Assembly: GCF_000012965.1 (NCBI RefSeq)
Contig: NC_007575.1
Location: forward strand, 1,922,001-1,986,000
DNA: 64,000 bases
From: Sulfurimonas denitrificans DSM 1251
GTDB taxonomy: Bacteria; Campylobacterota; Campylobacteria; Campylobacterales; Sulfurimonadaceae
Direction of reading: 5' to 3'
Made by a program: the position numbers and the translations under genes. Of the stretch, positions 1-64,000 are shown in pieces. The notes below the pieces were generated by a model that made no database searches, had not been told where the DNA came from, and saw only the letters and a list, made by a program, of their open reading frames with translations. The first letter of the stretch is position 1, and each line of letters begins with the position of its first letter.

Positions 1-1511
1 TAACGGAATGTGCCACCATTTTTATTTATTGCTACTATTCTATCTCTAAGCTTGGTTGCAGTAGAAATTTGGTTAATTTCACTAATTTTACTATTGTCTA
101 AACCATCAATCTCAAACATAAAGTTTGTATTACCAGAAGCATTTAATAAAGTCGGCTTACTTCCTAAATATGATTTAATACCAAAACCCTCATTCTCTTT
201 AACAAATGTGTTATGCTCTATATCTAAAACTATATCTGCCTTTTGAGAACTATTACCGCCTTTTACAATACTAAACCCTAATGCTGTTTGTATTATTTCA
301 AAATCATTTATTTCAAAAGTGCCACTTCCAGCTTTAATTTGATTAAGAATATTAGTTAATGTTTCATCTGTAATGATACTGCTTATGTCTATTTCTGCTT
401 CTTCTTTTGTTTTCGTATGTATCGATTTAATTTTAAAATCACTTACTGGGATAAATTCTAAATCTAAATTTTCAGTAGTAATTTTATTGATTTTAAAAAA
501 ATCTCCCGTAGGGTTTAACTCTTTATCTGAGAGCAATAATTTTTGTTCTAATAATATTTTTATAAAAGCAAATAATTCACTCCATTCACCTTTGTTATTA
601 GTCTTATTCATTGGCTTGCCTCTTTTGTTAAGATTATTCATATATTCAATTACTTTGCTACCAACTGCTTTAACAGCGTCAATAGCTACACTATTGCCTA
701 ATTGTTTCATAGAATGAGTAGGACTGACAGGAAAATGGAAATCATCGGGAAAACCCTGAATTTTTTGAGCTTCTTTAAATGACAGTCTTTTAACTTCGCC
801 ATTAACTAAATAAGCATCCCAGTTTCTTCTATCATCAATATTAGAACCTCTACCACCCACCCGAACAGTAAAGCCTATTTCTCTACTACATTCTCCACCC
901 CATACATCACTCATATTGAATTTTAAAGGTATTTTAGGCGGAAAATTAAAACCTTTTAAAATATCTTCATCTCTGAAACCTATCATAAATGTTCTGGGTC
1001 TTAATTGTGGCAATCCGTAATCAGAAGCTTTAATAATTTGATGATAAAAAGAGTAGCCTAATTCTTCCGTAAGTATATGCTGAATAGTTTTAAAGGTATT
1101 TCCATTATCGTGATTAACTAAACCTCTCACATTCTCTAAAAAAAATGCTTTTGGTCGTTTAACTTTTATTATTTCTGCTATGTCAAAAAATAAATTACCT
1201 CTTTCTGATTTGTGATTATCATCAAAGCCGTATTTTTTGCCTGCCTGACTAAATGGCTGACAAGGAAAACCAGCACACAATAAATCAAAATCAGGGATTT
1301 CTTCTGGCATAATTGTCTTTATATCTTCGTTAAATAAGCCATTTTCAAATAATTCAGGGGAATATTTTTTAAAATTATATTTATAAGTTTTTCTAGCATA
1401 AATATCAATTTCAGAAGCAAAAACACATTCTCCACCTAACTCATGCATAGCTTGATGAAAACCACCAATACCAGCAAAAAGGTCTATAAAGGTAAATTTC
1501 TTATTATTCAA
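1..1511 (-). CDS. Fused C5 DNA methyltransferase / HpaII-like restriction endonuclease (3' end beyond window)
   Basis: Reading the minus strand gives one uninterrupted frame of 503 codons to the window edge. Residues 1-290 are a cytosine-5 methyltransferase: motif I DLFAGIGG (10-17), catalytic GFPCQPFSQ with Cys84, ENVRG (126-130), RPRTF near 171 and QLGNSV (270-275). From Met301 the sequence resembles the start of HpaII-family endonucleases (NKGEWSELFAF), followed by QKADIVLDIE (near 424-431) and GIKSYLGSKPTLLNAS (Lys446 likely catalytic). Family knowledge suggests CCGG as the target of both halves; this is inferred. The start is TTG, with GAGGAA nine bases upstream and an in-frame TAA at 1535. 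No stop separates the domains, so this is either a bifunctional R-M protein or two products with an internal start at Met301. Codon use is more AT-rich than the neighbours, consistent with transfer. Confidence 0.82.
   Translation of the reverse strand, partial: MNNKKFTFIDLFAGIGGFHQAMHELGGECVFASEIDIYARKTYKYNFKKYSPELFENGLFNEDIKTIMPEEIPDFDLLCAGFPCQPFSQAGKKYGFDDNHKSERGNLFFDIAEIIKVKRPKAFFLENVRGLVNHDNGNTFKTIQHILTEELGYSFYHQIIKASDYGLPQLRPRTFMIGFRDEDILKGFNFPPKIPLKFNMSDVWGGECSREIGFTVRVGGRGSNIDDRRNWDAYLVNGEVKRLSFKEAQKIQGFPDDFHFPVSPTHSMKQLGNSVAIDAVKAVGSKVIEYMNNLNKRGKPMNKTNNKGEWSELFAFIKILLEQKLLLSDKELNPTGDFFKINKITTENLDLEFIPVSDFKIKSIHTKTKEEAEIDISSIITDETLTNILNQIKAGSGTFEINDFEIIQTALGFSIVKGGNSSQKADIVLDIEHNTFVKENEGFGIKSYLGSKPTLLNASGNTNFMFEIDGLDNSKISEINQISTATKLRDRIVAINKNGGTFR
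609..623 (-). promoter_or_regulatory. Possible internal ribosome binding site and start inside the R-M fusion
   Basis: Within the fused frame, AGAGG (623-619) lies seven bases before the ATG at 611-609. That ATG begins the endonuclease-like part at the place where stand-alone HpaII-type proteins normally start. It could allow a separate endonuclease product in addition to the full-length fusion. This rests on motif and spacing only. Confidence 0.4.
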
Positions 1512-1682
1512 AACTATTAATTCCTCATATATTTAAAAAAAGTATTCTACAACAATAAGCATTGTATAAACTTTGCATATATTTAAAGAATGGATAAAAA
1601 ATCAGAACTGGAAATCTAGATGAAATATATCAATTTGTCATATTTTAAACCTCTACTCTCAAATTTACCTACAATTGCGTTT

Positions 1683-2954
1683 ATGAAAATACACATAGAT
1701 ATAGACTGCTTTTTTGTAAGTGCCGCTCGTATACAAGAGCCCTCTCTTGAGTTTAAGCCTGTGGCAATCGGCGGACGCAGCGATACGAAAATATTTAACA
1801 AAGATGCAAAAAAACAGGCCGTAAACTTTGAAAATTCTGGCTCTTTTGTACCTACTTTTTACAAGGCTTATGAAGAGAGAGATGACGATATAGACGCTTT
1901 TAAGGATGAAGACGGACGAGTGCGAGGCATACTTACAACTTCTAGTTATGAGGCAAGAGCGTATGGTGTTAAAACCGCAATGAGCATAAAAGAAGCCCTG
2001 TCACTTTGCCCTCATCTAATCATAAAAGCGCCCGACATGTCACTTTATCAAAAGCTCTCACATGAACTTCACGAGTTTTTACAGACTAAGATACCACTTG
2101 TTGAACAAGCCAGTATTGATGAGTTTTATGGGGATTTGAGCGGTTGGGTGGATGATAGTGACGTGCCAAACTTTATAGCTGCTCTAAGAGATGAGATAAA
2201 GAGTGTTACTAAACTTCCCGTCTCAATTGGCGCAGCAAAAACTCGCTACATCGCAAAACTCTCTACTACTTATGCAAAACCTTTTGGATGCAGAGTCATT
2301 TTTGAAAATGAGCTGGAGAGTTTTATAGAAAAAATCCCTGTTACAAAATTTGCAGGAATCGGTAAAAGCATGAGCGAAAAACTTCTGGATGCGCAAATTC
2401 ACACACTTGGAGAGTTGAGTAAAAGACGAGGCACGATAGAGTCATGGGGACCTTATGCAAAAGAGCTATATCTTAGGGTTTGTGGACTTAGTGATGATGA
2501 TATAACAACCAAACATATAAGAAAATCCATAGGCATCTCAAGGACGTTTGACCCACTTCGTGATCGAAATGAACTAAGAAGAAGAGTGCATGTACTCGCT
2601 CGTCATCTTAGTTTTGCCATCTTAAAGCTAAAAGTCATTCCAACAGTTTTTCATCTATCACTAAACTATGAAATGAGCCAAAAATCACATAAAAATATCT
2701 CTCTTTGCGAGATTTTTACAGAAAAAAAATTTGACTCACTCTGCCTAAAACTTTTTGATGAAGCCGATGTTCATAAAAGATTACATCTAATAAGAATGAG
2801 CATAAACTGCTCAAGTTTTACGAGAGAATCACGTAAAGAGCTATCTCTCATAGGCTTTGAAGAGGATCAAAAAATGTATCGCCTTACAAATCACTCGCAA
2901 GAGATACGTGAAAAATATGGGATAGATATGTTGAAATGGGGAAGCGAATTATGA
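1683..2954 (+). CDS. dinB: Y-family DNA polymerase (DinB-like)
   Basis: This is a translesion DNA polymerase of the DinB/Pol IV type. The chosen start gives MKIHIDIDCFF, the usual beginning of the family, with metal ligand Asp6. An in-frame ATG at 1620 would add 21 residues with no family match. The YEARAYGVKTAM finger motif starts near residue 89, and the catalytic SIDEFYGDL pair is Asp146-Glu147. A helix-hairpin-helix-like stretch (FAGIGKSMSEKLLDA) and a little-finger region follow. Compared with E. coli DinB there is an insertion of about 45 residues between AIGG and GILTTSSYEAR. The next gene starts 12 bases downstream, so the two are probably co-transcribed. The exact subfamily is not certain. 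Confidence 0.85.
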   Translation: MKIHIDIDCFFVSAARIQEPSLEFKPVAIGGRSDTKIFNKDAKKQAVNFENSGSFVPTFYKAYEERDDDIDAFKDEDGRVRGILTTSSYEARAYGVKTAMSIKEALSLCPHLIIKAPDMSLYQKLSHELHEFLQTKIPLVEQASIDEFYGDLSGWVDDSDVPNFIAALRDEIKSVTKLPVSIGAAKTRYIAKLSTTYAKPFGCRVIFENELESFIEKIPVTKFAGIGKSMSEKLLDAQIHTLGELSKRRGTIESWGPYAKELYLRVCGLSDDDITTKHIRKSIGISRTFDPLRDRNELRRRVHVLARHLSFAILKLKVIPTVFHLSLNYEMSQKSHKNISLCEIFTEKKFDSLCLKLFDEADVHKRLHLIRMSINCSSFTRESRKELSLIGFEEDQKMYRLTNHSQEIREKYGIDMLKWGSEL

Positions 2955-2966
2955 TAGAATCACCCC

Positions 2967-3908
2967 ATGCTAAAAACTAAACTACTAGAGCAGTTTCGCT
3001 CATTTTATGCAAGAAATTATCCTGATGATATGGAGACTCAAATCGAGTATTTTGCTATTTTTGGCGGACTTGGTTGGGAGATAGAGACAACAAAAGATGC
3101 ATCTGCTCTCATAAAAGAGCTTATCCTTGATAACTATAAAACATTAAACAAAAAGATTGAGGAACTAACTCTCTCAAATCCAGAGTACTTAAGACTTCTA
3201 AAAGCTCTAGCAATTGGTAACAGAAAGATTTTTTCATCATTTAACAGAGCTGGGTTAAACAATGCTAATGGAGGAGCTGCGCTAAATTATCTTGAGCAAA
3301 AAGGGTTAATCCAAATAGAGTACTCAAGAGAGGAGCCAATCCGCACCAGCCGTCCAAATGAGAAACTAAAACGTGAAGAAGCAAGATACAGAATCTCACA
3401 TAAAGTTCTATTTACGCATCCATTTATCAGATTTTGGTTCTACTTTGTAGCACCTCATTCCAAAACAATAGCACTCTATCAATATGATGAGTTTTTTAAA
3501 GCCTTTGAGACAAGGCGAAATAGCTATACCAGTTTAGTTTTTGAGGAGCTCTCAGAGATACTTCTAAACTATAATCTAAGAGATTCTCAAATTTTAAGCT
3601 CAGGAAGCTACTGGGAAGCAAATGTTGAGATAGACATACTCACAATCACTCACGACGATAAAATTTATGTAGCCGAGTGCAAATGGACAAACCATAAAGT
3701 AACTAAAGCTGAGTGGCATAAAATAATAGATAAATGCAAAAAAATAGGCATAGAGCCAACACAAATAGTTATATTTTCAAAAAGAGGGTTTTCAAAAGAG
3801 TTAAAACTCTTAGAAGGTAAAGAGCTAGCGCTCTACAGCTGTGAAAATTTCAGCTCTCTTGTAAAGAACAGCTCAAACATTAAGCTGATAGAGGGGATTT
3901 ATAAATGA
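2967..3908 (+). CDS. DUF234-type protein with PD-(D/E)xK nuclease-like domain
   Basis: The 313-residue protein resembles the C-terminal half of archaeal-type STAND ATPases with a DUF234 module, but it has no Walker A or B motif. The N-terminal 130 residues look like a winged-helix region (ALNYLEQKGLIQIEY). The C-terminal part has EIDILTITHDDKIYVAECKW, with Asp223, Glu237 and Lys239 arranged as in PD-(D/E)xK nucleases. The gene begins 12 bases after dinB, which suggests one transcript and a link to DNA. Its substrate is unknown. It may be a remnant of a larger ATPase or act with an ATPase encoded elsewhere. Confidence 0.65.
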   Translation: MLKTKLLEQFRSFYARNYPDDMETQIEYFAIFGGLGWEIETTKDASALIKELILDNYKTLNKKIEELTLSNPEYLRLLKALAIGNRKIFSSFNRAGLNNANGGAALNYLEQKGLIQIEYSREEPIRTSRPNEKLKREEARYRISHKVLFTHPFIRFWFYFVAPHSKTIALYQYDEFFKAFETRRNSYTSLVFEELSEILLNYNLRDSQILSSGSYWEANVEIDILTITHDDKIYVAECKWTNHKVTKAEWHKIIDKCKKIGIEPTQIVIFSKRGFSKELKLLEGKELALYSCENFSSLVKNSSNIKLIEGIYK

Positions 3909-3925
3909 GTTTTACATGTAAAACT
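3908..3925. repeat. Perfect 18-bp palindrome containing TACATGTA
   Basis: AGTTTTACATGTAAAACT lies between two convergent genes, starting on the last stop base of the upstream gene. It is a perfect palindrome with no loop, so it is more likely a protein site or part of the TACATGTA family than a terminator. Confidence 0.6.
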
Positions 3926-3945
3926 TTGCTAAAAACCTACTCTTC

Positions 3946-4746
3946 TTAACTAGCCCTAAGCGCAGCGTATGCCTCTTGTAAGAGTTGAAACTTCTGAGTA
4001 TAGCGTTTTATTATGTAGGGTGATTCGTTATGAAGCTTATCTGGATGATAAACTTTTGCCAATTTTTTATAGCTCTCTCTTAGCGCATCTTGACTAGCTC
4101 CAACTGGGCACTCTAGAACCATATAAAAGTAATTTTTTTCTCTATCTTCTTCCTCTTTGCAAAGATTGCCAAAGCTGTAGTGTGCAAATTCGCTATAAAG
4201 CTTACTCATAAAGCGGTTATCAAAGGTATAAGTTATTTGATAGTGTAAAACACTGCGTTTATTTAGAGTTTTATCTAACCTCTCTCTTGATTTTAAATCT
4301 GACAAATCAAGAACCAAAGAACTATCTGTTCCTCGCTCTATATAGACTTCAAGTTGTGAGCGTAAGTAGCTCATAACCCAAGAGTTAGCTCTATCTAACG
4401 TGATTAGAACTCTGTTTTTATCATATGCGTAAAGATTTACTTTTATGTTTTTTGGCTCTTGAGATTTATTTAACTCTATTCTGATTGGTTGATTTCCAAA
4501 TTTAAGCATTGAACGAAGAAAAAATTCATGTGAAAAATCATGTTTTAGGGCGTGATACTGGCTTAGCTCTTTTATGAACTCGTTTCTAGATTCACTAAGT
4601 GATTCATTTCTAAAGACAAGAACTGCTTTATCTAAAAAAAGCATTCCTCTAGCATGATGACTTAAAAACTCTCTCATCCATCCGCTATTTAGCGTATCAA
4701 AGTCCGTATTGATAAGAATAAGATTATTGCGTAAAACAATCTCCAT
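3946..4746 (-). CDS. C-terminal J-domain protein (DnaJ-like)
   Basis: The last 60 or so residues form a J-domain, with the HPD motif at about 234-236 (KLAKVYHPDKL) and the helix II and III pattern around it. This segment normally stimulates the ATPase of a DnaK-type Hsp70. The N-terminal 200 residues match no family I recognise. There is no glycine-rich linker or zinc-binding cysteine cluster, so this is not housekeeping DnaJ but a specialised co-chaperone. It faces the DUF234 gene in convergent orientation. The client is unknown. Confidence 0.75.
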   Translation of the reverse strand: MEIVLRNNLILINTDFDTLNSGWMREFLSHHARGMLFLDKAVLVFRNESLSESRNEFIKELSQYHALKHDFSHEFFLRSMLKFGNQPIRIELNKSQEPKNIKVNLYAYDKNRVLITLDRANSWVMSYLRSQLEVYIERGTDSSLVLDLSDLKSRERLDKTLNKRSVLHYQITYTFDNRFMSKLYSEFAHYSFGNLCKEEEDREKNYFYMVLECPVGASQDALRESYKKLAKVYHPDKLHNESPYIIKRYTQKFQLLQEAYAALRAS

Positions 4747-4817
4747 GTACTCTAACCTTTATAGGATAATTTAGCATTTATAGCAAAAAGAGTTCCAAAA
4801 AAGTTAGATGATACGCT

Positions 4818-5291
4818 TTAGAGCTCTAATGCACCAACTAATGCAGTAATTATCTCAGGAGATACATACTCTTTCGCGTAGCTGATAATAGTATCTTTAA
4901 ATGGAGCAATCATTGATGCATCTATACCCAAAGCACTAAATTGGCTCTCTGGAGATGTTGCACCCAAAAGAGAAGCAGCAGCTGAAGTAGAATTCATAAT
5001 GTTGCCTAACGCAGGAGCTTGTTTTGTAAGTGCTTGAAACTCTGAAGGTTCCATTTTGTCTTTTGCACCACTTAAAAGTGCCGCTGCACCACCTGCTGCT
5101 TGAGTTTTAGTTACTCCAAGTGCGCTTAGTGATGATAAGAGTGCATTGTCCTCTTTAGTAGTTTTTGTAGTTGCTGGAGTGCCTGATAGTAAAGGAGTTG
5201 CAGCCTTCATCATAGAACCCATATCAAATGCGCTTAATTGTGTAGAGAGCAGAGCTGCGCTTAAGAGAGCTATTGCTGGTCTTTTTTTCAT
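4818..5291 (-). CDS. Secreted DUF2780-like protein
   Basis: Starting at ATG 5291 gives MKKRPAIALLSAALLSTQLSA, a clear signal peptide, and AGGA sits about ten bases upstream. A longer in-frame start at 5318 would overlap the previous gene and spoil the signal peptide. The mature part of about 135 residues is rich in Ala, Ser and Leu, with a GGAAALLSGAKDKM-type segment that resembles DUF2780 (VcgC/VcgE-like) proteins. There are no cysteines and no further membrane segments. It is probably periplasmic; the role is unknown. It follows the amidase gene closely. Confidence 0.6.
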   Translation of the reverse strand: MKKRPAIALLSAALLSTQLSAFDMGSMMKAATPLLSGTPATTKTTKEDNALLSSLSALGVTKTQAAGGAAALLSGAKDKMEPSEFQALTKQAPALGNIMNSTSAAASLLGATSPESQFSALGIDASMIAPFKDTIISYAKEYVSPEIITALVGALEL

Positions 5292-5295
5292 ATTT

Positions 5296-6156
5296 TTATA
5301 TTCCTGTTTTAAGTTCACAAATTTTAGCGTACGCTTTTGGTTCTCTATCTCGTATAAGTCCCCAGTACTGTCTCTGTTTTTGGTTATCCTCTATATCAAA
5401 AGAGGCGTAAATAATCTCCTCTTTATCTCTACTAGCTTCAGCAATTTTTGCACCTGTGTAATCTGTTATAAATGACGAGCCATAGAAATTAAGAGTACAT
5501 GTAGCACCTCTCTCTTCTCCGATTCGGTTTGCAACAACGACTGGAACAGTATTTGTAGCGGCATGTCCCATTTGAACTCTTTGCCAATGCTCTTTTGAAT
5601 CAAGATGTATCTCTGGCTCACTTCCAATTGCTGTTGGATAGAAGATTATCTCTGCACCCATAAGCGTTAGTGCTCTAGCTGTTTCGCAAAACCACTGATC
5701 CCAGCAGATTCCAACACCTATCTTAGCATAAGCGGTGTCATAAACTTTAAAGCCTGTATTTCCAGATTTGAAGTAGAATTTTTCTTCATATCCAGGACCA
5801 TCTGGAATGTGCGTTTTGCGGTAGTTATCCATGATAGTGCCATCGGTATCTGCCACAACAAGAGAGTTAAAATATCCCTCTTGACTCTTCTCAAAATAGC
5901 TGATTAAAATAACTACTTTTAGCTCTTTTGCCAAAGAGGCAAATCTATTTATAAGAGGATTTCCCTCTCTTGGAGCTGCCCACGAAAAGTACTTCTCATC
6001 CATATCTTTACAGAAGTAGTAACCCTCAAAGAGCTCAGGCAAGAGTATAATCTGCGCACCATTCTTGGCAGCTTCTCTAGCCAAGTTCTCAGCTTTATCA
6101 AGGTTTGAGGCTTTATCCTCACTCATACTCATCTGAACAGCACTTACTTTAACCAT
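5296..6156 (-). CDS. aguB: N-carbamoylputrescine amidase (nitrilase family)
   Basis: The 286-residue protein is a carbon-nitrogen hydrolase with the family triad visible: Glu41 (LLPELFEGYYF), Lys114 (YRKTHIPDG) and Cys151 (GVGICWDQWF). The full sequence pattern, including HWQRVQMGHAATN and the C-terminal RDREP segment, fits N-carbamoylputrescine amidase, which converts N-carbamoylputrescine to putrescine, CO2 and ammonia in arginine-derived polyamine synthesis. No agmatine deiminase gene lies in this window. The start MVKVSAVQMS is the usual one for the family. Confidence 0.88.
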   Translation of the reverse strand: MVKVSAVQMSMSEDKASNLDKAENLAREAAKNGAQIILLPELFEGYYFCKDMDEKYFSWAAPREGNPLINRFASLAKELKVVILISYFEKSQEGYFNSLVVADTDGTIMDNYRKTHIPDGPGYEEKFYFKSGNTGFKVYDTAYAKIGVGICWDQWFCETARALTLMGAEIIFYPTAIGSEPEIHLDSKEHWQRVQMGHAATNTVPVVVANRIGEERGATCTLNFYGSSFITDYTGAKIAEASRDKEEIIYASFDIEDNQKQRQYWGLIRDREPKAYAKICELKTGI

Positions 6157-6168
6157 GAAGAACCCTCT

Positions 6169-7245
6169 TTAAACCAATTTAGCTTTTTCTATCTTTTTTC
6201 TCTCAACTTTCATACGATCTTGAAACTGCTTACTTTTATCTTTTGCAAAAAGCTGCATATCTTCAATCTCATCCATCTCATCAACAATCTCAACGCCTAA
6301 GAGTGTCTCTATCGCATCTTCAAGACTCACAACACCTACGGTTTGACCATAGTTGTCAAAAACAATAAAAAGGTGTGTTTTTCTCTTTACAAAAAGATCT
6401 ATTAATTGCGGAACTGGAAGATTCTCAGAAACCATATGAACCTCATGAGAGATGCTCTCAAGCGTTATTTCATCGTGATCTTCATTACTCTCTTCAAGTA
6501 TTTTTTGGTTAAAAACAACTCCTACAACGTCATCTAAAGTGTCTCTAAATATCGGAATACGTGAGTGAATATACATCCTATCATCTTCAATAGCTTCTTC
6601 AACTTTTGTATCTGCTCTAAGTGCAAACACAACACTTCTTGGAGTCATAATATCTTTTGCTTTAATATTTTTCAGTTTCAGCAGATTCTCTATCAAATCA
6701 CTCTCTTTTGATAAAATCGCACCCTCTCTCTCACCCATAGCGACAATAGCCATAATTTCATCACGTGAAAAATTACTTTGATGCTTCTGGTTTTTAGATA
6801 TCATATTTGTTAAAATTGATGAAAACCAAGTAAAAGGTCTGCTAAGAACCATCATAAATGAGATTATATAAGCAGATGGAAGTAAAAGTTTTTTCCAGTA
6901 AAGTGCGCCTATTGTCTTAGGAATAATCTCTGAGAAATATAGAATAAGCAGCGTTACAATAAATGCAACAAGAGCTTGCCACTCCTCTCCAAAAACTATC
7001 TGTGCTTGAGCACCAACACCTGCTGCACCCATTGTGTGCGCAAAAGTATTGACTGTTAAAATAGAAGATATTGGTTTATCAATATTTGATTTTAAATCTT
7101 TTAATTTATTTACTAAATATTCATTTTGCCCATTTGACAAGCTCTGAATATATGAATTTGTGCTTGAGAGTAAAACTGCTTCAAGAACTGAGCAGAGAAA
7201 CGATACTAAAAGAGCGATTAAGAGATAAGTTATGAGTAGCGTCAT
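6169..7245 (-). CDS. CNNM/CorC-type membrane protein (DUF21 plus CBS pair)
   Basis: Residues 1-160 contain the DUF21 transmembrane domain (several hydrophobic helices, SEIIPKTIGALYW). A CBS-domain pair follows at about 195-320 (IKAKDIMTPRSVVFAL, FVVFDNYGQTVGVVSLED-like pattern). At 358 residues it ends soon after the CBS pair, so the C-terminal CorC/HlyC domain of longer family members seems absent. Relatives are linked to Mg2+ or Co2+ transport, but substrate is not shown here. AGGAGAAG lies before the ATG, and a 20-codon ORF overlaps this start as ATGA, implying translational coupling. Confidence 0.82.
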   Translation of the reverse strand: MTLLITYLLIALLVSFLCSVLEAVLLSSTNSYIQSLSNGQNEYLVNKLKDLKSNIDKPISSILTVNTFAHTMGAAGVGAQAQIVFGEEWQALVAFIVTLLILYFSEIIPKTIGALYWKKLLLPSAYIISFMMVLSRPFTWFSSILTNMISKNQKHQSNFSRDEIMAIVAMGEREGAILSKESDLIENLLKLKNIKAKDIMTPRSVVFALRADTKVEEAIEDDRMYIHSRIPIFRDTLDDVVGVVFNQKILEESNEDHDEITLESISHEVHMVSENLPVPQLIDLFVKRKTHLFIVFDNYGQTVGVVSLEDAIETLLGVEIVDEMDEIEDMQLFAKDKSKQFQDRMKVERKKIEKAKLV

Positions 7246-7304
7246 AGAACTTCTCCTATGAACATGTTAGTAAAACTACGCGAGTCGGGGTCGCTTTTGG
7301 TCAT
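7242..7304 (-). CDS. 20-codon leader ORF coupled to the CNNM-type gene
   Basis: ATG at 7304 is preceded by AAAGGA about eight bases upstream. The frame encodes 20 residues beginning MTKSDPDSRS and ends with TGA that overlaps the next ATG as ATGA (7245-7242). The strong ribosome binding site and the coupling argue for real translation. The early Asp-Pro-Asp stretch recalls the acidic/proline-rich MgtL leader of enterobacteria, whose translation responds to Mg2+; the downstream gene belongs to a family linked to Mg2+. The regulatory role is inference. Confidence 0.5.
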   Translation of the reverse strand: MTKSDPDSRSFTNMFIGEVL

Positions 7305-7383
7305 TTAAATTTCCTTTAAAAATTTTGAAGTGCATTATAGCACATTATAGTTACTGCTATGCTTTTTGTTAGTTTATGACGCT

Positions 7384-8409
7384 CTAAGAGAGGCGTCTGT
7401 ATTTTATGGATGAGTACAAGGAGAGTAGTATGAAAGCGACTCCTACAAGTCCTGTAAAGAGTTCTGGAATATGAAATTTCATACCAAATAGCATGATAAA
7501 AGCTAAGATACCGATGGCATAATGAGCACCATGTTCGAGGTATATATATGAATCAAGCGTCCCTTTTTCCACTAAATAGATTGTAATTGATCTCACAAAC
7601 ATAGCTCCAATACCAAGTCCAAGCATGATAACTACAATATCTTTTGTAATTGCAAAAGCACCTATGACACCATCAAAAGAGAAAGATGCGTCTAAAACTT
7701 CAAGGTATAAAAATCCGCCGATACTGCCTTTTTTTACTGTGCTTGAAATATGTTTTTTCTCGTCCTCTTTTTCTAAAACAAATCCTAATATATCAACACT
7801 GACATAGACTATAATACCCCAAAGTCCAGCGTTTAGCACAGCTAGTTTTTGCCCTTCTTCTACGAATGTTGCAAAAAACATTAAAACAACTATCGATACA
7901 AAAATAGAGATGGCTTCAATCTTGCCAAGAAGTCCAAGTTTTTTCTCAATTATCTCAATCCAGTGAATATTTTTTTCTTCATCAAGCATAAAGTTAAGAA
8001 ATACAAGAAGTAAAAATACACCTCCAAAAGCAGATATTTCTGCATGATGGGCAATTAGTTTGCTTGAATACTCCACAGGATTATCAAGTGCTAAATTCCA
8101 AACTTCTAAGATGCCCATATCTGCAGTTTGAGCAACTATAACAAGAGGAAAAAGAAGTCTCATACCAAAAACAGCAATCAGAATACCAACGGTTAAGAAG
8201 AGCTTTTTCCAATACTCATCCCATGTTTTAAGGATTGAAGCATTTACAACAGCGTTATCAAAAGAGAGGGAAACTTCCATAGAAGCTAAGATTAGAGTAA
8301 CTAACATCATGCTAAGCGCGCTACTCCATCCGCCAAGATGATAACCCCACCAAAGCGAAATAAGCAGTGCAATAAATGTAAAAATAAAAGAGAATTTAAA
8401 ATAGCTCAA
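7384..8409 (-). CDS. DUF475 integral membrane protein (TerC-like)
   Basis: The 341-residue protein has about nine hydrophobic helices with family-typical acidic segments: ASMEVSLSFDNAVVNASIL near residue 45 and EVLDASFSFDGVIGAFAIT near 240. These paired S-F-D-N/G-A/V repeats are shared by DUF475 and TerC proteins, which are thought to handle metal ions. The substrate is unknown. It is on the same strand as the CNNM-type gene, with 138 bases between them that hold the leader ORF, so a link in metal homeostasis is plausible but inferred. Confidence 0.8.
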   Translation of the reverse strand: MSYFKFSFIFTFIALLISLWWGYHLGGWSSALSMMLVTLILASMEVSLSFDNAVVNASILKTWDEYWKKLFLTVGILIAVFGMRLLFPLVIVAQTADMGILEVWNLALDNPVEYSSKLIAHHAEISAFGGVFLLLVFLNFMLDEEKNIHWIEIIEKKLGLLGKIEAISIFVSIVVLMFFATFVEEGQKLAVLNAGLWGIIVYVSVDILGFVLEKEDEKKHISSTVKKGSIGGFLYLEVLDASFSFDGVIGAFAITKDIVVIMLGLGIGAMFVRSITIYLVEKGTLDSYIYLEHGAHYAIGILAFIMLFGMKFHIPELFTGLVGVAFILLSLYSSIKYRRLS

Positions 8410-8459
8410 ACAAAATCCTTATAAAAAGTTTTGGAAGTTTAGCGAAATCCCATGCTCAT

Positions 8460-8786
8460 TTAATAATGAATAGCCAACCAAACACTCTCCTGCTTTGGCG
8501 TTGTCCATGAAACTCTATGTTTCTTGTGTGCTGGTATGTTTATATAATCTCCACCTCTTAAATGTACCTCCTCACCATCAACAAATAAAAGCACCGCCTC
8601 GCCACTTAGTAAAATAACCCACTCATTTTGGCTCTGGTCATACCACTCGCCCTCTTTTGTCACATGCCCATAAGAGATAATTCTCTCTATTTTTATATTT
8701 TTACTGCTTAAAAGTGTCTCAAAAAACTCCTCTTTAAGTGAAGCTGGAATATCTGAGAATATATTTTTACTCTGCAAAATAGACAC
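8460..8786 (-). CDS. Small cupin-domain protein
   Basis: This is a single-domain cupin of 108 residues. Cupin motif 1 is poorly conserved (EWYDQSQNEWVILLSGEAVLLF) and motif 2 is GGDYINIPAHKKHRVSWT, so a metal-binding jelly roll is likely. The GTG start at 8786 lies inside the end of the MEMO-like gene, giving a 20-base overlap and implying co-translation with the AmmeMemoRadiSam set upstream. The ligand is unknown. Confidence 0.75.
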   Translation of the reverse strand: MSILQSKNIFSDIPASLKEEFFETLLSSKNIKIERIISYGHVTKEGEWYDQSQNEWVILLSGEAVLLFVDGEEVHLRGGDYINIPAHKKHRVSWTTPKQESVWLAIHY

Positions 8787-9555
8787 TCACATATCCAACA
8801 ACTCTACTCTCATCTCCACTAGCATCTGCGCTTGTTCTATAATCAAGTAGATGTGGAACTAAAGTAGCTTTTTTTGCACTAAGAAGCATAGCTTCAACAC
8901 CGATAATTCCACACGCTTCACAACCGCTATGGAGTTTTTCTATATCTAAGTTCTCTATGGCACTTACGCAGATATTATCTACTCTTAGAGCCTCTTCTTG
9001 TGTGTGAAAATGGCTCAAATCTGTACTTATGATGATTCCAACATCTTTATGATTTAGAGCAAAATCTATGATTTTAGATAGATTTGATGGCTTCATATAA
9101 GAGTAAACCAACTCTACAACAGAAGCACCCTCTATATAGTATTTTATAAAAGGAAACTGAACCTCTGTGCTATGTTCAAAGTGCGTATCTCTATAGCAAG
9201 AGAGTAAAAAAGTATTACTTAACTCTTCTACTAAATCCAAAGATGCAGGAATCGCGCCAAATGGAGTCTCATAAGAGCTAAAATCACCCAACGAGATACC
9301 CTCAAATCCAACCCTATGTGATGGACCGATTACTAAAAACTTTTTTACACCACTTTTTTTCAAGACTCTATAAGCTACGTTTGCGCTATATCCTGAGTAG
9401 ATATAACCAGCATGTGGGACAATTACAACTCTGCTTTTTATATCTGGCAAAATGTTTTCTTCATCATAAGTAGTGCTAAAGTGTTCAAAATATCTCTCTA
9501 ATTCAACTGCTCTGGCAGGGTAAAAACTCCCAACTACGCTCATCTCTCTTTTCAT
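8767..9555 (-). CDS. amrB: AmmeMemoRadiSam system protein B (MEMO-like)
   Basis: The 262-residue protein matches the MEMO1/AmmeMemoRadiSam B family: REMSVVGSFYPARAVELERYF at the start, VVIVPHAGYIYSGYSA, FLVIGPSHRVGF and IIISTDLSHFHT. The fold resembles non-haem iron dioxygenases, and the conserved histidines may bind metal. Start choice: ATG at 9555 overlaps the TGA of the radical SAM gene (ATGA), with AGGAG upstream; a longer frame exists but has no such support. The three family members lie together here in the order A, radical SAM, B. The pathway is not established. Confidence 0.87.
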   Translation of the reverse strand: MKREMSVVGSFYPARAVELERYFEHFSTTYDEENILPDIKSRVVIVPHAGYIYSGYSANVAYRVLKKSGVKKFLVIGPSHRVGFEGISLGDFSSYETPFGAIPASLDLVEELSNTFLLSCYRDTHFEHSTEVQFPFIKYYIEGASVVELVYSYMKPSNLSKIIDFALNHKDVGIIISTDLSHFHTQEEALRVDNICVSAIENLDIEKLHSGCEACGIIGVEAMLLSAKKATLVPHLLDYRTSADASGDESRVVGYVSVYFAE

Positions 9556-10541
9556 CTCCAAACTCCTGCTATAACTTCGCCGCAATGCGTACATTTAGAA
9601 TCTTCTATATTTAAAATCTCAGCCCTATATCCATCTCTGGCTACAAGTTTTGTTTGACATTTCGGGCAGTAAGTTGAGCCATCATTTAGAACATTTCCAA
9701 GATATACATACCTTATGCCAAAGCTCTTTGCTATCTCTTTTGCTCTTTGCAAAGTTGCTATTGGCGTTGGGGCAGTCTCATTCATCTTGTAGTCTGGATG
9801 AAAAGCACTCAAATGCCATGGAACATCTCGTCCTAGTTTTGTGACTATAAACTCCGCCATCTTCTCTATCTCCACTGAGCTATCATTTACATCAGGGATA
9901 AGAAGAGTTGTGATTTCTAGCCAAATTTTACTCTTTGAAAATGAAACTAAAGATTCTAAAACTCCATCAAGCTCAGCCTTTAGAACCTTTTTGTAGTAGT
10001 CATGTGAAAAGCTCTTCAAATCTATATTAGCAGCGTCAAGCCACGATGGAAGCTCTTGGAGAACCTCTTTTGATTCATATCCGCTGGAGACAAATACATT
10101 TTTTATATCTGCCTCTTTTGCCAAAACTCCAATATCTTTTGCGTATGGATACCAAATAGCTGGTTCATTATATGTGTAGCTTATGCTCTTGCATCTGTTC
10201 TTGATTGCAAGGTTTACAATATCCTCTGGCATGTAAGTTACGCTCTCATCAACTTCAAATGTTTGAGAAATAGAGTAGTTTTGACAAAACGGGCATCTTA
10301 AATTACATCCGACTGTGCCGATTGAGAGCGAGGTTGAAGCTGGTAAAAAGTGATATAGCGGTTTTTTCTCAATAGGATCTACATGTAGCGCACTTGGATG
10401 TGAGTAGGTTTTGTTCACAAGCTCTGAATTTATGTTGTAATTTATACCGCAAATCCCGCCTCTGCCCTCTTTGAGTGTGCAGTAGTGTTTGCATAAAAGA
10501 CAGGTTATGCTATCTTCATCATTATAGTGAAAGTACTTCAT
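9552..10541 (-). CDS. amrS: AmmeMemoRadiSam system radical SAM enzyme
   Basis: This radical SAM protein binds a 4Fe-4S cluster through Cys79, Cys83 and Cys86 (GCNLRCPFCQNYS), the CxxxCxxC pattern. Related to pyruvate-formate-lyase activating enzymes. An N-terminal cysteine group (CLLCKHYC, GICG) and a C-terminal zinc-ribbon-like pair (CPKCQ, CTHCG) are visible. The start is ATG 10541, with GAGGAG seven bases upstream; a TTG one codon earlier is less likely. It overlaps the AMMECR1 gene before it and the MEMO gene after it. The substrate is unknown. Confidence 0.88.
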   Translation of the reverse strand: MKYFHYNDEDSITCLLCKHYCTLKEGRGGICGINYNINSELVNKTYSHPSALHVDPIEKKPLYHFLPASTSLSIGTVGCNLRCPFCQNYSISQTFEVDESVTYMPEDIVNLAIKNRCKSISYTYNEPAIWYPYAKDIGVLAKEADIKNVFVSSGYESKEVLQELPSWLDAANIDLKSFSHDYYKKVLKAELDGVLESLVSFSKSKIWLEITTLLIPDVNDSSVEIEKMAEFIVTKLGRDVPWHLSAFHPDYKMNETAPTPIATLQRAKEIAKSFGIRYVYLGNVLNDGSTYCPKCQTKLVARDGYRAEILNIEDSKCTHCGEVIAGVWR

Positions 10542-11094
10542 CAAAATTCTCCTCTATCGCCTCAACTCTATATCTATATATGGTTGGATGGTATGCGTAA
10601 ATAGATGGGTTAGCACCAGCTTTATAACTTAAATGCTCTAAAAAAAGTTCTTGAGTTTTCAACTCATCCCAAACTTGAGGCAAAAACGTCCCTTGATATG
10701 AGCCATAGTTCAAGATGAGCCCATCTTTGAGTGGAGTTACTTTTTTTAGCAAATCTTCATAATCTTCATACTCTAAAATCTCTGGCGGAGTCAAGATAGA
10801 GACTTCAAGATTTAGATTCGTTAGCTCCTCTTTAGATAGTGCTTTAAATCTTGGGTCTTTAAAGGCGGAAGAGATTGCATTGTTTATGATGTCCTCAAGA
10901 AGAGTTCTGTGAGCGATGATAGAGCCGATACAGCCTCTTAGTTTTCCATTATGCTTTAGCGTTACAAAAGAGGCACCACTCTCTTTTAAAAACGGGTACT
11001 CATCCTCAAGCGCTTTTTTATCAAAACTATAACTACTATCAAATCTGCTTAAAATTGCGCTCTTTGCAACTCTTAAAACTATACCTTCTATCAT
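10522..11094 (-). CDS. amrA: AmmeMemoRadiSam system protein A (AMMECR1 domain)
   Basis: The 190-residue protein is an AMMECR1-domain protein, marked by LRGCIGSIIAHRTLLEDIINNAISSAF, in which the LRGCIGS segment is the family signature, and by a later GTFLPQVWDEL. It is the first gene of the overlapping set; its stop lies inside the radical SAM gene. AGGTGA precedes the ATG at seven bases. The molecular function is unknown. It probably works with the radical SAM and MEMO-like proteins. Confidence 0.87.
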   Translation of the reverse strand: MIEGIVLRVAKSAILSRFDSSYSFDKKALEDEYPFLKESGASFVTLKHNGKLRGCIGSIIAHRTLLEDIINNAISSAFKDPRFKALSKEELTNLNLEVSILTPPEILEYEDYEDLLKKVTPLKDGLILNYGSYQGTFLPQVWDELKTQELFLEHLSYKAGANPSIYAYHPTIYRYRVEAIEENFDEVLSL

Positions 11095-11104
11095 AACTGA
11101 TCAC

Positions 11105-11974
11105 CTATCTCACAATCTCTTTGAGTGCATCTTCAAAATTATCATACTCAAAGACAAAACCGCTCTCAAGAAGTTTAGATGGATAGACCTCTTTTGAATC
11201 AAGTATCACACTTGCACCCTCTCCATAAAGAAGCTTTAAAACAAACGTTGGTAGTGGAAAGATAGTCGGACGATGAAGAACTTCCCCCATGATTTTTGTC
11301 TGCTCTTTATTGCTAAGCGGGTTTGGTGCGCAAAAATTCACCGCACCTTTTATATCTGGAGTTTTTATGATAAATGCAGCAGCTCTTATCAAATCATCTA
11401 TGTGAATCCATGAGACTATCTGCTTCCCATTTCCAACTATTCCGCCCAACCCAAGTTTAAAAGGCGGCAACATTTTTTGCAGTGCACCTCCCTCTTTTGC
11501 AAAAACAACACCAAAGCGCATCTGCACATTTCTAACTCCAAACTCACTCGCTCTTCTAGCCTCTGCTTCCCAATCTTTGCACAGATAAGCCAAAAAGTCA
11601 TCTGAGAGTTCATCTGAGTCGTCATTATGCGCACTCCCAGATTTGTAAATTCCAACAGCTGAAGCATTTAAAAATAGTTTAGGCTTTTCATGGCAGAGTC
11701 CAATTGCATCAACTAGCTTTTTTGTCGTCTCTATTCGGCTTAAATAGAGAGTTTTTTTATACGCTTCACTCCATCTTGAGAGTATTGTAGCTCCACTAAG
11801 GTTTATCAAAATATCACATCTATTTATCTGCGCAGCCACATCAAGAGCAGAGACATCGCCTCTTATTTTTACCTCAACAACTTCATTTTTTTGAGATAAA
11901 AAATAGTCTGTAAATTTCGAGCCAACCAAACCGCTCTTTCCGCAAATCGCTATCTTTAGTCTATTTCCTGACAT
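11105..11974 (-). CDS. TIGR01777-family NAD-dependent epimerase-like protein
   Basis: This 289-residue protein of the extended SDR type has an N-terminal nucleotide-binding glycine motif (AICGKSGLVGSKF) and the family stretches NLSGATILSRWSEAYK, NASAVGIYKS and VSWIHIDDLI. The chosen ATG at 11974 has TGGAG six bases before it; a GTG four codons upstream has none. TIGR01777 members are widespread, sometimes near cell-division genes, but their substrate is unknown. It lies ten bases upstream of the AMMECR1 gene, so it may lead the same operon. Confidence 0.82.
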   Translation of the reverse strand: MSGNRLKIAICGKSGLVGSKFTDYFLSQKNEVVEVKIRGDVSALDVAAQINRCDILINLSGATILSRWSEAYKKTLYLSRIETTKKLVDAIGLCHEKPKLFLNASAVGIYKSGSAHNDDSDELSDDFLAYLCKDWEAEARRASEFGVRNVQMRFGVVFAKEGGALQKMLPPFKLGLGGIVGNGKQIVSWIHIDDLIRAAAFIIKTPDIKGAVNFCAPNPLSNKEQTKIMGEVLHRPTIFPLPTFVLKLLYGEGASVILDSKEVYPSKLLESGFVFEYDNFEDALKEIVR

Positions 11975-12030
11975 GTTAAACTCCACAACTGATATTGAGT
12001 TATTATAGGTACATGTACATAAATCAATGC

Positions 12031-14268
12031 TTATAGTTCTAAGAGGACTGTATCTCTTGCAGTGATGTCAAGCTTTTTGCACGCACTCTCAAACGCCATG
12101 CTCTCACCAACCAAGATACACTTATGTTTTGCCCTTGTAACAGCCGTATATATGAGCTTTGTGTTGTGCATAATGTAGTGTGAAAAACTCATAGGAATAA
12201 CAACAATATCATACTCCATCCCTTGAACTTTATGGATAGTAAGCGCATAAGAGAGCATCAGATGACTACGCAACTCCTCATACTCATAAACAACAACTAC
12301 ATCCTCATTCGGATAAAAAACGAACGCTTGTTCATCATCCTCTTCTATCTTAAAAAGAAGTCCGCTCATGCCGTTAAATATGCGTCTTTGAGCCGAATCT
12401 TCGGAGTTTTTAAAACCCTCACTGCTCCAAGATGTCATGTTTTCATTTTTGGTATGAACCACTTTATCCATAAGTCTAAACTCCACACCGCCCTTTTTAA
12501 CGCACTTCTTTGGGTTTGGGTTGAAGTAGTTTTGTAAAACAATATTTAAGTTGTTTGAGCCTAAAGTTCCGCCCTTCATAGGTGTTATGACTTGAAAATA
12601 GTTTAGATACTCTTTTATCTGCTTGTTGCTTAGTCTGTATCTAGCTTTCTCGATTGATTCAACTACTTTGTGAGCGATTACTGCAACTATTTGCGCTGAG
12701 TTCTCCTCTCTTTGGCTTGAGAGTTCTGCTTGAGTGAGCTGATTTTTAAGAGCATAGTAGTTTTGCATACTTACATCTACAAACTCAAAATCCTCATACT
12801 CTCTTTTATATTCAGGCACAACACCCAAACGTATATCATTTGCTATAACAGTTATCGCCTTATCTTCACTCTGTCTATATATCTTTGTAAGTTTTACAAT
12901 AGGTGCAAGGCAGAGCGTTAAAACATCGCTAAGTACATTTCCAGCCCCAATAGGAGGGAGTTGTGCATCATCTCCAACAACTATAAGGAGTGCACTTTTA
13001 CTAACTTTTCTAACCAATCTCGCAAACAAAGAGGAGTTTATCATTGATGCTTCATCTATCAAAACAACAGAGTAGGGAAACTCGTCTCTCTCTTCAAATT
13101 TGACTAAAAGAGATTGTATAGTAGCACTCTCATACCCTGTTGTATCGGCTATACGCTGTGAGGCAATACCGCTAAGAGCACATGTAATAATCTCTTTTTT
13201 ATCATATTTTGTATTTAACAAATCAAGGATACTCCTAGATGTCGTACTTTTCCCAGTTCCTGCATACCCGACTAAAAAAAGTATGGATGAGCCCTCATTT
13301 ATCTTCTTTAGAGCCTCTTTTTGCTCATCTCCGAGTTTTAAATCATGCTCACTCAAAAATAGATCTAAATCTTTTGTAAAACCGCCATTATCAAGTTTTG
13401 CTCTTCTTTTAAATTCATCATACAAATACTTCTCTGCATCATAAAGACGAGCGGGAGAGACACGCTCATTTTTCATCAAAACAATGCTTCCCTCACTAAC
13501 TCTCTCAACTAAAGAAGCCTCATAGAGGTAGCTTTTATCGCTAAAAGTGAGTAGTTCATCAAGCTCAAAAAAAAGTATCTCTTTTGCCACGCAAGAGTTA
13601 CCTTGCTGTTCGCAGTAGTTCAAAAGTACATAGTCCATAGCCGAACTTATGCGGTTCTCATCATCTTTTTTCACGCCCATCTTAAGAGCTAGTTCATCCG
13701 CACGTTTGAAGCCTATGGAGTTTATGGAAGTTAAAATGTAAGGATTGTTTTTTATCTTTGCACACGGCTCTTCAACATCTCTCATAGCAGTTGCGATAGT
13801 TGTCAAAAAGGCAGGAGTTACATCATAAGGAGTTAAAAATTCCCCGATTTCTCTCATGGAGCGAAACTTTTTCCAACTTGCTTGAATTTTTTTGAGTTTT
13901 TTCTCTTTTATCCCCTTAAACTCTAAAAGCCTCTCAATATCGTTGTCTAAAACCTCAATTAGCCCATCATTTCCAAAATGCTCTATGAGATCCGCGGAGA
14001 GCTTTTTTGTAAACCCTTTTATGATTTTATTTAAAAAGAAAAAAAGCTCATTTTGATTTACTTTTATATACTCAAACTTAAAAGTTTTTCCATACTTCTT
14101 ATGCTCTTCCCAGTGGCCTTTAAGCGTTATGGCACTCTCTTTAAGATGCGAAACCTCACTCTCATAGTAAGAGCCACTAATCTTCTCCCCACTCTTTAAA
14201 ACAGCTATAAAAAAAGCCTCTTCTTCAAAAAGAATTTTGTCGATTTGACCTATGAGAGTTTCATTCAA
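12031..14268 (-). CDS. recD2: RecD2-like superfamily 1B DNA helicase
   Basis: The 745-residue protein has a long N-terminal region with hairpin motifs (LLEFKGIKEKKLKKI), then helicase motifs: Walker A GYAGTGKST near 340, motif II VVLIDEASM near 427, then GDDAQLPPIGAG, a C-terminal LTIHKVQGMEYDIVV, and YTAVTRAK. This is the RecD/TraA layout of 5'-3' helicases that act without RecBC. The start is TTG at 14268 with AAGG eight bases before it, and it overlaps the stop of the upstream ATPase gene by eight bases. The role is likely DNA repair or replication restart. Confidence 0.85.
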   Translation of the reverse strand: MNETLIGQIDKILFEEEAFFIAVLKSGEKISGSYYESEVSHLKESAITLKGHWEEHKKYGKTFKFEYIKVNQNELFFFLNKIIKGFTKKLSADLIEHFGNDGLIEVLDNDIERLLEFKGIKEKKLKKIQASWKKFRSMREIGEFLTPYDVTPAFLTTIATAMRDVEEPCAKIKNNPYILTSINSIGFKRADELALKMGVKKDDENRISSAMDYVLLNYCEQQGNSCVAKEILFFELDELLTFSDKSYLYEASLVERVSEGSIVLMKNERVSPARLYDAEKYLYDEFKRRAKLDNGGFTKDLDLFLSEHDLKLGDEQKEALKKINEGSSILFLVGYAGTGKSTTSRSILDLLNTKYDKKEIITCALSGIASQRIADTTGYESATIQSLLVKFEERDEFPYSVVLIDEASMINSSLFARLVRKVSKSALLIVVGDDAQLPPIGAGNVLSDVLTLCLAPIVKLTKIYRQSEDKAITVIANDIRLGVVPEYKREYEDFEFVDVSMQNYYALKNQLTQAELSSQREENSAQIVAVIAHKVVESIEKARYRLSNKQIKEYLNYFQVITPMKGGTLGSNNLNIVLQNYFNPNPKKCVKKGGVEFRLMDKVVHTKNENMTSWSSEGFKNSEDSAQRRIFNGMSGLLFKIEEDDEQAFVFYPNEDVVVVYEYEELRSHLMLSYALTIHKVQGMEYDIVVIPMSFSHYIMHNTKLIYTAVTRAKHKCILVGESMAFESACKKLDITARDTVLLEL

Positions 14269-15544
14269 TATTTAAACCTTCATCAATCTCAAGCAAAAAC
14301 CTATCTATACTTATCACTTTTACACCATTAATTGTGTCGTTTGCGTCATATGTTATCAAGATACATCTATCATTCTCTTTTTTGAACTCTCCAAAAGCGT
14401 TTAACTCTCTTTTTTTTGTTTTTTCATCACTAATATCATAAGACACCTGATACAAGCTATCATGCATATAAAAATCTACCTCTTGATTATCTTTCCTATA
14501 TGTTATTTTTTCATCTTTTTTATATAACTCGTTAAATACTAAATTCTCAAGTGCTGTGCCTAAGTTTTTTGTTCTGTTTACTCCTAAATTTAAAAAACCG
14601 TTATCACTGACATATAGTTTTTTAGCAGATTTGATTTGTGAGGTCAGCTTATCGTGATGCGCAGAAATAGTATGGATTAAAAAATTATCTTCAAAATAGC
14701 CGATGTACTCTTTTATCATTTTTGGGTCAACGCTTAGTTTTTTAGCCAGCGAGCTGTAGTTTAAAGTGCTTGAAGCATTTGAGACAAGATAATAAAAGAG
14801 GTCTCTTATGATTTGAGAGCTTTTAATGTTGTATCTAGGAACTATATCTTTGAGTATGATATCTTCAGCCACATTCATGAGATACTCTTTTTTTAGCATT
14901 TCATCATTATTTGACATCACTGAGTAGTATCCGCCCCATTTGAGGTACTCATCCATAGCTCTGCTTATCTCAATTTTATTTGCTGTTCTTTGAATTTTTG
15001 TGGAAAAATCTATATTTTTAAAATGTAAAAATTCCCTAAAATTAAAACTCTGAATGTCAAGCCTCAGTACTCTGCCCGTTAAAACAGTTGCATAGTTTGA
15101 AGTTAAAAGCGATGCATTTGAGCCTGTTATGATAAATTTGATATTTGAGTTCTCATATTTTGATTTTACAAAGATTTCCCAATTTTGAAAAATTTGCACC
15201 TCATCTATAAAAAAATATATCTTCTTCTCTCTGTTTGGATTTGCAAGTTTTAAGTACGCATCAAAAATCACTCCAAGATACGAAGCGTCATCTTTATACG
15301 GAATAAATTCTGGTTTTTCCAAATTGATGAAAAATATATTTTTTGCTTCAACGCTCTTTAATAGCTCACGAATGAGCAATTTTGCCAAAGTGCTTTTACC
15401 TACGCGTCTAGCGCCAACAAGAGCCAAAATTTCCTTTGTGCCAAGAAATTTTATAGCTTTATCTAAAATTTCTCTTGAAACAAAGTCGCCGTATATACTC
15501 TGATTTACCCAGTGTCTATTATCTTCTAAAAGAATTGAATCCAT
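14261..15544 (-). CDS. AAA_14-type ATPase with DUF4143 domain
   Basis: Walker A is GARRVGKST (residues 44-52) and Walker B is IYFFIDEVQ (about 112-120). The C-terminal half carries the DUF4143 pattern SAKKLYVSDNGFLN and a PD-(D/E)xK-like RKDNQEVDFYMHD. Such proteins are common and variable in bacteria and archaea; some may act as nuclease/ATPase modules, but none of that is established here. It overlaps the RecD2-like gene and is preceded by AGGATATAAAT. The neighbourhood of R-M genes hints at an accessory region. Confidence 0.82.
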   Translation of the reverse strand: MDSILLEDNRHWVNQSIYGDFVSREILDKAIKFLGTKEILALVGARRVGKSTLAKLLIRELLKSVEAKNIFFINLEKPEFIPYKDDASYLGVIFDAYLKLANPNREKKIYFFIDEVQIFQNWEIFVKSKYENSNIKFIITGSNASLLTSNYATVLTGRVLRLDIQSFNFREFLHFKNIDFSTKIQRTANKIEISRAMDEYLKWGGYYSVMSNNDEMLKKEYLMNVAEDIILKDIVPRYNIKSSQIIRDLFYYLVSNASSTLNYSSLAKKLSVDPKMIKEYIGYFEDNFLIHTISAHHDKLTSQIKSAKKLYVSDNGFLNLGVNRTKNLGTALENLVFNELYKKDEKITYRKDNQEVDFYMHDSLYQVSYDISDEKTKKRELNAFGEFKKENDRCILITYDANDTINGVKVISIDRFLLEIDEGLNIE

Positions 15545-15612
15545 ATTTATATCCTAAATAAAGAATGTATTCCTAATAATACACTATTTTTAAGTAAAAT
15601 ACTTTTTTAAAT

Positions 15613-17016
15613 CTAAAGAGATTTTAAATAAATTTCATTTTTTACATATGAAGCATTAAGCCAAAAACAATGCTTCGTATACTCTTTTAAATGAGTCAAT
15701 TTGTCTCTGACTGGTAAAGATATTGTATCGTCAGCATTTATTGCATGTGGTCTTACATGTGATACTGCGTTAAATTTTTTATTTGGAAAGTTTGTATATC
15801 TAATCTTGTTGCCACTTTTATTTGTTTTTATATCTTTAACTATATCCCCACTTTGAACAATCTCTTTTGTTCTTGCCCACACTTTTTCAACCTCCAAGAT
15901 ATCTTTATATGGCATATTCCAAAATTGAGCTTTCTTGAATATCAGTTTTTTATTTTCAAATTGAAAAAAAACAAATAAAAATTTATGTCCTAATATATTG
16001 CTTATTTCAGATTCATCCCAAGTTTCATTGACTATATTCTCATATTTAAAATTTGGAAATGAAATATCTTCTTTAGGTAAATTATTATCTTTAAGCCGAA
16101 TAGTTTTTACGATTATTTCAGCTTTTTCAAATTCTTCTATTTCTTTATTTAGCTCTATGCCTAAAATTGCTTTTGTTAAATTTGCATAAAAGTTTTTTGC
16201 TTTAAGGTTTAAATTTATATTTAACATTGCCAAAATATCTTCTATTGTTTTATCATAATAAGATTCAAATTTTGACACCACAATCTCTTCTAATGTTTTA
16301 TCTTTAGTAATTTCAGTTGATTGTATTAATTTACCATATACAGATGAATTACCAGATATTGAAGCAATAATATGATTTACATAGCCTTGTTTTAATGAGT
16401 AGGCTCTCTGTTTTGCTGTTAAAGTACTATTGGGCTGCTCTCTTGGATTTCCACCTTTTCCACCTTTTGGTGCAGCTCCTAAATAAAATGTATCACCTTC
16501 GGAAAGTTCATGAGCTTTTCCATCTAAAACTTTTTGTTTTATTCTTTTCCAATCTTGCTTTATTATTTCTAAATCAATACTTGGAAAAGTCCATTCATCA
16601 ACAAGCTTAATCACATAGTCCAAAACATTGGTATCATTTTCATATAAATAAAAAACTAGGAGTAAATTCTCATTTTTTTTCCAAAAAGAACTTGTTTCAA
16701 AGTTTTGATGAACAATATCTTGATAATTGATTATATTTAGTGATAATCTCTCTTTAGCGCGAAACTGATTATTTTTAAGTTGTTTTAATGGCGATGATTT
16801 TAATTCAAGATTAACTTCTGGAAAATCTGCTTCTGCATTAGAATTTGGAGCATATAAAAAATAAAATTTCTCAAGTATCTGTCCAAAACTTCCTTTTCCA
16901 GAATATTCATGTGACAAAATAGTTTTATTACAAGATTTTTTTAATGTACTAGATTTAAGCTTCTTTGCAAATTCTATAATAGATTGTTTATTAAAAATAT
17001 CATAAGGTAATTCCAT
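15613..17016 (-). CDS. Sau3AI/MutH-family type II restriction endonuclease (predicted GATC)
   Basis: The 467-residue protein matches the tandem MutH-like layout of Sau3AI (489 residues). The catalytic set is Asp64, Glu71 and Lys73 in ADFPEVNLELK, with the same spacing as MutH Asp70, Glu77 and Lys79. The C-terminal domain (from about 260) appears to be a second, non-catalytic MutH-like copy. It begins exactly where the methyltransferase gene ends (TAG at 17019-17017, ATG at 17016), so the two are co-translated. GATC specificity is inferred from family. Base composition is AT-rich, consistent with acquisition. Confidence 0.83.
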   Translation of the reverse strand: MELPYDIFNKQSIIEFAKKLKSSTLKKSCNKTILSHEYSGKGSFGQILEKFYFLYAPNSNAEADFPEVNLELKSSPLKQLKNNQFRAKERLSLNIINYQDIVHQNFETSSFWKKNENLLLVFYLYENDTNVLDYVIKLVDEWTFPSIDLEIIKQDWKRIKQKVLDGKAHELSEGDTFYLGAAPKGGKGGNPREQPNSTLTAKQRAYSLKQGYVNHIIASISGNSSVYGKLIQSTEITKDKTLEEIVVSKFESYYDKTIEDILAMLNINLNLKAKNFYANLTKAILGIELNKEIEEFEKAEIIVKTIRLKDNNLPKEDISFPNFKYENIVNETWDESEISNILGHKFLFVFFQFENKKLIFKKAQFWNMPYKDILEVEKVWARTKEIVQSGDIVKDIKTNKSGNKIRYTNFPNKKFNAVSHVRPHAINADDTISLPVRDKLTHLKEYTKHCFWLNASYVKNEIYLKSL

Positions 17017-18324
17017 CTATATCTCTTTTAAAAGTACATTACCAAGTTTCTCAACAATCCCTACAACCAAAGCATTGCCCATTAAAAAAGCTCTTTTGCT
17101 ATCACTTACACCAGCGGTATGATTGTCTGGAAACATGTTTAATCTCTCCAGTTCAACTGGTGTCAATCTTCTATGTCTCCCATCAACACAAACAACGTGT
17201 TTAAAGCGTGAAGCACTTGCTCCGCCTTCGCCAGTTATGATTGTTCTGGATGGTTTTTTTAAGCAATCTGGAAAAGACATGCTACCTTCACTATAGAGAT
17301 ATTTGTGTCCTGTTGTCTTATGTACTCTCTCGATTGATTTTGAATTTTTGTGATATTTCCACTTTTCTAGCTCTTCATCACTTATATAAAATTCTTTTGG
17401 CACATCTTTTTCATCTTGTAAAAAATCGCCAAGAACACTGAAATTTCCTTCATGTTCAGCTTTACATGTAGCTGTATAATAGACTCCATCTATCATGTAT
17501 CCAGAGTCGTAAAAACTATTTTTATTAGAAGTGTTTTTATTGAAATTATCTGTAATATCAACCAAGTCATCTGAGAGTTTTAAGGAGAATATATCATCTT
17601 CTTGAATCATCTTTATAGGAAATGTTTTGGCAAAGATTCCATCTTTGCTCAGTACCTCAAATGGTGTTTTTTGTTGCAAATTCAAATACGGTTTTGTTCC
17701 ATTTTTGTACGCCATTATAAAAACTCTTCGTCTTCTTTGTGGCATCCCATAGTCACTTGCATTTATAACTCTCCACTCAACCCCATAACCAAGAGAATTA
17801 AGCGATGAGAGAATAATTGCAAAATCTCTTCCTCTTTGAGCGGCAGGAGATTTTAAAAGCCTATCTACATTTTCAAGCAGAAGATATTTTGGTGCTTTCT
17901 CTTTTTTTTGCTTCAAAATTCTATATATCTCCCACCATAAGACACCCTTTTTACCAACAATTCCATGTGAATTTTTAAGAGTGCTTGCAACAGAGTAATC
18001 TTGACATGGAAAACCGCCTACGAGTAAATCGTGGTCTGGAATTACAGAAGCATCTACGGTAGAGATATCATCATTTGAGTGATTTTCATAGCCAAACCTA
18101 GCACAATATATGTCAGAAGCATGTTGCGTTTTTGTGGACGGTTCCCACTGATTGCTCCAAACTACGCTATAAGACTTATTTTCTAAACTGGTCTTTTCTA
18201 ACCCCAGTCTAAAACCGCCAACTCCTGCAAACAATTCAACTGTTCTGATAGATAATGATTGTGAAGTTTGCATATTCATAGTTAACTCATTCATATTGTA
18301 TGTAAATAAATTTGGTATTTTCAT
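17017..18324 (-). CDS. DNA cytosine-5 methyltransferase (predicted GATC, Sau3AI partner)
   Basis: This 435-residue C5 methyltransferase has motif I VELFAGVGGF (29-38), catalytic Cys107 in GGFPCQDYS, ENVDR (151-155), QRRRRVFIM and the C-terminal MGNALVVGIVEKLG. Its arrangement, with a long variable region before motif IX, fits M.Sau3AI-like enzymes. The start at 18324 has GGGGA seven bases upstream; other in-frame ATGs lie at 18294, 18279 and 18273. It is immediately followed by the cognate nuclease, so methylation is expected to precede restriction. A 10-bp inverted repeat lies upstream at 18382-18410. Confidence 0.87.
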   Translation of the reverse strand: MKIPNLFTYNMNELTMNMQTSQSLSIRTVELFAGVGGFRLGLEKTSLENKSYSVVWSNQWEPSTKTQHASDIYCARFGYENHSNDDISTVDASVIPDHDLLVGGFPCQDYSVASTLKNSHGIVGKKGVLWWEIYRILKQKKEKAPKYLLLENVDRLLKSPAAQRGRDFAIILSSLNSLGYGVEWRVINASDYGMPQRRRRVFIMAYKNGTKPYLNLQQKTPFEVLSKDGIFAKTFPIKMIQEDDIFSLKLSDDLVDITDNFNKNTSNKNSFYDSGYMIDGVYYTATCKAEHEGNFSVLGDFLQDEKDVPKEFYISDEELEKWKYHKNSKSIERVHKTTGHKYLYSEGSMSFPDCLKKPSRTIITGEGGASASRFKHVVCVDGRHRRLTPVELERLNMFPDNHTAGVSDSKRAFLMGNALVVGIVEKLGNVLLKEI

Positions 18325-18381
18325 ACTATCTTCCCCTAAATTTTATTAGGTTTTATAGTAATTAAAATTTAATAATTTTCT

Positions 18382-18410
18382 ATAAAATATGACAAATTGA
18401 CATATTTTAT
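18382..18410. promoter_or_regulatory. Inverted repeat upstream of the GATC methyltransferase gene
   Basis: ATAAAATATG and CATATTTTAT are perfect 10-bp arms with a 9-base spacer. The element lies 58 bases upstream of the methyltransferase ATG and 130 bases before the divergent SDR gene. A TTGACA hexamer overlaps it on the plus strand (18397-18402). It may be an operator for R-M control, but no repressor gene is adjacent. The rest of 18325-18539 is AT-rich with no other feature I can support. Confidence 0.45.
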
Positions 18411-18539
18411 TTTTATAAATTTGTTTATTTTGCAAAATTATATCCAAACTTGCTCTTGATAACTTGAACTCCCTTTGTGTCACATTTAAGACACCTTTTT
18501 ATGTTACCATCTTGTTTAATTTATTTTAAGGAATATATC

Positions 18540-19247
18540 ATGCAAGACAAAATAGTTTTGGTAACAGGGGCAAACGGTGGGCTTGGGAATGCTTTTGTTC
18601 AGGTTCTCTTAGAGCAAAAAGCAAAAAAGATTTATGCGGCTGCTAGAGATATAGGCTCCCTTGCGCATTTAAAAGATATAAGCAATATTGAACTCTTAGA
18701 GCTTGATATTACCGATATTACATCTATAAAGGCGGCAAGAGAGAAGGCGAGCGATATAGATGTGCTAATAAACAATGCTGGTGTTAACTCCAACTCAAGA
18801 GTTTTTGATGGCGATTTTATCGATTTGCAAGTCAACTACAAAGGTACGGCAAGCCTCTGCAAAAGCTACTTTGAGTACGCAAAAGAGCATAAGCTACAAA
18901 TCATCAACATCTCTTCCATAGTCGCTCTTTGCAATCTCCCTTTGATGGCAAAGTACTCCATCTCTAAAAGCGCTTTGCACTCCTTTACACAAGCTCTAAG
19001 AGCTGAGTTAAAAGCCTATGGTAGCGAAGTTTATGAGGTTTTTGCTGGACCAATTGACACAAGATTAACAGAGGGAGTTGACATGCCAAAAGCAGATCCT
19101 ATTGATGTGGCAAAAAAGGTTCTAAAAGATGTTAAAGCGGGTGAGTTTGATATATTTCCAGACGTTTTTGCCCAGATGATAAAAGAGAGACTTGCCTCTG
19201 AGCCAAAAATGGTAGAAGCAGACTTTAGTATGTCGATTGTTGGTTAA
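18540..19247 (+). CDS. Short-chain dehydrogenase/reductase
   Basis: The ATG at 18540 follows AAGGAATATATC and opens MQDKIVLVTGANGGLGNAF, the Rossmann TGxxxGxG motif. NNAGVN near residue 80 and the YSISK catalytic Tyr-Lys pair near 143-147 complete the classical SDR set. The protein is 235 residues. A longer frame exists upstream but lacks a ribosome binding site and family match. The substrate cannot be named from sequence. It lies alone between the methyltransferase and glyQ. Confidence 0.83.
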   Translation: MQDKIVLVTGANGGLGNAFVQVLLEQKAKKIYAAARDIGSLAHLKDISNIELLELDITDITSIKAAREKASDIDVLINNAGVNSNSRVFDGDFIDLQVNYKGTASLCKSYFEYAKEHKLQIINISSIVALCNLPLMAKYSISKSALHSFTQALRAELKAYGSEVYEVFAGPIDTRLTEGVDMPKADPIDVAKKVLKDVKAGEFDIFPDVFAQMIKERLASEPKMVEADFSMSIVG

Positions 19248-19253
19248 GGCTCT

Positions 19254-20135
19254 CTAGCCCTTAACCCTCTTGTTTCTATCTTCCTCTTGAGCTTTGTAAA
19301 GTTCTGCACAACCTTTTGATAGCTCTCTAATCTTTAAGATGTAGTTTTGTCTCTCCGTTTGGCTGATTGCTTTTCTGGCATCTAGGACATTAAAAGTGCT
19401 TGCCGCCATCATACAAAGGTCGTACGCTGGAAGAGGAAGCCTAGCTTCTATGGTTTTTAGGCACTCTGCACTCTTTGCGTTAAACTCTGCAAATAACATC
19501 TCAGTATCTGCTATCTCAAAATTATACTTACTAAACTCTATCTCAGCCTCTTTATGAACATCTCTATAGAGAGTTTTTCCATGCTCATTTTCACCCCAAA
19601 CTATATCAAAAACAGTGTCTACACCTTGTAGATACATGGCTAGTCTCTCTGTTCCGTAAGTTATCTCAACCGCAACAGGATTACACTCTATCCCGCCGAC
19701 TTGTTGAAAATATGTAAATTGCGTTACTTCCATGCCGTTTAGCCAAACTTCCCAGCCAAGTCCCCATGCCCCAAGTGTTGGCGACTCCCAGTTATCTTCT
19801 ACAAAACGAATGTCATGGTTTTTTACATCAAGCCCAAGATACTCTAGCGACTTTAGATAAAGCTCTTGAATGTTGTCAGGGGAAGGTTTTATGAGTGCTT
19901 GAAACTGGTAGTAACTTCCCAAACGGTTTGGGTTTTCGCCATATCTTCCATCGGTTGGACGGCGTGATGGTGCTACATAAGCAACAGACCATGGAGTTGA
20001 ATCTAGTGAGCGTAAAAACGTAGCTGGATGAAATGTTCCCGCACCTGCAGGAATATCGTAAGGTTGAACAATATTACAACCCTGTTTCATCCAAAATTCT
20101 TGTAGTTTTAGTAACATGGAGCTAAAAGTTATCAT
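19254..20135 (-). CDS. glyQ: Glycine-tRNA ligase alpha subunit
   Basis: The protein is a standard GlyQ of 293 residues, with motif sequences [40 protein letters not shown] and [20 protein letters not shown]. It pairs with the beta subunit GlyS, not in this window, to charge tRNA-Gly in the bacterial tetrameric enzyme. The start is ATG 20135 with AGAGG upstream. It converges with the SDR gene, leaving six bases between stops. Confidence 0.95.
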
Positions 20136-20179
20136 AGTTGCCTCTTTTAAAAATTATGAAATTATATCAAAGCAATACT

Positions 20180-20860
20180 TTACTTTTTTGAAATCTCCTC
20201 TTTGAGAGCCTTATATAAAACTTTATGTGTTGAGCGCTTATGTATGTACTCTTTTGCACCAAAGAGTGTCTCAAACATGATTTTCCATAGAGTTTGAAAG
20301 TTATCATCATCTCTAATTGCACATAAATTTTTCTGCATTTTGTATTCAAGTTCTGCTAAAGCTTTTGCGTGAGCAACATACTCGCTTAGGATGTTATGCT
20401 CAACTCCCATCTCTTGAAAGTTTTTTACAAGCTTGATTAGAGAAGCCTCTTTTTGCGTAAAGTCATCACTCCCTAGAGGCATTAAAATATCATCTTTTAA
20501 TAGCTCTTCTAAAAACTCTCTCTCAATATTATACTCATTTAAAAACTCCTCTTTTGTGTAGTGTTTTGCATTTTTTGGGATATTTTCTAGTGTCTGCATC
20601 ATGGGTGCTATCATCGAAAAAGAGCTGGATAAAGAGCTGTTTTTATTTTTTAGCATTGTTTTGAGCTCTTCGTTAGAGCTCCCCATCTCTTGCTTCATGT
20701 AGCGTATATACTCTAAAATCTCTACATGTATATCTGAGTATCTATGAACGTTTGATTTTAGTTTTTTTGCCTCTGGAAGTAACCCTTCTCTTATGTAGTA
20801 TAAAATTGTTGATTTTGGAGTTTGAGTAAGTTTTACTATTTGAGATACTTTGTATTTCAT
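20180..20860 (-). CDS. MerR-family transcriptional regulator
   Basis: Residues 1-70 form the MerR helix-turn-helix and wing (MKYKVSQIVKLTQTPKSTILYYIREGLLPEA, then VHRYSDIHVEILEYI). The remaining 150 residues are a helical effector domain with one Cys (near 195) and no metal-binding cluster. It is divergent from the AhpD-like gene, with a perfect 10-bp dyad at 20906-20930 between them that is the probable operator. The inducer is unknown. Oxidative or electrophile stress is a guess from the target. Confidence 0.8.
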   Translation of the reverse strand: MKYKVSQIVKLTQTPKSTILYYIREGLLPEAKKLKSNVHRYSDIHVEILEYIRYMKQEMGSSNEELKTMLKNKNSSLSSSFSMIAPMMQTLENIPKNAKHYTKEEFLNEYNIEREFLEELLKDDILMPLGSDDFTQKEASLIKLVKNFQEMGVEHNILSEYVAHAKALAELEYKMQKNLCAIRDDDNFQTLWKIMFETLFGAKEYIHKRSTHKVLYKALKEEISKK

Positions 20861-20905
20861 CTTTTGCCTGTTTACTTTTAACTAAGGATTGTACTCTATA
20901 ATTCT

Positions 20906-20930
20906 AAACGTTAAGCACTACTTAACGTTT
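20906..20930. promoter_or_regulatory. Probable MerR operator between divergent genes
   Basis: AAACGTTAAG and CTTAACGTTT are perfect 10-bp arms around a 5-base spacer (CACTA). The dyad lies between the MerR-family gene and the AhpD-like gene. A TATAAT lies at 20897-20902 on the plus strand, just before it. Such strict symmetry between a divergent regulator and its neighbour is typical of an autoregulatory operator. Confidence 0.65.
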
Positions 20931-20959
20931 TAATAGAAACTAAACCTAAAGGGAAAAAA

Positions 20960-21490
20960 ATGGCACATATTAAACTACCAGAATTTGAAGAGATGACTCC
21001 AGCTATACAAGAGAGAGCTCGTCCTATTTTAGAAAAAACAGGAAAACTTGGAGAAATTTTTAAGCTAATGGCAATGGATGAAAAAATCTACTTTGCAACA
21101 GATATGATGATTCAAAAATATCTTCTTGATGAGACGACACTCTCTTACGACACAAAAGAGGCTATTGCTCTTCTGGTTTCAAAAGAGAACGGATGTAAAA
21201 TGTGCGTTGACGTTCATAAAGGTATCGCAAAAATGCTCGGGTTGTCTGATGAAAAAATTGAAAAAATTTTAGAGGGTGTTGATGCAATAGATACTGACGC
21301 AAAAGAGAAAGCTCTTCTAAACTTCTGTCTAAGAGCTGCTCAAAAAGATAGTTACAAGATGTTAAAAGAGGATATTGATGCAATTAGAGATTTAGGTTAT
21401 AGTGATGCGCAGATTCTTGAAGCAGTCGCAATTACTGGATATTTCAACTACATAAACACACTCTCAAATGTTTTTGGACTAGGGCAGTAG
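20960..21490 (+). CDS. Carboxymuconolactone decarboxylase/AhpD-like protein
   Basis: This 176-residue protein has the AhpD-type redox centre Cys79, Cys82 and His86 in ENGCKMCVDVH, preceded by conserved Glu76. Proteins of this type are peroxidatic or disulfide oxidoreductases rather than true decarboxylases. The helical C-terminus (YSDAQILEAVAITGYFNYINTLSNVFG) fits the family. GGGAAAA is a plausible ribosome binding site. The following small gene starts two bases after its stop, so both are probably under the MerR-type operator. Confidence 0.83.
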   Translation: MAHIKLPEFEEMTPAIQERARPILEKTGKLGEIFKLMAMDEKIYFATDMMIQKYLLDETTLSYDTKEAIALLVSKENGCKMCVDVHKGIAKMLGLSDEKIEKILEGVDAIDTDAKEKALLNFCLRAAQKDSYKMLKEDIDAIRDLGYSDAQILEAVAITGYFNYINTLSNVFGLGQ

Positions 21491-21492
21491 TC

Positions 21493-21936
21493 GTGAGAAA
21501 TATTTTTATTTTAATCTCTCTTTTTATAACGGTTGCTAGTGCACATGAGTACAAATCTGTTTTTAATTGCAATGCCAAAGATATGTCATACATAGCCAGC
21601 AGAATGGTACTTATAGAGAGAACCATGGATATGATACAAAAGAGTGGCGATAGCACTGATTTTGCTCTAACCATTCATGGAAACTGTTCCAAGATTGTCT
21701 CAAAAGATTATGATTTGATTGTAAAAGAGGATGAAATAGAGAGTGTAAAACTAGCTCAGTCTCAGCTTATAAAACTTGATAAAAGGGGCGTTAAGATAGT
21801 TGTTTGCGCTATGAGTCTAAACGCAAATGCGATAGATGAGAGTAGCGTAATCTCAGCTGTAAAAATCTCTCCAAATAGCTATTTAGATACTATCAAGTAT
21901 CAAAACAATGGCTACGCACTTATGGTTTTTGAGTAA
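21493..21936 (+). CDS. Secreted DsrE/F-like small protein
   Basis: The gene uses a GTG start two bases after the AhpD-like stop. Residues 1-17 are a signal peptide (MRNIFILISLFITVASA). The mature part of about 130 residues looks like a DsrE/DsrF-fold protein: FALTIHGNCSKIV, KLDKRGVKIVVCAMSLN with a Cys near 110, and ISAVKISPNSYLDTIKYQNNGYALMVF. DsrE proteins handle protein-bound sulfur, but periplasmic versions are not characterised. Function is inferred from fold only. It is probably co-transcribed with the AhpD-like gene. Confidence 0.6.
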   Translation: MRNIFILISLFITVASAHEYKSVFNCNAKDMSYIASRMVLIERTMDMIQKSGDSTDFALTIHGNCSKIVSKDYDLIVKEDEIESVKLAQSQLIKLDKRGVKIVVCAMSLNANAIDESSVISAVKISPNSYLDTIKYQNNGYALMVFE

Positions 21937-21940
21937 TCTT

Positions 21941-22798
21941 TTATACGATTTTACATATTATATCACCTATCTCTTTTTGTAAGTGCGCCGCAACCACTGC
22001 GCACTTTACCTTTAGTAAAAAGCAGATATTTTTTCTATGCGATGGACTCATGCACTCGTAATTCCCCATACCTTTGCTTATGACTAAATCAACGTTATCA
22101 AAAATTTCTCTAGCATAAGAATTTGCTCTACTATATGCAAATCCAGGGCTGTTTACTCCACTGTCAATTAATTCACAAAGTTCATCAAATCCAGCTTCCT
22201 TTGCCTCTTTCATAGTTACGTCATTTATGATTGGTGTTCCTCTAACCATATATGAAAATTTTATCTTAGGATAGAACTCTTGGAGTGTTTCAATAAACAT
22301 ATAATCAAAAATATGCTCACCTACATTATCTCCGATTATTAAAACACTCTTTGAACTCTGTAGTTTTTCTTCAAAGAGAGAAAAATCATCATAGGCGAAA
22401 TCAGTATAAAAGATTTTATCAAGCTCCTCTTTTAAGTCAAATTCCACTTCAGCAGCAAGATCAATAACATTTCCAGCCACAGCTATTTTTGTAGCGGTTA
22501 ATAATTTGTTTTGAGATTTTAATAACTTCTCTTTTAACAGTGGAACAAAAGAGAGAGCTTTTTTTGTTGAGAGAGTCTTTACTTCATCGTATAAATCTAT
22601 TTTATTGGCTATTTGCGCCATTTTTTCATAAACATAAGAGGCTATTTCAGGAGGAGCATCGCTAAAGGAGAAAGATTTGCTCATCTCCTCTACAGTTGAA
22701 GTTAATTTTTTAGAAAGCAACTCATCTGCGCCAATTGCATTTGCTACTTTTACACTTTGATTTATTATACATGTAACACAAGCTTCATCAATAGTCAT
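21941..22798 (-). CDS. DUF89/ARMT1-like metal-dependent phosphatase
   Basis: The 285-residue protein fits the DUF89 (ARMT1-like) family: N-terminal CVTCIINQSVKVA, the nucleophile-region segment VLIIGDNVGEHIFDYMFIETL near 152-172, and VDLVISKGMGNYECM near 235. Family members are metal-dependent phosphatases suggested to clear damaged phosphometabolites. The substrate is unknown. It converges on the DsrE-like gene with four bases between stops and lies 15 bases after the DUF3972 gene, so the two may be co-transcribed. Confidence 0.78.
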   Translation of the reverse strand: MTIDEACVTCIINQSVKVANAIGADELLSKKLTSTVEEMSKSFSFSDAPPEIASYVYEKMAQIANKIDLYDEVKTLSTKKALSFVPLLKEKLLKSQNKLLTATKIAVAGNVIDLAAEVEFDLKEELDKIFYTDFAYDDFSLFEEKLQSSKSVLIIGDNVGEHIFDYMFIETLQEFYPKIKFSYMVRGTPIINDVTMKEAKEAGFDELCELIDSGVNSPGFAYSRANSYAREIFDNVDLVISKGMGNYECMSPSHRKNICFLLKVKCAVVAAHLQKEIGDIICKIV

Positions 22799-22813
22799 AT
22801 TGTGAAATACCCA

Positions 22814-23287
22814 CTATTTTTCAGTATGTTCTTCTATGGCTTTGTTCCACATAAGCTTATATTTTCTTCTCATAAATTCGACTTCTTGCTGGGAGAGTTT
22901 TAATTGTTCTTGAAGTGTATGTATAGTTTTTCTATCTTCATCATAAAGTTCTTGCAAAGAAGAGAGCGCCTCTCTTAAAAACTCATTTTCAACTCTAACA
23001 GCTCTTAGAGTCTCATCTTTTGCATCAAGAACCTTTTCATGTAAATTTATGATGGTGCCTATTGTTTTTTCAACAAACTGAGGCTGAACTAACATCTCTT
23101 TTGTGTTATGTGAAGAGAGCTCTTTTAATTGAGCGGGAACCACTTCTCTTGCACCTTTGGATGGGTCGATATATCTTATGCCATCTTCAACTTTTAGAGT
23201 AAGTTTGCCTCTGTGTGCTAAATCGTCAATAGCAGACATATCTAGCCCTGTTAGTTCCATATACTCTTCATCACGCATCCACTTCAT
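22814..23287 (-). CDS. DUF3972 protein of Campylobacterota
   Basis: This protein of about 157 residues is typical of a family found mainly in Campylobacterota. Its N-terminus (MRDEEYMELTGLDMSAIDDLAHRGKL) looks like a helix-turn-helix or excisionase-like segment, and residues 80-155 form a long coiled coil. The start at 23287 has AAAGGA six bases upstream; the ATG at 23293 abuts it too closely. The role is unknown. DNA binding with coiled-coil dimerisation is an inference. Confidence 0.7.
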   Translation of the reverse strand: MKWMRDEEYMELTGLDMSAIDDLAHRGKLTLKVEDGIRYIDPSKGAREVVPAQLKELSSHNTKEMLVQPQFVEKTIGTIINLHEKVLDAKDETLRAVRVENEFLREALSSLQELYDEDRKTIHTLQEQLKLSQQEVEFMRRKYKLMWNKAIEEHTEK

Positions 23288-23458
23288 AGCCATTCCTTTA
23301 ATTTATTTCACACCCTCAAGAGTACATAGTAAATTCAAGAGAATCTTTATGTTAATTCGTAAGGGTTAGAGAGATGATTCTCTAACTTACTCTAACATTT
23401 AATTTCCCTCGGCAAGAAGCCCACGACATAACTGTCGTTTAGCATTTATCTTTTTTTA
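23288..23458. ncRNA. Possible structured RNA between DUF3972 gene and purE (6S candidate)
   Basis: The 171 bases hold a 12-pair stem centred near 23376 (GTAAG, a 2-base bulge, then TTAGAGA pairing with TCTCTAA and CTTAC), flanked outward by ATGTTA/TAACAT pairing. A second stem-loop ACGACA-TAAC-TGTCGT (23423-23438) is followed by a T-run on the plus strand. The main hairpin sits almost exactly in the middle of the gap, as in 6S RNA, and 6S genes often lie beside purine genes. I could not build the outer closing stem, so this remains a candidate. Strand is uncertain. Confidence 0.28.
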
Positions 23459-23956
23459 CTATGGTAAGATAGTCTCTATCTCCATAGAATCCATCTCAAC
23501 TTTTTTAGCTTTTGCTATACGATCCTCTTTTAACTTAACTGCCAACTCTTCATTATCAAGAGCTAAAATTTGCATAGCTAAATATGCAGAGTTTATAGCT
23601 CCTGCTTTTCCTATTGCAACTGTAGCAACTGGCATTCCAGCTGGCATCTGAACAGTTGAGAGAAGTGCGTCTATTCCACTTAGAGCTGATGCGCTCATAG
23701 GAACACCAATAATTGGTTTTACTGTTTTAGAAGATAAAACACCTGCTAAATGTGCAGCCATGCCAGCTGCAGCTATGAAAACATGAGCACCTTTTTTTTC
23801 TGCTTGTACAATGTAATCTTTCGTTCTCTCAGGAGAGCGATGTGCTGAAGATATAATCATCTCGTAAGAGACACCAAACGCCTCAAGCGTATCTGAACAT
23901 GACTTCATAATCTCATAATCACTTCTGCTACCTATCACAATTGAAACAAACTTCAT
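23459..23956 (-). CDS. purE: N5-carboxyaminoimidazole ribonucleotide mutase
   Basis: PurE, 165 residues, has the class I signatures GSRSDYEIM near residue 9, SAHRSPERT near 41-49 and AAAGMAAHLAGVLSSKT near 68. It moves the carboxyl group of N5-CAIR to CAIR in de novo purine synthesis. No purK is adjacent. The downstream gap toward the DUF3972 gene may hold a structured RNA. The purine gene purF lies about 6 kb away on the other strand. Confidence 0.95.
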   Translation of the reverse strand: MKFVSIVIGSRSDYEIMKSCSDTLEAFGVSYEMIISSAHRSPERTKDYIVQAEKKGAHVFIAAAGMAAHLAGVLSSKTVKPIIGVPMSASALSGIDALLSTVQMPAGMPVATVAIGKAGAINSAYLAMQILALDNEELAVKLKEDRIAKAKKVEMDSMEIETILP

Positions 23957-24035
23957 ATATTTATCTTCCTTTTTTTTTGGTGGACGATTATATCATAGCT
24001 TTTTAAACTATTTTTTGATAGATAAATAGAGCTTA

Positions 24036-25328
24036 TTAAACTTTTGGATAAGTTCCCATATCAGGATGTGCTGGGATTCTCAAAAAAGTATAAGGCGGAA
24101 GTTTAATCGGCAGTGTAATCGGATTTAAGTTTCCGCTATGTACCTCATCCCAAACTTTTTTATTTTGGGCTATGAGTTTTTTTAGCTTCATATAAACTCT
24201 GCCTTCTCTCTCATAAATAGTACCAATTTCATTATCCACCATCTCTATCTTTGCATCAAGCGGAGCGACAAGTTCTAGTTCATCATGTGGAAGAGTTTTA
24301 TATTTGCATAAAAAATGTGTACCTCTCTCGTCCACTTGCCCGCTCACCTGATGAGTTCCTAGCTGCATAGTAAAATCAAGGCTCTGGGTGTCATGTTTCT
24401 CAAAGGGTCTTGAGATAAGATAAGCATCTGTATAGCCTCTGTTTTGAAGAGATTGAAGTTCATACTGATATTTTTCTACATCATTTACGCCATTATAATA
24501 ATCATCAATCGCCATTCTGTAAGCTTTTGCTGTAACTGCTGCATAGTATGATGTTTTTGTTCGACCTTCTATTTTTATAGAATCCACTGCACCAGTATCG
24601 AGTATCTCTTTTACATGTGAAGCAAGATTTAAATCTTTGGAGTTCATGATATAAGTTCCAACGCCCTCATCCTCCTCAAGCCTAAAGAGTGTTCCAGTCT
24701 CTGGATTTGCAGCATACATCTCATAAGGAAATCTGCAATCATTTGCACAACTTCCACGATTTGGAACGCGCCCACTTTGAAGAGTAGAGATAAGACATCG
24801 TCCGCTGTAAGCAAAACACATAGAGCCATGAACGAATACTTCAAGCTCCAACTCTGGAAGCTCTTTTTTAATCTCCACCAAATCACGAAGTGAAATCTCT
24901 CTTGCCGTAATTATGCGAGTAGCACCCATATCATAGTAAACTTTTGCATCTAAAACATTCATAACGTTGGCTTGAGTTGAGAGATGAAGTGGCATGTTTG
25001 GAGCTAACTCATGACATAGTTTTAAAACTCCTGGCGTTGCGACAATAAAAGCATCAGGTTTTAATTCTGCCATTTTTAATATATGTTTTTTCAAAAGATT
25101 AAGTTGAGAGTTAAAAGGGAAGCCATTGATAGTTGCATAAACTTTTTTGCCTCTTGCATGTGCGTAAGCTATGCCCTCTTCAAACTCCTCAAAGCTAAAC
25201 TCTTTTCCAGAGCGAATTCTAAGAGAAAAATGACTCACTCCGCCATAAACGGCGTCAGCTCCAAAATCAATAGCAATCTTTAACTTCTCAAGCGTCCCAG
25301 CGGGAGACAACAGTTCAACTTGACTCAT
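24036..25328 (-). CDS. U32-family peptidase-like protein (tRNA hydroxylation type)
   Basis: The 430-residue protein begins SQVELLSPAGTLEKLKIAIDFGADAVYGG, the U32 family opening, and carries the signature ELEVFVHGSMCFAYSGRCLIS near 165-185 and NRGSCANDCRFPY near 195. These cysteines may hold an iron-sulfur cluster. Relatives such as TrhP/RlhA act in RNA hydroxylation rather than proteolysis, and this is the more likely role. The start overlaps the cheZ stop as ATGA, so the genes are translationally coupled. Confidence 0.85.
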   Translation of the reverse strand: MSQVELLSPAGTLEKLKIAIDFGADAVYGGVSHFSLRIRSGKEFSFEEFEEGIAYAHARGKKVYATINGFPFNSQLNLLKKHILKMAELKPDAFIVATPGVLKLCHELAPNMPLHLSTQANVMNVLDAKVYYDMGATRIITAREISLRDLVEIKKELPELELEVFVHGSMCFAYSGRCLISTLQSGRVPNRGSCANDCRFPYEMYAANPETGTLFRLEEDEGVGTYIMNSKDLNLASHVKEILDTGAVDSIKIEGRTKTSYYAAVTAKAYRMAIDDYYNGVNDVEKYQYELQSLQNRGYTDAYLISRPFEKHDTQSLDFTMQLGTHQVSGQVDERGTHFLCKYKTLPHDELELVAPLDAKIEMVDNEIGTIYEREGRVYMKLKKLIAQNKKVWDEVHSGNLNPITLPIKLPPYTFLRIPAHPDMGTYPKV

Positions 25329-26059
25329 TGTTTTACAAAACTTGCTAACAGTGCTTCTATATCTTCGTTTGAAGCAAGTTCGTTATGAGTATCGCCTACA
25401 ATATGTTGAGCGGAAGAGACTCTCTTCTCATCATCAATTCTACCCTCAAAAAGAGAGTTCATATAGTTGGAGAGTGCGCGCATAACATTTATAACACGCT
25501 CTATCTTCTGACGATGAATATCTTGATACTGCATAATATCCATAACGCTCATGATAGAATCTCCGCCAGACTGCATAGACTCTATTATCTGATTTGCATC
25601 ATCTAATGCAGCGCTATTTTTTTCTAACTGTGTTGCAAAAGCTTCAACATCTGGAAATTTTTTGTTTAATGTTTTAAAGAGGGCGATATTGCTGTTTATA
25701 ACTTCAACAACGCCATTCATAACCTCTTCACTATCCATAAGGTTATTTGAAACACCCTCTATAATGTCAAATATTTCACTAGCTTTCTCTTCACTCTCTT
25801 TGGTTACATCATCTAATTGATGAACCATTTTATTCTCTTCTGTTGCAGGCATAGGCCAGTGATGAGCAGTTTTTTTTGTATAGCCTACTGGTTTCTCTTT
25901 AACTGTTTTAGTTTCTTCTTCTTCAAAAACTAAATCATCATCATCAACTTCTTCATCTTCTTCTAAATCATTTTGCTCAGAAACGCTCTGTTCATCCCCT
26001 AATGAATCCAAATCATCAATATCGCCACTCATCAAAGCATCAAGTTCTTCTTGGGTCAT
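25325..26059 (-). CDS. cheZ: CheZ-type chemotaxis phosphatase
   Basis: The 244-residue protein has an acidic N-terminal third, then helices with MDIMQYQDIHRQKIERVINVMRAL, which matches the catalytic CheZ helix (Asp and Gln presenting water to CheY-P), and ends NEDIEALLASFVKQ, resembling the CheY-binding tail. The N-terminus TQEELDALMSG resembles the FliM/FliN CheY-binding peptide, so two CheY-like docking motifs may be present. The start is ATG 26059 with GGAGAA seven bases before; a TTG at 26065 is less likely. Role: dephosphorylation of CheY in flagellar chemotaxis. Confidence 0.85.
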   Translation of the reverse strand: MTQEELDALMSGDIDDLDSLGDEQSVSEQNDLEEDEEVDDDDLVFEEEETKTVKEKPVGYTKKTAHHWPMPATEENKMVHQLDDVTKESEEKASEIFDIIEGVSNNLMDSEEVMNGVVEVINSNIALFKTLNKKFPDVEAFATQLEKNSAALDDANQIIESMQSGGDSIMSVMDIMQYQDIHRQKIERVINVMRALSNYMNSLFEGRIDDEKRVSSAQHIVGDTHNELASNEDIEALLASFVKQ

Positions 26060-26107
26060 AATCAATTCTCCATATTTATAAAATTAGCTAAATTTATTGT
26101 TTGACAC

Positions 26108-26113
26108 TATAAT
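26108..26113 (+). promoter_or_regulatory. -10 box of the histidinol-phosphatase gene
   Basis: TATAAT 33 bases before the ATG at 26146, in the divergent gap with cheZ. No clear -35 box is visible, as is common in Campylobacterota housekeeping promoters. Confidence 0.5.
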
Positions 26114-26145
26114 ATCATAAAAATATATAAAATTGGAATGCCAAT

Positions 26146-26925
26146 ATGATAGCTGACTTACATAATCACACCAAACTTTGCAACCACGCAGAGGGAGAAA
26201 TAAATGAATATATAGAAAAAGCGATTGAGTGCAATATTAAATATTTTGGATTTGCAGAACATGCACCGATGAATTTTGATCCAAAATACCGTATTAGTTT
26301 TGAGCAGATGCAGAGCTATGAGCAGAGCATTTTAGAGGTCAAAGAGCTATATAAAGAAAAGATAGAGATTTTGTTGGGGTATGAAGTAGATTATCTAAGA
26401 GGCTACATGGACGAGAGAGTATTAAATGCAAAAGTTGATTATCTCATTGGGAGCGTACACTTTATAAATGAGTGGGGGTTTGATAATCCAGAGTTTATAA
26501 AAGATTATGAAAATCAAGATATTGATGAAATCTGGCAAAAATATTTCGATGCGATAGAGGAGATGGCTAAGAGCAAACTATTTGACATAGTTGGACACTT
26601 AGATTTAATAAAAATTTTTAAATTTATGCCAAAAGGAAATATTGCATATATTGCAAAAAATGCTCTCAAAGCAATTAAAGATGCTGATATGTCTGTTGAA
26701 ATAAACGTTGCGGGTCTTAGAAAACCTATTGCTCAAACATACCCATCGTATGATTTACTAAAAGAGGTTAAAAAATTAAATATTTCTATAACATTCGCCT
26801 CTGATGCGCACAAGCCAGAGCAAGTTGGGCTATTTAGCGATGAAACTATGAAAATGGTCAAAGAGTTAGGTTTTAGCCAATGCGTAATATATCGCAACAG
26901 AAAAAAAGAGTTTATAAATCTTTAA
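26146..26925 (+). CDS. hisJ: Histidinol-phosphatase (PHP family, HisJ/HisK type)
   Basis: The 259-residue PHP-domain protein has the metal-binding clusters DLHNHTKLCNHAEG (residues 4-17), EHAPMNFD near 39, GYEVDYL near 82, GSVHFINEWGFDN near 102, VGHLDLIK near 148 and ASDAHKPEQVG near 223. These are the hallmarks of PHP histidinol phosphatases, which make histidinol in histidine synthesis. Another PHP phosphoesterase role is possible but less likely. hisIE lies at 33042-33722 on the other strand. Confidence 0.84.
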   Translation: MIADLHNHTKLCNHAEGEINEYIEKAIECNIKYFGFAEHAPMNFDPKYRISFEQMQSYEQSILEVKELYKEKIEILLGYEVDYLRGYMDERVLNAKVDYLIGSVHFINEWGFDNPEFIKDYENQDIDEIWQKYFDAIEEMAKSKLFDIVGHLDLIKIFKFMPKGNIAYIAKNALKAIKDADMSVEINVAGLRKPIAQTYPSYDLLKEVKKLNISITFASDAHKPEQVGLFSDETMKMVKELGFSQCVIYRNRKKEFINL

Positions 26926-26964
26926 TAGATTCACTGTAAAAGCAATTTTAAAGACTTAGCTCTG

Positions 26965-26970
26965 TATAAT
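26965..26970 (+). promoter_or_regulatory. -10 box of trxA
   Basis: TATAAT 32 bases before the trxA ATG, preceded by a T-rich stretch. AAGGAAATTAAA then forms the ribosome binding site. Confidence 0.55.
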
Positions 26971-27002
26971 GCCCCAACATAAAATTAAGTAAGGAAATTA
27001 AA

Positions 27003-27323
27003 ATGGGAAAATATATAGAATTAACTAGCTCAGATTTTGAAGCTACATTAAGTAAAGGTGTTTCTTTAGTTGATTTTTGGGCACCATGGTGTGGACCTTG
27101 TCGTATGATTGCTCCTGTAATTGAAGAGTTAGCAAATGATTATGATGGCAAAGCTAAAATTTGTAAAGTAAACACTGATGAAGAGCAAGATATTGCTGTA
27201 AAATTTGGTATTCGTTCTATCCCAACTATCATGTTTTTTAAAGATGGCAAAATGGTAGATCAAGTTGTTGGAGCGCAATCTAAAGCTGCTCTTGCACAAA
27301 AAATCGACGCTCTTTTAGCGTAA
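27003..27323 (+). CDS. trxA: Thioredoxin
   Basis: The 106-residue protein has active site WCGPC (residues 31-35, in FWAPWCGPCRM), cis-proline IPT and the usual KDGKMVDQVVGA C-terminus. It reduces cytoplasmic disulfides and is recycled by the thioredoxin reductase gene two genes downstream. AAGGAAATTAAA precedes the ATG and a TATAAT lies at 26965. Length and motifs fit the standard family. Confidence 0.96.
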   Translation: MGKYIELTSSDFEATLSKGVSLVDFWAPWCGPCRMIAPVIEELANDYDGKAKICKVNTDEEQDIAVKFGIRSIPTIMFFKDGKMVDQVVGAQSKAALAQKIDALLA

Positions 27324-27334
27324 AGATTTCTTCG

Positions 27335-27820
27335 GTGAAGCAAGGAGGCAGAAGTCTCTTTTCTTTATCTACCCTCCTAGCCTCTTTTTTTGGGGCAGCT
27401 ATGATAGCTGCTGCTTTTGCTTACTTCAACTACAAGTTTTCAGAATATAAATTCATCGACTTCAAAGAGTGGACGTTTTATGAACAAAAAGATATATTTA
27501 GCCCCACAGAAGATGACTATATAATAGTATTTTACTCTTCAAGAGAGCCTGAGACTGCAAAACTCTTATCTCAAACAAAACTTAACTATCAAATTTTGGC
27601 AATTGACTACTACAATCAAGTATTTCCAAAGACCGATGGTACAACATTTCTTAGGTCTGGAACAAAAACGTCACTTAGCTTTATCCAGAGGTTTAATATC
27701 TATGAATCCCCATCTATCTTCTTTATAAAAAAAACAAAAGAGCAGATTTATAAACAAGATAGTATGATACTCAAACTAGATAATTTGAATGAGTTATCAA
27801 ATAAAATAAAAGATTTATAA
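27335..27820 (+). CDS. Membrane-anchored, cysteine-free thioredoxin-fold protein
   Basis: The gene lies between trxA and trxB and starts with GTG (27335); support for the start is modest. Residues about 14-32 form one membrane helix ([17 protein letters not shown]). The remaining 125 residues have a thioredoxin-like layout: [13 protein letters not shown] in the place of the active-site strand, and [10 protein letters not shown] resembling the cis-Pro loop. No cysteine occurs anywhere, so it cannot be a disulfide reductase by the usual mechanism. It may be a scaffold or binding partner for TrxA or TrxB. The family is not recognised. Confidence 0.6.
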
Positions 27821-27833
27821 AAGGATTATGTTT

Positions 27834-28778
27834 ATGATTTTGGATTGTGCAATTATTGGTGGAGGACCTGCTGGTCTAACTGCTGGACTCTACGCTACTC
27901 GTGGCGGATTAGAAAATGTAGTTATGTTTGAAAAAGGAATGCCTGGTGGTCAGATTACACAAAGTTCTGAGATAGAGAATTATCCTGGTGTTACAGGCGA
28001 AATCAGTGGAATGGATTTAATGATTCCATGGCCAGCACAGTGCCAAAAATTTGGACTTAAGCATGAGATGGTTGCTGTTCTTAGAGTTAGTAAAGATGGA
28101 GATATTTTTAAAATTCTTAAAGAAGATGGCACAGTAGCGGAGGCTCACAGTGTAATTGTTTGTACTGGCTCATCTCCAAGACGTGCTGGTTTTAAGGGAG
28201 AGAATGCTCTCTTTGGAAAAGGTGTGAGTACTTGTGCTACATGTGATGGATTTTTCTATAAAGGAAAAGAGGTAGTTGTCATTGGCGGAGGCGATACAGC
28301 TCTTGAAGAGGCACTTTATCTTGCTAAAATATGCTCAAAAGTATATCTTGTTCACAGACGTGACACATTCCGCTCTGCTCCCAATACGGTAGAGAGAGTT
28401 AAAAGAACACAAAACATAGAACTTGTCCTAAACTCCTCTCCACAAGAAGTGTATGGCGATGAAATGGGTGTTACTGGGATTTTTATAAAAAATAACAATG
28501 GTGAAATACGTGATATTAAAGTTCCAGGAGTATTTACTTTTGTTGGCAATGATGTAAACAACCAAACCCTAAAACAAAAAGATGGGACCTTTTTATGTGA
28601 AATGAATAAACAAGGTGAAGTTATTGTAGATATTAGCATGCAGACTTCCATAAAAGGACTTTTTGCTGCTGGAGATATGCGAGTTGCAGCTCCTAAGCAA
28701 GTTGTAAGTGCAGCTGGTGATGGTGCAGTCGCTGCATTAAAAGCAATCTCTTATGTTGATGAGCTATTAAATCACTAA
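27834..28778 (+). CDS. trxB: Thioredoxin reductase
   Basis: This 314-residue flavoprotein has the N-terminal FAD motif [17 protein letters not shown], the redox pair CATC ([11 protein letters not shown]), the NADPH-binding [13 protein letters not shown] and GLFAAGDMR. It uses NADPH to reduce thioredoxin. ATG 27834 has AAGGA eight bases upstream, whereas the ATG at 27828 is only two bases away from it, so the shorter start is preferred. It is in an operon-like order with trxA and a membrane thioredoxin-fold gene. Confidence 0.95.
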
Positions 28779-28819
28779 AATAAAATTTTTAAATGTTATA
28801 AGTATAAAAGGGGAATAAA

Positions 28820-29587
28820 ATGGTAAAAGTTGGTGTTTTTGGTGCAAATGGAAGAGTTGGTAAACTGCTTATAGACGACCTCAAATTAAGTGAAAATATT
28901 AGTCTTAGTTCTGTATATGTAAGAAACTCTCTTGATTTCTCAATTGACCCATCGGTGCTTGTTAGCACTGATATGAAATCATTTCTTAATGCATGTGATA
29001 TAGTTATCGATTTTTCACTTCCTGAGGCTTGTGAAGATTTGCTTGAAGCTGCAATTAAAACTCCAAAACCTTTAGTTATTGGGACAACTGGATTAAATGC
29101 TCATCAACTAAATCTTTTAAAACAAGCAAGTGAGAATATGCCTATTCTATATGCTACAAATATGTCTTTAGGAGTTGCTCTCTTAAACAAGCTCGTACAT
29201 CAAGCTTCAGCAGCATTAAAAGGCTTTGATATAGAGATTGTAGAGATGCATCATAAACATAAAAAAGATGCACCAAGCGGTACTGCACTCACTTTAGCAC
29301 ACTCAGCTGCAAGTGGGCGTGGTTTAGACCTTAACAAGGTTCGTGTAAGCGGAAGAGATGGCAACATCGGTGAGAGAAATAGTGATGAGATAGCCGTAAT
29401 GGCTCTTCGTGGCGGAGATATTGTTGGTCGCCATACTGTAGGTTTTTACAACGATGGAGAGTTTATAGAACTAAATCATACAGCTACTTCAAGAAATACA
29501 TTTAGCAAAGGGGCTATAAGAGCTGCCTCATGGTTAGCAAAAAAAGAAGCAGGACTCTATTCTATAAGTGACTGTTTAGAAATTTAA
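28820..29587 (+). CDS. dapB: 4-hydroxy-tetrahydrodipicolinate reductase
   Basis: The 255-residue DapB begins [17 protein letters not shown] (dinucleotide-binding motif) and has [12 protein letters not shown] and the catalytic/substrate segment [19 protein letters not shown]. It makes tetrahydrodipicolinate for lysine and peptidoglycan synthesis using NAD(P)H. AAGGGG precedes the ATG. It stands between trxB and purF, and all three are on one strand. Confidence 0.94.
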
Positions 29588-29614
29588 ATCAATTTTATTT
29601 TAATTTGATTTTAG

Positions 29615-29620
29615 TATAAT
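29615..29620 (+). promoter_or_regulatory. -10 box of purF
   Basis: TATAAT in a TTTTAGTATAATCGC context, 38 bases before the GTG start of purF. AAGGAGAG lies between the two as ribosome binding site. Confidence 0.55.
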
Positions 29621-29657
29621 CGCAAAAATATTTAACTATTTAGCCAAGGAGAGAAAT

Positions 29658-31013
29658 GTGCTAGAAGATATGAATGAAAAGTGTGCAGTTGTAGGGATTT
29701 ATGGCAATAAAGAGGCTTCAAAACTGGCTTATTTTTCACTTCACGCACTTCAACATCGTGGCCAAGAAGCAGCTGGAATAAGCTCTTCAAACGGAGTTAA
29801 ACTTCAAACTATTAAAAAACGTGGCTTAGTTATGCGTGTTTTTGATGAGAAAAAACTCGAAACCCTAAGAGGCTCAAGTGCAATAGGTCATACCCGCTAC
29901 TCAACTGCTGGAGATGACTCAATCCTAGATGCTCAACCAGTTTTTGCAAGATATGATTTGGGTGAAATGGCAATTGTTCATAATGGAAATTTAACAAATG
30001 CTGAAGAGATTCGCAACAGACTCATAGACAAAGGTGCGATTTTTCAGACATTTATGGATACTGAAAACCTTATCCACCTTATAGCAAAAAGTGAAAAAAG
30101 AAAACTCCTAGATAGAATTATTGATGCTGTTGGGAAAATCGAGGGTGCTTTCTCACTTGTCTTTTTAAGTAGAACAAAGATGTTTGCTATGCGTGACCGT
30201 CATGGTTTTCGTCCACTAAGCCTTGGAAAACTTCCAGGTGGCGGTTATATTGTTGCTAGTGAAACATGCGCATTTGACCTTGTAGGAGCTGAGTTTATAA
30301 GAGATGTAAAGCCTGGAGAACTTCTTATCTTTGATGAAGACAAAGAGCCAGAGAGTATTCAAGTTTTTGAGCCAACTCCAAAGCACTGTATATTTGAATA
30401 TGTCTATTTTTCAAGACCTGATTCAAAAGTTTTTGGACAAAGTGTTTATCAGACCAGAAAAGATATGGGAAGAGAGTTAGCGCATATAAAACCTGTTGAA
30501 GCAGATATGGTTATCCCTGTTCCAGATGGCGGTGTACCAGCGGCTATAGGTTACGCTCAAGAGAGTGGTATTCCTTATGAGATGGGAATTATGAGAAACC
30601 ACTATATCGGACGAACTTTTATCGAACCTACTCAAGAGATGAGAGATTTAAAAGTTAAAATGAAGCTCTCTCCAATGACTGACATTATCAAAGGCAAAAG
30701 AGTTATCGTTGTAGATGACTCAATAGTTCGTGGAACAACATCAAAAAGAATTGTAAGAATGTTAAAAGAGGCAGGAGCTAGTGAAGTTCATATGAGAGTA
30801 TCTTCTCCTCCAACCACTGATCCATGTTTCTATGGAGTTGACACACCAAATAAAGATAAGCTAATCGCTGCAAATATGAGCCAAGATGATATATGTAAGT
30901 TCATTGAAGCTGATTCATTGGCATATCTTGATGAGGCTTCACTTCTTAGAAGTGTTAAAACCGATACAGACAACTACTGTACTGCTTGTTTTACAGGAAA
31001 ATACATAGTTTAA
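29658..31013 (+). CDS. purF: Amidophosphoribosyltransferase
   Basis: PurF of 451 residues. Short N-terminal propeptide MLEDMNEK precedes Cys9, the glutaminase nucleophile exposed by processing. Glutaminase motifs RGQEAAGIS and GHTRYSTAG are followed by the phosphoribosyltransferase core, with VIVVDDSIVRGTTSKRIV. It catalyses the first step of purine synthesis. The GTG start at 29658 has AAGGAGAG close by; an ATG at 29670 would also keep Cys9's neighbourhood. The next gene starts inside its stop codon (TAATG). Confidence 0.95.
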   Translation: MLEDMNEKCAVVGIYGNKEASKLAYFSLHALQHRGQEAAGISSSNGVKLQTIKKRGLVMRVFDEKKLETLRGSSAIGHTRYSTAGDDSILDAQPVFARYDLGEMAIVHNGNLTNAEEIRNRLIDKGAIFQTFMDTENLIHLIAKSEKRKLLDRIIDAVGKIEGAFSLVFLSRTKMFAMRDRHGFRPLSLGKLPGGGYIVASETCAFDLVGAEFIRDVKPGELLIFDEDKEPESIQVFEPTPKHCIFEYVYFSRPDSKVFGQSVYQTRKDMGRELAHIKPVEADMVIPVPDGGVPAAIGYAQESGIPYEMGIMRNHYIGRTFIEPTQEMRDLKVKMKLSPMTDIIKGKRVIVVDDSIVRGTTSKRIVRMLKEAGASEVHMRVSSPPTTDPCFYGVDTPNKDKLIAANMSQDDICKFIEADSLAYLDEASLLRSVKTDTDNYCTACFTGKYIV

Positions 31014-31972
31014 TGAAACAAATTTTTACCTTTGGCAACTACTTACGAGATAAGTTTGGTTGTAAAGTTTATAAAGTCGGTATCAATATCTCTGGTTTTA
31101 CATGTCCAAATATAGATGGAACAGTAGCGAAGGGCGGATGCACATTTTGTGAGAATGACTCCTTTAGCGCAAGTACAAATGAGACTCAAGAGCTAAAAGG
31201 GTTTCATTTAAATCTCAACTCACAAATAAATCCAAATTTAGATAAACAACTTCTACAACTTGAGATGCAATTTAATGCAATTAGTAAAAGACAACGTGAT
31301 GAGTATGGAGCTAAAAAGTTTTTAGTCTATTTCCAATCTTTTACAAATACCTATGCTCCACTCTCAACACTAAAGGCTCTCTACGAAAAAGCTCTCTCAT
31401 TTGATAATGTAGTAGGTCTTAGTATTGGCACACGCTCAGATAGCATAACAGATGAGACGTTAGAGTACATAGCACAACTTAACAAAGAAAAAGAGATATG
31501 GATAGAGTTTGGGATACAATCAGTCTATGATGAAACACTCAAAAAAATAAATCGCGGTCATGATAGCGCAAATGTTAAAGAGTGGATTTTAAAGGCAAAG
31601 AAGAGCGGGTTACATGTATGTGGACATCTTATATTTGGTCTGCCTGATGAGACACAGGAGATGATGCTTCATACCGCAAAAGAAGCTTATCTGTGGGGAA
31701 TTGATTCTGTGAAGTATCACCCTCTTTATGTTGTAAAAAAAACAGCTCTTGCAAATGATTTTACAAAAGGAGATTTTTTGCCAATTAATGAAGAGTTATA
31801 TCTTGATACGCTTACAAAAGCTATAAATATGAAGCCAGATACTATTTCAGTTCAAAGAGTAACAGCTGGAATAGATAATGACTCTCTTCTAGCACCAGAG
31901 TGGTGTAGAGATAAAAATGCTCAGATTAAAAAGATAAACAGCTCACTCAAACCTTTTAATCTTAAGTATTAA
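31013..31972 (+). CDS. Radical SAM protein (TIGR01212 family, YhcC-like)
   Basis: The ATG at 31013 overlaps the purF TAA (TAATG). The 319-residue protein has a spaced cluster motif FTCPNIDGTVAKGGCTFC, matching the CX11CX2C pattern of TIGR01212, and typical downstream segments GLSIGTRSDSITDETLEYIAQL and VCGHLIFGLPDETQEMM. It binds a 4Fe-4S cluster and SAM. The substrate of the family is not firmly known. It is translationally coupled to purF. A longer upstream frame overlaps purF and is not supported. Confidence 0.87.
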   Translation: MKQIFTFGNYLRDKFGCKVYKVGINISGFTCPNIDGTVAKGGCTFCENDSFSASTNETQELKGFHLNLNSQINPNLDKQLLQLEMQFNAISKRQRDEYGAKKFLVYFQSFTNTYAPLSTLKALYEKALSFDNVVGLSIGTRSDSITDETLEYIAQLNKEKEIWIEFGIQSVYDETLKKINRGHDSANVKEWILKAKKSGLHVCGHLIFGLPDETQEMMLHTAKEAYLWGIDSVKYHPLYVVKKTALANDFTKGDFLPINEELYLDTLTKAINMKPDTISVQRVTAGIDNDSLLAPEWCRDKNAQIKKINSSLKPFNLKY

Positions 31973-32529
31973 TGCGCAGAAACGTTAGAGAAATGTGAAA
32001 CACTACTAAAGTATGGTGGATAATCAAAATATACTCTAAACTCTTGACTCTCTTTAGGCTTTAAATTTTTTGCTACTACAAACTTATATTCAATTTGCTG
32101 CGGTTTGGTATCTTTTCTTGATTCATCAGATATTATAAAATCAAAAAAATCAAAAAAACCTCTTGGGCTAAAAAATGTACCAGCTTTTACATTGCCACTT
32201 ACATGTCCTTTGTTTACGAGTTTTATCTCAAAGGTGACCTCTCCAATCTCATAATCACCCTCATTTCTTACAATTCCACTATACATAATCTGCTCTGTAC
32301 TTAAATTTCTTTTATTTTCAAGCTTATAAAGTTTTGCGATTTTCGTATATTTATCAATAACAACTATTGAAACAGCAGACATTAAAATGGTTATAAGCAA
32401 AACTGAAAATATTATAGAGAAAACCATGCTCTGTTTTTTCTGCTTTAATGCAAAAAAAACTCCCACACCCAAAACAATAAATCCAATCGTAAATGCTAAA
32501 TAGTGCCAAAAGTTAAAAAGTGTAATCAT
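31969..32529 (-). CDS. DUF2393 membrane protein (copy 1)
   Basis: The protein of about 186 residues has two N-terminal membrane helices (about 5-28 and 38-62), followed by a beta-rich periplasmic domain with GIVRNEGDYEIGEVTFEIKLVNKG, as in DUF2393 proteins of Campylobacterota. The ATG at 32529 overlaps the TGA of the neighbouring copy, as ATGA. The function is unknown. An extracytoplasmic beta domain with two anchors suggests a binding or assembly role. Confidence 0.68.
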   Translation of the reverse strand: MITLFNFWHYLAFTIGFIVLGVGVFFALKQKKQSMVFSIIFSVLLITILMSAVSIVVIDKYTKIAKLYKLENKRNLSTEQIMYSGIVRNEGDYEIGEVTFEIKLVNKGHVSGNVKAGTFFSPRGFFDFFDFIISDESRKDTKPQQIEYKFVVAKNLKPKESQEFRVYFDYPPYFSSVSHFSNVSAH

Positions 32530-33035
32530 CTGCAATCTGCTCCAAGAGAGACATTATAATCACCACCATAAACAAATGGAGAAATAATAATCTTAATTTC
32601 ACGCTCTTGCCCAATGGCAATATCTTCTTCAACAATCGACATTTTAACGATAGGCTTGAATTTTTTTATATAATCTTTAATTTCGTTGCCACTGAATCTA
32701 TATACAGTAGCACTAACCTTACAACTTTTAAAATCTCTTTGTGAAACGTTTTTAACTCTTCCATAAACTACAACCGCTTGTGTAAAGGAGAGTTTTTTTT
32801 GGCTAGTAAGTGTTGTCTCGTTTTTAAAAAGATAATTGTGCATCTCTACATAACCAACTGTTGAGCCAAATATGAGGATTATAAATGCAAAAAAGATTAA
32901 AAATACAGCCAAGAGCGTTTTTTGACGAAAAACTATGCCAATAATTAGCAAAATCAGAAAAACAAGTAACAAAGAACCAAAAAGAATATAATCATAAAGG
33001 ATTAACTCTTTAATGAATTCGTTTATTTTATACAT
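32526..33035 (-). CDS. DUF2393 membrane protein (copy 2)
   Basis: This 169-residue protein has the same layout as its neighbour: two N-terminal hydrophobic helices (about 14-35 and 40-65) and a beta-rich C-terminal domain with QAVVVYGRVKNVSQRDFKSCKVSATVYR. It is a paralogue of the next gene, with which it overlaps by four bases. Both follow hisIE on the same strand. The role is unknown; lineage restriction suggests an envelope trait of Campylobacterota. Confidence 0.68.
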   Translation of the reverse strand: MYKINEFIKELILYDYILFGSLLLVFLILLIIGIVFRQKTLLAVFLIFFAFIILIFGSTVGYVEMHNYLFKNETTLTSQKKLSFTQAVVVYGRVKNVSQRDFKSCKVSATVYRFSGNEIKDYIKKFKPIVKMSIVEEDIAIGQEREIKIIISPFVYGGDYNVSLGADCR

Positions 33036-33041
33036 GTTATT

Positions 33042-33722
33042 CTATGTATCTCTTGAGTTTTTCTCAGCGATTCCACTCATATCAAATCTGCGAGAGAGCT
33101 CTTGTTTGATTCTATCTGGAGATATATTTTTTGCAGCAAGTGCGACAAGCACATGGTAAGTTAAGTCTGCTGCTTCATAAATTATCTCTTTTTCATCACT
33201 ATCTTTACATGCAAAACTAAACTCAGCTGCCTCTTCTACAACTTTTTTGAGTATTGTATTATCGCCTTTGCTAAGAAGTTTTGCAGTCCATGACGTGCTT
33301 GGATCTGCAAATTTTCTCTCTTGAATGGTGTGATAGAGTGTATCAATAACTCCATAAAGAGCTTCACTCTTAACTTCTATCTCGCTCTTTATCGTTCCTG
33401 TTTGTAGCTCTGTAAAAAAACAAGAGCGTCTCCCTGTATGGCAAGCTACACCATGCTGTTTAACTTTTATCAAAAGAGTGTCATTATCACAATCGATACT
33501 AAAACTATCTATCTCTTGTATATGCCCGCTGCTCTCACCTTTTTTCCAGATACGCTGTTTTGAACGAGAAAAGTAGTGAGCAATTTTTGTGCTAAGCGAG
33601 AGCGTTAATGCCTCTTCGTTCATGTATGCCATCATCAACACTTCATTGGTTATGATATCTTGAACAACTACTGGCAGAAGTTCTATTTTCTGCCAGTCTA
33701 TTTTATTTATAATCTCTTGCAT
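33042..33722 (-). CDS. hisIE: Bifunctional phosphoribosyl-AMP cyclohydrolase / phosphoribosyl-ATP pyrophosphatase
   Basis: The N-terminal half is HisI (EVLMMAYMNEEAL, SGHIQEIDSFSIDCDND, HTGRRSCFF) and the C-terminal half from about residue 120 is HisE (WTAKLLSKGDNTILKKVVEEAAEF, ADLTYHVLVALAAK). The fusion catalyses steps 2 and 3 of histidine synthesis. The 226-residue length fits the fused form. The gene lies six bases downstream of the SPFH gene's stop and just before the DUF2393 pair. Confidence 0.94.
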   Translation of the reverse strand: MQEIINKIDWQKIELLPVVVQDIITNEVLMMAYMNEEALTLSLSTKIAHYFSRSKQRIWKKGESSGHIQEIDSFSIDCDNDTLLIKVKQHGVACHTGRRSCFFTELQTGTIKSEIEVKSEALYGVIDTLYHTIQERKFADPSTSWTAKLLSKGDNTILKKVVEEAAEFSFACKDSDEKEIIYEAADLTYHVLVALAAKNISPDRIKQELSRRFDMSGIAEKNSRDT

Positions 33723-33728
33723 ATAAAT

Positions 33729-34847
33729 CTACTCAGTAGCTGTTGAAGTTCTCTGTTTAGCATCTTTCATATCAACCCAGATATTTGGAGTTGATCCACC
33801 AGGTGTTAAGAAAATTTTAGCATCTTTATTATCTCTAAGGGCTTCATTAAATTGACCTTGAACTTTCATCTGCTCCAACTGAAGTAGCTGAGTAGTCAAT
33901 GATTTTGAAATCAAGTAGTTAGCTTTTGATTTTGCATCTGCATCAATTGTAATTGCATCAGCTAGACCTTGAGCTTCAATTCTAGCCTTCTCTGCTATAC
34001 CTCTTGACTCTGCAGCACGTCTTAGTGCTTCTTGCTCAGCACGCAGAACCTCTTGCTCAGCTTTTTGAACTTGTTGTTTTGCTATTTGAACATTCTCTAT
34101 CTGCTCTTTTACTTTTGGAGGAAGTAAAATTTCACGAAGCTGAACAGACTGTAAATCTGCTGGAGAGTTCTCTAGCCCCGTTACACTTCCTCTAATTCCA
34201 AGTTCTATCTCTTCTGCTATGCTATTTCTCATCTGTGGAAGACTCTCAGCATCGTACTTACCTACAACATTACGAACTACGTCACGTACAACTGGATTGA
34301 TTATCTTATCTTCCCAGCTAAATCCCCAGTTTGAAATTGTTTGTGCTGCGAATTGCGCATTTAATCTGTACTGCACTGTAAGCTCTATAGCAACTGGAAG
34401 ACCACGTTTATCTAGAACAGCAATTGCTGGTTGAGCCTTTATGCCTGATGAGAGACTTCCGCCACCAGCTTCAATTCCAGATGCATAGTTAAAGATACGC
34501 ACCTTTGTATCTACAATATAAACTTTTTGAATTACAGGTAAAATAAAATGTAGTCCTGGAAGAAGCGCTTGATCTTGGTACTTTCCGTTTGTACTTAAAA
34601 TTCCGCGTTCACCCTCTTCAATAATCGTAAAAGGTTTTGCTAAAACTAAAATAATTATAATTGCTACTAAAAAGTAAGCAACTCCTGCTTTTCCTCCGCC
34701 AAAGTTAAAATCTATCTTTGGCATTTGAGGAATATTTCCACCGCCGCCGCTCCCGCCGCTCGATTTTTTCTCAAACCCATCACTCTGGCTCTTTTTCTTA
34801 TTAAAATAGTCATTCATATCCGATGCCATTGTTATGTTTTCCTTCAT
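33729..34847 (-). CDS. SPFH/prohibitin-family membrane protein (HflK-like)
   Basis: The 372-residue protein has a Gly/Ser-rich cytoplasmic start (GGSGGGGNIPQMP), one membrane helix near 53-75, an SPFH domain (EGERGILSTNGKYQDQALLPGLHFILPVIQKV), and a coiled coil (VQIAKQQVQKAEQEVLRAEQEALRRAAESRG) ending in a conserved C-terminal stretch. This resembles HflK/prohibitin proteins that form large membrane rings and influence FtsH or membrane microdomains. The partner is not adjacent. ATGs at 34847 and 34829 both have plausible ribosome sites. Confidence 0.84.
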   Translation of the reverse strand: MKENITMASDMNDYFNKKKSQSDGFEKKSSGGSGGGGNIPQMPKIDFNFGGGKAGVAYFLVAIIIILVLAKPFTIIEEGERGILSTNGKYQDQALLPGLHFILPVIQKVYIVDTKVRIFNYASGIEAGGGSLSSGIKAQPAIAVLDKRGLPVAIELTVQYRLNAQFAAQTISNWGFSWEDKIINPVVRDVVRNVVGKYDAESLPQMRNSIAEEIELGIRGSVTGLENSPADLQSVQLREILLPPKVKEQIENVQIAKQQVQKAEQEVLRAEQEALRRAAESRGIAEKARIEAQGLADAITIDADAKSKANYLISKSLTTQLLQLEQMKVQGQFNEALRDNKDAKIFLTPGGSTPNIWVDMKDAKQRTSTATE

Positions 34848-34866
34848 GTTTTAATTCCTTAATTTT

Positions 34867-35787
34867 TTAGTTTACGTATGTTAAGTAGTGCTCATATTTT
34901 TTATCTCTGCCAAATACAACGTCAAAATATTTACTTTGAAGTTTTTCTGTCATCTCGCCTCTTGCGCCACATCCTATATCTCTGCCATCAACATGACGAA
35001 CAGGAGTAATCTCAGCAGCAGTTCCAGTTAAAAATGCCTCATCTGCAACGTAAACATCCTCCCTTGAGAGACGGCGACGCTCAACTTTGATGCCCATATC
35101 AGTCGCTAACTCAATCACTGTTTTTTGAGTAATTGATTCTAGTGAGTTGTCGTTTGGAGGAGTAATTAAAACTCCATTCTTTACCATAAAAAAACTAGCC
35201 CCCGAAGCTTCTGCAACATAGCCTTGATCATCAAGCAAAAGCGCTTCTTCATATCCACAGTCTATAGCTTCATACTTAGCCATTTGAGAATTTAAGTAGT
35301 TTGCAACTGCCTTTGCTTTACCCATATTTGAAGTGTTTGCTGGTCTGCTCATAGATACGATTTTAAGTTTTATCCCTTTTTTCATACCCTCTTCACCAAG
35401 ATAAGCGCCCCACTCCCAAGCTGCAACAACAGTTTCAACTGGTGCGTGTTTATGGTAAACACCCATAACACCATAACCTAAAAATGCAAATGGACGAAGA
35501 TATACATTATCGCCCTTAAACTCATTTTTTGCAACTAGTTCTATTTGTGCCTTGTTAAGCTCCTCAACTGAGTAAGGAATTTCCATAATAGTCATCTTTG
35601 CAGACTCTTTTAATCTTTTTGTATGGTCATTTAGGCGAAAAATAGCGTAACCTTTTTGGGTTTTATATGCCTTAGTGCCTTCAATTACGCCATTACCATA
35701 GTGTAGTGTATGAGAGAGTACATGTACCTTTGCATCATCCCAACTAACAAACTTTCCATTCATCCAAATATACTTAGCTGCATCCAT
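34867..35787 (-). CDS. ilvE: Branched-chain amino acid aminotransferase
   Basis: The 306-residue class IV aminotransferase shows HTLHYGNGVIEGTKAY, the PLP-lysine segment ANYLNSQMAKYEA with SRPANTSNMGKAKAVANY, and EASGASFFMVKNG plus FLTGTAAEITPVRHVDGR. It transfers amino groups to make leucine, isoleucine and valine. The ATG at 35787 has GGAGAAG just upstream; a TTG four codons earlier sits inside that site and is rejected. leuA lies at 48163. Confidence 0.93.
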   Translation of the reverse strand: MDAAKYIWMNGKFVSWDDAKVHVLSHTLHYGNGVIEGTKAYKTQKGYAIFRLNDHTKRLKESAKMTIMEIPYSVEELNKAQIELVAKNEFKGDNVYLRPFAFLGYGVMGVYHKHAPVETVVAAWEWGAYLGEEGMKKGIKLKIVSMSRPANTSNMGKAKAVANYLNSQMAKYEAIDCGYEEALLLDDQGYVAEASGASFFMVKNGVLITPPNDNSLESITQKTVIELATDMGIKVERRRLSREDVYVADEAFLTGTAAEITPVRHVDGRDIGCGARGEMTEKLQSKYFDVVFGRDKKYEHYLTYVN

Positions 35788-35935
35788 CTGCTTCTCCAAT
35801 AATTACTACATAAAAATTGTCGCTATTTTATCTAAAATGATGTTTATGTTGTATTAATCCTTGGGAAGTGTCACTTTATAAGGAAGGAAAAAGAGTTATT
35901 TACATGTAAAAAATTGATATAAAAATTATTCATTG

Positions 35936-35964
35936 AGAGATAAAGCTCTAATGGCTTTATCTCT
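35936..35964. terminator. Strong stem-loop between DUF1641 gene and ilvE
   Basis: AGAGATAAAGC and GCTTTATCTCT are perfect 11-bp arms around a 7-base loop. The element follows the minus-strand DUF1641 gene by about 70 bases and precedes ilvE by about 150. On the minus strand, T-rich bases follow. It is probably a terminator for the SQR-DUF1641 unit. The rest of the 35788-36036 gap has a TACATGTA octamer at 35901 and nothing else I can name. Confidence 0.6.
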
Positions 35965-36036
35965 ATATAAAAATGTGAAGCAGTTAAGTTTATTGCTATC
36001 ATTATTAGGAGGGCTAAACCTGATAAAACAACAAAA

Positions 36037-36390
36037 CTATAATTGTTTGCCGATTCCCTTAGTAAGGTTTAGCATAAAGGCCAACCCCTTTCTTGTCTCT
36101 TCATCTTTCATCAACTTTAATATACCAAAAAGAGTAGGCACTGGATTGTTTGCACTCTCTCTTTTTGCAAAACGAACTGCATTTTCTGTTATAAATCCAG
36201 CCGTAGCTAAGTTATCAACTGTTCCTATCATCTTCTCAACCATTGGTTGTGTTGTCATCTCTATGTTGTCTGAAATAACTGCCATTAGGTCTATAAGATT
36301 GTCTATGCGTCCTGTTTGGATTAGCATAGTCATCTTTGCTTCTAGCTCTTGCATCTCTTTTGTTTTTAAAACTTCCACTTTTTCGCTCAT
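36037..36390 (-). CDS. DUF1641 protein
   Basis: The 117-residue, all-helical protein fits DUF1641: QTGRIDNLIDLMAVISDNIEMTTQPMVEKMIGTVDNLATAGF and GILKLMKDEETRKGLAFMLNLTKGIG. There are no cysteines, so it is not a redox protein itself. It follows the SQR-like gene by nine bases on the same strand, and DUF1641 genes are often beside flavin-dependent oxidoreductases. It is probably a partner or membrane-association factor, by context only. Confidence 0.78.
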   Translation of the reverse strand: MSEKVEVLKTKEMQELEAKMTMLIQTGRIDNLIDLMAVISDNIEMTTQPMVEKMIGTVDNLATAGFITENAVRFAKRESANNPVPTLFGILKLMKDEETRKGLAFMLNLTKGIGKQL

Positions 36391-36399
36391 CTTTTTCTC

Positions 36400-37590
36400 C
36401 TATACCATACCACGAGCTGCTGCCCAGTAGATGCCTTTATTAAAGCCTTTTCTCACAAAGCTACCTAGTTTACTACAAGGTGTTGGTTGAACATCCTCTT
36501 CATAGTTGTACCAAAGAGGCATACCGCAAGATAACCCCATTTGAGCGATGGCAATAACTAGTCCGTCATAGTTCTCTGTTGGGTAACCATGACGAAGTTC
36601 TGATGCGATATTATCTGCTACTACATCTGTTTGATTATGTATCGTTCCACCAGCTTTTGATACGGGCAAGTCAACAACATCTCCTAGTGTGTAAACATTA
36701 CTCAACCCTTTTACCTTTAGAGTTTTTTTATCTGTTGGAAGCCAACCCTCATTATCTAATGCTTGCGAGAGACCTGATTCTCTTATAAATTTTGTAGCTA
36801 TAAAAGGTGGTGTTGACATGAGTATATCAAACTCAATCTCTTCTCCCTCCGCTGAATAAGCTATCTTCTTCTTGGCATCAACTTTACTCAACGTAAAACC
36901 TGTTCTATGTTTTATTCCTGCACCATCAAATACAGCAGGTAAAACTTTTGAAGTTGGCTCTTGAAGAAAAAGCCCATTTGTTACACTTTGCGCATGAGTT
37001 GGGTAAGTATAGAGTATCTCAATATTCTCTCTTACACCTCTTTGTGTTAAAAAATCATGCAACATGATGGTTGTCTCAACAGGCGCTATACCACACTGAT
37101 GTGGAATGTTTGGAGTTTTTGGAAAATTTACTGTAACAAGAACTCTTCCCTTTGTAATGTTATGAAACTTTTTTGCTAACTTTGTAGCACCCTCATAAGT
37201 ATAAAACCAGTCTCCGCCCTCACTAAGTCCAGGAATTCTATCTGGAGCCGCTTCACAGCCAGTAGCTAAAACTAAAAAATCATACTCAAATTTTTTACCG
37301 CTTTTTGCTTTTACAAAGTTGTTCTTTGTATCTATCTCTGTAGCTTCTTGTATCTCAAAGTTTATCTCGCTCATAAGCAGTGAACGCTGGTCTCTTACAA
37401 ACTCATATCCTTCTGATTTTCCAAAAGCAACATACATAGCACCTGGTCTATAGTAGTGATTTTTAGAGTTAGAAATCAGTGTAATTTCTATCTCACCTCT
37501 ATCAATCTCTGGCATAAGTTTTTTTGCAAGATTATTTGCAGTCATAGTTCCAGCAGTTCCGCCACCGACTATAAGAATTTTTTTCTTCAT
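36400..37590 (-). CDS. FAD-dependent oxidoreductase, sulfide:quinone reductase-like
   Basis: The 396-residue flavoprotein has GGGTAGTMTANNLAKKL for FAD, the DFLVLATGCEAAPD and VYTLGDVVDLP flavin motifs, and four cysteines at 112, 166 (HQCGIAPVE), 355 (LSCGMPL) and 372. The pair at 166 and 355 fits the catalytic cysteines of sulfide:quinone oxidoreductases, which pass electrons from sulfide to quinone. The SQR subtype is not decided, and a sulfide-related flavoprotein with another electron donor is possible. It forms a unit with the DUF1641 gene and supports a sulfur-oxidising lifestyle. Confidence 0.78.
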   Translation of the reverse strand: MKKKILIVGGGTAGTMTANNLAKKLMPEIDRGEIEITLISNSKNHYYRPGAMYVAFGKSEGYEFVRDQRSLLMSEINFEIQEATEIDTKNNFVKAKSGKKFEYDFLVLATGCEAAPDRIPGLSEGGDWFYTYEGATKLAKKFHNITKGRVLVTVNFPKTPNIPHQCGIAPVETTIMLHDFLTQRGVRENIEILYTYPTHAQSVTNGLFLQEPTSKVLPAVFDGAGIKHRTGFTLSKVDAKKKIAYSAEGEEIEFDILMSTPPFIATKFIRESGLSQALDNEGWLPTDKKTLKVKGLSNVYTLGDVVDLPVSKAGGTIHNQTDVVADNIASELRHGYPTENYDGLVIAIAQMGLSCGMPLWYNYEEDVQPTPCSKLGSFVRKGFNKGIYWAAARGMV

Positions 37591-37696
37591 ACTCTCTCCT
37601 TATTTTAGCTATTATGAATGCTAACTTAAAATAAGAAGTTTAGTATAAGGGATGTATAAGATTTGCATAAGGTTTTATCTGCTGAAATTATGCAAG

Positions 37697-38368
37697 CTAC
37701 TCTACTCTATATCCAAGCCCTTTAACATTTTCTATAACACCTTGATAGAGTTTTTTTCGGATACCTACTACCACCATTCTAATAGCATCATCACTAACAC
37801 TCTCCTCCCAAACGCTATGTTCAATCTGCTCTATACTAACTATAGATTTTCTGTTTTTTAACAAAAGTTCAAGAAGCAAAACCTCTTTTTTTGTTAGTTT
37901 TATACTCTGCTCATCTTTTTTTACTAACTTCTGTTTGTAGTCATACATGTAGCCCTCATTTAAAAAAAACACCTGCTCATCTACTTTAGCTCTACTTGAA
38001 GCTATTGCGACTAAAAATTCATCTATATCTATTGGCTTCTTAAGATAAAAATCAACATTTGACTCTACCGCTCTGTTAATGTACTCTGGGGTATTGTAAG
38101 CTGTCATGACAACTCTCGTGGTACTTGGAGAGAGTAGTGATATCTTTTGCAGAAGATGCAAACCATCGACTTGTGGCATCTGGATATCTGAGATGATAAC
38201 ATCAGATGGAGTTTGTTCAAAAAGCTCTAAAGCCTCCATGGCATCTTTTGCAACTCTAACCTCTTTGAAATAGATGGACAAAACACGACTAAGCCACTTT
38301 AGAGTGCTCTCATCATCTTCTGCAATCAAAAGAGTAAGGGAGTGTAGTTTTTTATGTATGGCTTGCAT
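37697..38368 (-). CDS. OmpR-type response regulator
   Basis: Receiver domain residues 1-125 have the acidic pair EDD (18-20), phospho-acceptor Asp61 (VIISDIQMP) and Lys near 112 (FYLKKPIDIDEF). The C-terminal domain is a winged helix (LTKKEVLLLELLLKNRKSIVSIEQIEHSVWEE, then VVGIRKKLYQGVIENVKGLGYRV). The gene follows its histidine kinase with one base between them. The target is unknown. Position next to the phosphate block makes it a candidate PhoB-like regulator, without direct evidence. Confidence 0.85.
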   Translation of the reverse strand: MQAIHKKLHSLTLLIAEDDESTLKWLSRVLSIYFKEVRVAKDAMEALELFEQTPSDVIISDIQMPQVDGLHLLQKISLLSPSTTRVVMTAYNTPEYINRAVESNVDFYLKKPIDIDEFLVAIASSRAKVDEQVFFLNEGYMYDYKQKLVKKDEQSIKLTKKEVLLLELLLKNRKSIVSIEQIEHSVWEESVSDDAIRMVVVGIRKKLYQGVIENVKGLGYRVE

Positions 38369-38369
38369 C

Positions 38370-39797
38370 TTAATAACCTTTTTTTAGCATAATAGTAAAC
38401 TTCGCACCATCTTTAGTGTTTTTGACCCTCAAGAGTCCATTCATGTGGCTCTCTATAATCACTTTTGACATATAAAGCCCTATTCCGCTTCCTTTATCTT
38501 TTGTTGTAAAGTATGGATTAAATATCTTTGGCATATCCTCTTTAGAGATTCCTCCACCATTATCAACTATCTCTATTTGAAAATTCTCTTTTACTCTTTT
38601 TATGAGTATCCCTATTTTGCCATTTTGCACACTTCTTGAGACTATCGCCATCATTGCATTATTTATCATATTTAATATAACTTGCCTAAACTCATTTGCA
38701 AAACCTAAAATGCTCAAATCTAAGCTCTCATCTTTTGTTATCTCTATAGCAATAGTATAGTTTTTCAGTTGTATCTCTATAAGTCTTATGGCATCTTCTA
38801 TGCTTTGTAAAAGGTTAAAACTCTCTTTTTGCTTAGTTATCCTAAAGAAGACACTAAAGTCATCAATGGTTTGGGACATGTAGTTTAGTTTTTGCATCAT
38901 TTCTGCTTCTATCTCTTTTAAAAACTTAACATCTATATTTTTCTGGCTTGAGATATGTCTTAGCCCTTGGACTATGATGCCAAGGCTATTTAGCGGTTGC
39001 CTCCATTGGTGGGCAATAGAATCTATCATCTCGCCCATAGCAGCTAGTCTTGACTGATGACACATTATCTCATGTTGCTGGGTTCTTTTTGCGACTTCTA
39101 TCTCAACTTGTTTTTTTAGTTTGTCTTGGTACATAATATCTTCTGTAATATCTGAAGTTATCATGATAATTTCATCTCTGCTTTGCAGATATGCCAAAGA
39201 CATACTAGCGTTTATATGGATGCCAGACTTTGTAACACAAACTTTTTTAAACTTCTCAAAACTTCCAAACTCTATCGCTTTTTCAACTGCAGTTTTTGAT
39301 GGAGCTGCGTACTCAGCAGATGAGAGAGAGATACATGAGTGGCTATATAACTCCTCCATCGTGTACTCCATCATATTTTGAAAGAACTTGTTCGCATATA
39401 AAAACATTCCATTTCTATCTAGGATAGAAATTCCGTTTGCAGCAAGATCAAAAACTGCTTGAAGCTCCTCTTTTTTAGAAGTAAGTTCGCCCAAACTCTG
39501 TTTTAGTTTTGATTCAACTTCAAAGTAGGATGTAATATCGTAAAAGTAAAAGATATTAGAGTTAAAATAAACCTCATACTCTCGTCCATCCCAGCTAATA
39601 TTGCAGCTCTTAGACTTTTTTTTCTTAAGTTTTTTAACTCTCTTGTAAGCCTTTGCATCAAAGATATCTTTTAGCTTTTGATATTTTAATTTTTTTAAAC
39701 TCTTTTTTCCACCATAAACACCAAGAACCACCTTTCCATCACTCTTTAGAACAATTGATTTTGGCATATTTTTTAAAATATCTAATTTTTTCATCAT
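38370..39797 (-). CDS. Cytoplasmic PAS sensor histidine kinase
   Basis: The 475-residue protein has no membrane helix. Residues 105-225 form a PAS-like sensor (FDLAANGISILDRNGMFLYANKFFQNM). The kinase core has H-box AHQWRQPLNSLG, N-box MINNAMMAI, and G-boxes DNGGGISKEDMPKIF and KGSGIGLYMS. An N-terminal 100-residue region is of unknown type. It shares a promoter-side gap of 97 bases with the porin gene, which has a hairpin at 39851-39880. The signal is likely cytoplasmic, such as redox or energy state. Confidence 0.84.
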   Translation of the reverse strand: MMKKLDILKNMPKSIVLKSDGKVVLGVYGGKKSLKKLKYQKLKDIFDAKAYKRVKKLKKKKSKSCNISWDGREYEVYFNSNIFYFYDITSYFEVESKLKQSLGELTSKKEELQAVFDLAANGISILDRNGMFLYANKFFQNMMEYTMEELYSHSCISLSSAEYAAPSKTAVEKAIEFGSFEKFKKVCVTKSGIHINASMSLAYLQSRDEIIMITSDITEDIMYQDKLKKQVEIEVAKRTQQHEIMCHQSRLAAMGEMIDSIAHQWRQPLNSLGIIVQGLRHISSQKNIDVKFLKEIEAEMMQKLNYMSQTIDDFSVFFRITKQKESFNLLQSIEDAIRLIEIQLKNYTIAIEITKDESLDLSILGFANEFRQVILNMINNAMMAIVSRSVQNGKIGILIKRVKENFQIEIVDNGGGISKEDMPKIFNPYFTTKDKGSGIGLYMSKVIIESHMNGLLRVKNTKDGAKFTIMLKKGY

Positions 39798-39850
39798 TTT
39801 ATATAGTAGCTAAAATTCATTAAAACATTTACATGTAGAATTATTGTTGA

Positions 39851-39880
39851 GATATAAAGCCCTCAGTGGGCTTATATCTA
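39851..39880 (-). terminator. Stem-loop downstream of the porin gene
   Basis: AGATATAAGCCC pairs with GGGCTTTATATCT with one bulge, loop ACTGA, 15 bases after the porin stop on the minus strand. No U-run follows directly, so it may be a processing or weak termination hairpin. Confidence 0.5.
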
Positions 39881-39894
39881 TTAATGTTTATATC

Positions 39895-41085
39895 CTACCA
39901 ATGAACCTCAGCAGTAAGCATTACAGAATCCCAGTCTTTAGAGTTACTCTCCTCAATGTTATATGATTGACCTGAAAGCAACCATTTAAAGTTTCTGTTT
40001 TGTTGCCATGCAACACCGTAAATAGCATTCTCTTCAGTTGAAGCAACTACACCCGTTGTTGTATTTTCATTTTCCCACTCATCATAACGAGCAAAAGCGG
40101 AGAACTGTTTTTTCTCGCCAAAACGATAAGTACCGTTTACTGAGTAACCTTGTCCATTCCAGTTGCTGTCATTTGCAAGATCGTTATCAGAAGTTACATA
40201 CTGAGCTGAAATTAAGAATGACGGGTTGTTATAAACTGTATGCAAACCATAAAATTTATAATTCTCAGACTTACCTAATGAGTTGGCATTATGAGAGTTA
40301 TCCATGTTGTATTGACCAAAAAATGATGCATCAAAATAGCTGTCTTTTAACGGTTTTCTCTTTTTATCGCCGTTACCAAGTAGGGCAGCAGTTAATCTCC
40401 ACTCAGCAGATACACCATCACCTAACTCCTCATCATTAGCACCCGAGCTATCGTTAGTACCGTGATAACCTTCGCCGTTAAATATACCAAGTTCAGATGT
40501 AAAGTAAGGAGTTTTTGTTTTAAAATTAACACCCAAATCTGCCGAATTAGTAAGATGTGCTGCTTCATCAGCCTCTACGAATACTTTAGAGATAGAACGC
40601 ATCCACCAACCTTGGTGCTCTTCATAGTCAATCCAAGGACGGTGAGCCATACCAAATTCAACACCTGTATAAGGTAAAATATCATTTAAATAAAGGTAAG
40701 CATACTTAACAAAAACATCAGCATGTCCACCTGAGTTAGCTGTTGAGTTTGAGTAAGTCCCATCTAATGTTACACGCACGTAGCTCTTTGGATCATCCAT
40801 AACATAAGCTTTTACTTGAACATAGTTTCTACGCATTTCAAAATTATTAGTCGTATCTCCGCTTTTCATATTTTTATTGATAAAACCTAAATAGTGAGTA
40901 CCGCTAAACTCTAACTTTGAGCTTTTTGCAAAAACTGAAGTCTCGTCATTTTTTATAGCAATGCGATCTGCAGCAGATGTTGTGAAAACTTGACCTTTGT
41001 CATCTACATAAAACTGCTGTGAAGCACTTAAGCTAGTTGCACTAACCGCTAAAGCAGCTATAGTTGATAAAACAATTTTTTTCAT
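39895..41085 (-). CDS. Outer-membrane porin, predicted phosphate-starvation porin
   Basis: The 396-residue protein has a signal peptide (MKKIVLSTIAALAVSATSLSA), then alternating beta-strands with aromatic girdles and a terminal Trp-containing strand (SVMLTAEVHW), like OprO/OprP-type porins. It follows the pattern LEFSGTHYLGFINKNM and YGLHTVYNNPSFLISAQYV. Upstream, TGTAAT-like direct repeats 11 bases apart and a TATAAT (41114-41119) match the pstS and pstC promoters, so I predict phosphate import across the outer membrane. The substrate is inferred from regulation only. Confidence 0.75.
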   Translation of the reverse strand: MKKIVLSTIAALAVSATSLSASQQFYVDDKGQVFTTSAADRIAIKNDETSVFAKSSKLEFSGTHYLGFINKNMKSGDTTNNFEMRRNYVQVKAYVMDDPKSYVRVTLDGTYSNSTANSGGHADVFVKYAYLYLNDILPYTGVEFGMAHRPWIDYEEHQGWWMRSISKVFVEADEAAHLTNSADLGVNFKTKTPYFTSELGIFNGEGYHGTNDSSGANDEELGDGVSAEWRLTAALLGNGDKKRKPLKDSYFDASFFGQYNMDNSHNANSLGKSENYKFYGLHTVYNNPSFLISAQYVTSDNDLANDSNWNGQGYSVNGTYRFGEKKQFSAFARYDEWENENTTTGVVASTEENAIYGVAWQQNRNFKWLLSGQSYNIEESNSKDWDSVMLTAEVHW

Positions 41086-41113
41086 TTTTAAATCCCTTAT
41101 TTTTTGTATGGAA

Positions 41114-41146
41114 ATTATAAAATTATTAGATTACGAAAACATTACA
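41114..41146 (-). promoter_or_regulatory. Pho-box-like promoter of the porin gene
   Basis: On the minus strand: TGTAAT (41146-41141), five bases, CGTAAT (41135-41130), ten bases, TATAAT (41119-41114). The box edge is 44 bases from the porin ATG. The 11-base repeat period and fixed distance to the -10 box are typical of PhoB-type activators replacing a -35 box. Confidence 0.65.
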
Positions 41147-41184
41147 ATCTTTGCAAGAAAATAAAAAGATTTTAAAACGAAAAT

Positions 41185-41216
41185 AAGCCACACTATTTGA
41201 GAAGATAGTGTGGCTT
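41185..41216 (-). terminator. Terminator of pstS
   Basis: AAGCCACACTAT and ATAGTGTGGCTT are perfect 12-bp arms with an 8-base loop. On the minus strand ATTTTCGTTTTAAAATC follows. It lies about 50 bases after the pstS stop. Confidence 0.7.
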
Positions 41217-41268
41217 GTAGGAGATTTTCTTAGGAGAGAAAAATTGTTACAACACTACATGTAGCTGG

Positions 41269-42273
41269 TTATTTTATATTAGTTGTCCAATACTCTTTAA
41301 TCATATTTTTAGTCTCCTCAGGAAGAGGAATATAACCTAACTTTTTAGCTGATTCGTCACCGTTTTTAAATGCGTAATCATAAAAAGCTATTACCTTTTT
41401 ATTCATATCGCCGCCTTCTCTAGGAAGAAGTATGAATGTAGCCGCAACGATTGGGTAAGATGTATCACCTTGCTGCAGTGCTAAAACAGAGTAAAAGTGC
41501 TCCGCTTTTGTCCAAGTAGCATATTTTGCAGCAGCTTTGAAGTTCTCTTCTGTTGCTTTTACCCATTTTCCATTAGCAGTTTTTAAAATAGCCGCACTTA
41601 GGTTATTTTTCTCTTTATAAGCATTTTCTATGTATCCGATTGAGTAAGGAGTCTGCTTAAGCAAACTTGCTACACCTTCATTGCCTTTTGCGCCTATTCC
41701 AGTAGCCCAGTCAATCGTCTTACCTGTTCCGAAACTCTCTTTCCAATTTTTAGAACTTTGTGTCAGATAATACGTAAAGTTAAAAGTTGTTCCGCTTCCA
41801 TCCGAACGGTGTACAACTATGATTTTTTGATTTGGAAGATTAAGCCCTTGATTATCCACTGCGATAGCTTTATCATTCCACATTGTAATTTTTCCTGCAA
41901 AAATATCTGCTACAACTTCATTGCTAAGCTTAAGAGTTTCATCAGCAACTCCATCTACGTTAAATGCAACTACGATTGAACCAATCACTGCTGGAAACTG
42001 AAATAGGTTATCCTTTGCAAGTGCTAACGTGCTTAGAGCTTCATCAGATGCACCAAACTCAACAACTCTTTTTGCGATTTGCTTGATTCCTCCGCCTGAA
42101 CCTATTGACTGATAATTTACAAGATTTGTTGTATCTTTTTTATAGTTATATGCCCAATCATAATATAGAGGAGCAGGAAACGAGGCACCTGCACCGTTTA
42201 TCTTATCCGACGCAAATGAAGAACTAATTGATGCTGCTGCAACCAAAGTAACTAAAGCTAATTTCTTTAACAT
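41269..42273 (-). CDS. pstS: Phosphate ABC transporter substrate-binding protein
   Basis: The 334-residue PstS has a signal peptide (LVTLVAAASISSSFA) and the phosphate-binding segments GAGASFPAPLY, QSIGSGGGIKQI, FGASDEAL and VHRSDGSGTTFNFTYYL. Periplasmic binding protein feeding PstCAB. Unlike most pst operons, pstS is transcribed away from pstCAB, with ppk2 between. Its own Pho-box-like promoter is at 42301-42333, and a strong terminator follows at 41185-41216. Confidence 0.95.
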   Translation of the reverse strand: MLKKLALVTLVAAASISSSFASDKINGAGASFPAPLYYDWAYNYKKDTTNLVNYQSIGSGGGIKQIAKRVVEFGASDEALSTLALAKDNLFQFPAVIGSIVVAFNVDGVADETLKLSNEVVADIFAGKITMWNDKAIAVDNQGLNLPNQKIIVVHRSDGSGTTFNFTYYLTQSSKNWKESFGTGKTIDWATGIGAKGNEGVASLLKQTPYSIGYIENAYKEKNNLSAAILKTANGKWVKATEENFKAAAKYATWTKAEHFYSVLALQQGDTSYPIVAATFILLPREGGDMNKKVIAFYDYAFKNGDESAKKLGYIPLPEETKNMIKEYWTTNIK

Positions 42274-42300
42274 TTGTTTTCCTTTTTGAATGTTTAAGAA

Positions 42301-42333
42301 ATTATAATGGCTCCTTATTACAAGATGATTACA
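42301..42333 (-). promoter_or_regulatory. Pho-box-like promoter of pstS
   Basis: On the minus strand: TGTAAT (42333-42328), five bases, TGTAAT (42322-42317), ten bases, TATAAT (42306-42301). The box edge is 43 bases from the pstS ATG. It begins four bases after the ppk2 stop. Confidence 0.7.
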
Positions 42334-42337
42334 GCTA

Positions 42338-43192
42338 CTACTTGTTCTTTGGCGAAAACTTAAATTTACTCTCCATGGCTATTGCTTCATCTCTGCCATA
42401 TACTATAATATCTCTATCTACCTCTATTTGAGTATTATCTATCTTATTTGGATAATCAACAAAGTTTAAAATATGCTTGATTGTATTGATTCTAGCTTTT
42501 TTCTTATTGTCACTTTTTACAACTGTCCATGGAGCGGTCTCTGTGTGTGTTGCGCTTAACATCATGTACTTTGCAAGAGCATACTCATCCCATAAATCTT
42601 GAGCTTTTAAATCAACATCAGATAATTTGTACTGCTTAAGAGGATCTTGCTCTCTTTGTGCAAATCTTCTTTTTTGCTCCTCTTTTGTTACTGAAAAATA
42701 GAATTTAAATATTTTTATATCCTCTTCTACTATCATCTTCTCAAACTGTGGTGCGTCTTTTAAAAACTTATGATGCTCCCTCTCGCTACAAAATCCCATA
42801 ACAGGCTCAACCATAGCTCTGTTGTACCAACTTCTATCAAAAAGAACTATCTCTCCAGCACTTGGCAAATTTGCTGCGTATCTTTGAAAATACCACTGTG
42901 TTCGTTCTTGATCACTTGGTTTTGTAAGTGCTACAACTCTAGCACCTCTTGGATTTAGATGCTCAGTTATTCTCTTAATCGTACCGCCCTTTCCAGCAGC
43001 ATCACGCCCCTCAAAAATCATAAGAACTTTAAGTCCATTCTCTTTTACATGATTTTGAAATTTAAGCAGTTCAATTTGAAGTTTTTCCAACTCCTTCTCA
43101 TAAAGCAGTGTCTCTTTCTTTACCCAAATCTTTATCTTCTCATCTTTTTTATTTTCTTTTTTTTCTATTTTTGTTTTAGATTTTTCTCTCAT
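42338..43192 (-). CDS. ppk2: Polyphosphate kinase 2
   Basis: The 284-residue PPK2-family kinase has Walker A GRDAAGKGGTI, the lid segment PRGARVVALTKPSDQERTQWYFQRY, Walker B-like VLFDRSWYNRAMVEPVMGF, and VTKEEQKRRFAQREQDPLKQYKLS. PPK2 enzymes use polyphosphate to phosphorylate nucleotides. A charged Lys-rich N-terminal 25 residues precede the domain. The gene sits inside the phosphate block, divergent from pstC, so polyphosphate turnover may be tied to phosphate supply. Confidence 0.92.
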   Translation of the reverse strand: MREKSKTKIEKKENKKDEKIKIWVKKETLLYEKELEKLQIELLKFQNHVKENGLKVLMIFEGRDAAGKGGTIKRITEHLNPRGARVVALTKPSDQERTQWYFQRYAANLPSAGEIVLFDRSWYNRAMVEPVMGFCSEREHHKFLKDAPQFEKMIVEEDIKIFKFYFSVTKEEQKRRFAQREQDPLKQYKLSDVDLKAQDLWDEYALAKYMMLSATHTETAPWTVVKSDNKKKARINTIKHILNFVDYPNKIDNTQIEVDRDIIVYGRDEAIAMESKFKFSPKNK

Positions 43193-43235
43193 AAATAACT
43201 CCTTTTAAAGAAGTATATAAAAAAAATCTTACTTT

Positions 43236-43268
43236 TGTAATCTTTTTGTAATCAAAGAAACATAAAAT
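43236..43268 (+). promoter_or_regulatory. Pho-box-like promoter of pstC
   Basis: TGTAAT (43236-43241), five bases, TGTAAT (43247-43252), ten bases, TAAAAT (43263-43268) on the plus strand. The box edge is 47 bases from the pstC TTG. It lies in the divergent gap and could also affect ppk2. Confidence 0.7.
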
Positions 43269-43299
43269 TCAGCACTTATTTTATAAAGGGGTAAACTGC

Positions 43300-44157
43300 T
43301 TGAGTATTTTTATAGATAAATTTTTTGCAAACATAACAAAACTTATCGCTTTTAGTATCTTATTGCTTGTTGCTTGGATATTTACTATACTTTTTGAATA
43401 CTCTCTAGAATCGATAAAAGCATTTGGTTTTCTTTTTATTACAGAGGATAAATGGGCACCAAACTTAGAAAAATTTGGTGCTCTTCCTGCTATTTACGGT
43501 TCAGTTGTATCCACTTTTTTAGCAATGATTTTAGCTGTACCCATCGCTATTGGTGTTGCAATTTTTCTAAGTGAGATAGCTCACGCAAAGCTTAAAGCTA
43601 CAGTTGGCGTATCGATAGAACTTCTCGCTGCTATTCCATCTGTTGTCTATGGTATGTGGGGACTTTTTTACTTTGTGCCTATTATTCGTGATATATTTGG
43701 CGGAATCGGAATCAGCATGCTGAGTGCTGGTATTGTTCTTAGCATTATGATTTTACCTTTTATGGCAGCTGTTACTCGTGATGCAATGAACACAACTCCA
43801 GATATTTTAAAAGAGTCTGCTTATGCTCTTGGCTCAACCAAATGGAATGTTGTTAAAGATATTATCATTCCTTACGCAAAGGCTGGAATTATCGGCTCAT
43901 TTATATTGGCTCTTGGTCGTGCTATTGGCGAAACAATGGCTGTAACATTTGTTATGGGCAACGTCCATAAAATCTCAACAGATTTGACACAACCAGCAAC
44001 ATCAATTCCTGTAACACTTGCAAATGAGTTCGCAGAGGCCAATAGCACTCTTTACTACTCATCTCTTTTTGAACTCTCTTTACTTCTTTTAGTGGTTAGC
44101 TTTACAATTATTTCCATAGCTAAGTTCTACTTTTTACGCAGAAGAAAGGCTCTATAA
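43300..44157 (+). CDS. pstC: Phosphate ABC transporter permease PstC
   Basis: The 285-residue permease has about six membrane helices, the permease loop ALGRAIGETMAVTFVMG and upstream ALGSTKWNVVKDIIIP. The TTG start at 43300 has AAAGGGG eight bases upstream, and no better start exists nearby. pstA starts inside its stop (TAATG). Together with PstA it forms the membrane channel for phosphate. Confidence 0.93.
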   Translation: MSIFIDKFFANITKLIAFSILLLVAWIFTILFEYSLESIKAFGFLFITEDKWAPNLEKFGALPAIYGSVVSTFLAMILAVPIAIGVAIFLSEIAHAKLKATVGVSIELLAAIPSVVYGMWGLFYFVPIIRDIFGGIGISMLSAGIVLSIMILPFMAAVTRDAMNTTPDILKESAYALGSTKWNVVKDIIIPYAKAGIIGSFILALGRAIGETMAVTFVMGNVHKISTDLTQPATSIPVTLANEFAEANSTLYYSSLFELSLLLLVVSFTIISIAKFYFLRRRKAL

Positions 44158-45002
44158 TGACATACACTCAAAAAAGAATCATAATAAATAAAGCAGTAAT
44201 GACGCTCTCTACGCTCTGTGCTATTATTGGAATGGGCTTTTTATTTTGGATTTTAAGCGTTCTTGTTATCAATGGTATTGATGCACTGAGTGCAAATATC
44301 TTTTTAAATGAAGGTGCCCCTCCTGGAAATGATCAAGGCGGTTTAAAACATGCACTTATAGGACAGCTTTATCTCGTTGGTTACGCTTCTATTTTTGGTG
44401 TTCCGCTTGGAATATTGGCTGGTACATACCTTAGTGAATATAGTCAAAAATCAAAAATAGCAGAGGTAGTACGTGATATCTCAGATATTATGATGTCTGC
44501 ACCTTCGATTGTTATTGGTGCTTTTGTTTATGCGGTAGTTGTAACTCCAATGGGACACTTTAGCGGTTGGGCAGGTTCAATAGCTCTGACAATCATAATG
44601 CTACCTATTATCCTAAGAACAACAGATGATATGCTTCAACTTGTTCCATCAACACTAAGAGAAGCCGCATTTGCGCTTGGTGCGCCTAAGTACAAAGTAA
44701 TTATTCAAGTTGTTTATCGTGGGGCAAAAGCTGGTATTTTAACAGGAATTTTACTTGGAGTAGCACGTGTAGCAGGAGAGACTGCTCCGCTTCTTTTTAC
44801 ATCTTTTAATGATAATTTTTTAAATACAGACATGATGCAACCTATGGCATCACTTACCGTAACTATGTACAACTATGCCTCAAGTCCTTATGAAGATTGG
44901 CAACAACTTGGCTGGGCAGCTGCTTTTATACTTAGCATGTTCATCTTAACACTAAATATTTTAGGAAGACTATTTTTACTCAAAAAGAGAGGCAAACATT
45001 AA
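44157..45002 (+). CDS. pstA: Phosphate ABC transporter permease PstA
   Basis: The 281-residue permease has the [46 protein letters not shown] loop (key residues E, A, G of the EAA motif) and six helices. It overlaps pstC and pstB by one base each (TAATG), so translation is coupled. It is the second pore subunit of the phosphate importer. Confidence 0.93.
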
Positions 45003-45787
45003 TGGCAACAATAATTGAAATAAATAAAAAAAAAGCACTTGAAGTTAAAAACTTTGAATTTACCTATGCGAAAGCAGATGTACCAAGTGTAAAAAAACTA
45101 TCTATGCCTGTGGCAAAACATAACATAACTGCTCTTATTGGACCATCAGGATGTGGAAAAACAACTCTTCTTAGAAGTTTTAACCGTATGCATGATTTAT
45201 ATCCAAACAACAAATATTCAGGCGAAATTACTTTTAAAGATAGAAATATTTTAACATCAAAAGAGGATTTGATAAAACTTAGAATTCAAATAGGGATGAT
45301 TTTTCAAAAACCGACCGCTTTTCCAATGAGTATCTTTGATAATGTTGCTTATGGACTAAAACTTCAGGGTATAAAAAACAGAACTGAACTTAGTGGCAGA
45401 GTTGAAAAAGCGCTCAAAGATGCAGCTATTTGGAATGAAGTAAAAGATAGGCTAAAACATGATGCAAATGGCTTGTCTGGTGGTCAGCAACAAAGACTCT
45501 GCATAGCCAGAGCCGTCGCTGTTGAGCCAGAAGTTCTACTCTTTGATGAGCCAACCTCCGCACTTGATCCTATCTCAACAGGCGGGATTGAAGAACTTAT
45601 CGTTGAACTAAGAGAGAGAGTCTCTATCATAATTGTTACGCACAATATGCAACAAGCTGCCAGAGTTAGTGACTACACTGGATTTATGTACCTTGGAGAG
45701 CTAATTGAACTTGGCAAAACAGAAGAGATATTTGTAACACCTAAAGAGAAATTAACAGAAGAGTATATAACTGGAAAATTTGGTTGA
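45002..45787 (+). CDS. pstB: Phosphate ABC transporter ATP-binding protein PstB
   Basis: The 261-residue ATPase has Walker [23 protein letters not shown], signature [14 protein letters not shown], Walker [13 protein letters not shown] and the switch His (VTHNMQQA). It drives phosphate import through PstCA and is the energy unit that likely also signals phosphate state. The N-terminal 15 residues are longer than in E. coli PstB. phoU follows 45 bases later. Confidence 0.95.
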
Positions 45788-45832
45788 AAAATAGAACTAA
45801 AACCGCATAAAAAATATAAAAAGGATAAACAG

Positions 45833-46504
45833 ATGGGAACAAAATATCATGAAAGAATAAACTTTATAAAAGATAAACTATCACTTCTTTTAAAAGATAT
45901 CATAGCTGCTGATGAACTGTCATTGGAGGCATTTAAGAGTGATGATGCAAATAAATTCAAAGAAGTTGAAACATTGTTAGCAAAGATAGGATTAATAGGC
46001 GATGAGATTGACAATGAAGTAATAAAAACATTTGCACTTTTTGGACCTGAAGCTAATGAACTCCGCTTTTTAATAACATTTTTAAAAATGACAAATGAGC
46101 TTATAAGCATTGGAGGAGGAGTAAAAAAATATGCACGCAGAATGAGCGAACACTCAAAGAGCGGATGTACTATTGAGCCATTCAAGCCTAGTATCTTACT
46201 GCTTCATAAAAGCAGTATAAATGCACTTAAATATATTTTAGAGTGTTTTACAAATATTCAAGAGTGCAATTATGAGGATAATTACAGAAAAGTTCTTGTT
46301 GAAGAGAGTATGAATGATGATCTTTTTTCTGTGCTTGAAAAAGAGATATTAAATAAAATAATTGATGAAAAAGAGCTCTCAATTGAGTATGTAAAAGTGC
46401 TTGGCAGTTTAAGAAAACTAGAGAGATCCTGTGACAGATCAGTAAATATTGCCAACCTTATGATGTACGCAAAATTGGGCGGAGAGATTAAATTTTTTCA
46501 GTGA
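45833..46504 (+). CDS. phoU: PhoU-like phosphate regulator
   Basis: The 223-residue helical protein has two PhoU-type repeats, with acidic metal-binding stretches (EVETLLAKIGLIGDEIDNEVIKTF and LEKEILNKIIDEKELSIEYVKVLGSLRKLERSCDRSVNIANLM). PhoU dampens phosphate uptake and signalling in other bacteria. AAAAGG lies before the ATG. It closes the pstCAB operon. Sequence is divergent from E. coli PhoU, so the identity rests on pattern and location. Confidence 0.82.
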   Translation: MGTKYHERINFIKDKLSLLLKDIIAADELSLEAFKSDDANKFKEVETLLAKIGLIGDEIDNEVIKTFALFGPEANELRFLITFLKMTNELISIGGGVKKYARRMSEHSKSGCTIEPFKPSILLLHKSSINALKYILECFTNIQECNYEDNYRKVLVEESMNDDLFSVLEKEILNKIIDEKELSIEYVKVLGSLRKLERSCDRSVNIANLMMYAKLGGEIKFFQ

Positions 46505-46586
46505 TTGCCTAAAATTTAGACAATTAAAATTACATTTTCTATATATTTTGAGATATACTTCACTTATTAAAACTTAGGAGAAACAG

Positions 46587-48017
46587 ATGGGAAAATTTGT
46601 AAATTCCATAGAAGAATTTTTTTCTTTTTGCCAAGAAAATGATGTTAAATATGTAGATTTAAGATTTACTGACTTAAAAGGTACATGGCACCATGTTACT
46701 TATAGAGCAAGTGCTATAAACGAAGATAATTTAACAAATGGTTTCCCGTTTGATGGCTCTTCCATAGACAAATGGCAACCAATAAACAAGTCAGATATGA
46801 TTTTAAAAGCTGATGTTCCTACTGCTTTTTTAGATCCTTTTACAGCTGATCCTACCATTATAATTTTTTGTGATGTTTATGACATCTACAAAGGTCAGAT
46901 GTATGAAAAATGTCCTCGCTCAATCGCAAAAGCTACTCTAAAACATGCAGAATCTCTTGGTATTGCTGATGCTGCATATTTTGGTCCTGAGAATGAATTT
47001 TTTGTTTTTGATGATGTAAGAGTCATAGACAACATAAATGAAGCAGGATATAAAATCGATACTGAAGAGGGTGACTGGAACTCTAACACTCACTACCCAG
47101 ATGGCTACAACAGCGGACATCGTGGCGGTGTAAAAGGTGGGTACTTCCCAGTTGCTCCAATCGATACTCAGGTTGATTTAAGAGCTGAGATGATGGATGT
47201 GTTAGAGCAAGTTGGACTTGAAGTAATTTTAGGTCACCATGAAGTAGCGCAAGGTCAGGGTGAAATTGGCATAGTTTTCTCTGATATGATTGGAGCTGCT
47301 GATAATGTTCAAAAATTAAAATATGTTGTAAAAATGGTAGCCCACTTAAATGGCAAAACTGCAACTTTTATGCCAAAACCTCTTTTTGGTGATAATGGAA
47401 ATGGTATGCATGTTCACCAATCTCTTTGGAAGGATGGAAAAAATCTTTTCTACAAAGAGGGAAATTATGCTAATCTCTCAGAGATGGCTCTTAACTATGT
47501 AGGCGGTATTTTTAGACATGCAAAAGCTCTAGCTTCTATTACAAACCCATCTACTAACTCATATAAGAGACTTATCCCAGGATTTGAAGCACCTTCGATT
47601 CTTACCTATTCAATGCAAAACCGCTCTGCATCTTGCCGTATCCCTTATGGTGCAGGAGAAAAAACTACTCGCATTGAGATGAGATTTCCAGACTCTACTG
47701 CTTGCCCTTACTTAGCATTTTCTGCTCTAATGATGGCTGGACTTGATGGTATCAAAAATAAAACTGTTCCTGTTGGACCAATGGATGAAGATTTATTTGA
47801 ACTAAGTTTAGATGAGATTCGTGAAAAAGGGATTCCTCAAATGCCTCATACTCTACGTGAAGCAACAGAAGCACTTATAGCAGATAACGAATTTTTAAGA
47901 CCTGTGTTTTCAAAAACATTTATTGATGATTATCAGCACTACATGTTTGAGAGACAAATCTGGCCTGATGAGAGCCGTCCAACTGCTTATGAGTTCAAAA
48001 CAACTTATAGCTGTTAA
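46587..48017 (+). CDS. glnA: Glutamine synthetase type I
   Basis: The 476-residue enzyme has the GSI motifs [67 protein letters not shown] and [17 protein letters not shown]. The adenylylation-site region reads DEDLFELS, so Phe404 replaces the Tyr modified in E. coli; adenylylation control is therefore unlikely. AGGAGAAACAG precedes the ATG, and a CCTCGC-TTTTT-GCGAGG terminator follows. It makes glutamine from glutamate and ammonia. Confidence 0.95.
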
Positions 48018-48035
48018 CACATTTCAAACCTTTAT

Positions 48036-48056
48036 CCTCGCTTTTTGCGAGGTTTT
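48036..48056 (+). terminator. Intrinsic terminator of glnA
   Basis: CCTCGC and GCGAGG pair around a 5-base loop (TTTTT), followed by TTTT. It lies 19 bases after the glnA stop. Confidence 0.85.
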
Positions 48057-48093
48057 ACTCTCTTTTAAAATAATCAGCTAACCACAATTTTGC

Positions 48094-48099
48094 TATAAT
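48094..48099 (+). promoter_or_regulatory. -10 box of leuA
   Basis: TATAAT in TTTTGCTATAATTC, 64 bases before the leuA ATG. Confidence 0.55.
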
Positions 48100-48162
48100 T
48101 CACATCACAATAACTGTATATAAGAGTGCATTATTGAAATTCAAATTTTATGAAGGTTTATT

Positions 48163-49821
48163 ATGAAAAATATTCCACAAGGGAAATATCGTCCCTATCC
48201 AAAGATAGATTTGCCAGACAGAACTTGGCCAAACAACAGCATAACAGAAGCTCCAAAATGGTGTAGTGTAGATTTGCGTGATGGTAATCAAGCACTTATC
48301 AACCCAATGGACATGAATAAAAAACTTTCACTATTTGCACTCTTACTCAAAATTGGATTTAAGGAGATTGAAGTTGGTTTTCCATCTGCTTCAAAAGTTG
48401 AATTTGACTTTTTACGCCGCCTAGTAGATGACAAACTTATCCCTGATGACGTAACTATTCAAGTATTAGTTCAAGCTAGAGAGCATTTGATAGAGAGAAC
48501 TTTTGAAGCACTTCGTGGTGTTAAAAAAGCGACTATTCATCTATACAACTCAACTTCGAGTGCTCAAAGAAAAATGGTATTTCAAAAATCTAAAGATGAG
48601 ATAATTACTCTTGCGCTAGAGGGTGTTGACCTTGTTAAAAAATATGAAAAATCTCATGATGGAGAGATATTTTTAGAGTACTCTCCTGAGAGTTTTACGG
48701 GAACTGAATTAGAGTATGCCGCAAAGATAGCAAATGCGGTAACAAAAAGATGGGGGATTAGTGATAGCAGAAAAGTTATCATAAATCTTCCAGCAACAGT
48801 AGAGATGGCAACACCAAATATCTACGCAGATCAGATTGAGTGGATGAGCAGACATTTGGACAATAGAGAAAATGTAATCATTTCAACTCACACTCACAAC
48901 GACAGAGGGACAAGTATAGCAGCTACCGAGTTAGCACTTTTAGCAGGTGCAGACAGAGTTGAGGGAACACTTTTGAGCAATGGAGAGAGAACAGGAAATG
49001 TTGATATTATAACTCTTGCTCTTAATATGACAACTCAAGGTATTGATTCTAAACTTGATTTTTCTAACGTAAATGAGGTTTTAGATGTAGTTGAGAGATG
49101 CACGGAGATAGAGACTCATGTTCGTCATCCATACGTTGGAGAGCTTGTATATACGGCATTTTCTGGCTCTCATCAAGATGCGATCAATAAAGGTTTAGCT
49201 CATAGAAAATCAAATCCAGCTTCACATTGGGAAGTTCCATATCTTCCTATTGACCCAGATGATGTGGGGCGAAGCTATGAGAGCATCATCCGTATCAATT
49301 CACAATCTGGAAAAGGCGGAGTTGCTTATATATTAGAGAAAAATTTTGGATACCAACTTCCAAAAACGATGCATCCAGAGATGGGAAAATTAGTTCAAGA
49401 TGTAAGTGATAAAAAAGGTCAAGAGTTAAGCTCTGAGGAGATATTTGAGATATTTAACGAGAACTACTTTAACATAAAAGAGCATATCTCTTTGGTTGAT
49501 TTTACAGTCTCATCGCTAAAAGGTATCTCAAAATGTACACTTACCTATATCCTTAATGGCACTGAGATAGTCTCAAACGGAGAGGGTAACGGTCCAGTGG
49601 ATGCTTGTAGAGACGCTTTAATGAAAGATTATAGAAACAGTTTTTCTATAAACTCATACTTTGAACACTCATTTGGCAACAAAAGTTCTGCAAAAGCGAT
49701 AGCATATATAGAGATAGAGACCCCTAAGACTCTATCTTGTTTTGGTGTTGGAGCTGACAATGATATAGCAACAGCTTCAGTAAAAGCTCTATTTTGCGCA
49801 CTAAACAGAGCTTTTATCTAA
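48163..49821 (+). CDS. leuA: 2-isopropylmalate synthase
   Basis: The 552-residue enzyme of the long type 2 LeuA class has CSVDLRDGNQALINPMD (metal Asp and Arg), the STHTHNDRGTSIAATELALLAGADRVEGTLLSNGERTGNVDI signature (key residues His, Asn, Glu) and a C-terminal regulatory domain from about 440, with FGVGADNDIATASVKALF for leucine feedback. It condenses ketoisovalerate with acetyl-CoA. It stands alone, with its own promoter and terminator. Confidence 0.93.
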   Translation: MKNIPQGKYRPYPKIDLPDRTWPNNSITEAPKWCSVDLRDGNQALINPMDMNKKLSLFALLLKIGFKEIEVGFPSASKVEFDFLRRLVDDKLIPDDVTIQVLVQAREHLIERTFEALRGVKKATIHLYNSTSSAQRKMVFQKSKDEIITLALEGVDLVKKYEKSHDGEIFLEYSPESFTGTELEYAAKIANAVTKRWGISDSRKVIINLPATVEMATPNIYADQIEWMSRHLDNRENVIISTHTHNDRGTSIAATELALLAGADRVEGTLLSNGERTGNVDIITLALNMTTQGIDSKLDFSNVNEVLDVVERCTEIETHVRHPYVGELVYTAFSGSHQDAINKGLAHRKSNPASHWEVPYLPIDPDDVGRSYESIIRINSQSGKGGVAYILEKNFGYQLPKTMHPEMGKLVQDVSDKKGQELSSEEIFEIFNENYFNIKEHISLVDFTVSSLKGISKCTLTYILNGTEIVSNGEGNGPVDACRDALMKDYRNSFSINSYFEHSFGNKSSAKAIAYIEIETPKTLSCFGVGADNDIATASVKALFCALNRAFI

Positions 49822-49829
49822 CCCACTAA

Positions 49830-49860
49830 GCAAAGAAGAACTCTCTTCTTTGCATTTTTT
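49830..49860 (+). terminator. Intrinsic terminator of leuA
   Basis: GCAAAGAAGA and TCTTCTTTGC are perfect 10-bp arms with a 4-base loop, followed by A and seven T. It starts nine bases after the leuA stop. Confidence 0.88.
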
Positions 49861-49927
49861 TAAATATAATAATATAAAATTTAAAAAATTTATCCTTAAT
49901 ATCACTATTAATCAAAAGACATTATGC

Positions 49928-49933
49928 TACAAT
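49928..49933 (+). promoter_or_regulatory. -10 box of the cytochrome c gene
   Basis: TACAAT in TATGCTACAATTAA, 27 bases before the ATG. The upstream gap 49854-49927 is AT-rich with no other feature. Confidence 0.45.
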
Positions 49934-49960
49934 TAATTACTACAAAAAAAAGGTTTTATT

Positions 49961-50383
49961 ATGTCAAAAAAAATAGTTGCAATTGGTTTAGTAACACTAC
50001 TGTTTTCATCACTCTCTGCTTATGAATTAAAATCAAATATGTTGCTTTTAAATGCAGAGCTTAGTGAAGTTCAAAGAGCATTCATCTCAAGTGACCAAAC
50101 TGGTGTGGAAGAGTCTGTTAAGCGTTTTGCAAAGCATGCACAAGATTTACTAGGAAATAAAGAGAAGTTCTCTTCAATGCTTCCTGAGAAGAAAAAGAAC
50201 AAAGCAAATGAGGCTGTAATGAGCGCACAAATTATCAGCCACAATGTTCAGATTATCTTAGATGCAATTGAAAATAAACATAACCAATCAGGTCAAGTTC
50301 GTAGAGAAGAGGCTCAAAGAGCATACACTTACATAGAGCATGCTTGCTTTAGATGTCATAATATTGTACGTGACGAATACTAA
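49961..50383 (+). CDS. Periplasmic cytochrome c (cytochrome c'-like)
   Basis: The 140-residue protein has a signal peptide (MSKKIVAIGLVTLLFSSLSA) and a four-helix pattern ending in ACFRCHNIVRDEY, a single CxxCH haem c site at the C-terminus. This late position fits cytochrome c'/b562-like folds, which often bind small ligands or carry electrons. Role in respiration or nitric oxide protection is possible; not decided. It converges with the PBP1A gene. Confidence 0.78.
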   Translation: MSKKIVAIGLVTLLFSSLSAYELKSNMLLLNAELSEVQRAFISSDQTGVEESVKRFAKHAQDLLGNKEKFSSMLPEKKKNKANEAVMSAQIISHNVQIILDAIENKHNQSGQVRREEAQRAYTYIEHACFRCHNIVRDEY

Positions 50384-50410
50384 GATATAAAATCCACAAA
50401 GAGGCTCACT

Positions 50411-52378
50411 TTAAAAGAGTAGCTTCTCATTTGTATTTGAATCAGCGTCAATGCGAGGTGGTTTTGAAGTGTCGCTAAAGTACTCTTTTTTTCCATCTAT
50501 TACAATCTCTTTGATTCCATCAGGGGCTTCAAATTTCCTTGGAATCTGAGGGTATAACTCTAAAGCTTTCTCATAATACATAGAAAAAGCTGGTCCTGCT
50601 ATTCTACCACCTGTCTCTATTCTATCCATTGGTGTATTATCATCATTTCCAAACCAAACAACAGTCTCAATACTTGGAGAGTACCCTGCAAACCATCCAT
50701 CCATATTTTTGTTAGTAGTTCCTGTTTTTCCAGCCAATTCAATACCATCAACTCGAGCAGAGCGTCCAGTACCACGCTCAACAACATCTCGCAGTATAGT
50801 TGTCATTATATACGCCTGAGCTGGGTCTGTGATGTACTTGCTCTTTAACTCACTCTCAAAAATAGTAGTAACTCCTTTATCGATATTTCGTATAAGAGTT
50901 GGTTCAACCTGAACCCCATCATTTGCAAAAGAGCTATAGTAGTGCGCCAATTGCAGTGGGGAGAGAGTAATACTTCCTAATGCTATAGAGAGATCTGGCG
51001 GAAGATTTTTAATACCAAATTTTTTAAACTCTCTAAGTAGTTGTGGCAATCCTATATCATTTACTAAATTTATCGTTGCTAGATTGCTTGAGTGCACCAG
51101 TGCTTCTCTGAGTGTTAAGAGTCCTTTATAACTCTTTTCATAGTTCTTAGGCTGCCACTTCTGCTCCTCTCCATCTTTGTAATAAGTATATGTTCTTGCA
51201 ATATCAACCAACTCTGTCACGCCAGAGTAGCCTAAATCAATTGCAACTTGATATATAAATGGCTTAAAAGCAGAACCTGGTTGACGCCTTCCTTGAGTGG
51301 CTCTGTTGTACGAGCTTTTTTTATAATCAACACTTCCAACAAGAGCTAAGATATCTCCATTTTTTGGGTTTATTGATACTAATGCGCCATTTAAGAGGTC
51401 CGTTTTTGTGCCCTGTTTATCTTTTGAGGGTGTACTTGCTTCTATTCTTGCCACAGAGAGATTGTAAGCTTTTTTAAGCGAATCTTCTGCCGCTTCTTGA
51501 AGTTTTAAATCAATTGTTGTATGTACCTCATATCCGCCTGATTTAAAATCGTTTATGCCAATTCCTGCAACTATTCTTTGTACTTCATCTACAATAAATG
51601 GTGCACTGTTTTGTGTTAGAGTATCATCAAAAACTTCTGGCTTCTCAAGCAAAGCTTTAGTCTGCATATCATCATCTATCCATCCGAGTGCATGCATTCT
51701 TGAGATAACGCGATTTGCTCTGCCCATAGAAATATCATAATTTTTTGTTGGCGCATAAGTACTTGGAGCTTTAGCAAGACCTACCAGAAGAGCTGTCTCT
51801 TTTAATGTAAGTTCACTGAGATTTTTATGAAAATAACCATCAGCTGCTGTTTTTATACCATGGTAACCATGTCCAAAATATATCTCATTTAAATATCTCT
51901 CAAGTATCTCCTCTTTACTCAAAGAGAGTTCAACTTTAAGAGCATATATAACCTCTTTTATCTTCCTTGAGATTTTTTTATCTCTTGTGAGAAGTCTATT
52001 TTTCACTAACTGTTGAGTAATGGTACTTGCACCTTCTACCATTTTTCCAGCTTGCATATCTTTTATAATTGCTCTAAAAATAGCATCAAGATTAATCCCT
52101 GAGTGTTCAAAAAAAGTGGTATCCTCAATAGCTAAGAGCGCCTCAATAGCACGTGGAGGTATCTCATCAAATTTCGCATAGTATCTATGCTCATCTTCAA
52201 AAAGATTTGCAATTTTTTCACCATGTCTGTCATATATTCTTGTTGTAAGTTGCGGGTGATACTCAATAACTGAAGATATATCATAACTATACTCTTTTAA
52301 AAAATAGCCAATAACTATAAAAGGGGTTAAGACAGCGGCTAAGAAGAGCGTAAAGAAGATATTTCTGATAATTCTCAT
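50411..52378 (-). CDS. mrcA: Penicillin-binding protein 1A
   Basis: The 655-residue class A PBP has one N-terminal membrane helix, a glycosyltransferase GT51 domain (IEDTTFFEHSGINLDAI, STITQQLVKNRLL, EIYFGHGYHGIKTAA) and a transpeptidase domain with GSAFKP (Ser near 368, Lys near 371), SSN and KTGTT near 547. It polymerises and crosslinks peptidoglycan. Its ATG overlaps the stop of the upstream ABC ATPase gene, as ATGA. It ends a six-gene minus-strand run. Confidence 0.93.
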   Translation of the reverse strand: MRIIRNIFFTLFLAAVLTPFIVIGYFLKEYSYDISSVIEYHPQLTTRIYDRHGEKIANLFEDEHRYYAKFDEIPPRAIEALLAIEDTTFFEHSGINLDAIFRAIIKDMQAGKMVEGASTITQQLVKNRLLTRDKKISRKIKEVIYALKVELSLSKEEILERYLNEIYFGHGYHGIKTAADGYFHKNLSELTLKETALLVGLAKAPSTYAPTKNYDISMGRANRVISRMHALGWIDDDMQTKALLEKPEVFDDTLTQNSAPFIVDEVQRIVAGIGINDFKSGGYEVHTTIDLKLQEAAEDSLKKAYNLSVARIEASTPSKDKQGTKTDLLNGALVSINPKNGDILALVGSVDYKKSSYNRATQGRRQPGSAFKPFIYQVAIDLGYSGVTELVDIARTYTYYKDGEEQKWQPKNYEKSYKGLLTLREALVHSSNLATINLVNDIGLPQLLREFKKFGIKNLPPDLSIALGSITLSPLQLAHYYSSFANDGVQVEPTLIRNIDKGVTTIFESELKSKYITDPAQAYIMTTILRDVVERGTGRSARVDGIELAGKTGTTNKNMDGWFAGYSPSIETVVWFGNDDNTPMDRIETGGRIAGPAFSMYYEKALELYPQIPRKFEAPDGIKEIVIDGKKEYFSDTSKPPRIDADSNTNEKLLF

Positions 52379-53064
52379 ATTCTAAAATCCCTATTTGCAA
52401 AATTTGCATCTATTAAAATTTTTGTGTACTCTTGTTTTGGATTTTCAACTACATGTAGTGTCTCTCCACTCTCCACAACCCTGCCATCTTTGAGCACACA
52501 AATCTCTTCACAAATCATCTTTGCAGAGTTCATATCATGTGTTACAAATAGCATTTTAAAGCCTAGTTCCTTTTGAAGCTTTTTTAGGAGTTCCAAAATC
52601 ACAACCCTTGTTTTAGGGTCAAGAGCGGTTGTAGGCTCATCAAGCAACATAAGTTTTGGCTCATGACTTAGCGCCATAGCTATTACCACTCTTTGAAGTT
52701 GCCCACCTGAGAGCTCAGGAGCAAATCTATCAAGGAGCTCTACATCCAAATCTACTTGAGCGAATAACTCTTCAACTCTCTTACTTGAGACAAAAAACTG
52801 TTTTTTAATCTTTGTTAGAGGAGAGAGAGCAGTAAAAGGGTTTTGTGGAACAAACGACACACTCTTCCCAGCTATAAGTTCAAAACTGTTTTCGTATTCT
52901 AGCGACATTTTCATACTGCTTGGCAACATATTTAAGAGCGCCTTTATTGTGAGGCTTTTTCCACTTCCGCTCTGTCCAACAAGAGCTAGAGATGAGTTGA
53001 TATTAAAACTTACATCTACTAAAGTTTTTTCATTGATGCTTACATGTAGTTTTGAAATTTTCAT
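52375..53064 (-). CDS. Orphan ABC-transporter ATPase (peptide/nickel type)
   Basis: The 229-residue ATPase has Walker A GQSGSGKSLT, the Q-loop VPQNPFTALSP (characteristic of the Dpp/Opp/Nik subfamily), signature LSGGQLQRVVIAMA, Walker B LMLLDEPTTALDP and VTHDMNSA. It is shorter than OppD/DppD, lacking their C-terminal extension. No permease or binding-protein gene is adjacent. It overlaps the BioF-like gene before it and the PBP gene after it. Confidence 0.82.
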   Translation of the reverse strand: MKISKLHVSINEKTLVDVSFNINSSLALVGQSGSGKSLTIKALLNMLPSSMKMSLEYENSFELIAGKSVSFVPQNPFTALSPLTKIKKQFFVSSKRVEELFAQVDLDVELLDRFAPELSGGQLQRVVIAMALSHEPKLMLLDEPTTALDPKTRVVILELLKKLQKELGFKMLFVTHDMNSAKMICEEICVLKDGRVVESGETLHVVENPKQEYTKILIDANFANRDFRI

Positions 53065-54155
53065 TTTTGAATCTTATCCAAACTTCTGCATAATGCTCTT
53101 AAATCTTCACTACTCTCGCCAATTCTAGCAATAAGGCGGATGATAGCACGCTCTACTGTTGGCTGTCTTATGCCGCCAACAGAAAAACCTAACTTTTTAA
53201 GTTCATCACGTATTTTTATAACTTTCTCATTATCATCTATTACAACACTGCAAATTAGAGCATCCATCTTGATACCAAGTTCATCATAAACTATCTCTTG
53301 CCTTTTTCTTATCTCCTCTTTTAAAGAGTCTAAATTCTCTAAAATGTACTTAAGTGCGTTGTGAGCTAAGAGAGTATCATAGAGTGAGAGTGAAGTTGCA
53401 TAAATTATAGGCTTTGCACGATTTATTAAATACTCAACAATATGAGAAGAAGCTAAAATAAAAGCGCCAAAACTTCCATAAGCTTTACCAAGCGTTCCCA
53501 TTTTTATATGGTTTGGCTTTATGCTTATGTTATAGTGGTCATAAATTCCCATCAAATGCTCTCCAACAACTCCACTGCTATGTGCTTCATCCATTATCAA
53601 AATTGCATCATAAGCATCACAAAGTTCAAAAACTCTTCTATCTACCATATCGCCATCCATAGAGTAGATTCCCTCAACTGCAACTATTTTTCTCTGGGCT
53701 TTAGTTGTCTTTAAAAGCTTTTGTAACTCTTGCATATCATTATGTTTAAAAAATTTTACATTTATCTTTTTAAAATTGGTAGCTAATATGCCTGAGGCGT
53801 GATACTTCTCATCCATAAAAAGAACATCTTTTGAGCGGACTAACGCTTCAATCAAAGCAATATTTGCATTAAAACCGCTTCCTAAAATAACCCCGTCTTC
53901 AAAGCCATTTGCAACGCAAAGCGCATCTTCAAAATCTTTATGAATCTGATGATACCCATTTACTAAAAGAGAGGCTTTAGAGGAGTGAAGAGGCATATTT
54001 GAGAGTCTCTTACATGTAGCCTCATGTAGTGCTTTATTGTGAGAGAGCCCTAGATAATCATTTGAAGCAAAATCCAAAATTGATGTATCCACCACCTCTC
54101 TACTTCTGTATCTTGAAGCTCTCTTTAGCGCTTGGAGTTCATTAGTGTAATACAT
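53061..54155 (-). CDS. BioF-like alpha-oxoamine synthase (PLP-dependent)
   Basis: The 364-residue enzyme has fold type I alpha-oxoamine synthase features: FASNDYLGLSHNKAL, VLGSGFNANIALIEALV, ILMDEAHSSGVVGEHLMGI, and the PLP-lysine HIKMGTLGKAYGSFGAFI (Lys near 223). This fits 8-amino-7-oxononanoate synthase or a related condensing enzyme. Other biotin genes are not adjacent, so I call the family, not biotin synthesis. It overlaps the diguanylate cyclase gene by one base. Confidence 0.84.
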   Translation of the reverse strand: MYYTNELQALKRASRYRSREVVDTSILDFASNDYLGLSHNKALHEATCKRLSNMPLHSSKASLLVNGYHQIHKDFEDALCVANGFEDGVILGSGFNANIALIEALVRSKDVLFMDEKYHASGILATNFKKINVKFFKHNDMQELQKLLKTTKAQRKIVAVEGIYSMDGDMVDRRVFELCDAYDAILIMDEAHSSGVVGEHLMGIYDHYNISIKPNHIKMGTLGKAYGSFGAFILASSHIVEYLINRAKPIIYATSLSLYDTLLAHNALKYILENLDSLKEEIRKRQEIVYDELGIKMDALICSVVIDDNEKVIKIRDELKKLGFSVGGIRQPTVERAIIRLIARIGESSEDLRALCRSLDKIQK

Positions 54156-55963
54156 TATATAGCAACAACCCTGTTTCTTCCAGCATTTTTTGCCTCATAA
54201 AGAGCTTTATCTGCCCTTTTAAAAGTAAGCTCTAAATCCTCATCTTTTTTATACTCTGTAACACCAAAACTCATAGTTATTGCAACTATTTGATTATGTT
54301 CTTGTACTTTTGACCTAATCTTATCTGCCAACTTATAAGCATCAGATTTATTTACATGTGGAAGGATAAGAGCAAACTCCTCTCCTCCAATCCTGCAAAA
54401 TATATCACTATCCCTTAAGCATGTAGTGATGAGTTTTGTATATTCAATTAGAACTTTATCTCCCACGTCATGCCCATAATTATCATTAATATTTTTAAAA
54501 TTATCCATATCAAAAATAACTAAAGAGAGAGGATAAAAGTATCTGTTTGAGCTTGCGCACTCTTTTTTTATCTGTTTATTATAGCAGTAACGATTTCTGA
54601 TTTTTGTAAGAGGGTCGGTTATGTTTGTATGTTCTAACTCTTTTTGATAAATTTTCTCATCTGTTATATTTGAAAAGATAGCACTATAGTGAGCATCTTC
54701 CTCTGATATCAAAGAGACTCCTACCGTAAAGTAATACTCTTTTTCATTATATAAAATTTTTACAAGGCTATTTTTTGGATTTTTTATAAGATACTCAAGC
54801 CAATTCACACCATCCATATCTTTATATATACAACCCTCTTCTTTTACAAAAAAATCAGAAATTGATTGGTGCTCAGCTTTGAAAGCTTCTAGTGTGTCGT
54901 AATCATTAAAATATTTAAAAAAAGTTTTATTCATATTGATGATATTATCTTTATCTACCACCATCACTATATTTGATGAGGAGTCAATAATATTTTTATA
55001 GTACATCTTCTGTTTTTTATTTCTATAATGTAAAAAACTCCCAAGAACAGCCATCATTATCATAAAAGCAACTATCGCAATACCAATCCACTTATACATG
55101 AAAAAATCCAAGTTAATGTTTAAAACATCATCCCTCTTTTTAAACATTATGTAGTGTCCAATAACTATATTTTGAATATTTTTAAGTGGATAAGTGCTTA
55201 TGATATAGTGATTTTCAAACTTTTGTGGCGTGTGAATATAGTTATGAACTCCGTTTTTTCTTAAATATTCCATCAATACAACAGACGCATCTATGTTTGC
55301 TACATAATAATCATCTATAAAATTTTTACTCAAATGGTTTTTTAAAGTATTTTTGTACTCTTTGCTTAAAACTACGATAGAGTCAACTCCTATATCTTTC
55401 ATCTGCTTGGAAATAGCATCAAATCTTGAGGATAGCTCCACTAAGCCAACAAGGGCACTGTTTTTTATAATAGGAACTATTGCTCTTATGCCAAAATCAC
55501 CCTCTCCTATACTCACAGAAATAAGAGGCTTTTTAAGTGTTGATGCTTCAAGCAAGTCTTCTCTATTTTGATTTGAAACTGCTCCATTTTGCCCATTTGA
55601 ACTAACATATATAGATTGCAAATCTTTATCAAGTATCTGCATCCAACTATTTTTATACAACTCATTTTCTATGAATTTTGAAATCAGTTCATCATAAGAG
55701 CTATTTTCAATACTATTACTAGAGATACCCTCTGCTAAAGATTTATCGTTTGCTATGGCAAAAGCAGTAGCAAGTGTAGTTTTTTGCCTATTAAGAATCA
55801 TCTTCTCAACTTGCTCTCTCATTAAAGAGCTCTCTTTTTTATAACTCTGCTCTTTTATTTTGTGTTGTTCATTGCCAATAAGGCTTATATAAACTATTGC
55901 GATAAAGATAATTAAAGCTACAACAATTGTTCCAATAAAATAGGCTCTATTAAGTTTTAAAAT
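54155..55963 (-). CDS. Membrane diguanylate cyclase, probable AUU start
   Basis: The C-terminal GGDEF domain has CRIGGEEFALILP with the RDSD inhibitory site exactly five residues before it. Two membrane helices flank a periplasmic sensor of about 220 residues: one N-terminal (FIGTIVVALIIFIAIVYISLIG) and one near 290 (WIGIAIVAFMIMMAVLGSFL). A PAS-like region follows. The first helix lies upstream of the first ATG (55822). In frame, no ATG, GTG or TTG exists between it and the TGA at 56011, but ATT at 55963 has AAGGGG six bases upstream, so AUU is the likely start. It makes cyclic di-GMP. Confidence 0.85.
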   Translation of the reverse strand: MLKLNRAYFIGTIVVALIIFIAIVYISLIGNEQHKIKEQSYKKESSLMREQVEKMILNRQKTTLATAFAIANDKSLAEGISSNSIENSSYDELISKFIENELYKNSWMQILDKDLQSIYVSSNGQNGAVSNQNREDLLEASTLKKPLISVSIGEGDFGIRAIVPIIKNSALVGLVELSSRFDAISKQMKDIGVDSIVVLSKEYKNTLKNHLSKNFIDDYYVANIDASVVLMEYLRKNGVHNYIHTPQKFENHYIISTYPLKNIQNIVIGHYIMFKKRDDVLNINLDFFMYKWIGIAIVAFMIMMAVLGSFLHYRNKKQKMYYKNIIDSSSNIVMVVDKDNIINMNKTFFKYFNDYDTLEAFKAEHQSISDFFVKEEGCIYKDMDGVNWLEYLIKNPKNSLVKILYNEKEYYFTVGVSLISEEDAHYSAIFSNITDEKIYQKELEHTNITDPLTKIRNRYCYNKQIKKECASSNRYFYPLSLVIFDMDNFKNINDNYGHDVGDKVLIEYTKLITTCLRDSDIFCRIGGEEFALILPHVNKSDAYKLADKIRSKVQEHNQIVAITMSFGVTEYKKDEDLELTFKRADKALYEAKNAGRNRVVAI

Positions 55964-56505
55964 AAGAAACCCCTTAAAAGATTCGTATTTAACCCCATTG
56001 CGGTACTCTCATATCCTGTTGTGCTTTTAATATATTTTTTACAAAAGCCCTCAACCATACATGCACCAGCTTTGCCTCTCCACTCTCCACTCTCTATGTA
56101 GCTGTCTATATCATCCATATCAAAAGCATCAAAGAGATAATCCGTTTTAGAAATATCGATAATTTTTATGCTCTTTGATTGAAAAATCATACATGTAATA
56201 ATAGTAGTAACACTCTGGCTTTGAGTCATTAATATATTGCGTGCATCATCAGCACATTTTGCTTTTCTGAGTAATTTACCTCTTGAGACAACAACAGTAT
56301 CTGCAACTAAAAGAGGATAGTCTTCATATCCAAATGCCTTTAAATTTGCTTCAAATTTTCCTATGGTTGCTTGATAAACAAAATTTTTGGGAGAGGTTGC
56401 GATAACACTATCTTCATCGAAATCAACGCTTTGCTGGATAAAATCTATCCCCGCACTCTGCAAAAGTTTAGCTCTTGTTGTTGATGATGAAGCTAGTCTT
56501 ATCAT
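55957..56505 (-). CDS. maf: Maf-like nucleotide pyrophosphatase
   Basis: The 182-residue Maf protein begins MIRLASSSTTRAKLLQSAGI, the family's ASxSxxR motif, and has LVADTVVVSRGKLLRKAK and KAGACMVEGFCKKYIKSTTGYESTAMGL. Maf proteins hydrolyse non-canonical or modified nucleoside triphosphates. Its stop overlaps the start of the diguanylate cyclase by seven bases. It begins one base after the stop of the membrane-protein gene upstream. Confidence 0.9.
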   Translation of the reverse strand: MIRLASSSTTRAKLLQSAGIDFIQQSVDFDEDSVIATSPKNFVYQATIGKFEANLKAFGYEDYPLLVADTVVVSRGKLLRKAKCADDARNILMTQSQSVTTIITCMIFQSKSIKIIDISKTDYLFDAFDMDDIDSYIESGEWRGKAGACMVEGFCKKYIKSTTGYESTAMGLNTNLLRGFLF

Positions 56506-56988
56506 TTAAAGATTGCTTGAGAGATATGTTCCTAAAAATATTGCAACTACTCCAAGAGCAATATTTAAGGGAACCATAACTTTTCCGATTAGTTCTATCT
56601 GATTCTTTGCACCTACCATATTTCCCTCATTTAAAAATCTCTCGCCTCTGTTTCTTCTTAAAATCATAACCATAAGATTGATAAACATAGTGCTCCACAA
56701 AGCCTCTTTTATGTATGACAAAGATGAAAAATCACTCTGTGAGAGTCCATATCCTTTAACCATAAATATAGCAGTGATGAAAAGAGTTACAACAAATGGA
56801 ACAACTATGCTAAAGAGTCTCTTTAGCGCATGAGCGATTCGCTCTAAACGTTTTGCTGGGGATTCTATCTCTAAAAATGATTGATGAGCTGCGTAACGCA
56901 TAGCTACCATCCCACCAACCCATACAACAGCGCTTATTACATGTAAAAATATAATAGCTACTTTGTACTCTAAAAATATACCTTGCAT
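56506..56988 (-). CDS. Four-helix membrane protein (CopD-like)
   Basis: The 160-residue protein has four hydrophobic helices (about 9-28, 57-75, 92-108 and 135-156) and a His in the first helix (IFLHVISAVVWVGGMVAMRY), resembling CopD-type domains. The family is common in Campylobacterota. Haem or copper binding is possible but not shown. Start overlaps the alaS stop region as ATGA, and maf starts right after it, so alaS, this gene and maf are one unit. Confidence 0.65.
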   Translation of the reverse strand: MQGIFLEYKVAIIFLHVISAVVWVGGMVAMRYAAHQSFLEIESPAKRLERIAHALKRLFSIVVPFVVTLFITAIFMVKGYGLSQSDFSSLSYIKEALWSTMFINLMVMILRRNRGERFLNEGNMVGAKNQIELIGKVMVPLNIALGVVAIFLGTYLSSNL

Positions 56989-59543
56989 TATGAGATAACC
57001 TCTGTTATGTATCTAAGAGCTTCGATTTTTGCTTCTGAGAGTTTTGAGATATCTTTTCCGCCAGCTTGAGCAAAATCAGCTCTTCCGCCGCCGCCGCCGC
57101 CAAGAAGTGGAGCGATATGCTTAATCCAATCTCCAGCTTTAGCATCAGAGCCTTTAACACCCGCTGCCATCATAACTTTGTCATCTTTTACTTGAAACAA
57201 AATCGCACAAAGGCTCTCATGTTGATTCTTAAGTTCGTCTATCTTCTCTTTGATATCACCGCTTGTAAGTTCATCTACCACAACACTGATGCCATTTATA
57301 GATTGAATTTTTATATCTGTTTTTATACAACTCTCTGCATCATGAAGCTCTTTTTTTAGCTCAACAATATTAGATTTCAGTCTTGCAACTCCAGCTAAAA
57401 TATCTAAGTTTTTAACCTCATGCTCGACTTCCCTTAGTAGCTCTCTTTGTTCTGAAAAATAGTTAAACGCCGCATTTCCGCAAACTGCTTCTATGCGTCT
57501 AACACCAGCACTTACACCACTCTCTTTTGTGATGATGAAAGAGCCTATGTTTGCGCTGTTCTCAACATGCACACCACCACAAAATTCAATACTTGCATCA
57601 CCAAAACTCACCACTCGAACTTCATCGCCATATTTTTCACCAAACTGAGCTTTTGCACCAGATTTTTTAGCCTCATCTATACTCATAACCTCAGTATTAG
57701 CTCTGATTCCACGCATTATTTCATAATTTACTCTGCGCTCAATCTCTGCTAACTCTTCATTAGAGATTGCTTTTGGATGTGAGAAATCAAATCTAAGTCT
57801 TGAAGCTTCAACTAGTGAACCAGCTTGAGAGATGTGGTCTCCTAAAACATCAAATAAAACTGCATGTAAAAGGTGTGTCGCTGAGTGGTGTTTTGTTATC
57901 TCGCCTCTTGAGATATCTACTACTGCTTCAACCTCATCGCCAACTTTTAACTCTTTTTCTGTAGAGATTTGAGATAGATTTAATCCAAAAAACTTTTTGG
58001 TATCAAGCACTTTTGCAAAACCATTAAGCTCTCCAATATCTCCGCACTGTCCGCCACTTTGAGCATAAAATGGTGTAGTGTCTAAAAAGACCCAGCCATT
58101 AACTCCAGCCGATAATTTATCAGCGTGATGATAGCTCTCATCAAGAAGTGCTAAAACCCTGCTTTTTTGCTTTGTGCTCTCATAGCCTACAAAACTATTC
58201 TCTGAAAATTTCTCTAAAAGCTCTTTAAAGTCTCCATGAACAGCCTCGTCTCCACTACCCTTCCAAGCAGCTTTTGCTCGAGAGCGTTGCTCTTGCATCA
58301 ACTCTTCAAACTTAGCAGAGTCAAGTTTTAGGTTTTTCTCTCTTAACATATCCTCCGTCAAATCTAGTGGAAATCCAAAAGTATCATAGAGTTTAAACGC
58401 TACACTACCACTAAATATATCTTTAGTGTTGTGTAATTCAGCGTTAAATAGCTCAATCCCAGAAGCAATTGTTTTGAAAAATCTCGCCTCTTCTAGCTCT
58501 ATCTGCTCTTTTACAGAATGTGATTTTTGAGCTAAATAGTCATATTCACCACCCATAATCTCAACAACAGTATCAACTAGCTTAAACATAAAAGGTTCAC
58601 TAAAGCCCAAAAGATAGCCATGTCTTACAGCACGACGCAAGATTCGGCGAAGAACATAACCTCTTCCCTCATTTGAGAAATTTACACCCTGCGCAAGTAA
58701 AAACAGAGATGTTCTGATATGATCAGCGATAACTCTATAAGATGCACCAGTCGCATAAACATACTCTTTTTCTATAAGCGTTTCAACTTTTTTGATTATT
58801 GGCATAAACAGTGATGATGAGTAGTTACTGCTCACTCCTTCGCTAATTGCAACAACACGCTCCAACCCCATCCCTGTGTCAATTGATGGTTTTGGAAGAG
58901 AGGTTAGTGTGCCATCACTACTTCTTTCATACTGCATGAAAACTAAATTCCAAATCTCTAAAAATCTATCGCCATCTCCGCCCATGTAATCCTCTGGGCC
59001 ACTAAATTTCTCTGCACCTTGATCAAAAAAGATTTCGCTACATGGTCCACAAGGTCCTGTGTCTCCCATCTGCCAAAAGTTATCTTTATCGCCTAAACGC
59101 ATAATTCTATCTATGCTTACATGTCGCAGCCAAAGAGCCTCCGCTTCGTCATCACTCTCATGAACAGTTACCCATAGCTTCTCTTTTGGAAATTTTAAAA
59201 CCCCAGTTATAAATTCCCATGCATAATCAATTGCTTCTTCTTTGAAATAGTTGCCAAAACTAAAGTTGCCTAACATCTCAAAAAAAGTGTGATGTCTTGC
59301 TGTATAGCCTACATTCTCTAAATCATTATGTTTTCCGCCAGCTCTGATACATGTTTGACATGAAACAGCACGAGGATTAGCAGGAGAGGGAACTTCACCT
59401 GTAAAAATCGACTTAAAAGGAACCATTCCCGCATTGTTAAAAAGCAGTGTTGCATCATCTGGAACAAGCGGAGCGCTCTCTACTCTGTCGTGGTTTTTTG
59501 ACTCGAAAAATCTTAAAAACTCTTCTCTAATATCCATATACAT
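56988..59543 (-). CDS. alaS: Alanine-tRNA ligase
   Basis: The 851-residue AlaRS has class II aminoacylation motifs ([43 protein letters not shown]), editing domain [16 protein letters not shown] and the CGGVH zinc site, and a C-terminal domain with [15 protein letters not shown]. It charges tRNA-Ala and clears mischarged products. ATGs at 59543 and 59537 are both possible; the ribosome binding site is weak. It leads the maf/cyclase block. Confidence 0.95.
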
Positions 59544-59608
59544 ATCTCTTATTGTAAAATTACAAGATTATATCCAAAAAATCCAATGAAGGTATTTAAA
59601 AGAGGTGT

Positions 59609-61024
59609 TTAACAAATAATAACGCTCTTTATTTCACTCATCTCTTCGATAGCAAACCTTGGTCCCTCACGCCCTACACCGCTTAGTTTTACTCCACCAT
59701 AAGGCTGAATGTCAAAACGCAAAGTTGGCATATCGTTGATTACTATTCCACCAGCATCAAGCTCATTTATCGCACGTTTTGTAAGATTTAAATCATTTGT
59801 AAAAATTGAAAACTGCAGTCCATAAGGAGAGTTATTCATCATAGGCAAAGCCTCATCAAAATCTTTTACCTCTATCAAAGAGACAATTGGTGCAAAAACC
59901 TCTTGGCAGACTATCGCCATATCCTCTTTTACATCTGCCATAACACAAGGATAAAAAACTCTTCCCTCAACTCTAGGTTCAAGTATAGGTGTCGCACCCT
60001 CTTTGATAGCGCTTTGTACCCACTCCATCGCTCTTTTGGCTGCTTCATCATTAACAAGAGGACCCATAAAAGTATCCTCTTCATAAGGAGAGCCTACAAC
60101 CAATTTTTTAGTTGCCTCGGCTATTTTTAAAGCAAACTCACTATAAATATCTTTGTGAACATAGATACGTTGCAAGGAGATGCAAACCTGTCCTGAGTTT
60201 ACAAAAGCTCCTATCGCACATCTTTGAGCTGCGAGGTCTAAATTGGCACTTTTGTCTATAAAAGTAGCGGCATTTCCTCCAAGTTCTAGTGAGACTTTTT
60301 TTATCCCCGCACTCTTAGTAATTATCTCTCCAACACCAACACTTCCAGTAAAGCTTATAACTCTAGGTATCTCACTAGTAACTAAGGTACCGCCAACATC
60401 TGCATCTCCATAAACAACGCTTAGAGCATCTTTTATAGCAAATTCGCTCTCGATAAATAGCTTTGCAAATTTATATGCAGTGAGCGGCGCTTCTGGTGTT
60501 GGCTTTAGTATCACAGCATTTCCAGCAACAAGTGCTGGAGCTATCTTATGCGCTATCAAGTTTAGTGGAAAATTAAAAGGAGTAATTGCCACAACAACAC
60601 CACAAGGAACACGAGAGAAAAAAGAGATTGTTTTTTTTCCAGAAGCAAATGCGTCTGTATTTACAGTCTCTCCATGCATAGTTCTCATAGTCTCTGCTGC
60701 TAAAGTAACTGTCTCAATACAGCGCTCAACTTCTATCCTTGAGTAAGTTATTGGTTTTCCAACTTCATCTGTTATGGTTTTTGCAATATCTTCTTTGTTC
60801 TGTGCTAACTTAGAAGCGACATCTAAGAGCCAAGAACATCTTTGAGCAATTGTTGTTTTTGAAGCCTCTTTTGATGCAAGAAGCGCTATATTTAGAGCTT
60901 TTTTTGCGTCATCTGCATTACATGTAACAAACTCTGAAGCCACCTCACCATTGTATGGGTTTACTCTCTTACCAACACTCTCTCTTGATTGCTCAGATGA
61001 GCCAAAATATATATTTGCAACCAT
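59609..61024 (-). CDS. Aldehyde dehydrogenase family protein
   Basis: The 471-residue enzyme has VISFTGSVGVGEIITK (NAD-binding), the catalytic Glu segment VSLELGGNAATFIDK and the nucleophile NSGQVCISLQRIYV (Cys near 277). The pattern (short N-terminus, PYGGVKLSGVGREGP) fits NAD(P)-dependent aldehyde dehydrogenases such as succinate-semialdehyde or lactaldehyde types. The exact substrate is undecided. ATG 61024 has GGAG six bases upstream; a TTG at 61036 lies before that site and is rejected. Confidence 0.87.
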   Translation of the reverse strand: MVANIYFGSSEQSRESVGKRVNPYNGEVASEFVTCNADDAKKALNIALLASKEASKTTIAQRCSWLLDVASKLAQNKEDIAKTITDEVGKPITYSRIEVERCIETVTLAAETMRTMHGETVNTDAFASGKKTISFFSRVPCGVVVAITPFNFPLNLIAHKIAPALVAGNAVILKPTPEAPLTAYKFAKLFIESEFAIKDALSVVYGDADVGGTLVTSEIPRVISFTGSVGVGEIITKSAGIKKVSLELGGNAATFIDKSANLDLAAQRCAIGAFVNSGQVCISLQRIYVHKDIYSEFALKIAEATKKLVVGSPYEEDTFMGPLVNDEAAKRAMEWVQSAIKEGATPILEPRVEGRVFYPCVMADVKEDMAIVCQEVFAPIVSLIEVKDFDEALPMMNNSPYGLQFSIFTNDLNLTKRAINELDAGGIVINDMPTLRFDIQPYGGVKLSGVGREGPRFAIEEMSEIKSVIIC

Positions 61025-61085
61025 ACAAAACTCCAACTCTTTTTATTTTATGTTATTATATTATAAAAAGAAAAAGGAGGAAGTT

Positions 61086-61289
61086 ATGGAAGTAACTCGC
61101 TATTTATTTCAGTCACCTTATTCAAATCAAGTTCAAGTGGGGCGAGCTGAAACAAGCACAAGCTCAAATGCTAAAGATACAAGTACCAACAGCAGCCCTG
61201 TTTCAAATATTACCTCACTTGAATCAAAAGTTACACGAGAGAGCCAAAAAGCTCAGCCTTCAGATAAATTGTTAGATACATACGCATGA
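61086..61289 (+). CDS. Small Ser/Thr-rich protein
   Basis: The 67-residue protein has an excellent ribosome binding site (AAAAAGGAGG six bases before the ATG). It starts MEVTRYLFQSPYSNQVQVGR, and then is Ser/Thr/Asn-rich and probably disordered, with no signal peptide or cysteine. I do not recognise a family. It overlaps the thioredoxin-like gene as ATGA, so the two are co-translated. It may assist that protein or act on its own. Confidence 0.6.
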   Translation: MEVTRYLFQSPYSNQVQVGRAETSTSSNAKDTSTNSSPVSNITSLESKVTRESQKAQPSDKLLDTYA

Positions 61290-61678
61290 AGTTTTTGACC
61301 TCTCTGTTTTTATCATTCTTGACTCTATTTGGTGCTGATAATTTGCTATGGTTAAATGATTATGAGGTAGCAATTAAACAAGCCAAAGAGCAGAATAAAG
61401 GAGTTTATCTCTTTGTTGGAGCCGATGATTGCAGATGGTGCGATAGATTTAAAGAGACTACACTATCAAAGGATGAGGTTATTTCAAAATTAAAAGAGGA
61501 GTATATCCTTCTTTACATGTCAAGAGATAAGCATAATATCCCAAAACATTTTGAAGTTAAAGGTGTGCCTAGACACTACTTTTTAACAAAAGATGGAAAA
61601 ATAATACACGCAGATAGAGGTAGCAGAGAACCTGATGGTTTTTTTGCTCTCTTAGACGAGGTTGAACTTAAAAACTAA
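61286..61678 (+). CDS. Secreted thioredoxin-like protein (Thioredoxin_7 type)
   Basis: The 130-residue protein has a signal peptide (MKFLTSLFLSFLTLFGA), then GVYLFVGADDCRWCDRFKETTL with redox pair CRWC, and cis-Pro region KGVPRHYFLTKDGKII. This is a periplasmic thioredoxin-fold protein, related to the SoxW/DsbD-partner type. It likely reduces or oxidises envelope cysteines. Overlaps the small protein gene and converges with yraN. Confidence 0.78.
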   Translation: MKFLTSLFLSFLTLFGADNLLWLNDYEVAIKQAKEQNKGVYLFVGADDCRWCDRFKETTLSKDEVISKLKEEYILLYMSRDKHNIPKHFEVKGVPRHYFLTKDGKIIHADRGSREPDGFFALLDEVELKN

Positions 61679-62004
61679 AGTGTGATATTTTCTAAATGCC
61701 AAATATTCTCTGGCGTAACTATGATTGCATCATACATGTAATCTACATGCAGAGCATTTTTTTTAAGATAAACATCGCCAGTTTTTATAAGCTTGGAGAG
61801 CTTACTCTTTGTAATATTTTGAACTGCAAGCTCATAATCAAGTGCACTCTTAACCTCAACAAAGTGCCAAACTTCCTCTTTGTATGCGATTATATCTATC
61901 TCGCCAAAGCGAGAGTAGAAATTTTTATCAACTATCATATAGCCATTTTCCAAGAGAAACAAAGAGGCTCTATCTTCTGCCACATTTCCCTTAGCTCTGC
62001 TCAC
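61675..62004 (-). CDS. YraN/UPF0102 family nuclease-like protein
   Basis: The 109-residue protein matches UPF0102: KGNVAEDRASLFLLENGYMIVDKNFYSRFGEIDIIAY and FVEVKSALDY. The Glu-Ile-Asp and Glu-Val-Lys pattern is the PD-(D/E)xK nuclease type. The GTG start overlaps the TAG of the formate dehydrogenase gene by one base. Members are often beside unrelated genes, and their role, probably in DNA processing, is not settled. Confidence 0.85.
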   Translation of the reverse strand: MSRAKGNVAEDRASLFLLENGYMIVDKNFYSRFGEIDIIAYKEEVWHFVEVKSALDYELAVQNITKSKLSKLIKTGDVYLKKNALHVDYMYDAIIVTPENIWHLENITL

Positions 62005-64000
62005 TATAAATTTACCACTTCTACTTTTATAGATTTAAAAGCCGCTGTTAAAATAAGCTCATCACTCTCATCTCCAAAGAGTGCATTTACTTTAGAATCA
62101 GCGTGATGAAATGTAACAAAGAGAGTTTTTGGCTCTACCTTGCTTGTAAATTTAATTCTTAGTGGAGTAGTCTGTCCATTTTTACTCTTTAAAATCACTC
62201 TCTCGCCTCTAAAATCAGAAGCGTCACCTTCATTTACAAGAAGTAAATCTTCATCATAACGATCCATCAGACTCAGTGTCTGTTTTGTCTGTGCAGAGTT
62301 ATTGTACATAGCAATCGTTCTGCCCGTTGTGAGATAGTAGCCGCTTAAATTTTTATCCAAAATCTCTTTTATCATATTTCTAAGCCCGTATTGGTGGTAA
62401 CAAAACTCTCCCAAACCATCATCTGTTCTAAAATCCAACTGGTGAAGAATAGGTGTATCTTCTGTATGAACTGGCCATTGAAGTCCACGTTTACGGTGTC
62501 TCTGTAGTCTTGTATAAGAAGCTCCGCTAAAGCGTCTATATGCAACTTCACGCACCTCATCCCAAATTTCATTTGAATTTTTATAAGCGCTCTCTCCGCC
62601 CATTTTATTATCAAGAAGTTGGATAACATCCCAATCATCTGGCAAGTCTGATTCAACAAGCGGTTGAGATAGATGCAATCTCCTCATGGCGTTTATATAA
62701 ACTCCAGTTTTTTCGTAAGCAGATTTCACACCTATGACAATATCTGCCCTAGAAGCTATCTCCGTCATAAATAGCTCTTGAACCATTATAAATTCGACAT
62801 TTTGAAGTGCTTTTTCAATTTTATTAATATTTGGATGAATGTGCATTAAATCTTCGCCCATATTCAAAACAGCCTTCAATCGCCCCTCTAACATCTCATC
62901 AACGAGTTGTGGAGTCATTAAACCAATCTCTTTAGGAGATTGATAATCTGGATCATAATATGGAAGCATTCCCATATCACACGCACCTTGAACATTATTT
63001 TGACCTCTTAGAGGCATTAGCCCTGCACCACTTTTTCCGATATTTCCAGTCATTAAAGATAGGTGTGTTATAGCCATAACTGCGTATGAACCATCTGTGT
63101 GCTCAGTAATTCCTAAACCCCAAAATATCATAGATTTTTTAAGAGCATACTCTCGAGCCACTTTTGGAATCATCTTGGCTAAGTACTCATACCCCTCAAG
63201 ACGCTCAAAAAATTTAGGATTTGCGTAAGGATCATTTAAAATCTTCTCTTTAAACTCTAAAAAACCTTTTGTTCGCTCCGCTATGAAACTCTCATCATAA
63301 AGCTCTTCGCTGATAATTACATGTGCTAACATATTTAAAACAAGAAGATTGGCTTCATGAGGCATAATAGCTTTATACTTTGCAAACTTATGAAGCTTTA
63401 TCTCTCTTACATCAAAAACAGCCATATTGTCATGTTTTTGAGCTACTTCAACTATACGATTTGCGATAATTGGATGAGCTTCTATGGTGTTTGAACCTAT
63501 GACAATCATAAATTCACAGTTATATATATCGTTGTATGGATTTGTTGCAGCACCTTCACCAATAGTTGTGCGCATCCCTTTTAAACTCGGTGAGTGACAC
63601 ACTCTAGCACAGTTATCAACATGAGGCGAGTTTAGCGTATGGCGTGTAAACTTTTGAAAAAGATAAACACTCTCACAAGATGTTCTAGCCCCACCTATTG
63701 AAGCGACACTTTTGCGTCCATGCTTCTGCTGAACCTCTTTTAATTTCATAGCAGAGGCTGTGGTAGCACCATCCAAATCGCTCTCATACCAAACATCATC
63801 ATAATCTAGAAGTGAAGATAAAATTGCCTCTTTTATAGATGGGTTTTTCTCCAAAAAGCTCTTCTTGATTCTGGGTGTTCTTAATCGCTCTTTTGAATCA
63901 ACAAAATCAAACCCATACTTACCTTTTATGCAGAGTTTCCCCTGTGAAACAACCCCATCTGGATGCGCAAAAATCTTTTGAATCTTATTATCTTTTACAT
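62004..64000 (-). CDS. fdhA: Formate dehydrogenase catalytic subunit, Cys-type (5' end beyond window)
   Basis: The frame stays open from the window edge, so the gene is cut at its N-terminus. The visible start has GKLCIKGKYGF, the last cysteine and Lys-Gly motif of the Fe4S4 region. The molybdopterin domain has NCARVCHSPSL, where Cys (TGT, 63599-63597) stands where E. coli FdhF has selenocysteine, and MFVIGSNTIEAHP-type binding segments. C-terminus near 616 residues from Leu at 63854 fits the family. It oxidises formate to CO2. Other fdh genes lie beyond the edge. Confidence 0.9.
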   Translation of the reverse strand, partial: VKDNKIQKIFAHPDGVVSQGKLCIKGKYGFDFVDSKERLRTPRIKKSFLEKNPSIKEAILSSLLDYDDVWYESDLDGATTASAMKLKEVQQKHGRKSVASIGGARTSCESVYLFQKFTRHTLNSPHVDNCARVCHSPSLKGMRTTIGEGAATNPYNDIYNCEFMIVIGSNTIEAHPIIANRIVEVAQKHDNMAVFDVREIKLHKFAKYKAIMPHEANLLVLNMLAHVIISEELYDESFIAERTKGFLEFKEKILNDPYANPKFFERLEGYEYLAKMIPKVAREYALKKSMIFWGLGITEHTDGSYAVMAITHLSLMTGNIGKSGAGLMPLRGQNNVQGACDMGMLPYYDPDYQSPKEIGLMTPQLVDEMLEGRLKAVLNMGEDLMHIHPNINKIEKALQNVEFIMVQELFMTEIASRADIVIGVKSAYEKTGVYINAMRRLHLSQPLVESDLPDDWDVIQLLDNKMGGESAYKNSNEIWDEVREVAYRRFSGASYTRLQRHRKRGLQWPVHTEDTPILHQLDFRTDDGLGEFCYHQYGLRNMIKEILDKNLSGYYLTTGRTIAMYNNSAQTKQTLSLMDRYDEDLLLVNEGDASDFRGERVILKSKNGQTTPLRIKFTSKVEPKTLFVTFHHADSKVNALFGDESDELILTAAFKSIKVEVVNL

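Follow-up and report, generated by a model that had tools for sequence, protein, structure and literature searches.

In this study, we found that the genes for a porin, PstS and PstC are each preceded by the same spaced direct repeat in a fixed register to a predicted -10 element, and it is very probable that these three sites are Pho boxes, through which PhoB phosphorylated by PhoR at low phosphate would activate pstS, pstCAB(-phoU) and the porin gene. The likeliest regulator is a PhoB/PhoR-like pair encoded far from the three sites. The window, that is, the whole stretch of 64,000 nucleotides that was analysed (G000:C1:1922001-1986000), belongs to a genome consisting of a single contig of 2,201,561 bases. 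Comparison with relatives supports the view that the three sites are variants of the classic Pho box which have been kept at phosphate genes.

In the mechanism that we propose, the 11-base direct repeats TGTAAYC-N4-TGTAAY would replace the -35 element, exactly 10 bases before the -10. At low phosphate, a PhoR-type kinase would phosphorylate a PhoB-type regulator, two molecules of which would sit head-to-tail on the box and bring RNA polymerase to three separate promoters, in front of pstS, pstCAB(-phoU) and the porin gene. Binding by PhoB, activation, the phosphate signal and the passage of phosphate through the porin are what we infer from the arrangement and conservation of the sites described below.

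Three sites of one design in the window

A pattern search of the window located TGTAAT-N5-(T/C)GTAAT-N10-TAWAAT upstream of porin, pstS and pstC. The full porin site (41114-41146, minus strand) has one mismatch, the CGTAAT of its second hexamer, and is composed of the putative Pho box TGTAAT-GTTTT-CGTAAT (41130..41146) and, N10 from the box, the -10 TATAAT (41114..41119). The full pstS site (42301-42333, minus strand) has no mismatch and comprises TGTAAT-CATCT-TGTAAT (42317..42333) and TATAAT (42301..42306), and the full pstC site (43236-43268, plus strand), likewise free of mismatches, comprises TGTAAT-CTTTT-TGTAAT (43236..43252) and TAAAAT (43263..43268). From the 17-base repeat to the start codon there are 44 (porin), 43 (pstS) and 47 (pstC) bases, and from the -10 there are 28, 27 and 31 bases, respectively. 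The original prediction had given these three sites and the distances of 44, 43 and 47 bases exactly to the base. Its description of a shared promoter is right in that the same box stands at all three genes, but there are three separate promoters rather than one.

The porin gene (39895..41085, minus strand), a likely regulon member, encodes a protein of 396 residues predicted to form a 16-stranded barrel. The genes for the phosphate-binding protein PstS (41269..42273, minus strand; TIGR00975) and for PstC (43300..44157, plus strand, TTG start; TIGR02138) match their families above cut-off, as do pstA (44157..45002; TIGR00974) and pstB (45002..45787; TIGR00972), which lie downstream in the pstC operon on the plus strand. 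The PhoU-like gene after pstB (45833..46504, plus strand) is above the cut-off of PF01895 and below the NCBIfam PhoU cut-off. A terminator-like hairpin (41185..41216, minus strand) is found between the end of pstS and the porin promoter, although two such hairpins found against 1.4 expected in shuffles are weak evidence alone. In the window scan the pstC box overlaps the promoter of the PPK2 gene (42338-43192, minus strand), and a possible repression of PPK2 was considered; this idea was dropped because relatives do not preserve the spacing between the box and the TATACT-like -10.

With up to three mismatches, the full motif has four matches in the window (shuffle mean 0.82, largest 3), the fourth of which carries three mismatches. 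For the repeat pair alone, leaving aside the -10, the window shows no enrichment, since nine matches at up to two mismatches compare with 14.7 by chance. Since the bare repeat occurs at chance frequency, the strength of the sites lies in their near-exact match, the register of the -10 and the position at genes. In the whole 2.2 Mb, two exact copies of the full motif were found against 0.0033 expected from the base composition of the window, and only the porin, pstS and pstC sites match with at most one mismatch. The motif could have been common at unrelated promoters, as was considered along with the original prediction, but the answer in this genome is negative at zero to one mismatches. Four further sites of the full motif appear at two mismatches, and at up to three mismatches there are 37 in all, compared with 22 when the pattern is reversed. 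When the pattern is brought closer to the fuller motif by Y at base 6 and C at base 7, the genome-wide numbers are 26 for the pattern and 23 for its reverse. Because these loose totals are near the reversed-pattern control, we put no weight on loose matches. Under the latter pattern the porin site has two mismatches and a site at G000:C1:1121826 has one; no phosphate gene was seen downstream of this better-fitting site. Eight other genomic sites, this one among them, were inspected; one is intragenic and, besides that of ppk1, none showed a clear phosphate link. A box is also found upstream of a TonB receptor gene in this genome (L105).

Conservation at phosphate genes

Within the genus, the pattern with up to two mismatches was found in 133 of 135 genomes, a loose count that includes chance matches; summed over the first 31 of the 135 genomes, there are 202 matches against 60 for the reversed pattern. 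We then read 20 stretches from 17 genus genomes, picked where motif matches cluster, so that the contrast between genes is meaningful and the raw rate is not. Boxes with no more than one mismatch lie upstream of PstS in 13 of 16, of PstC in 14 of 15 and of the porin in 13 of 13 cases. Counted as porin genes here are those that matched the window porin best, and for six of these the match covers no more than the N-terminal leader or a short stretch. The same box was seen at none of the PstA (0/16), PstB (0/17), GlnA (0/11), PhoU (0/14) and PPK2 (0/8) genes, and upstream of PhoB in two of five. Among other genes in these stretches, 18 of 198 are boxed against 1.2 expected from shuffles, and these include other porin types and acyltransferase genes.

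Beyond the genus, we used 40 pst loci of other genera in the class, chosen without regard to the motif from PstC matches in 298 genomes. Here a box with at most one mismatch precedes PstS in 19/34, PstC in 14/40, PhoU in 5/27, the porin in 2/7 and PhoB in 3/23 cases, against 5 of 210 other genes. That these rates are lower is in part due to variant boxes and shared operons. When A or T is allowed at bases 4-5 of the half-site, an in-register GTWWY box precedes PstS, PstC or PhoU in 35 of the 40 class genomes (all except G303, G152, G159, G171 and G357), compared with a mean of 0.07 in base-shuffled upstream regions (largest 2, 100 rounds) and with 0/39 for the upstream regions of PstA and PstB. 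Two features that were not selected for are also retained in the 74 pooled sites from the genus and class loci, for which no more than one mismatch in the hexamers had been allowed: C follows the first hexamer in 89% of the 74, and the -10 stands at exactly 10 bases in 66 of the 73 scored.

An exact scan for TGTAAYC-N4-TGTAAYC-N9-TATAAT over 84,980 species genomes matched at least 120 stretches, and the shares given here refer to 80 loci among the matches listed. Campylobacterota account for 41 of these 80 loci, where we have taken Hippea and Desulfurellales as belonging to this group. The 41 loci hold 44 sites among the matches listed, including a few near-duplicates from related bins, and 33 of the 44 precede homologues of PstS, PstC, the porin or PhoU as judged by tblastn. 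Seven more of these listed sites precede PstS-like or porin-like proteins (L243 and L287, PF12849; L258, L276 and L290, Porin_5; L249, Porin_O_P; L229, by similarity only). As for the remaining four listed sites, no downstream open frame was found in L220 and L251, and proteins of 66-67 residues follow in L247 and L253. The other 39 listed loci, mostly from Clostridia and with 39 sites, showed no PstS, PstC, porin or PhoU downstream by tblastn with the proteins of this genome as queries, a search that could miss distant homologues. The same string thus also occurs upstream of unrelated genes in Clostridia.

In 4 of 30 loci (L190, L196, L197 and L219) the gene for Ppk1 has a box with one mismatch or none; several other loci have two or three mismatches in the N10 register, and many have no box in place. 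Membership of ppk1 is therefore likely to be limited to some species. Taken as a whole, the sites provide a Pho-box model that can be applied to Campylobacterota, which are common in sulfidic habitats.

A distant PhoB/PhoR-like pair as the candidate regulator

The PhoB-like regulator candidate (G000:C1:1633207-1633881) and the PhoR-like kinase candidate (G000:C1:1631819-1633213) are encoded outside the window, ~330 kb away. In NCBIfam they match PhoB and PhoR best, with scores that do not reach the curated cut-offs (177.6 against 296.2 bits for the regulator with TIGR02154, and 141 against 334.2 for the kinase); we therefore call the regulator PhoB-like, or orthologous by neighbourhood. Its orthologues are found in phoU-phoB-phoR arrangements beside pst in other genomes (e.g. 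L139, L140, L142, L143 and L174), whereas in this genome phoB-phoR stand alone, away from pst. The occurrence of phoU and phoB beside pst has been noted for an epsilonproteobacterial genome, and the available part of that report names no box (PMC4674564). Furthermore, the regulators encoded in the pst stretches of L082, L093 and L095 match the distant regulator at 50-66%, and the next best at 29-33%. Across 298 genomes, a PhoB orthologue is present in 83 of the 84 that match PstC strongly compared with 71 of the 214 that do not, on lists compiled by hand for the Fisher table at cut-offs of E<=1e-66 and E<=1e-45; the PhoB matches close to the cut-off may include paralogues. In front of phoB itself the box is degenerate, with two mismatches here and at most one in two of eight loci (L178 and L183), and the PhoB-like regulator gene of L093 and L095 follows a box that has one mismatch. 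As far as sequence comparison can tell, the regulator of the three boxes is probably this distant pair rather than the pair beside the porin, which would give the genome studied a named likely regulator.

The pair beside the porin would make the boxes part of a local phosphate system, bound by the OmpR-type regulator (37697-38368, minus strand, two genes downstream of the porin) that is encoded next to its PAS histidine kinase (38370-39797, minus strand). Both genes follow directly behind the porin on the same strand, the regulator is of the right general class (PF00486), and in G008 a homologue of it lies ~8 kb from the pst genes. However, this regulator is present in only 5 of 135 genus genomes and, among the 17 genus genomes with read loci, in G008 and G009 only, although in most of the 17 boxes stand at pst or porin genes. 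Its helix AIRMVVVGIRKK is without the (N/D)V(A/H)-type core common to the distant regulator and E. coli PhoB, PhoB is not its best family match, and a weak terminator-like hairpin follows the porin. On grounds of rarity, helix and family match, the porin-side two-component system was rejected as the regulator, and we consider control of the boxes by it very unlikely.

A second alternative, which we hold to be just as improbable, is that the boxes belong to the regulon of some other OmpR-class regulator, for example one of envelope or osmotic stress, which happens to include pst. Direct repeats are often used in the OmpR class, the same string precedes unrelated proteins in Clostridia, and the 18 other boxed genes in the genus stretches would suit such a regulon. 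Against this, what the box accompanies in relatives is largely phosphate-centred, namely pst, porins and, in L093 and L095, the gene for the PhoB-like regulator; and in several relatives a boxed gene encodes the pair of acyltransferase domains that an ornithine-lipid synthase would have. A search for ornithine-lipid synthase in this genome, itself of little weight, gave no match. Finally, chance similarity of AT-rich promoters, with which only the unremarkable frequency of the bare repeat at two mismatches in the window would agree, can practically be dismissed in view of the 0.0033 exact matches expected genome-wide and the retention of the boxes at the same genes across families.

A porin slot under a phosphate-type promoter

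Control by the distant PhoB/PhoR-like pair would also place the porin in the phosphate regulon. At E<=0.001 the window porin fell into no family of Pfam or NCBIfam, and neither a comparison with PF07396, the OprP/OprO family, nor a sequence search of its family alignment against solved structures gave a match. For 24 aligned homologues of the window porin, PF07396 was absent among the best 25 of 30 families, and Porin_4 matched 2 of 25 in the window-porin set, at best with 0.00094. A structure model built from 13 sequences has 16 strands and a mean pLDDT of 66.9. Among the nearest folds, general porins come first and OprP and OprO occupy ranks 7-9, so that the general porins match as well as these phosphate porins or better. 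Given the low confidence of the model and the matches to general porins, no selectivity can be read from the fold.

The boxed porins of relatives are of three kinds, the window type, a Porin_O_P-like type and Porin_5. In L084, L094 and L249 Pfam places the boxed porin in PF07396, and that of L086 is 62% identical to that of L084; the porins of L090, L097 and L229 have no family, and their ends resemble the Porin_O_P-like group. Porin_5 proteins are found under the box in L082, L085, L091, L093 and others. The window porin and that of L084 are 67% identical in their first 45 residues, with little likeness beyond these, and a leader resembling YxDxxGQVFTxPAxxR is found in 15 of 24 porins (7/8 of the window type, 7/7 of the second group and 1/9 of Porin_5). 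Since the likeness of the window and L084 porins is limited to the N-terminus and the leader occurs in both kinds, promoter and leader appear to have been kept while the barrel differs. One kind of promoter thus stands before three types of barrel in this slot, and it looks as if function was kept by regulation and the protein was swapped.

One occupant of the slot is a member of the phosphate-selective family in Pfam, which speaks for a phosphate role of the slot, and the same control sequence stands at the neighbouring phosphate genes in relatives; the window porin therefore very probably works in phosphate uptake. The assignment of the porin to phosphate uptake, already made in the original prediction, is borne out by the box in the genus loci and by the PF07396 porins in the slot, and the structure of the porin itself lends it no support. 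A porin of no known family is in this way tied to phosphate uptake. In E. coli, phoE is a porin gene.

Comparison with the Pho boxes of E. coli and Campylobacter

The features of a Pho box seen here are two 11-base direct repeats, a fixed spacing to the -10 in place of the -35, which is the same in E. coli pstS, and a location at phosphate genes. The pstS promoter of E. coli MG1655, TGTCATAAAACTGTCATATTCCTTACATATAA, has the same N5, N10 and 11-base direct repeats. The main half-site of E. coli, TGTCAT, was not matched, and TGTAAT or TGTAAC is found instead, so that base 4, which is C in the main E. coli motif, is A in most cases here. The recognition helix reads TVNVAINRLK in the PhoB candidate here and TVDVHIRRLR in E. 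coli PhoB. The reading as Pho boxes is consistent with the conservation at pst genes, the geometry of E. coli pstS and the class-wide link between PhoB and PstC.

According to a review, the Pho box consists of two 11-base repeats with a species-specific consensus (PMC4415409). In a table of E. coli PhoB-bound regions, both TGTCAT-type and TGTAAT-type sites are given (PMC10294691). The latter include those of phoE, TGTAATAAAAGCGTAAAC, yibT, TGTAATAGTTCTGTAACG, and mglB, TGTAACCCGTATGTAACA, and the porin site of the window, TGTAATGTTTTCGTAATC, is close to that of phoE (PMC10294691). The sites here had been proposed to be an undescribed variant. In the open-access literature, a search with most subscription journals outside its scope, we found no description of a Pho box in this lineage, and in this sense the proposal stands; the word variant, however, is too strong, because TGTAAT-type sites are already in the published E. 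coli table (PMC10294691). The sites amount to a well-conserved set of putative Pho boxes with a slightly shifted consensus.

For C. jejuni, the PhosS/PhosR system has reportedly been described by Wosten et al. in 2006. The PhosR consensus consists of GTTTC repeats with an 11-base period. The sites in the window have GTAAT and do not match such C. jejuni-type GTTTC half-sites. PhosS/PhosR controls phosphate uptake genes in C. jejuni (PMC3197622, PMC9449129). Among the class genomes, the regulators of G238, G260, G287, G315 and G391, all of f3g15 and presumably Campylobacter, are 47-50% identical to the PhoB candidate, and two of these five genomes (L159 and L163) have TT/TT boxes in the same register as here. 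In general, bases 4-5 of the half-site are AA in most typed genomes, TA in two f5 genomes and some f4 genomes, and TT in the first half-site of five f3 genomes and one f2 genome, e.g. TGTTTCCATTTTGTTTCCAAGTATAGTTAAAAT in L159, and both G344 and G350 have mixed AA/TT sites. The TT form fits the C. jejuni consensus. The difference from the Campylobacter box that had been claimed is real insofar as Campylobacter-like genomes have TGTTTCC-N4-TGTTTCY, but the register is the same, and because the mixed sites join both forms we regard them as variants of one design.

The two forms also differ in the regulator: Campylobacter-like genomes combine the half-site TGTTTCY with the helix NIA, whereas TGTAAYC is combined with NVA here. 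By hand count, a TT first half-site goes with the NIA helix in 6 of 6 genomes where the site could be typed, and with an NVA or NVT helix in 0 of 25; one NIA genome without a site and four genomes with a site and no helix read (G143, G226, G272 and G335) were left out. The NIA cases come from few lineages, so that the Fisher value overstates their independence and the association of TT boxes with one change in the recognition helix is to be taken as a lead. No contacts of PhoB residue 197 were found in the literature searched. As a tentative picture, which we hold to be less likely than not, Campylobacterota would have a series of AA, TA and TT Pho boxes, mixed ones included, on a fixed geometry, with V to I at PhoB residue 195 (V197 of E. 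coli) as the main switch from AA to TT, together with an exchange of porin cassettes in which promoter, signal peptide and short leader are kept and the barrel family is replaced. The difference from the Campylobacter box would then come down to a small, testable question, the effect of one residue on the choice of DNA.

Other occurrences of the candidate Pho box

In the genome of S. denitrificans, the polyphosphate kinase 1 gene ppk1 (L103:5942-8044; L-numbers denote the genome stretches read) has a box upstream at L103:5876-5908 that departs from the motif at a single position when either C or T is permitted at base six; only some relatives retain it. A TonB-dependent receptor gene (L105:2140-4125) of the same genome is preceded by a near-match box (L105:4156-4188) with TATAAT in register, and another site, L023:1501-1533 (G000:C1:1121826-1121858), has one mismatch to the fuller motif, with no phosphate gene seen downstream. 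Behind the porin, positions 37697-39797 of the window encode a kinase together with an OmpR-type regulator, and this regulator is present in only 5 of the 135 genus genomes.

Among relatives, the box precedes a gene of about 570 residues at L083:15861-17573, L090:3182-4894, L093:13788-15512, L095:14227-15951 and L097:14683-16395, separated from it by a 76-residue frame in L093 and L095. Both proteins tested (L083 and L093) contain Acyltransf_2 and GNAT domains, the domain set expected for an ornithine-lipid synthase; such an enzyme would spare phosphate in membranes. No match to it was found in the S. denitrificans genome. In L087, two boxes on opposite strands (7776-7824) lie between a pyruvate-kinase-domain gene and another gene.

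In Hippea and Desulfurellales (L247:399-602 and L253:7118-7318), the exact box also precedes a gene whose product has 66-67 residues and a signal-like N-terminus, and a PhoB homologue is encoded in the same loci. In Clostridia, an exact TGTAAYC repeat box with a -10 and a gene downstream occurs at L224:5583-6476, L228:4912-5814, L230:4922-5164 and L242:6690-6932. The proteins behind these boxes look conserved and bear no relation to pst, those of L224 and L230 having no Pfam match. The clostridial box is perhaps the site of a different OmpR-class regulator.
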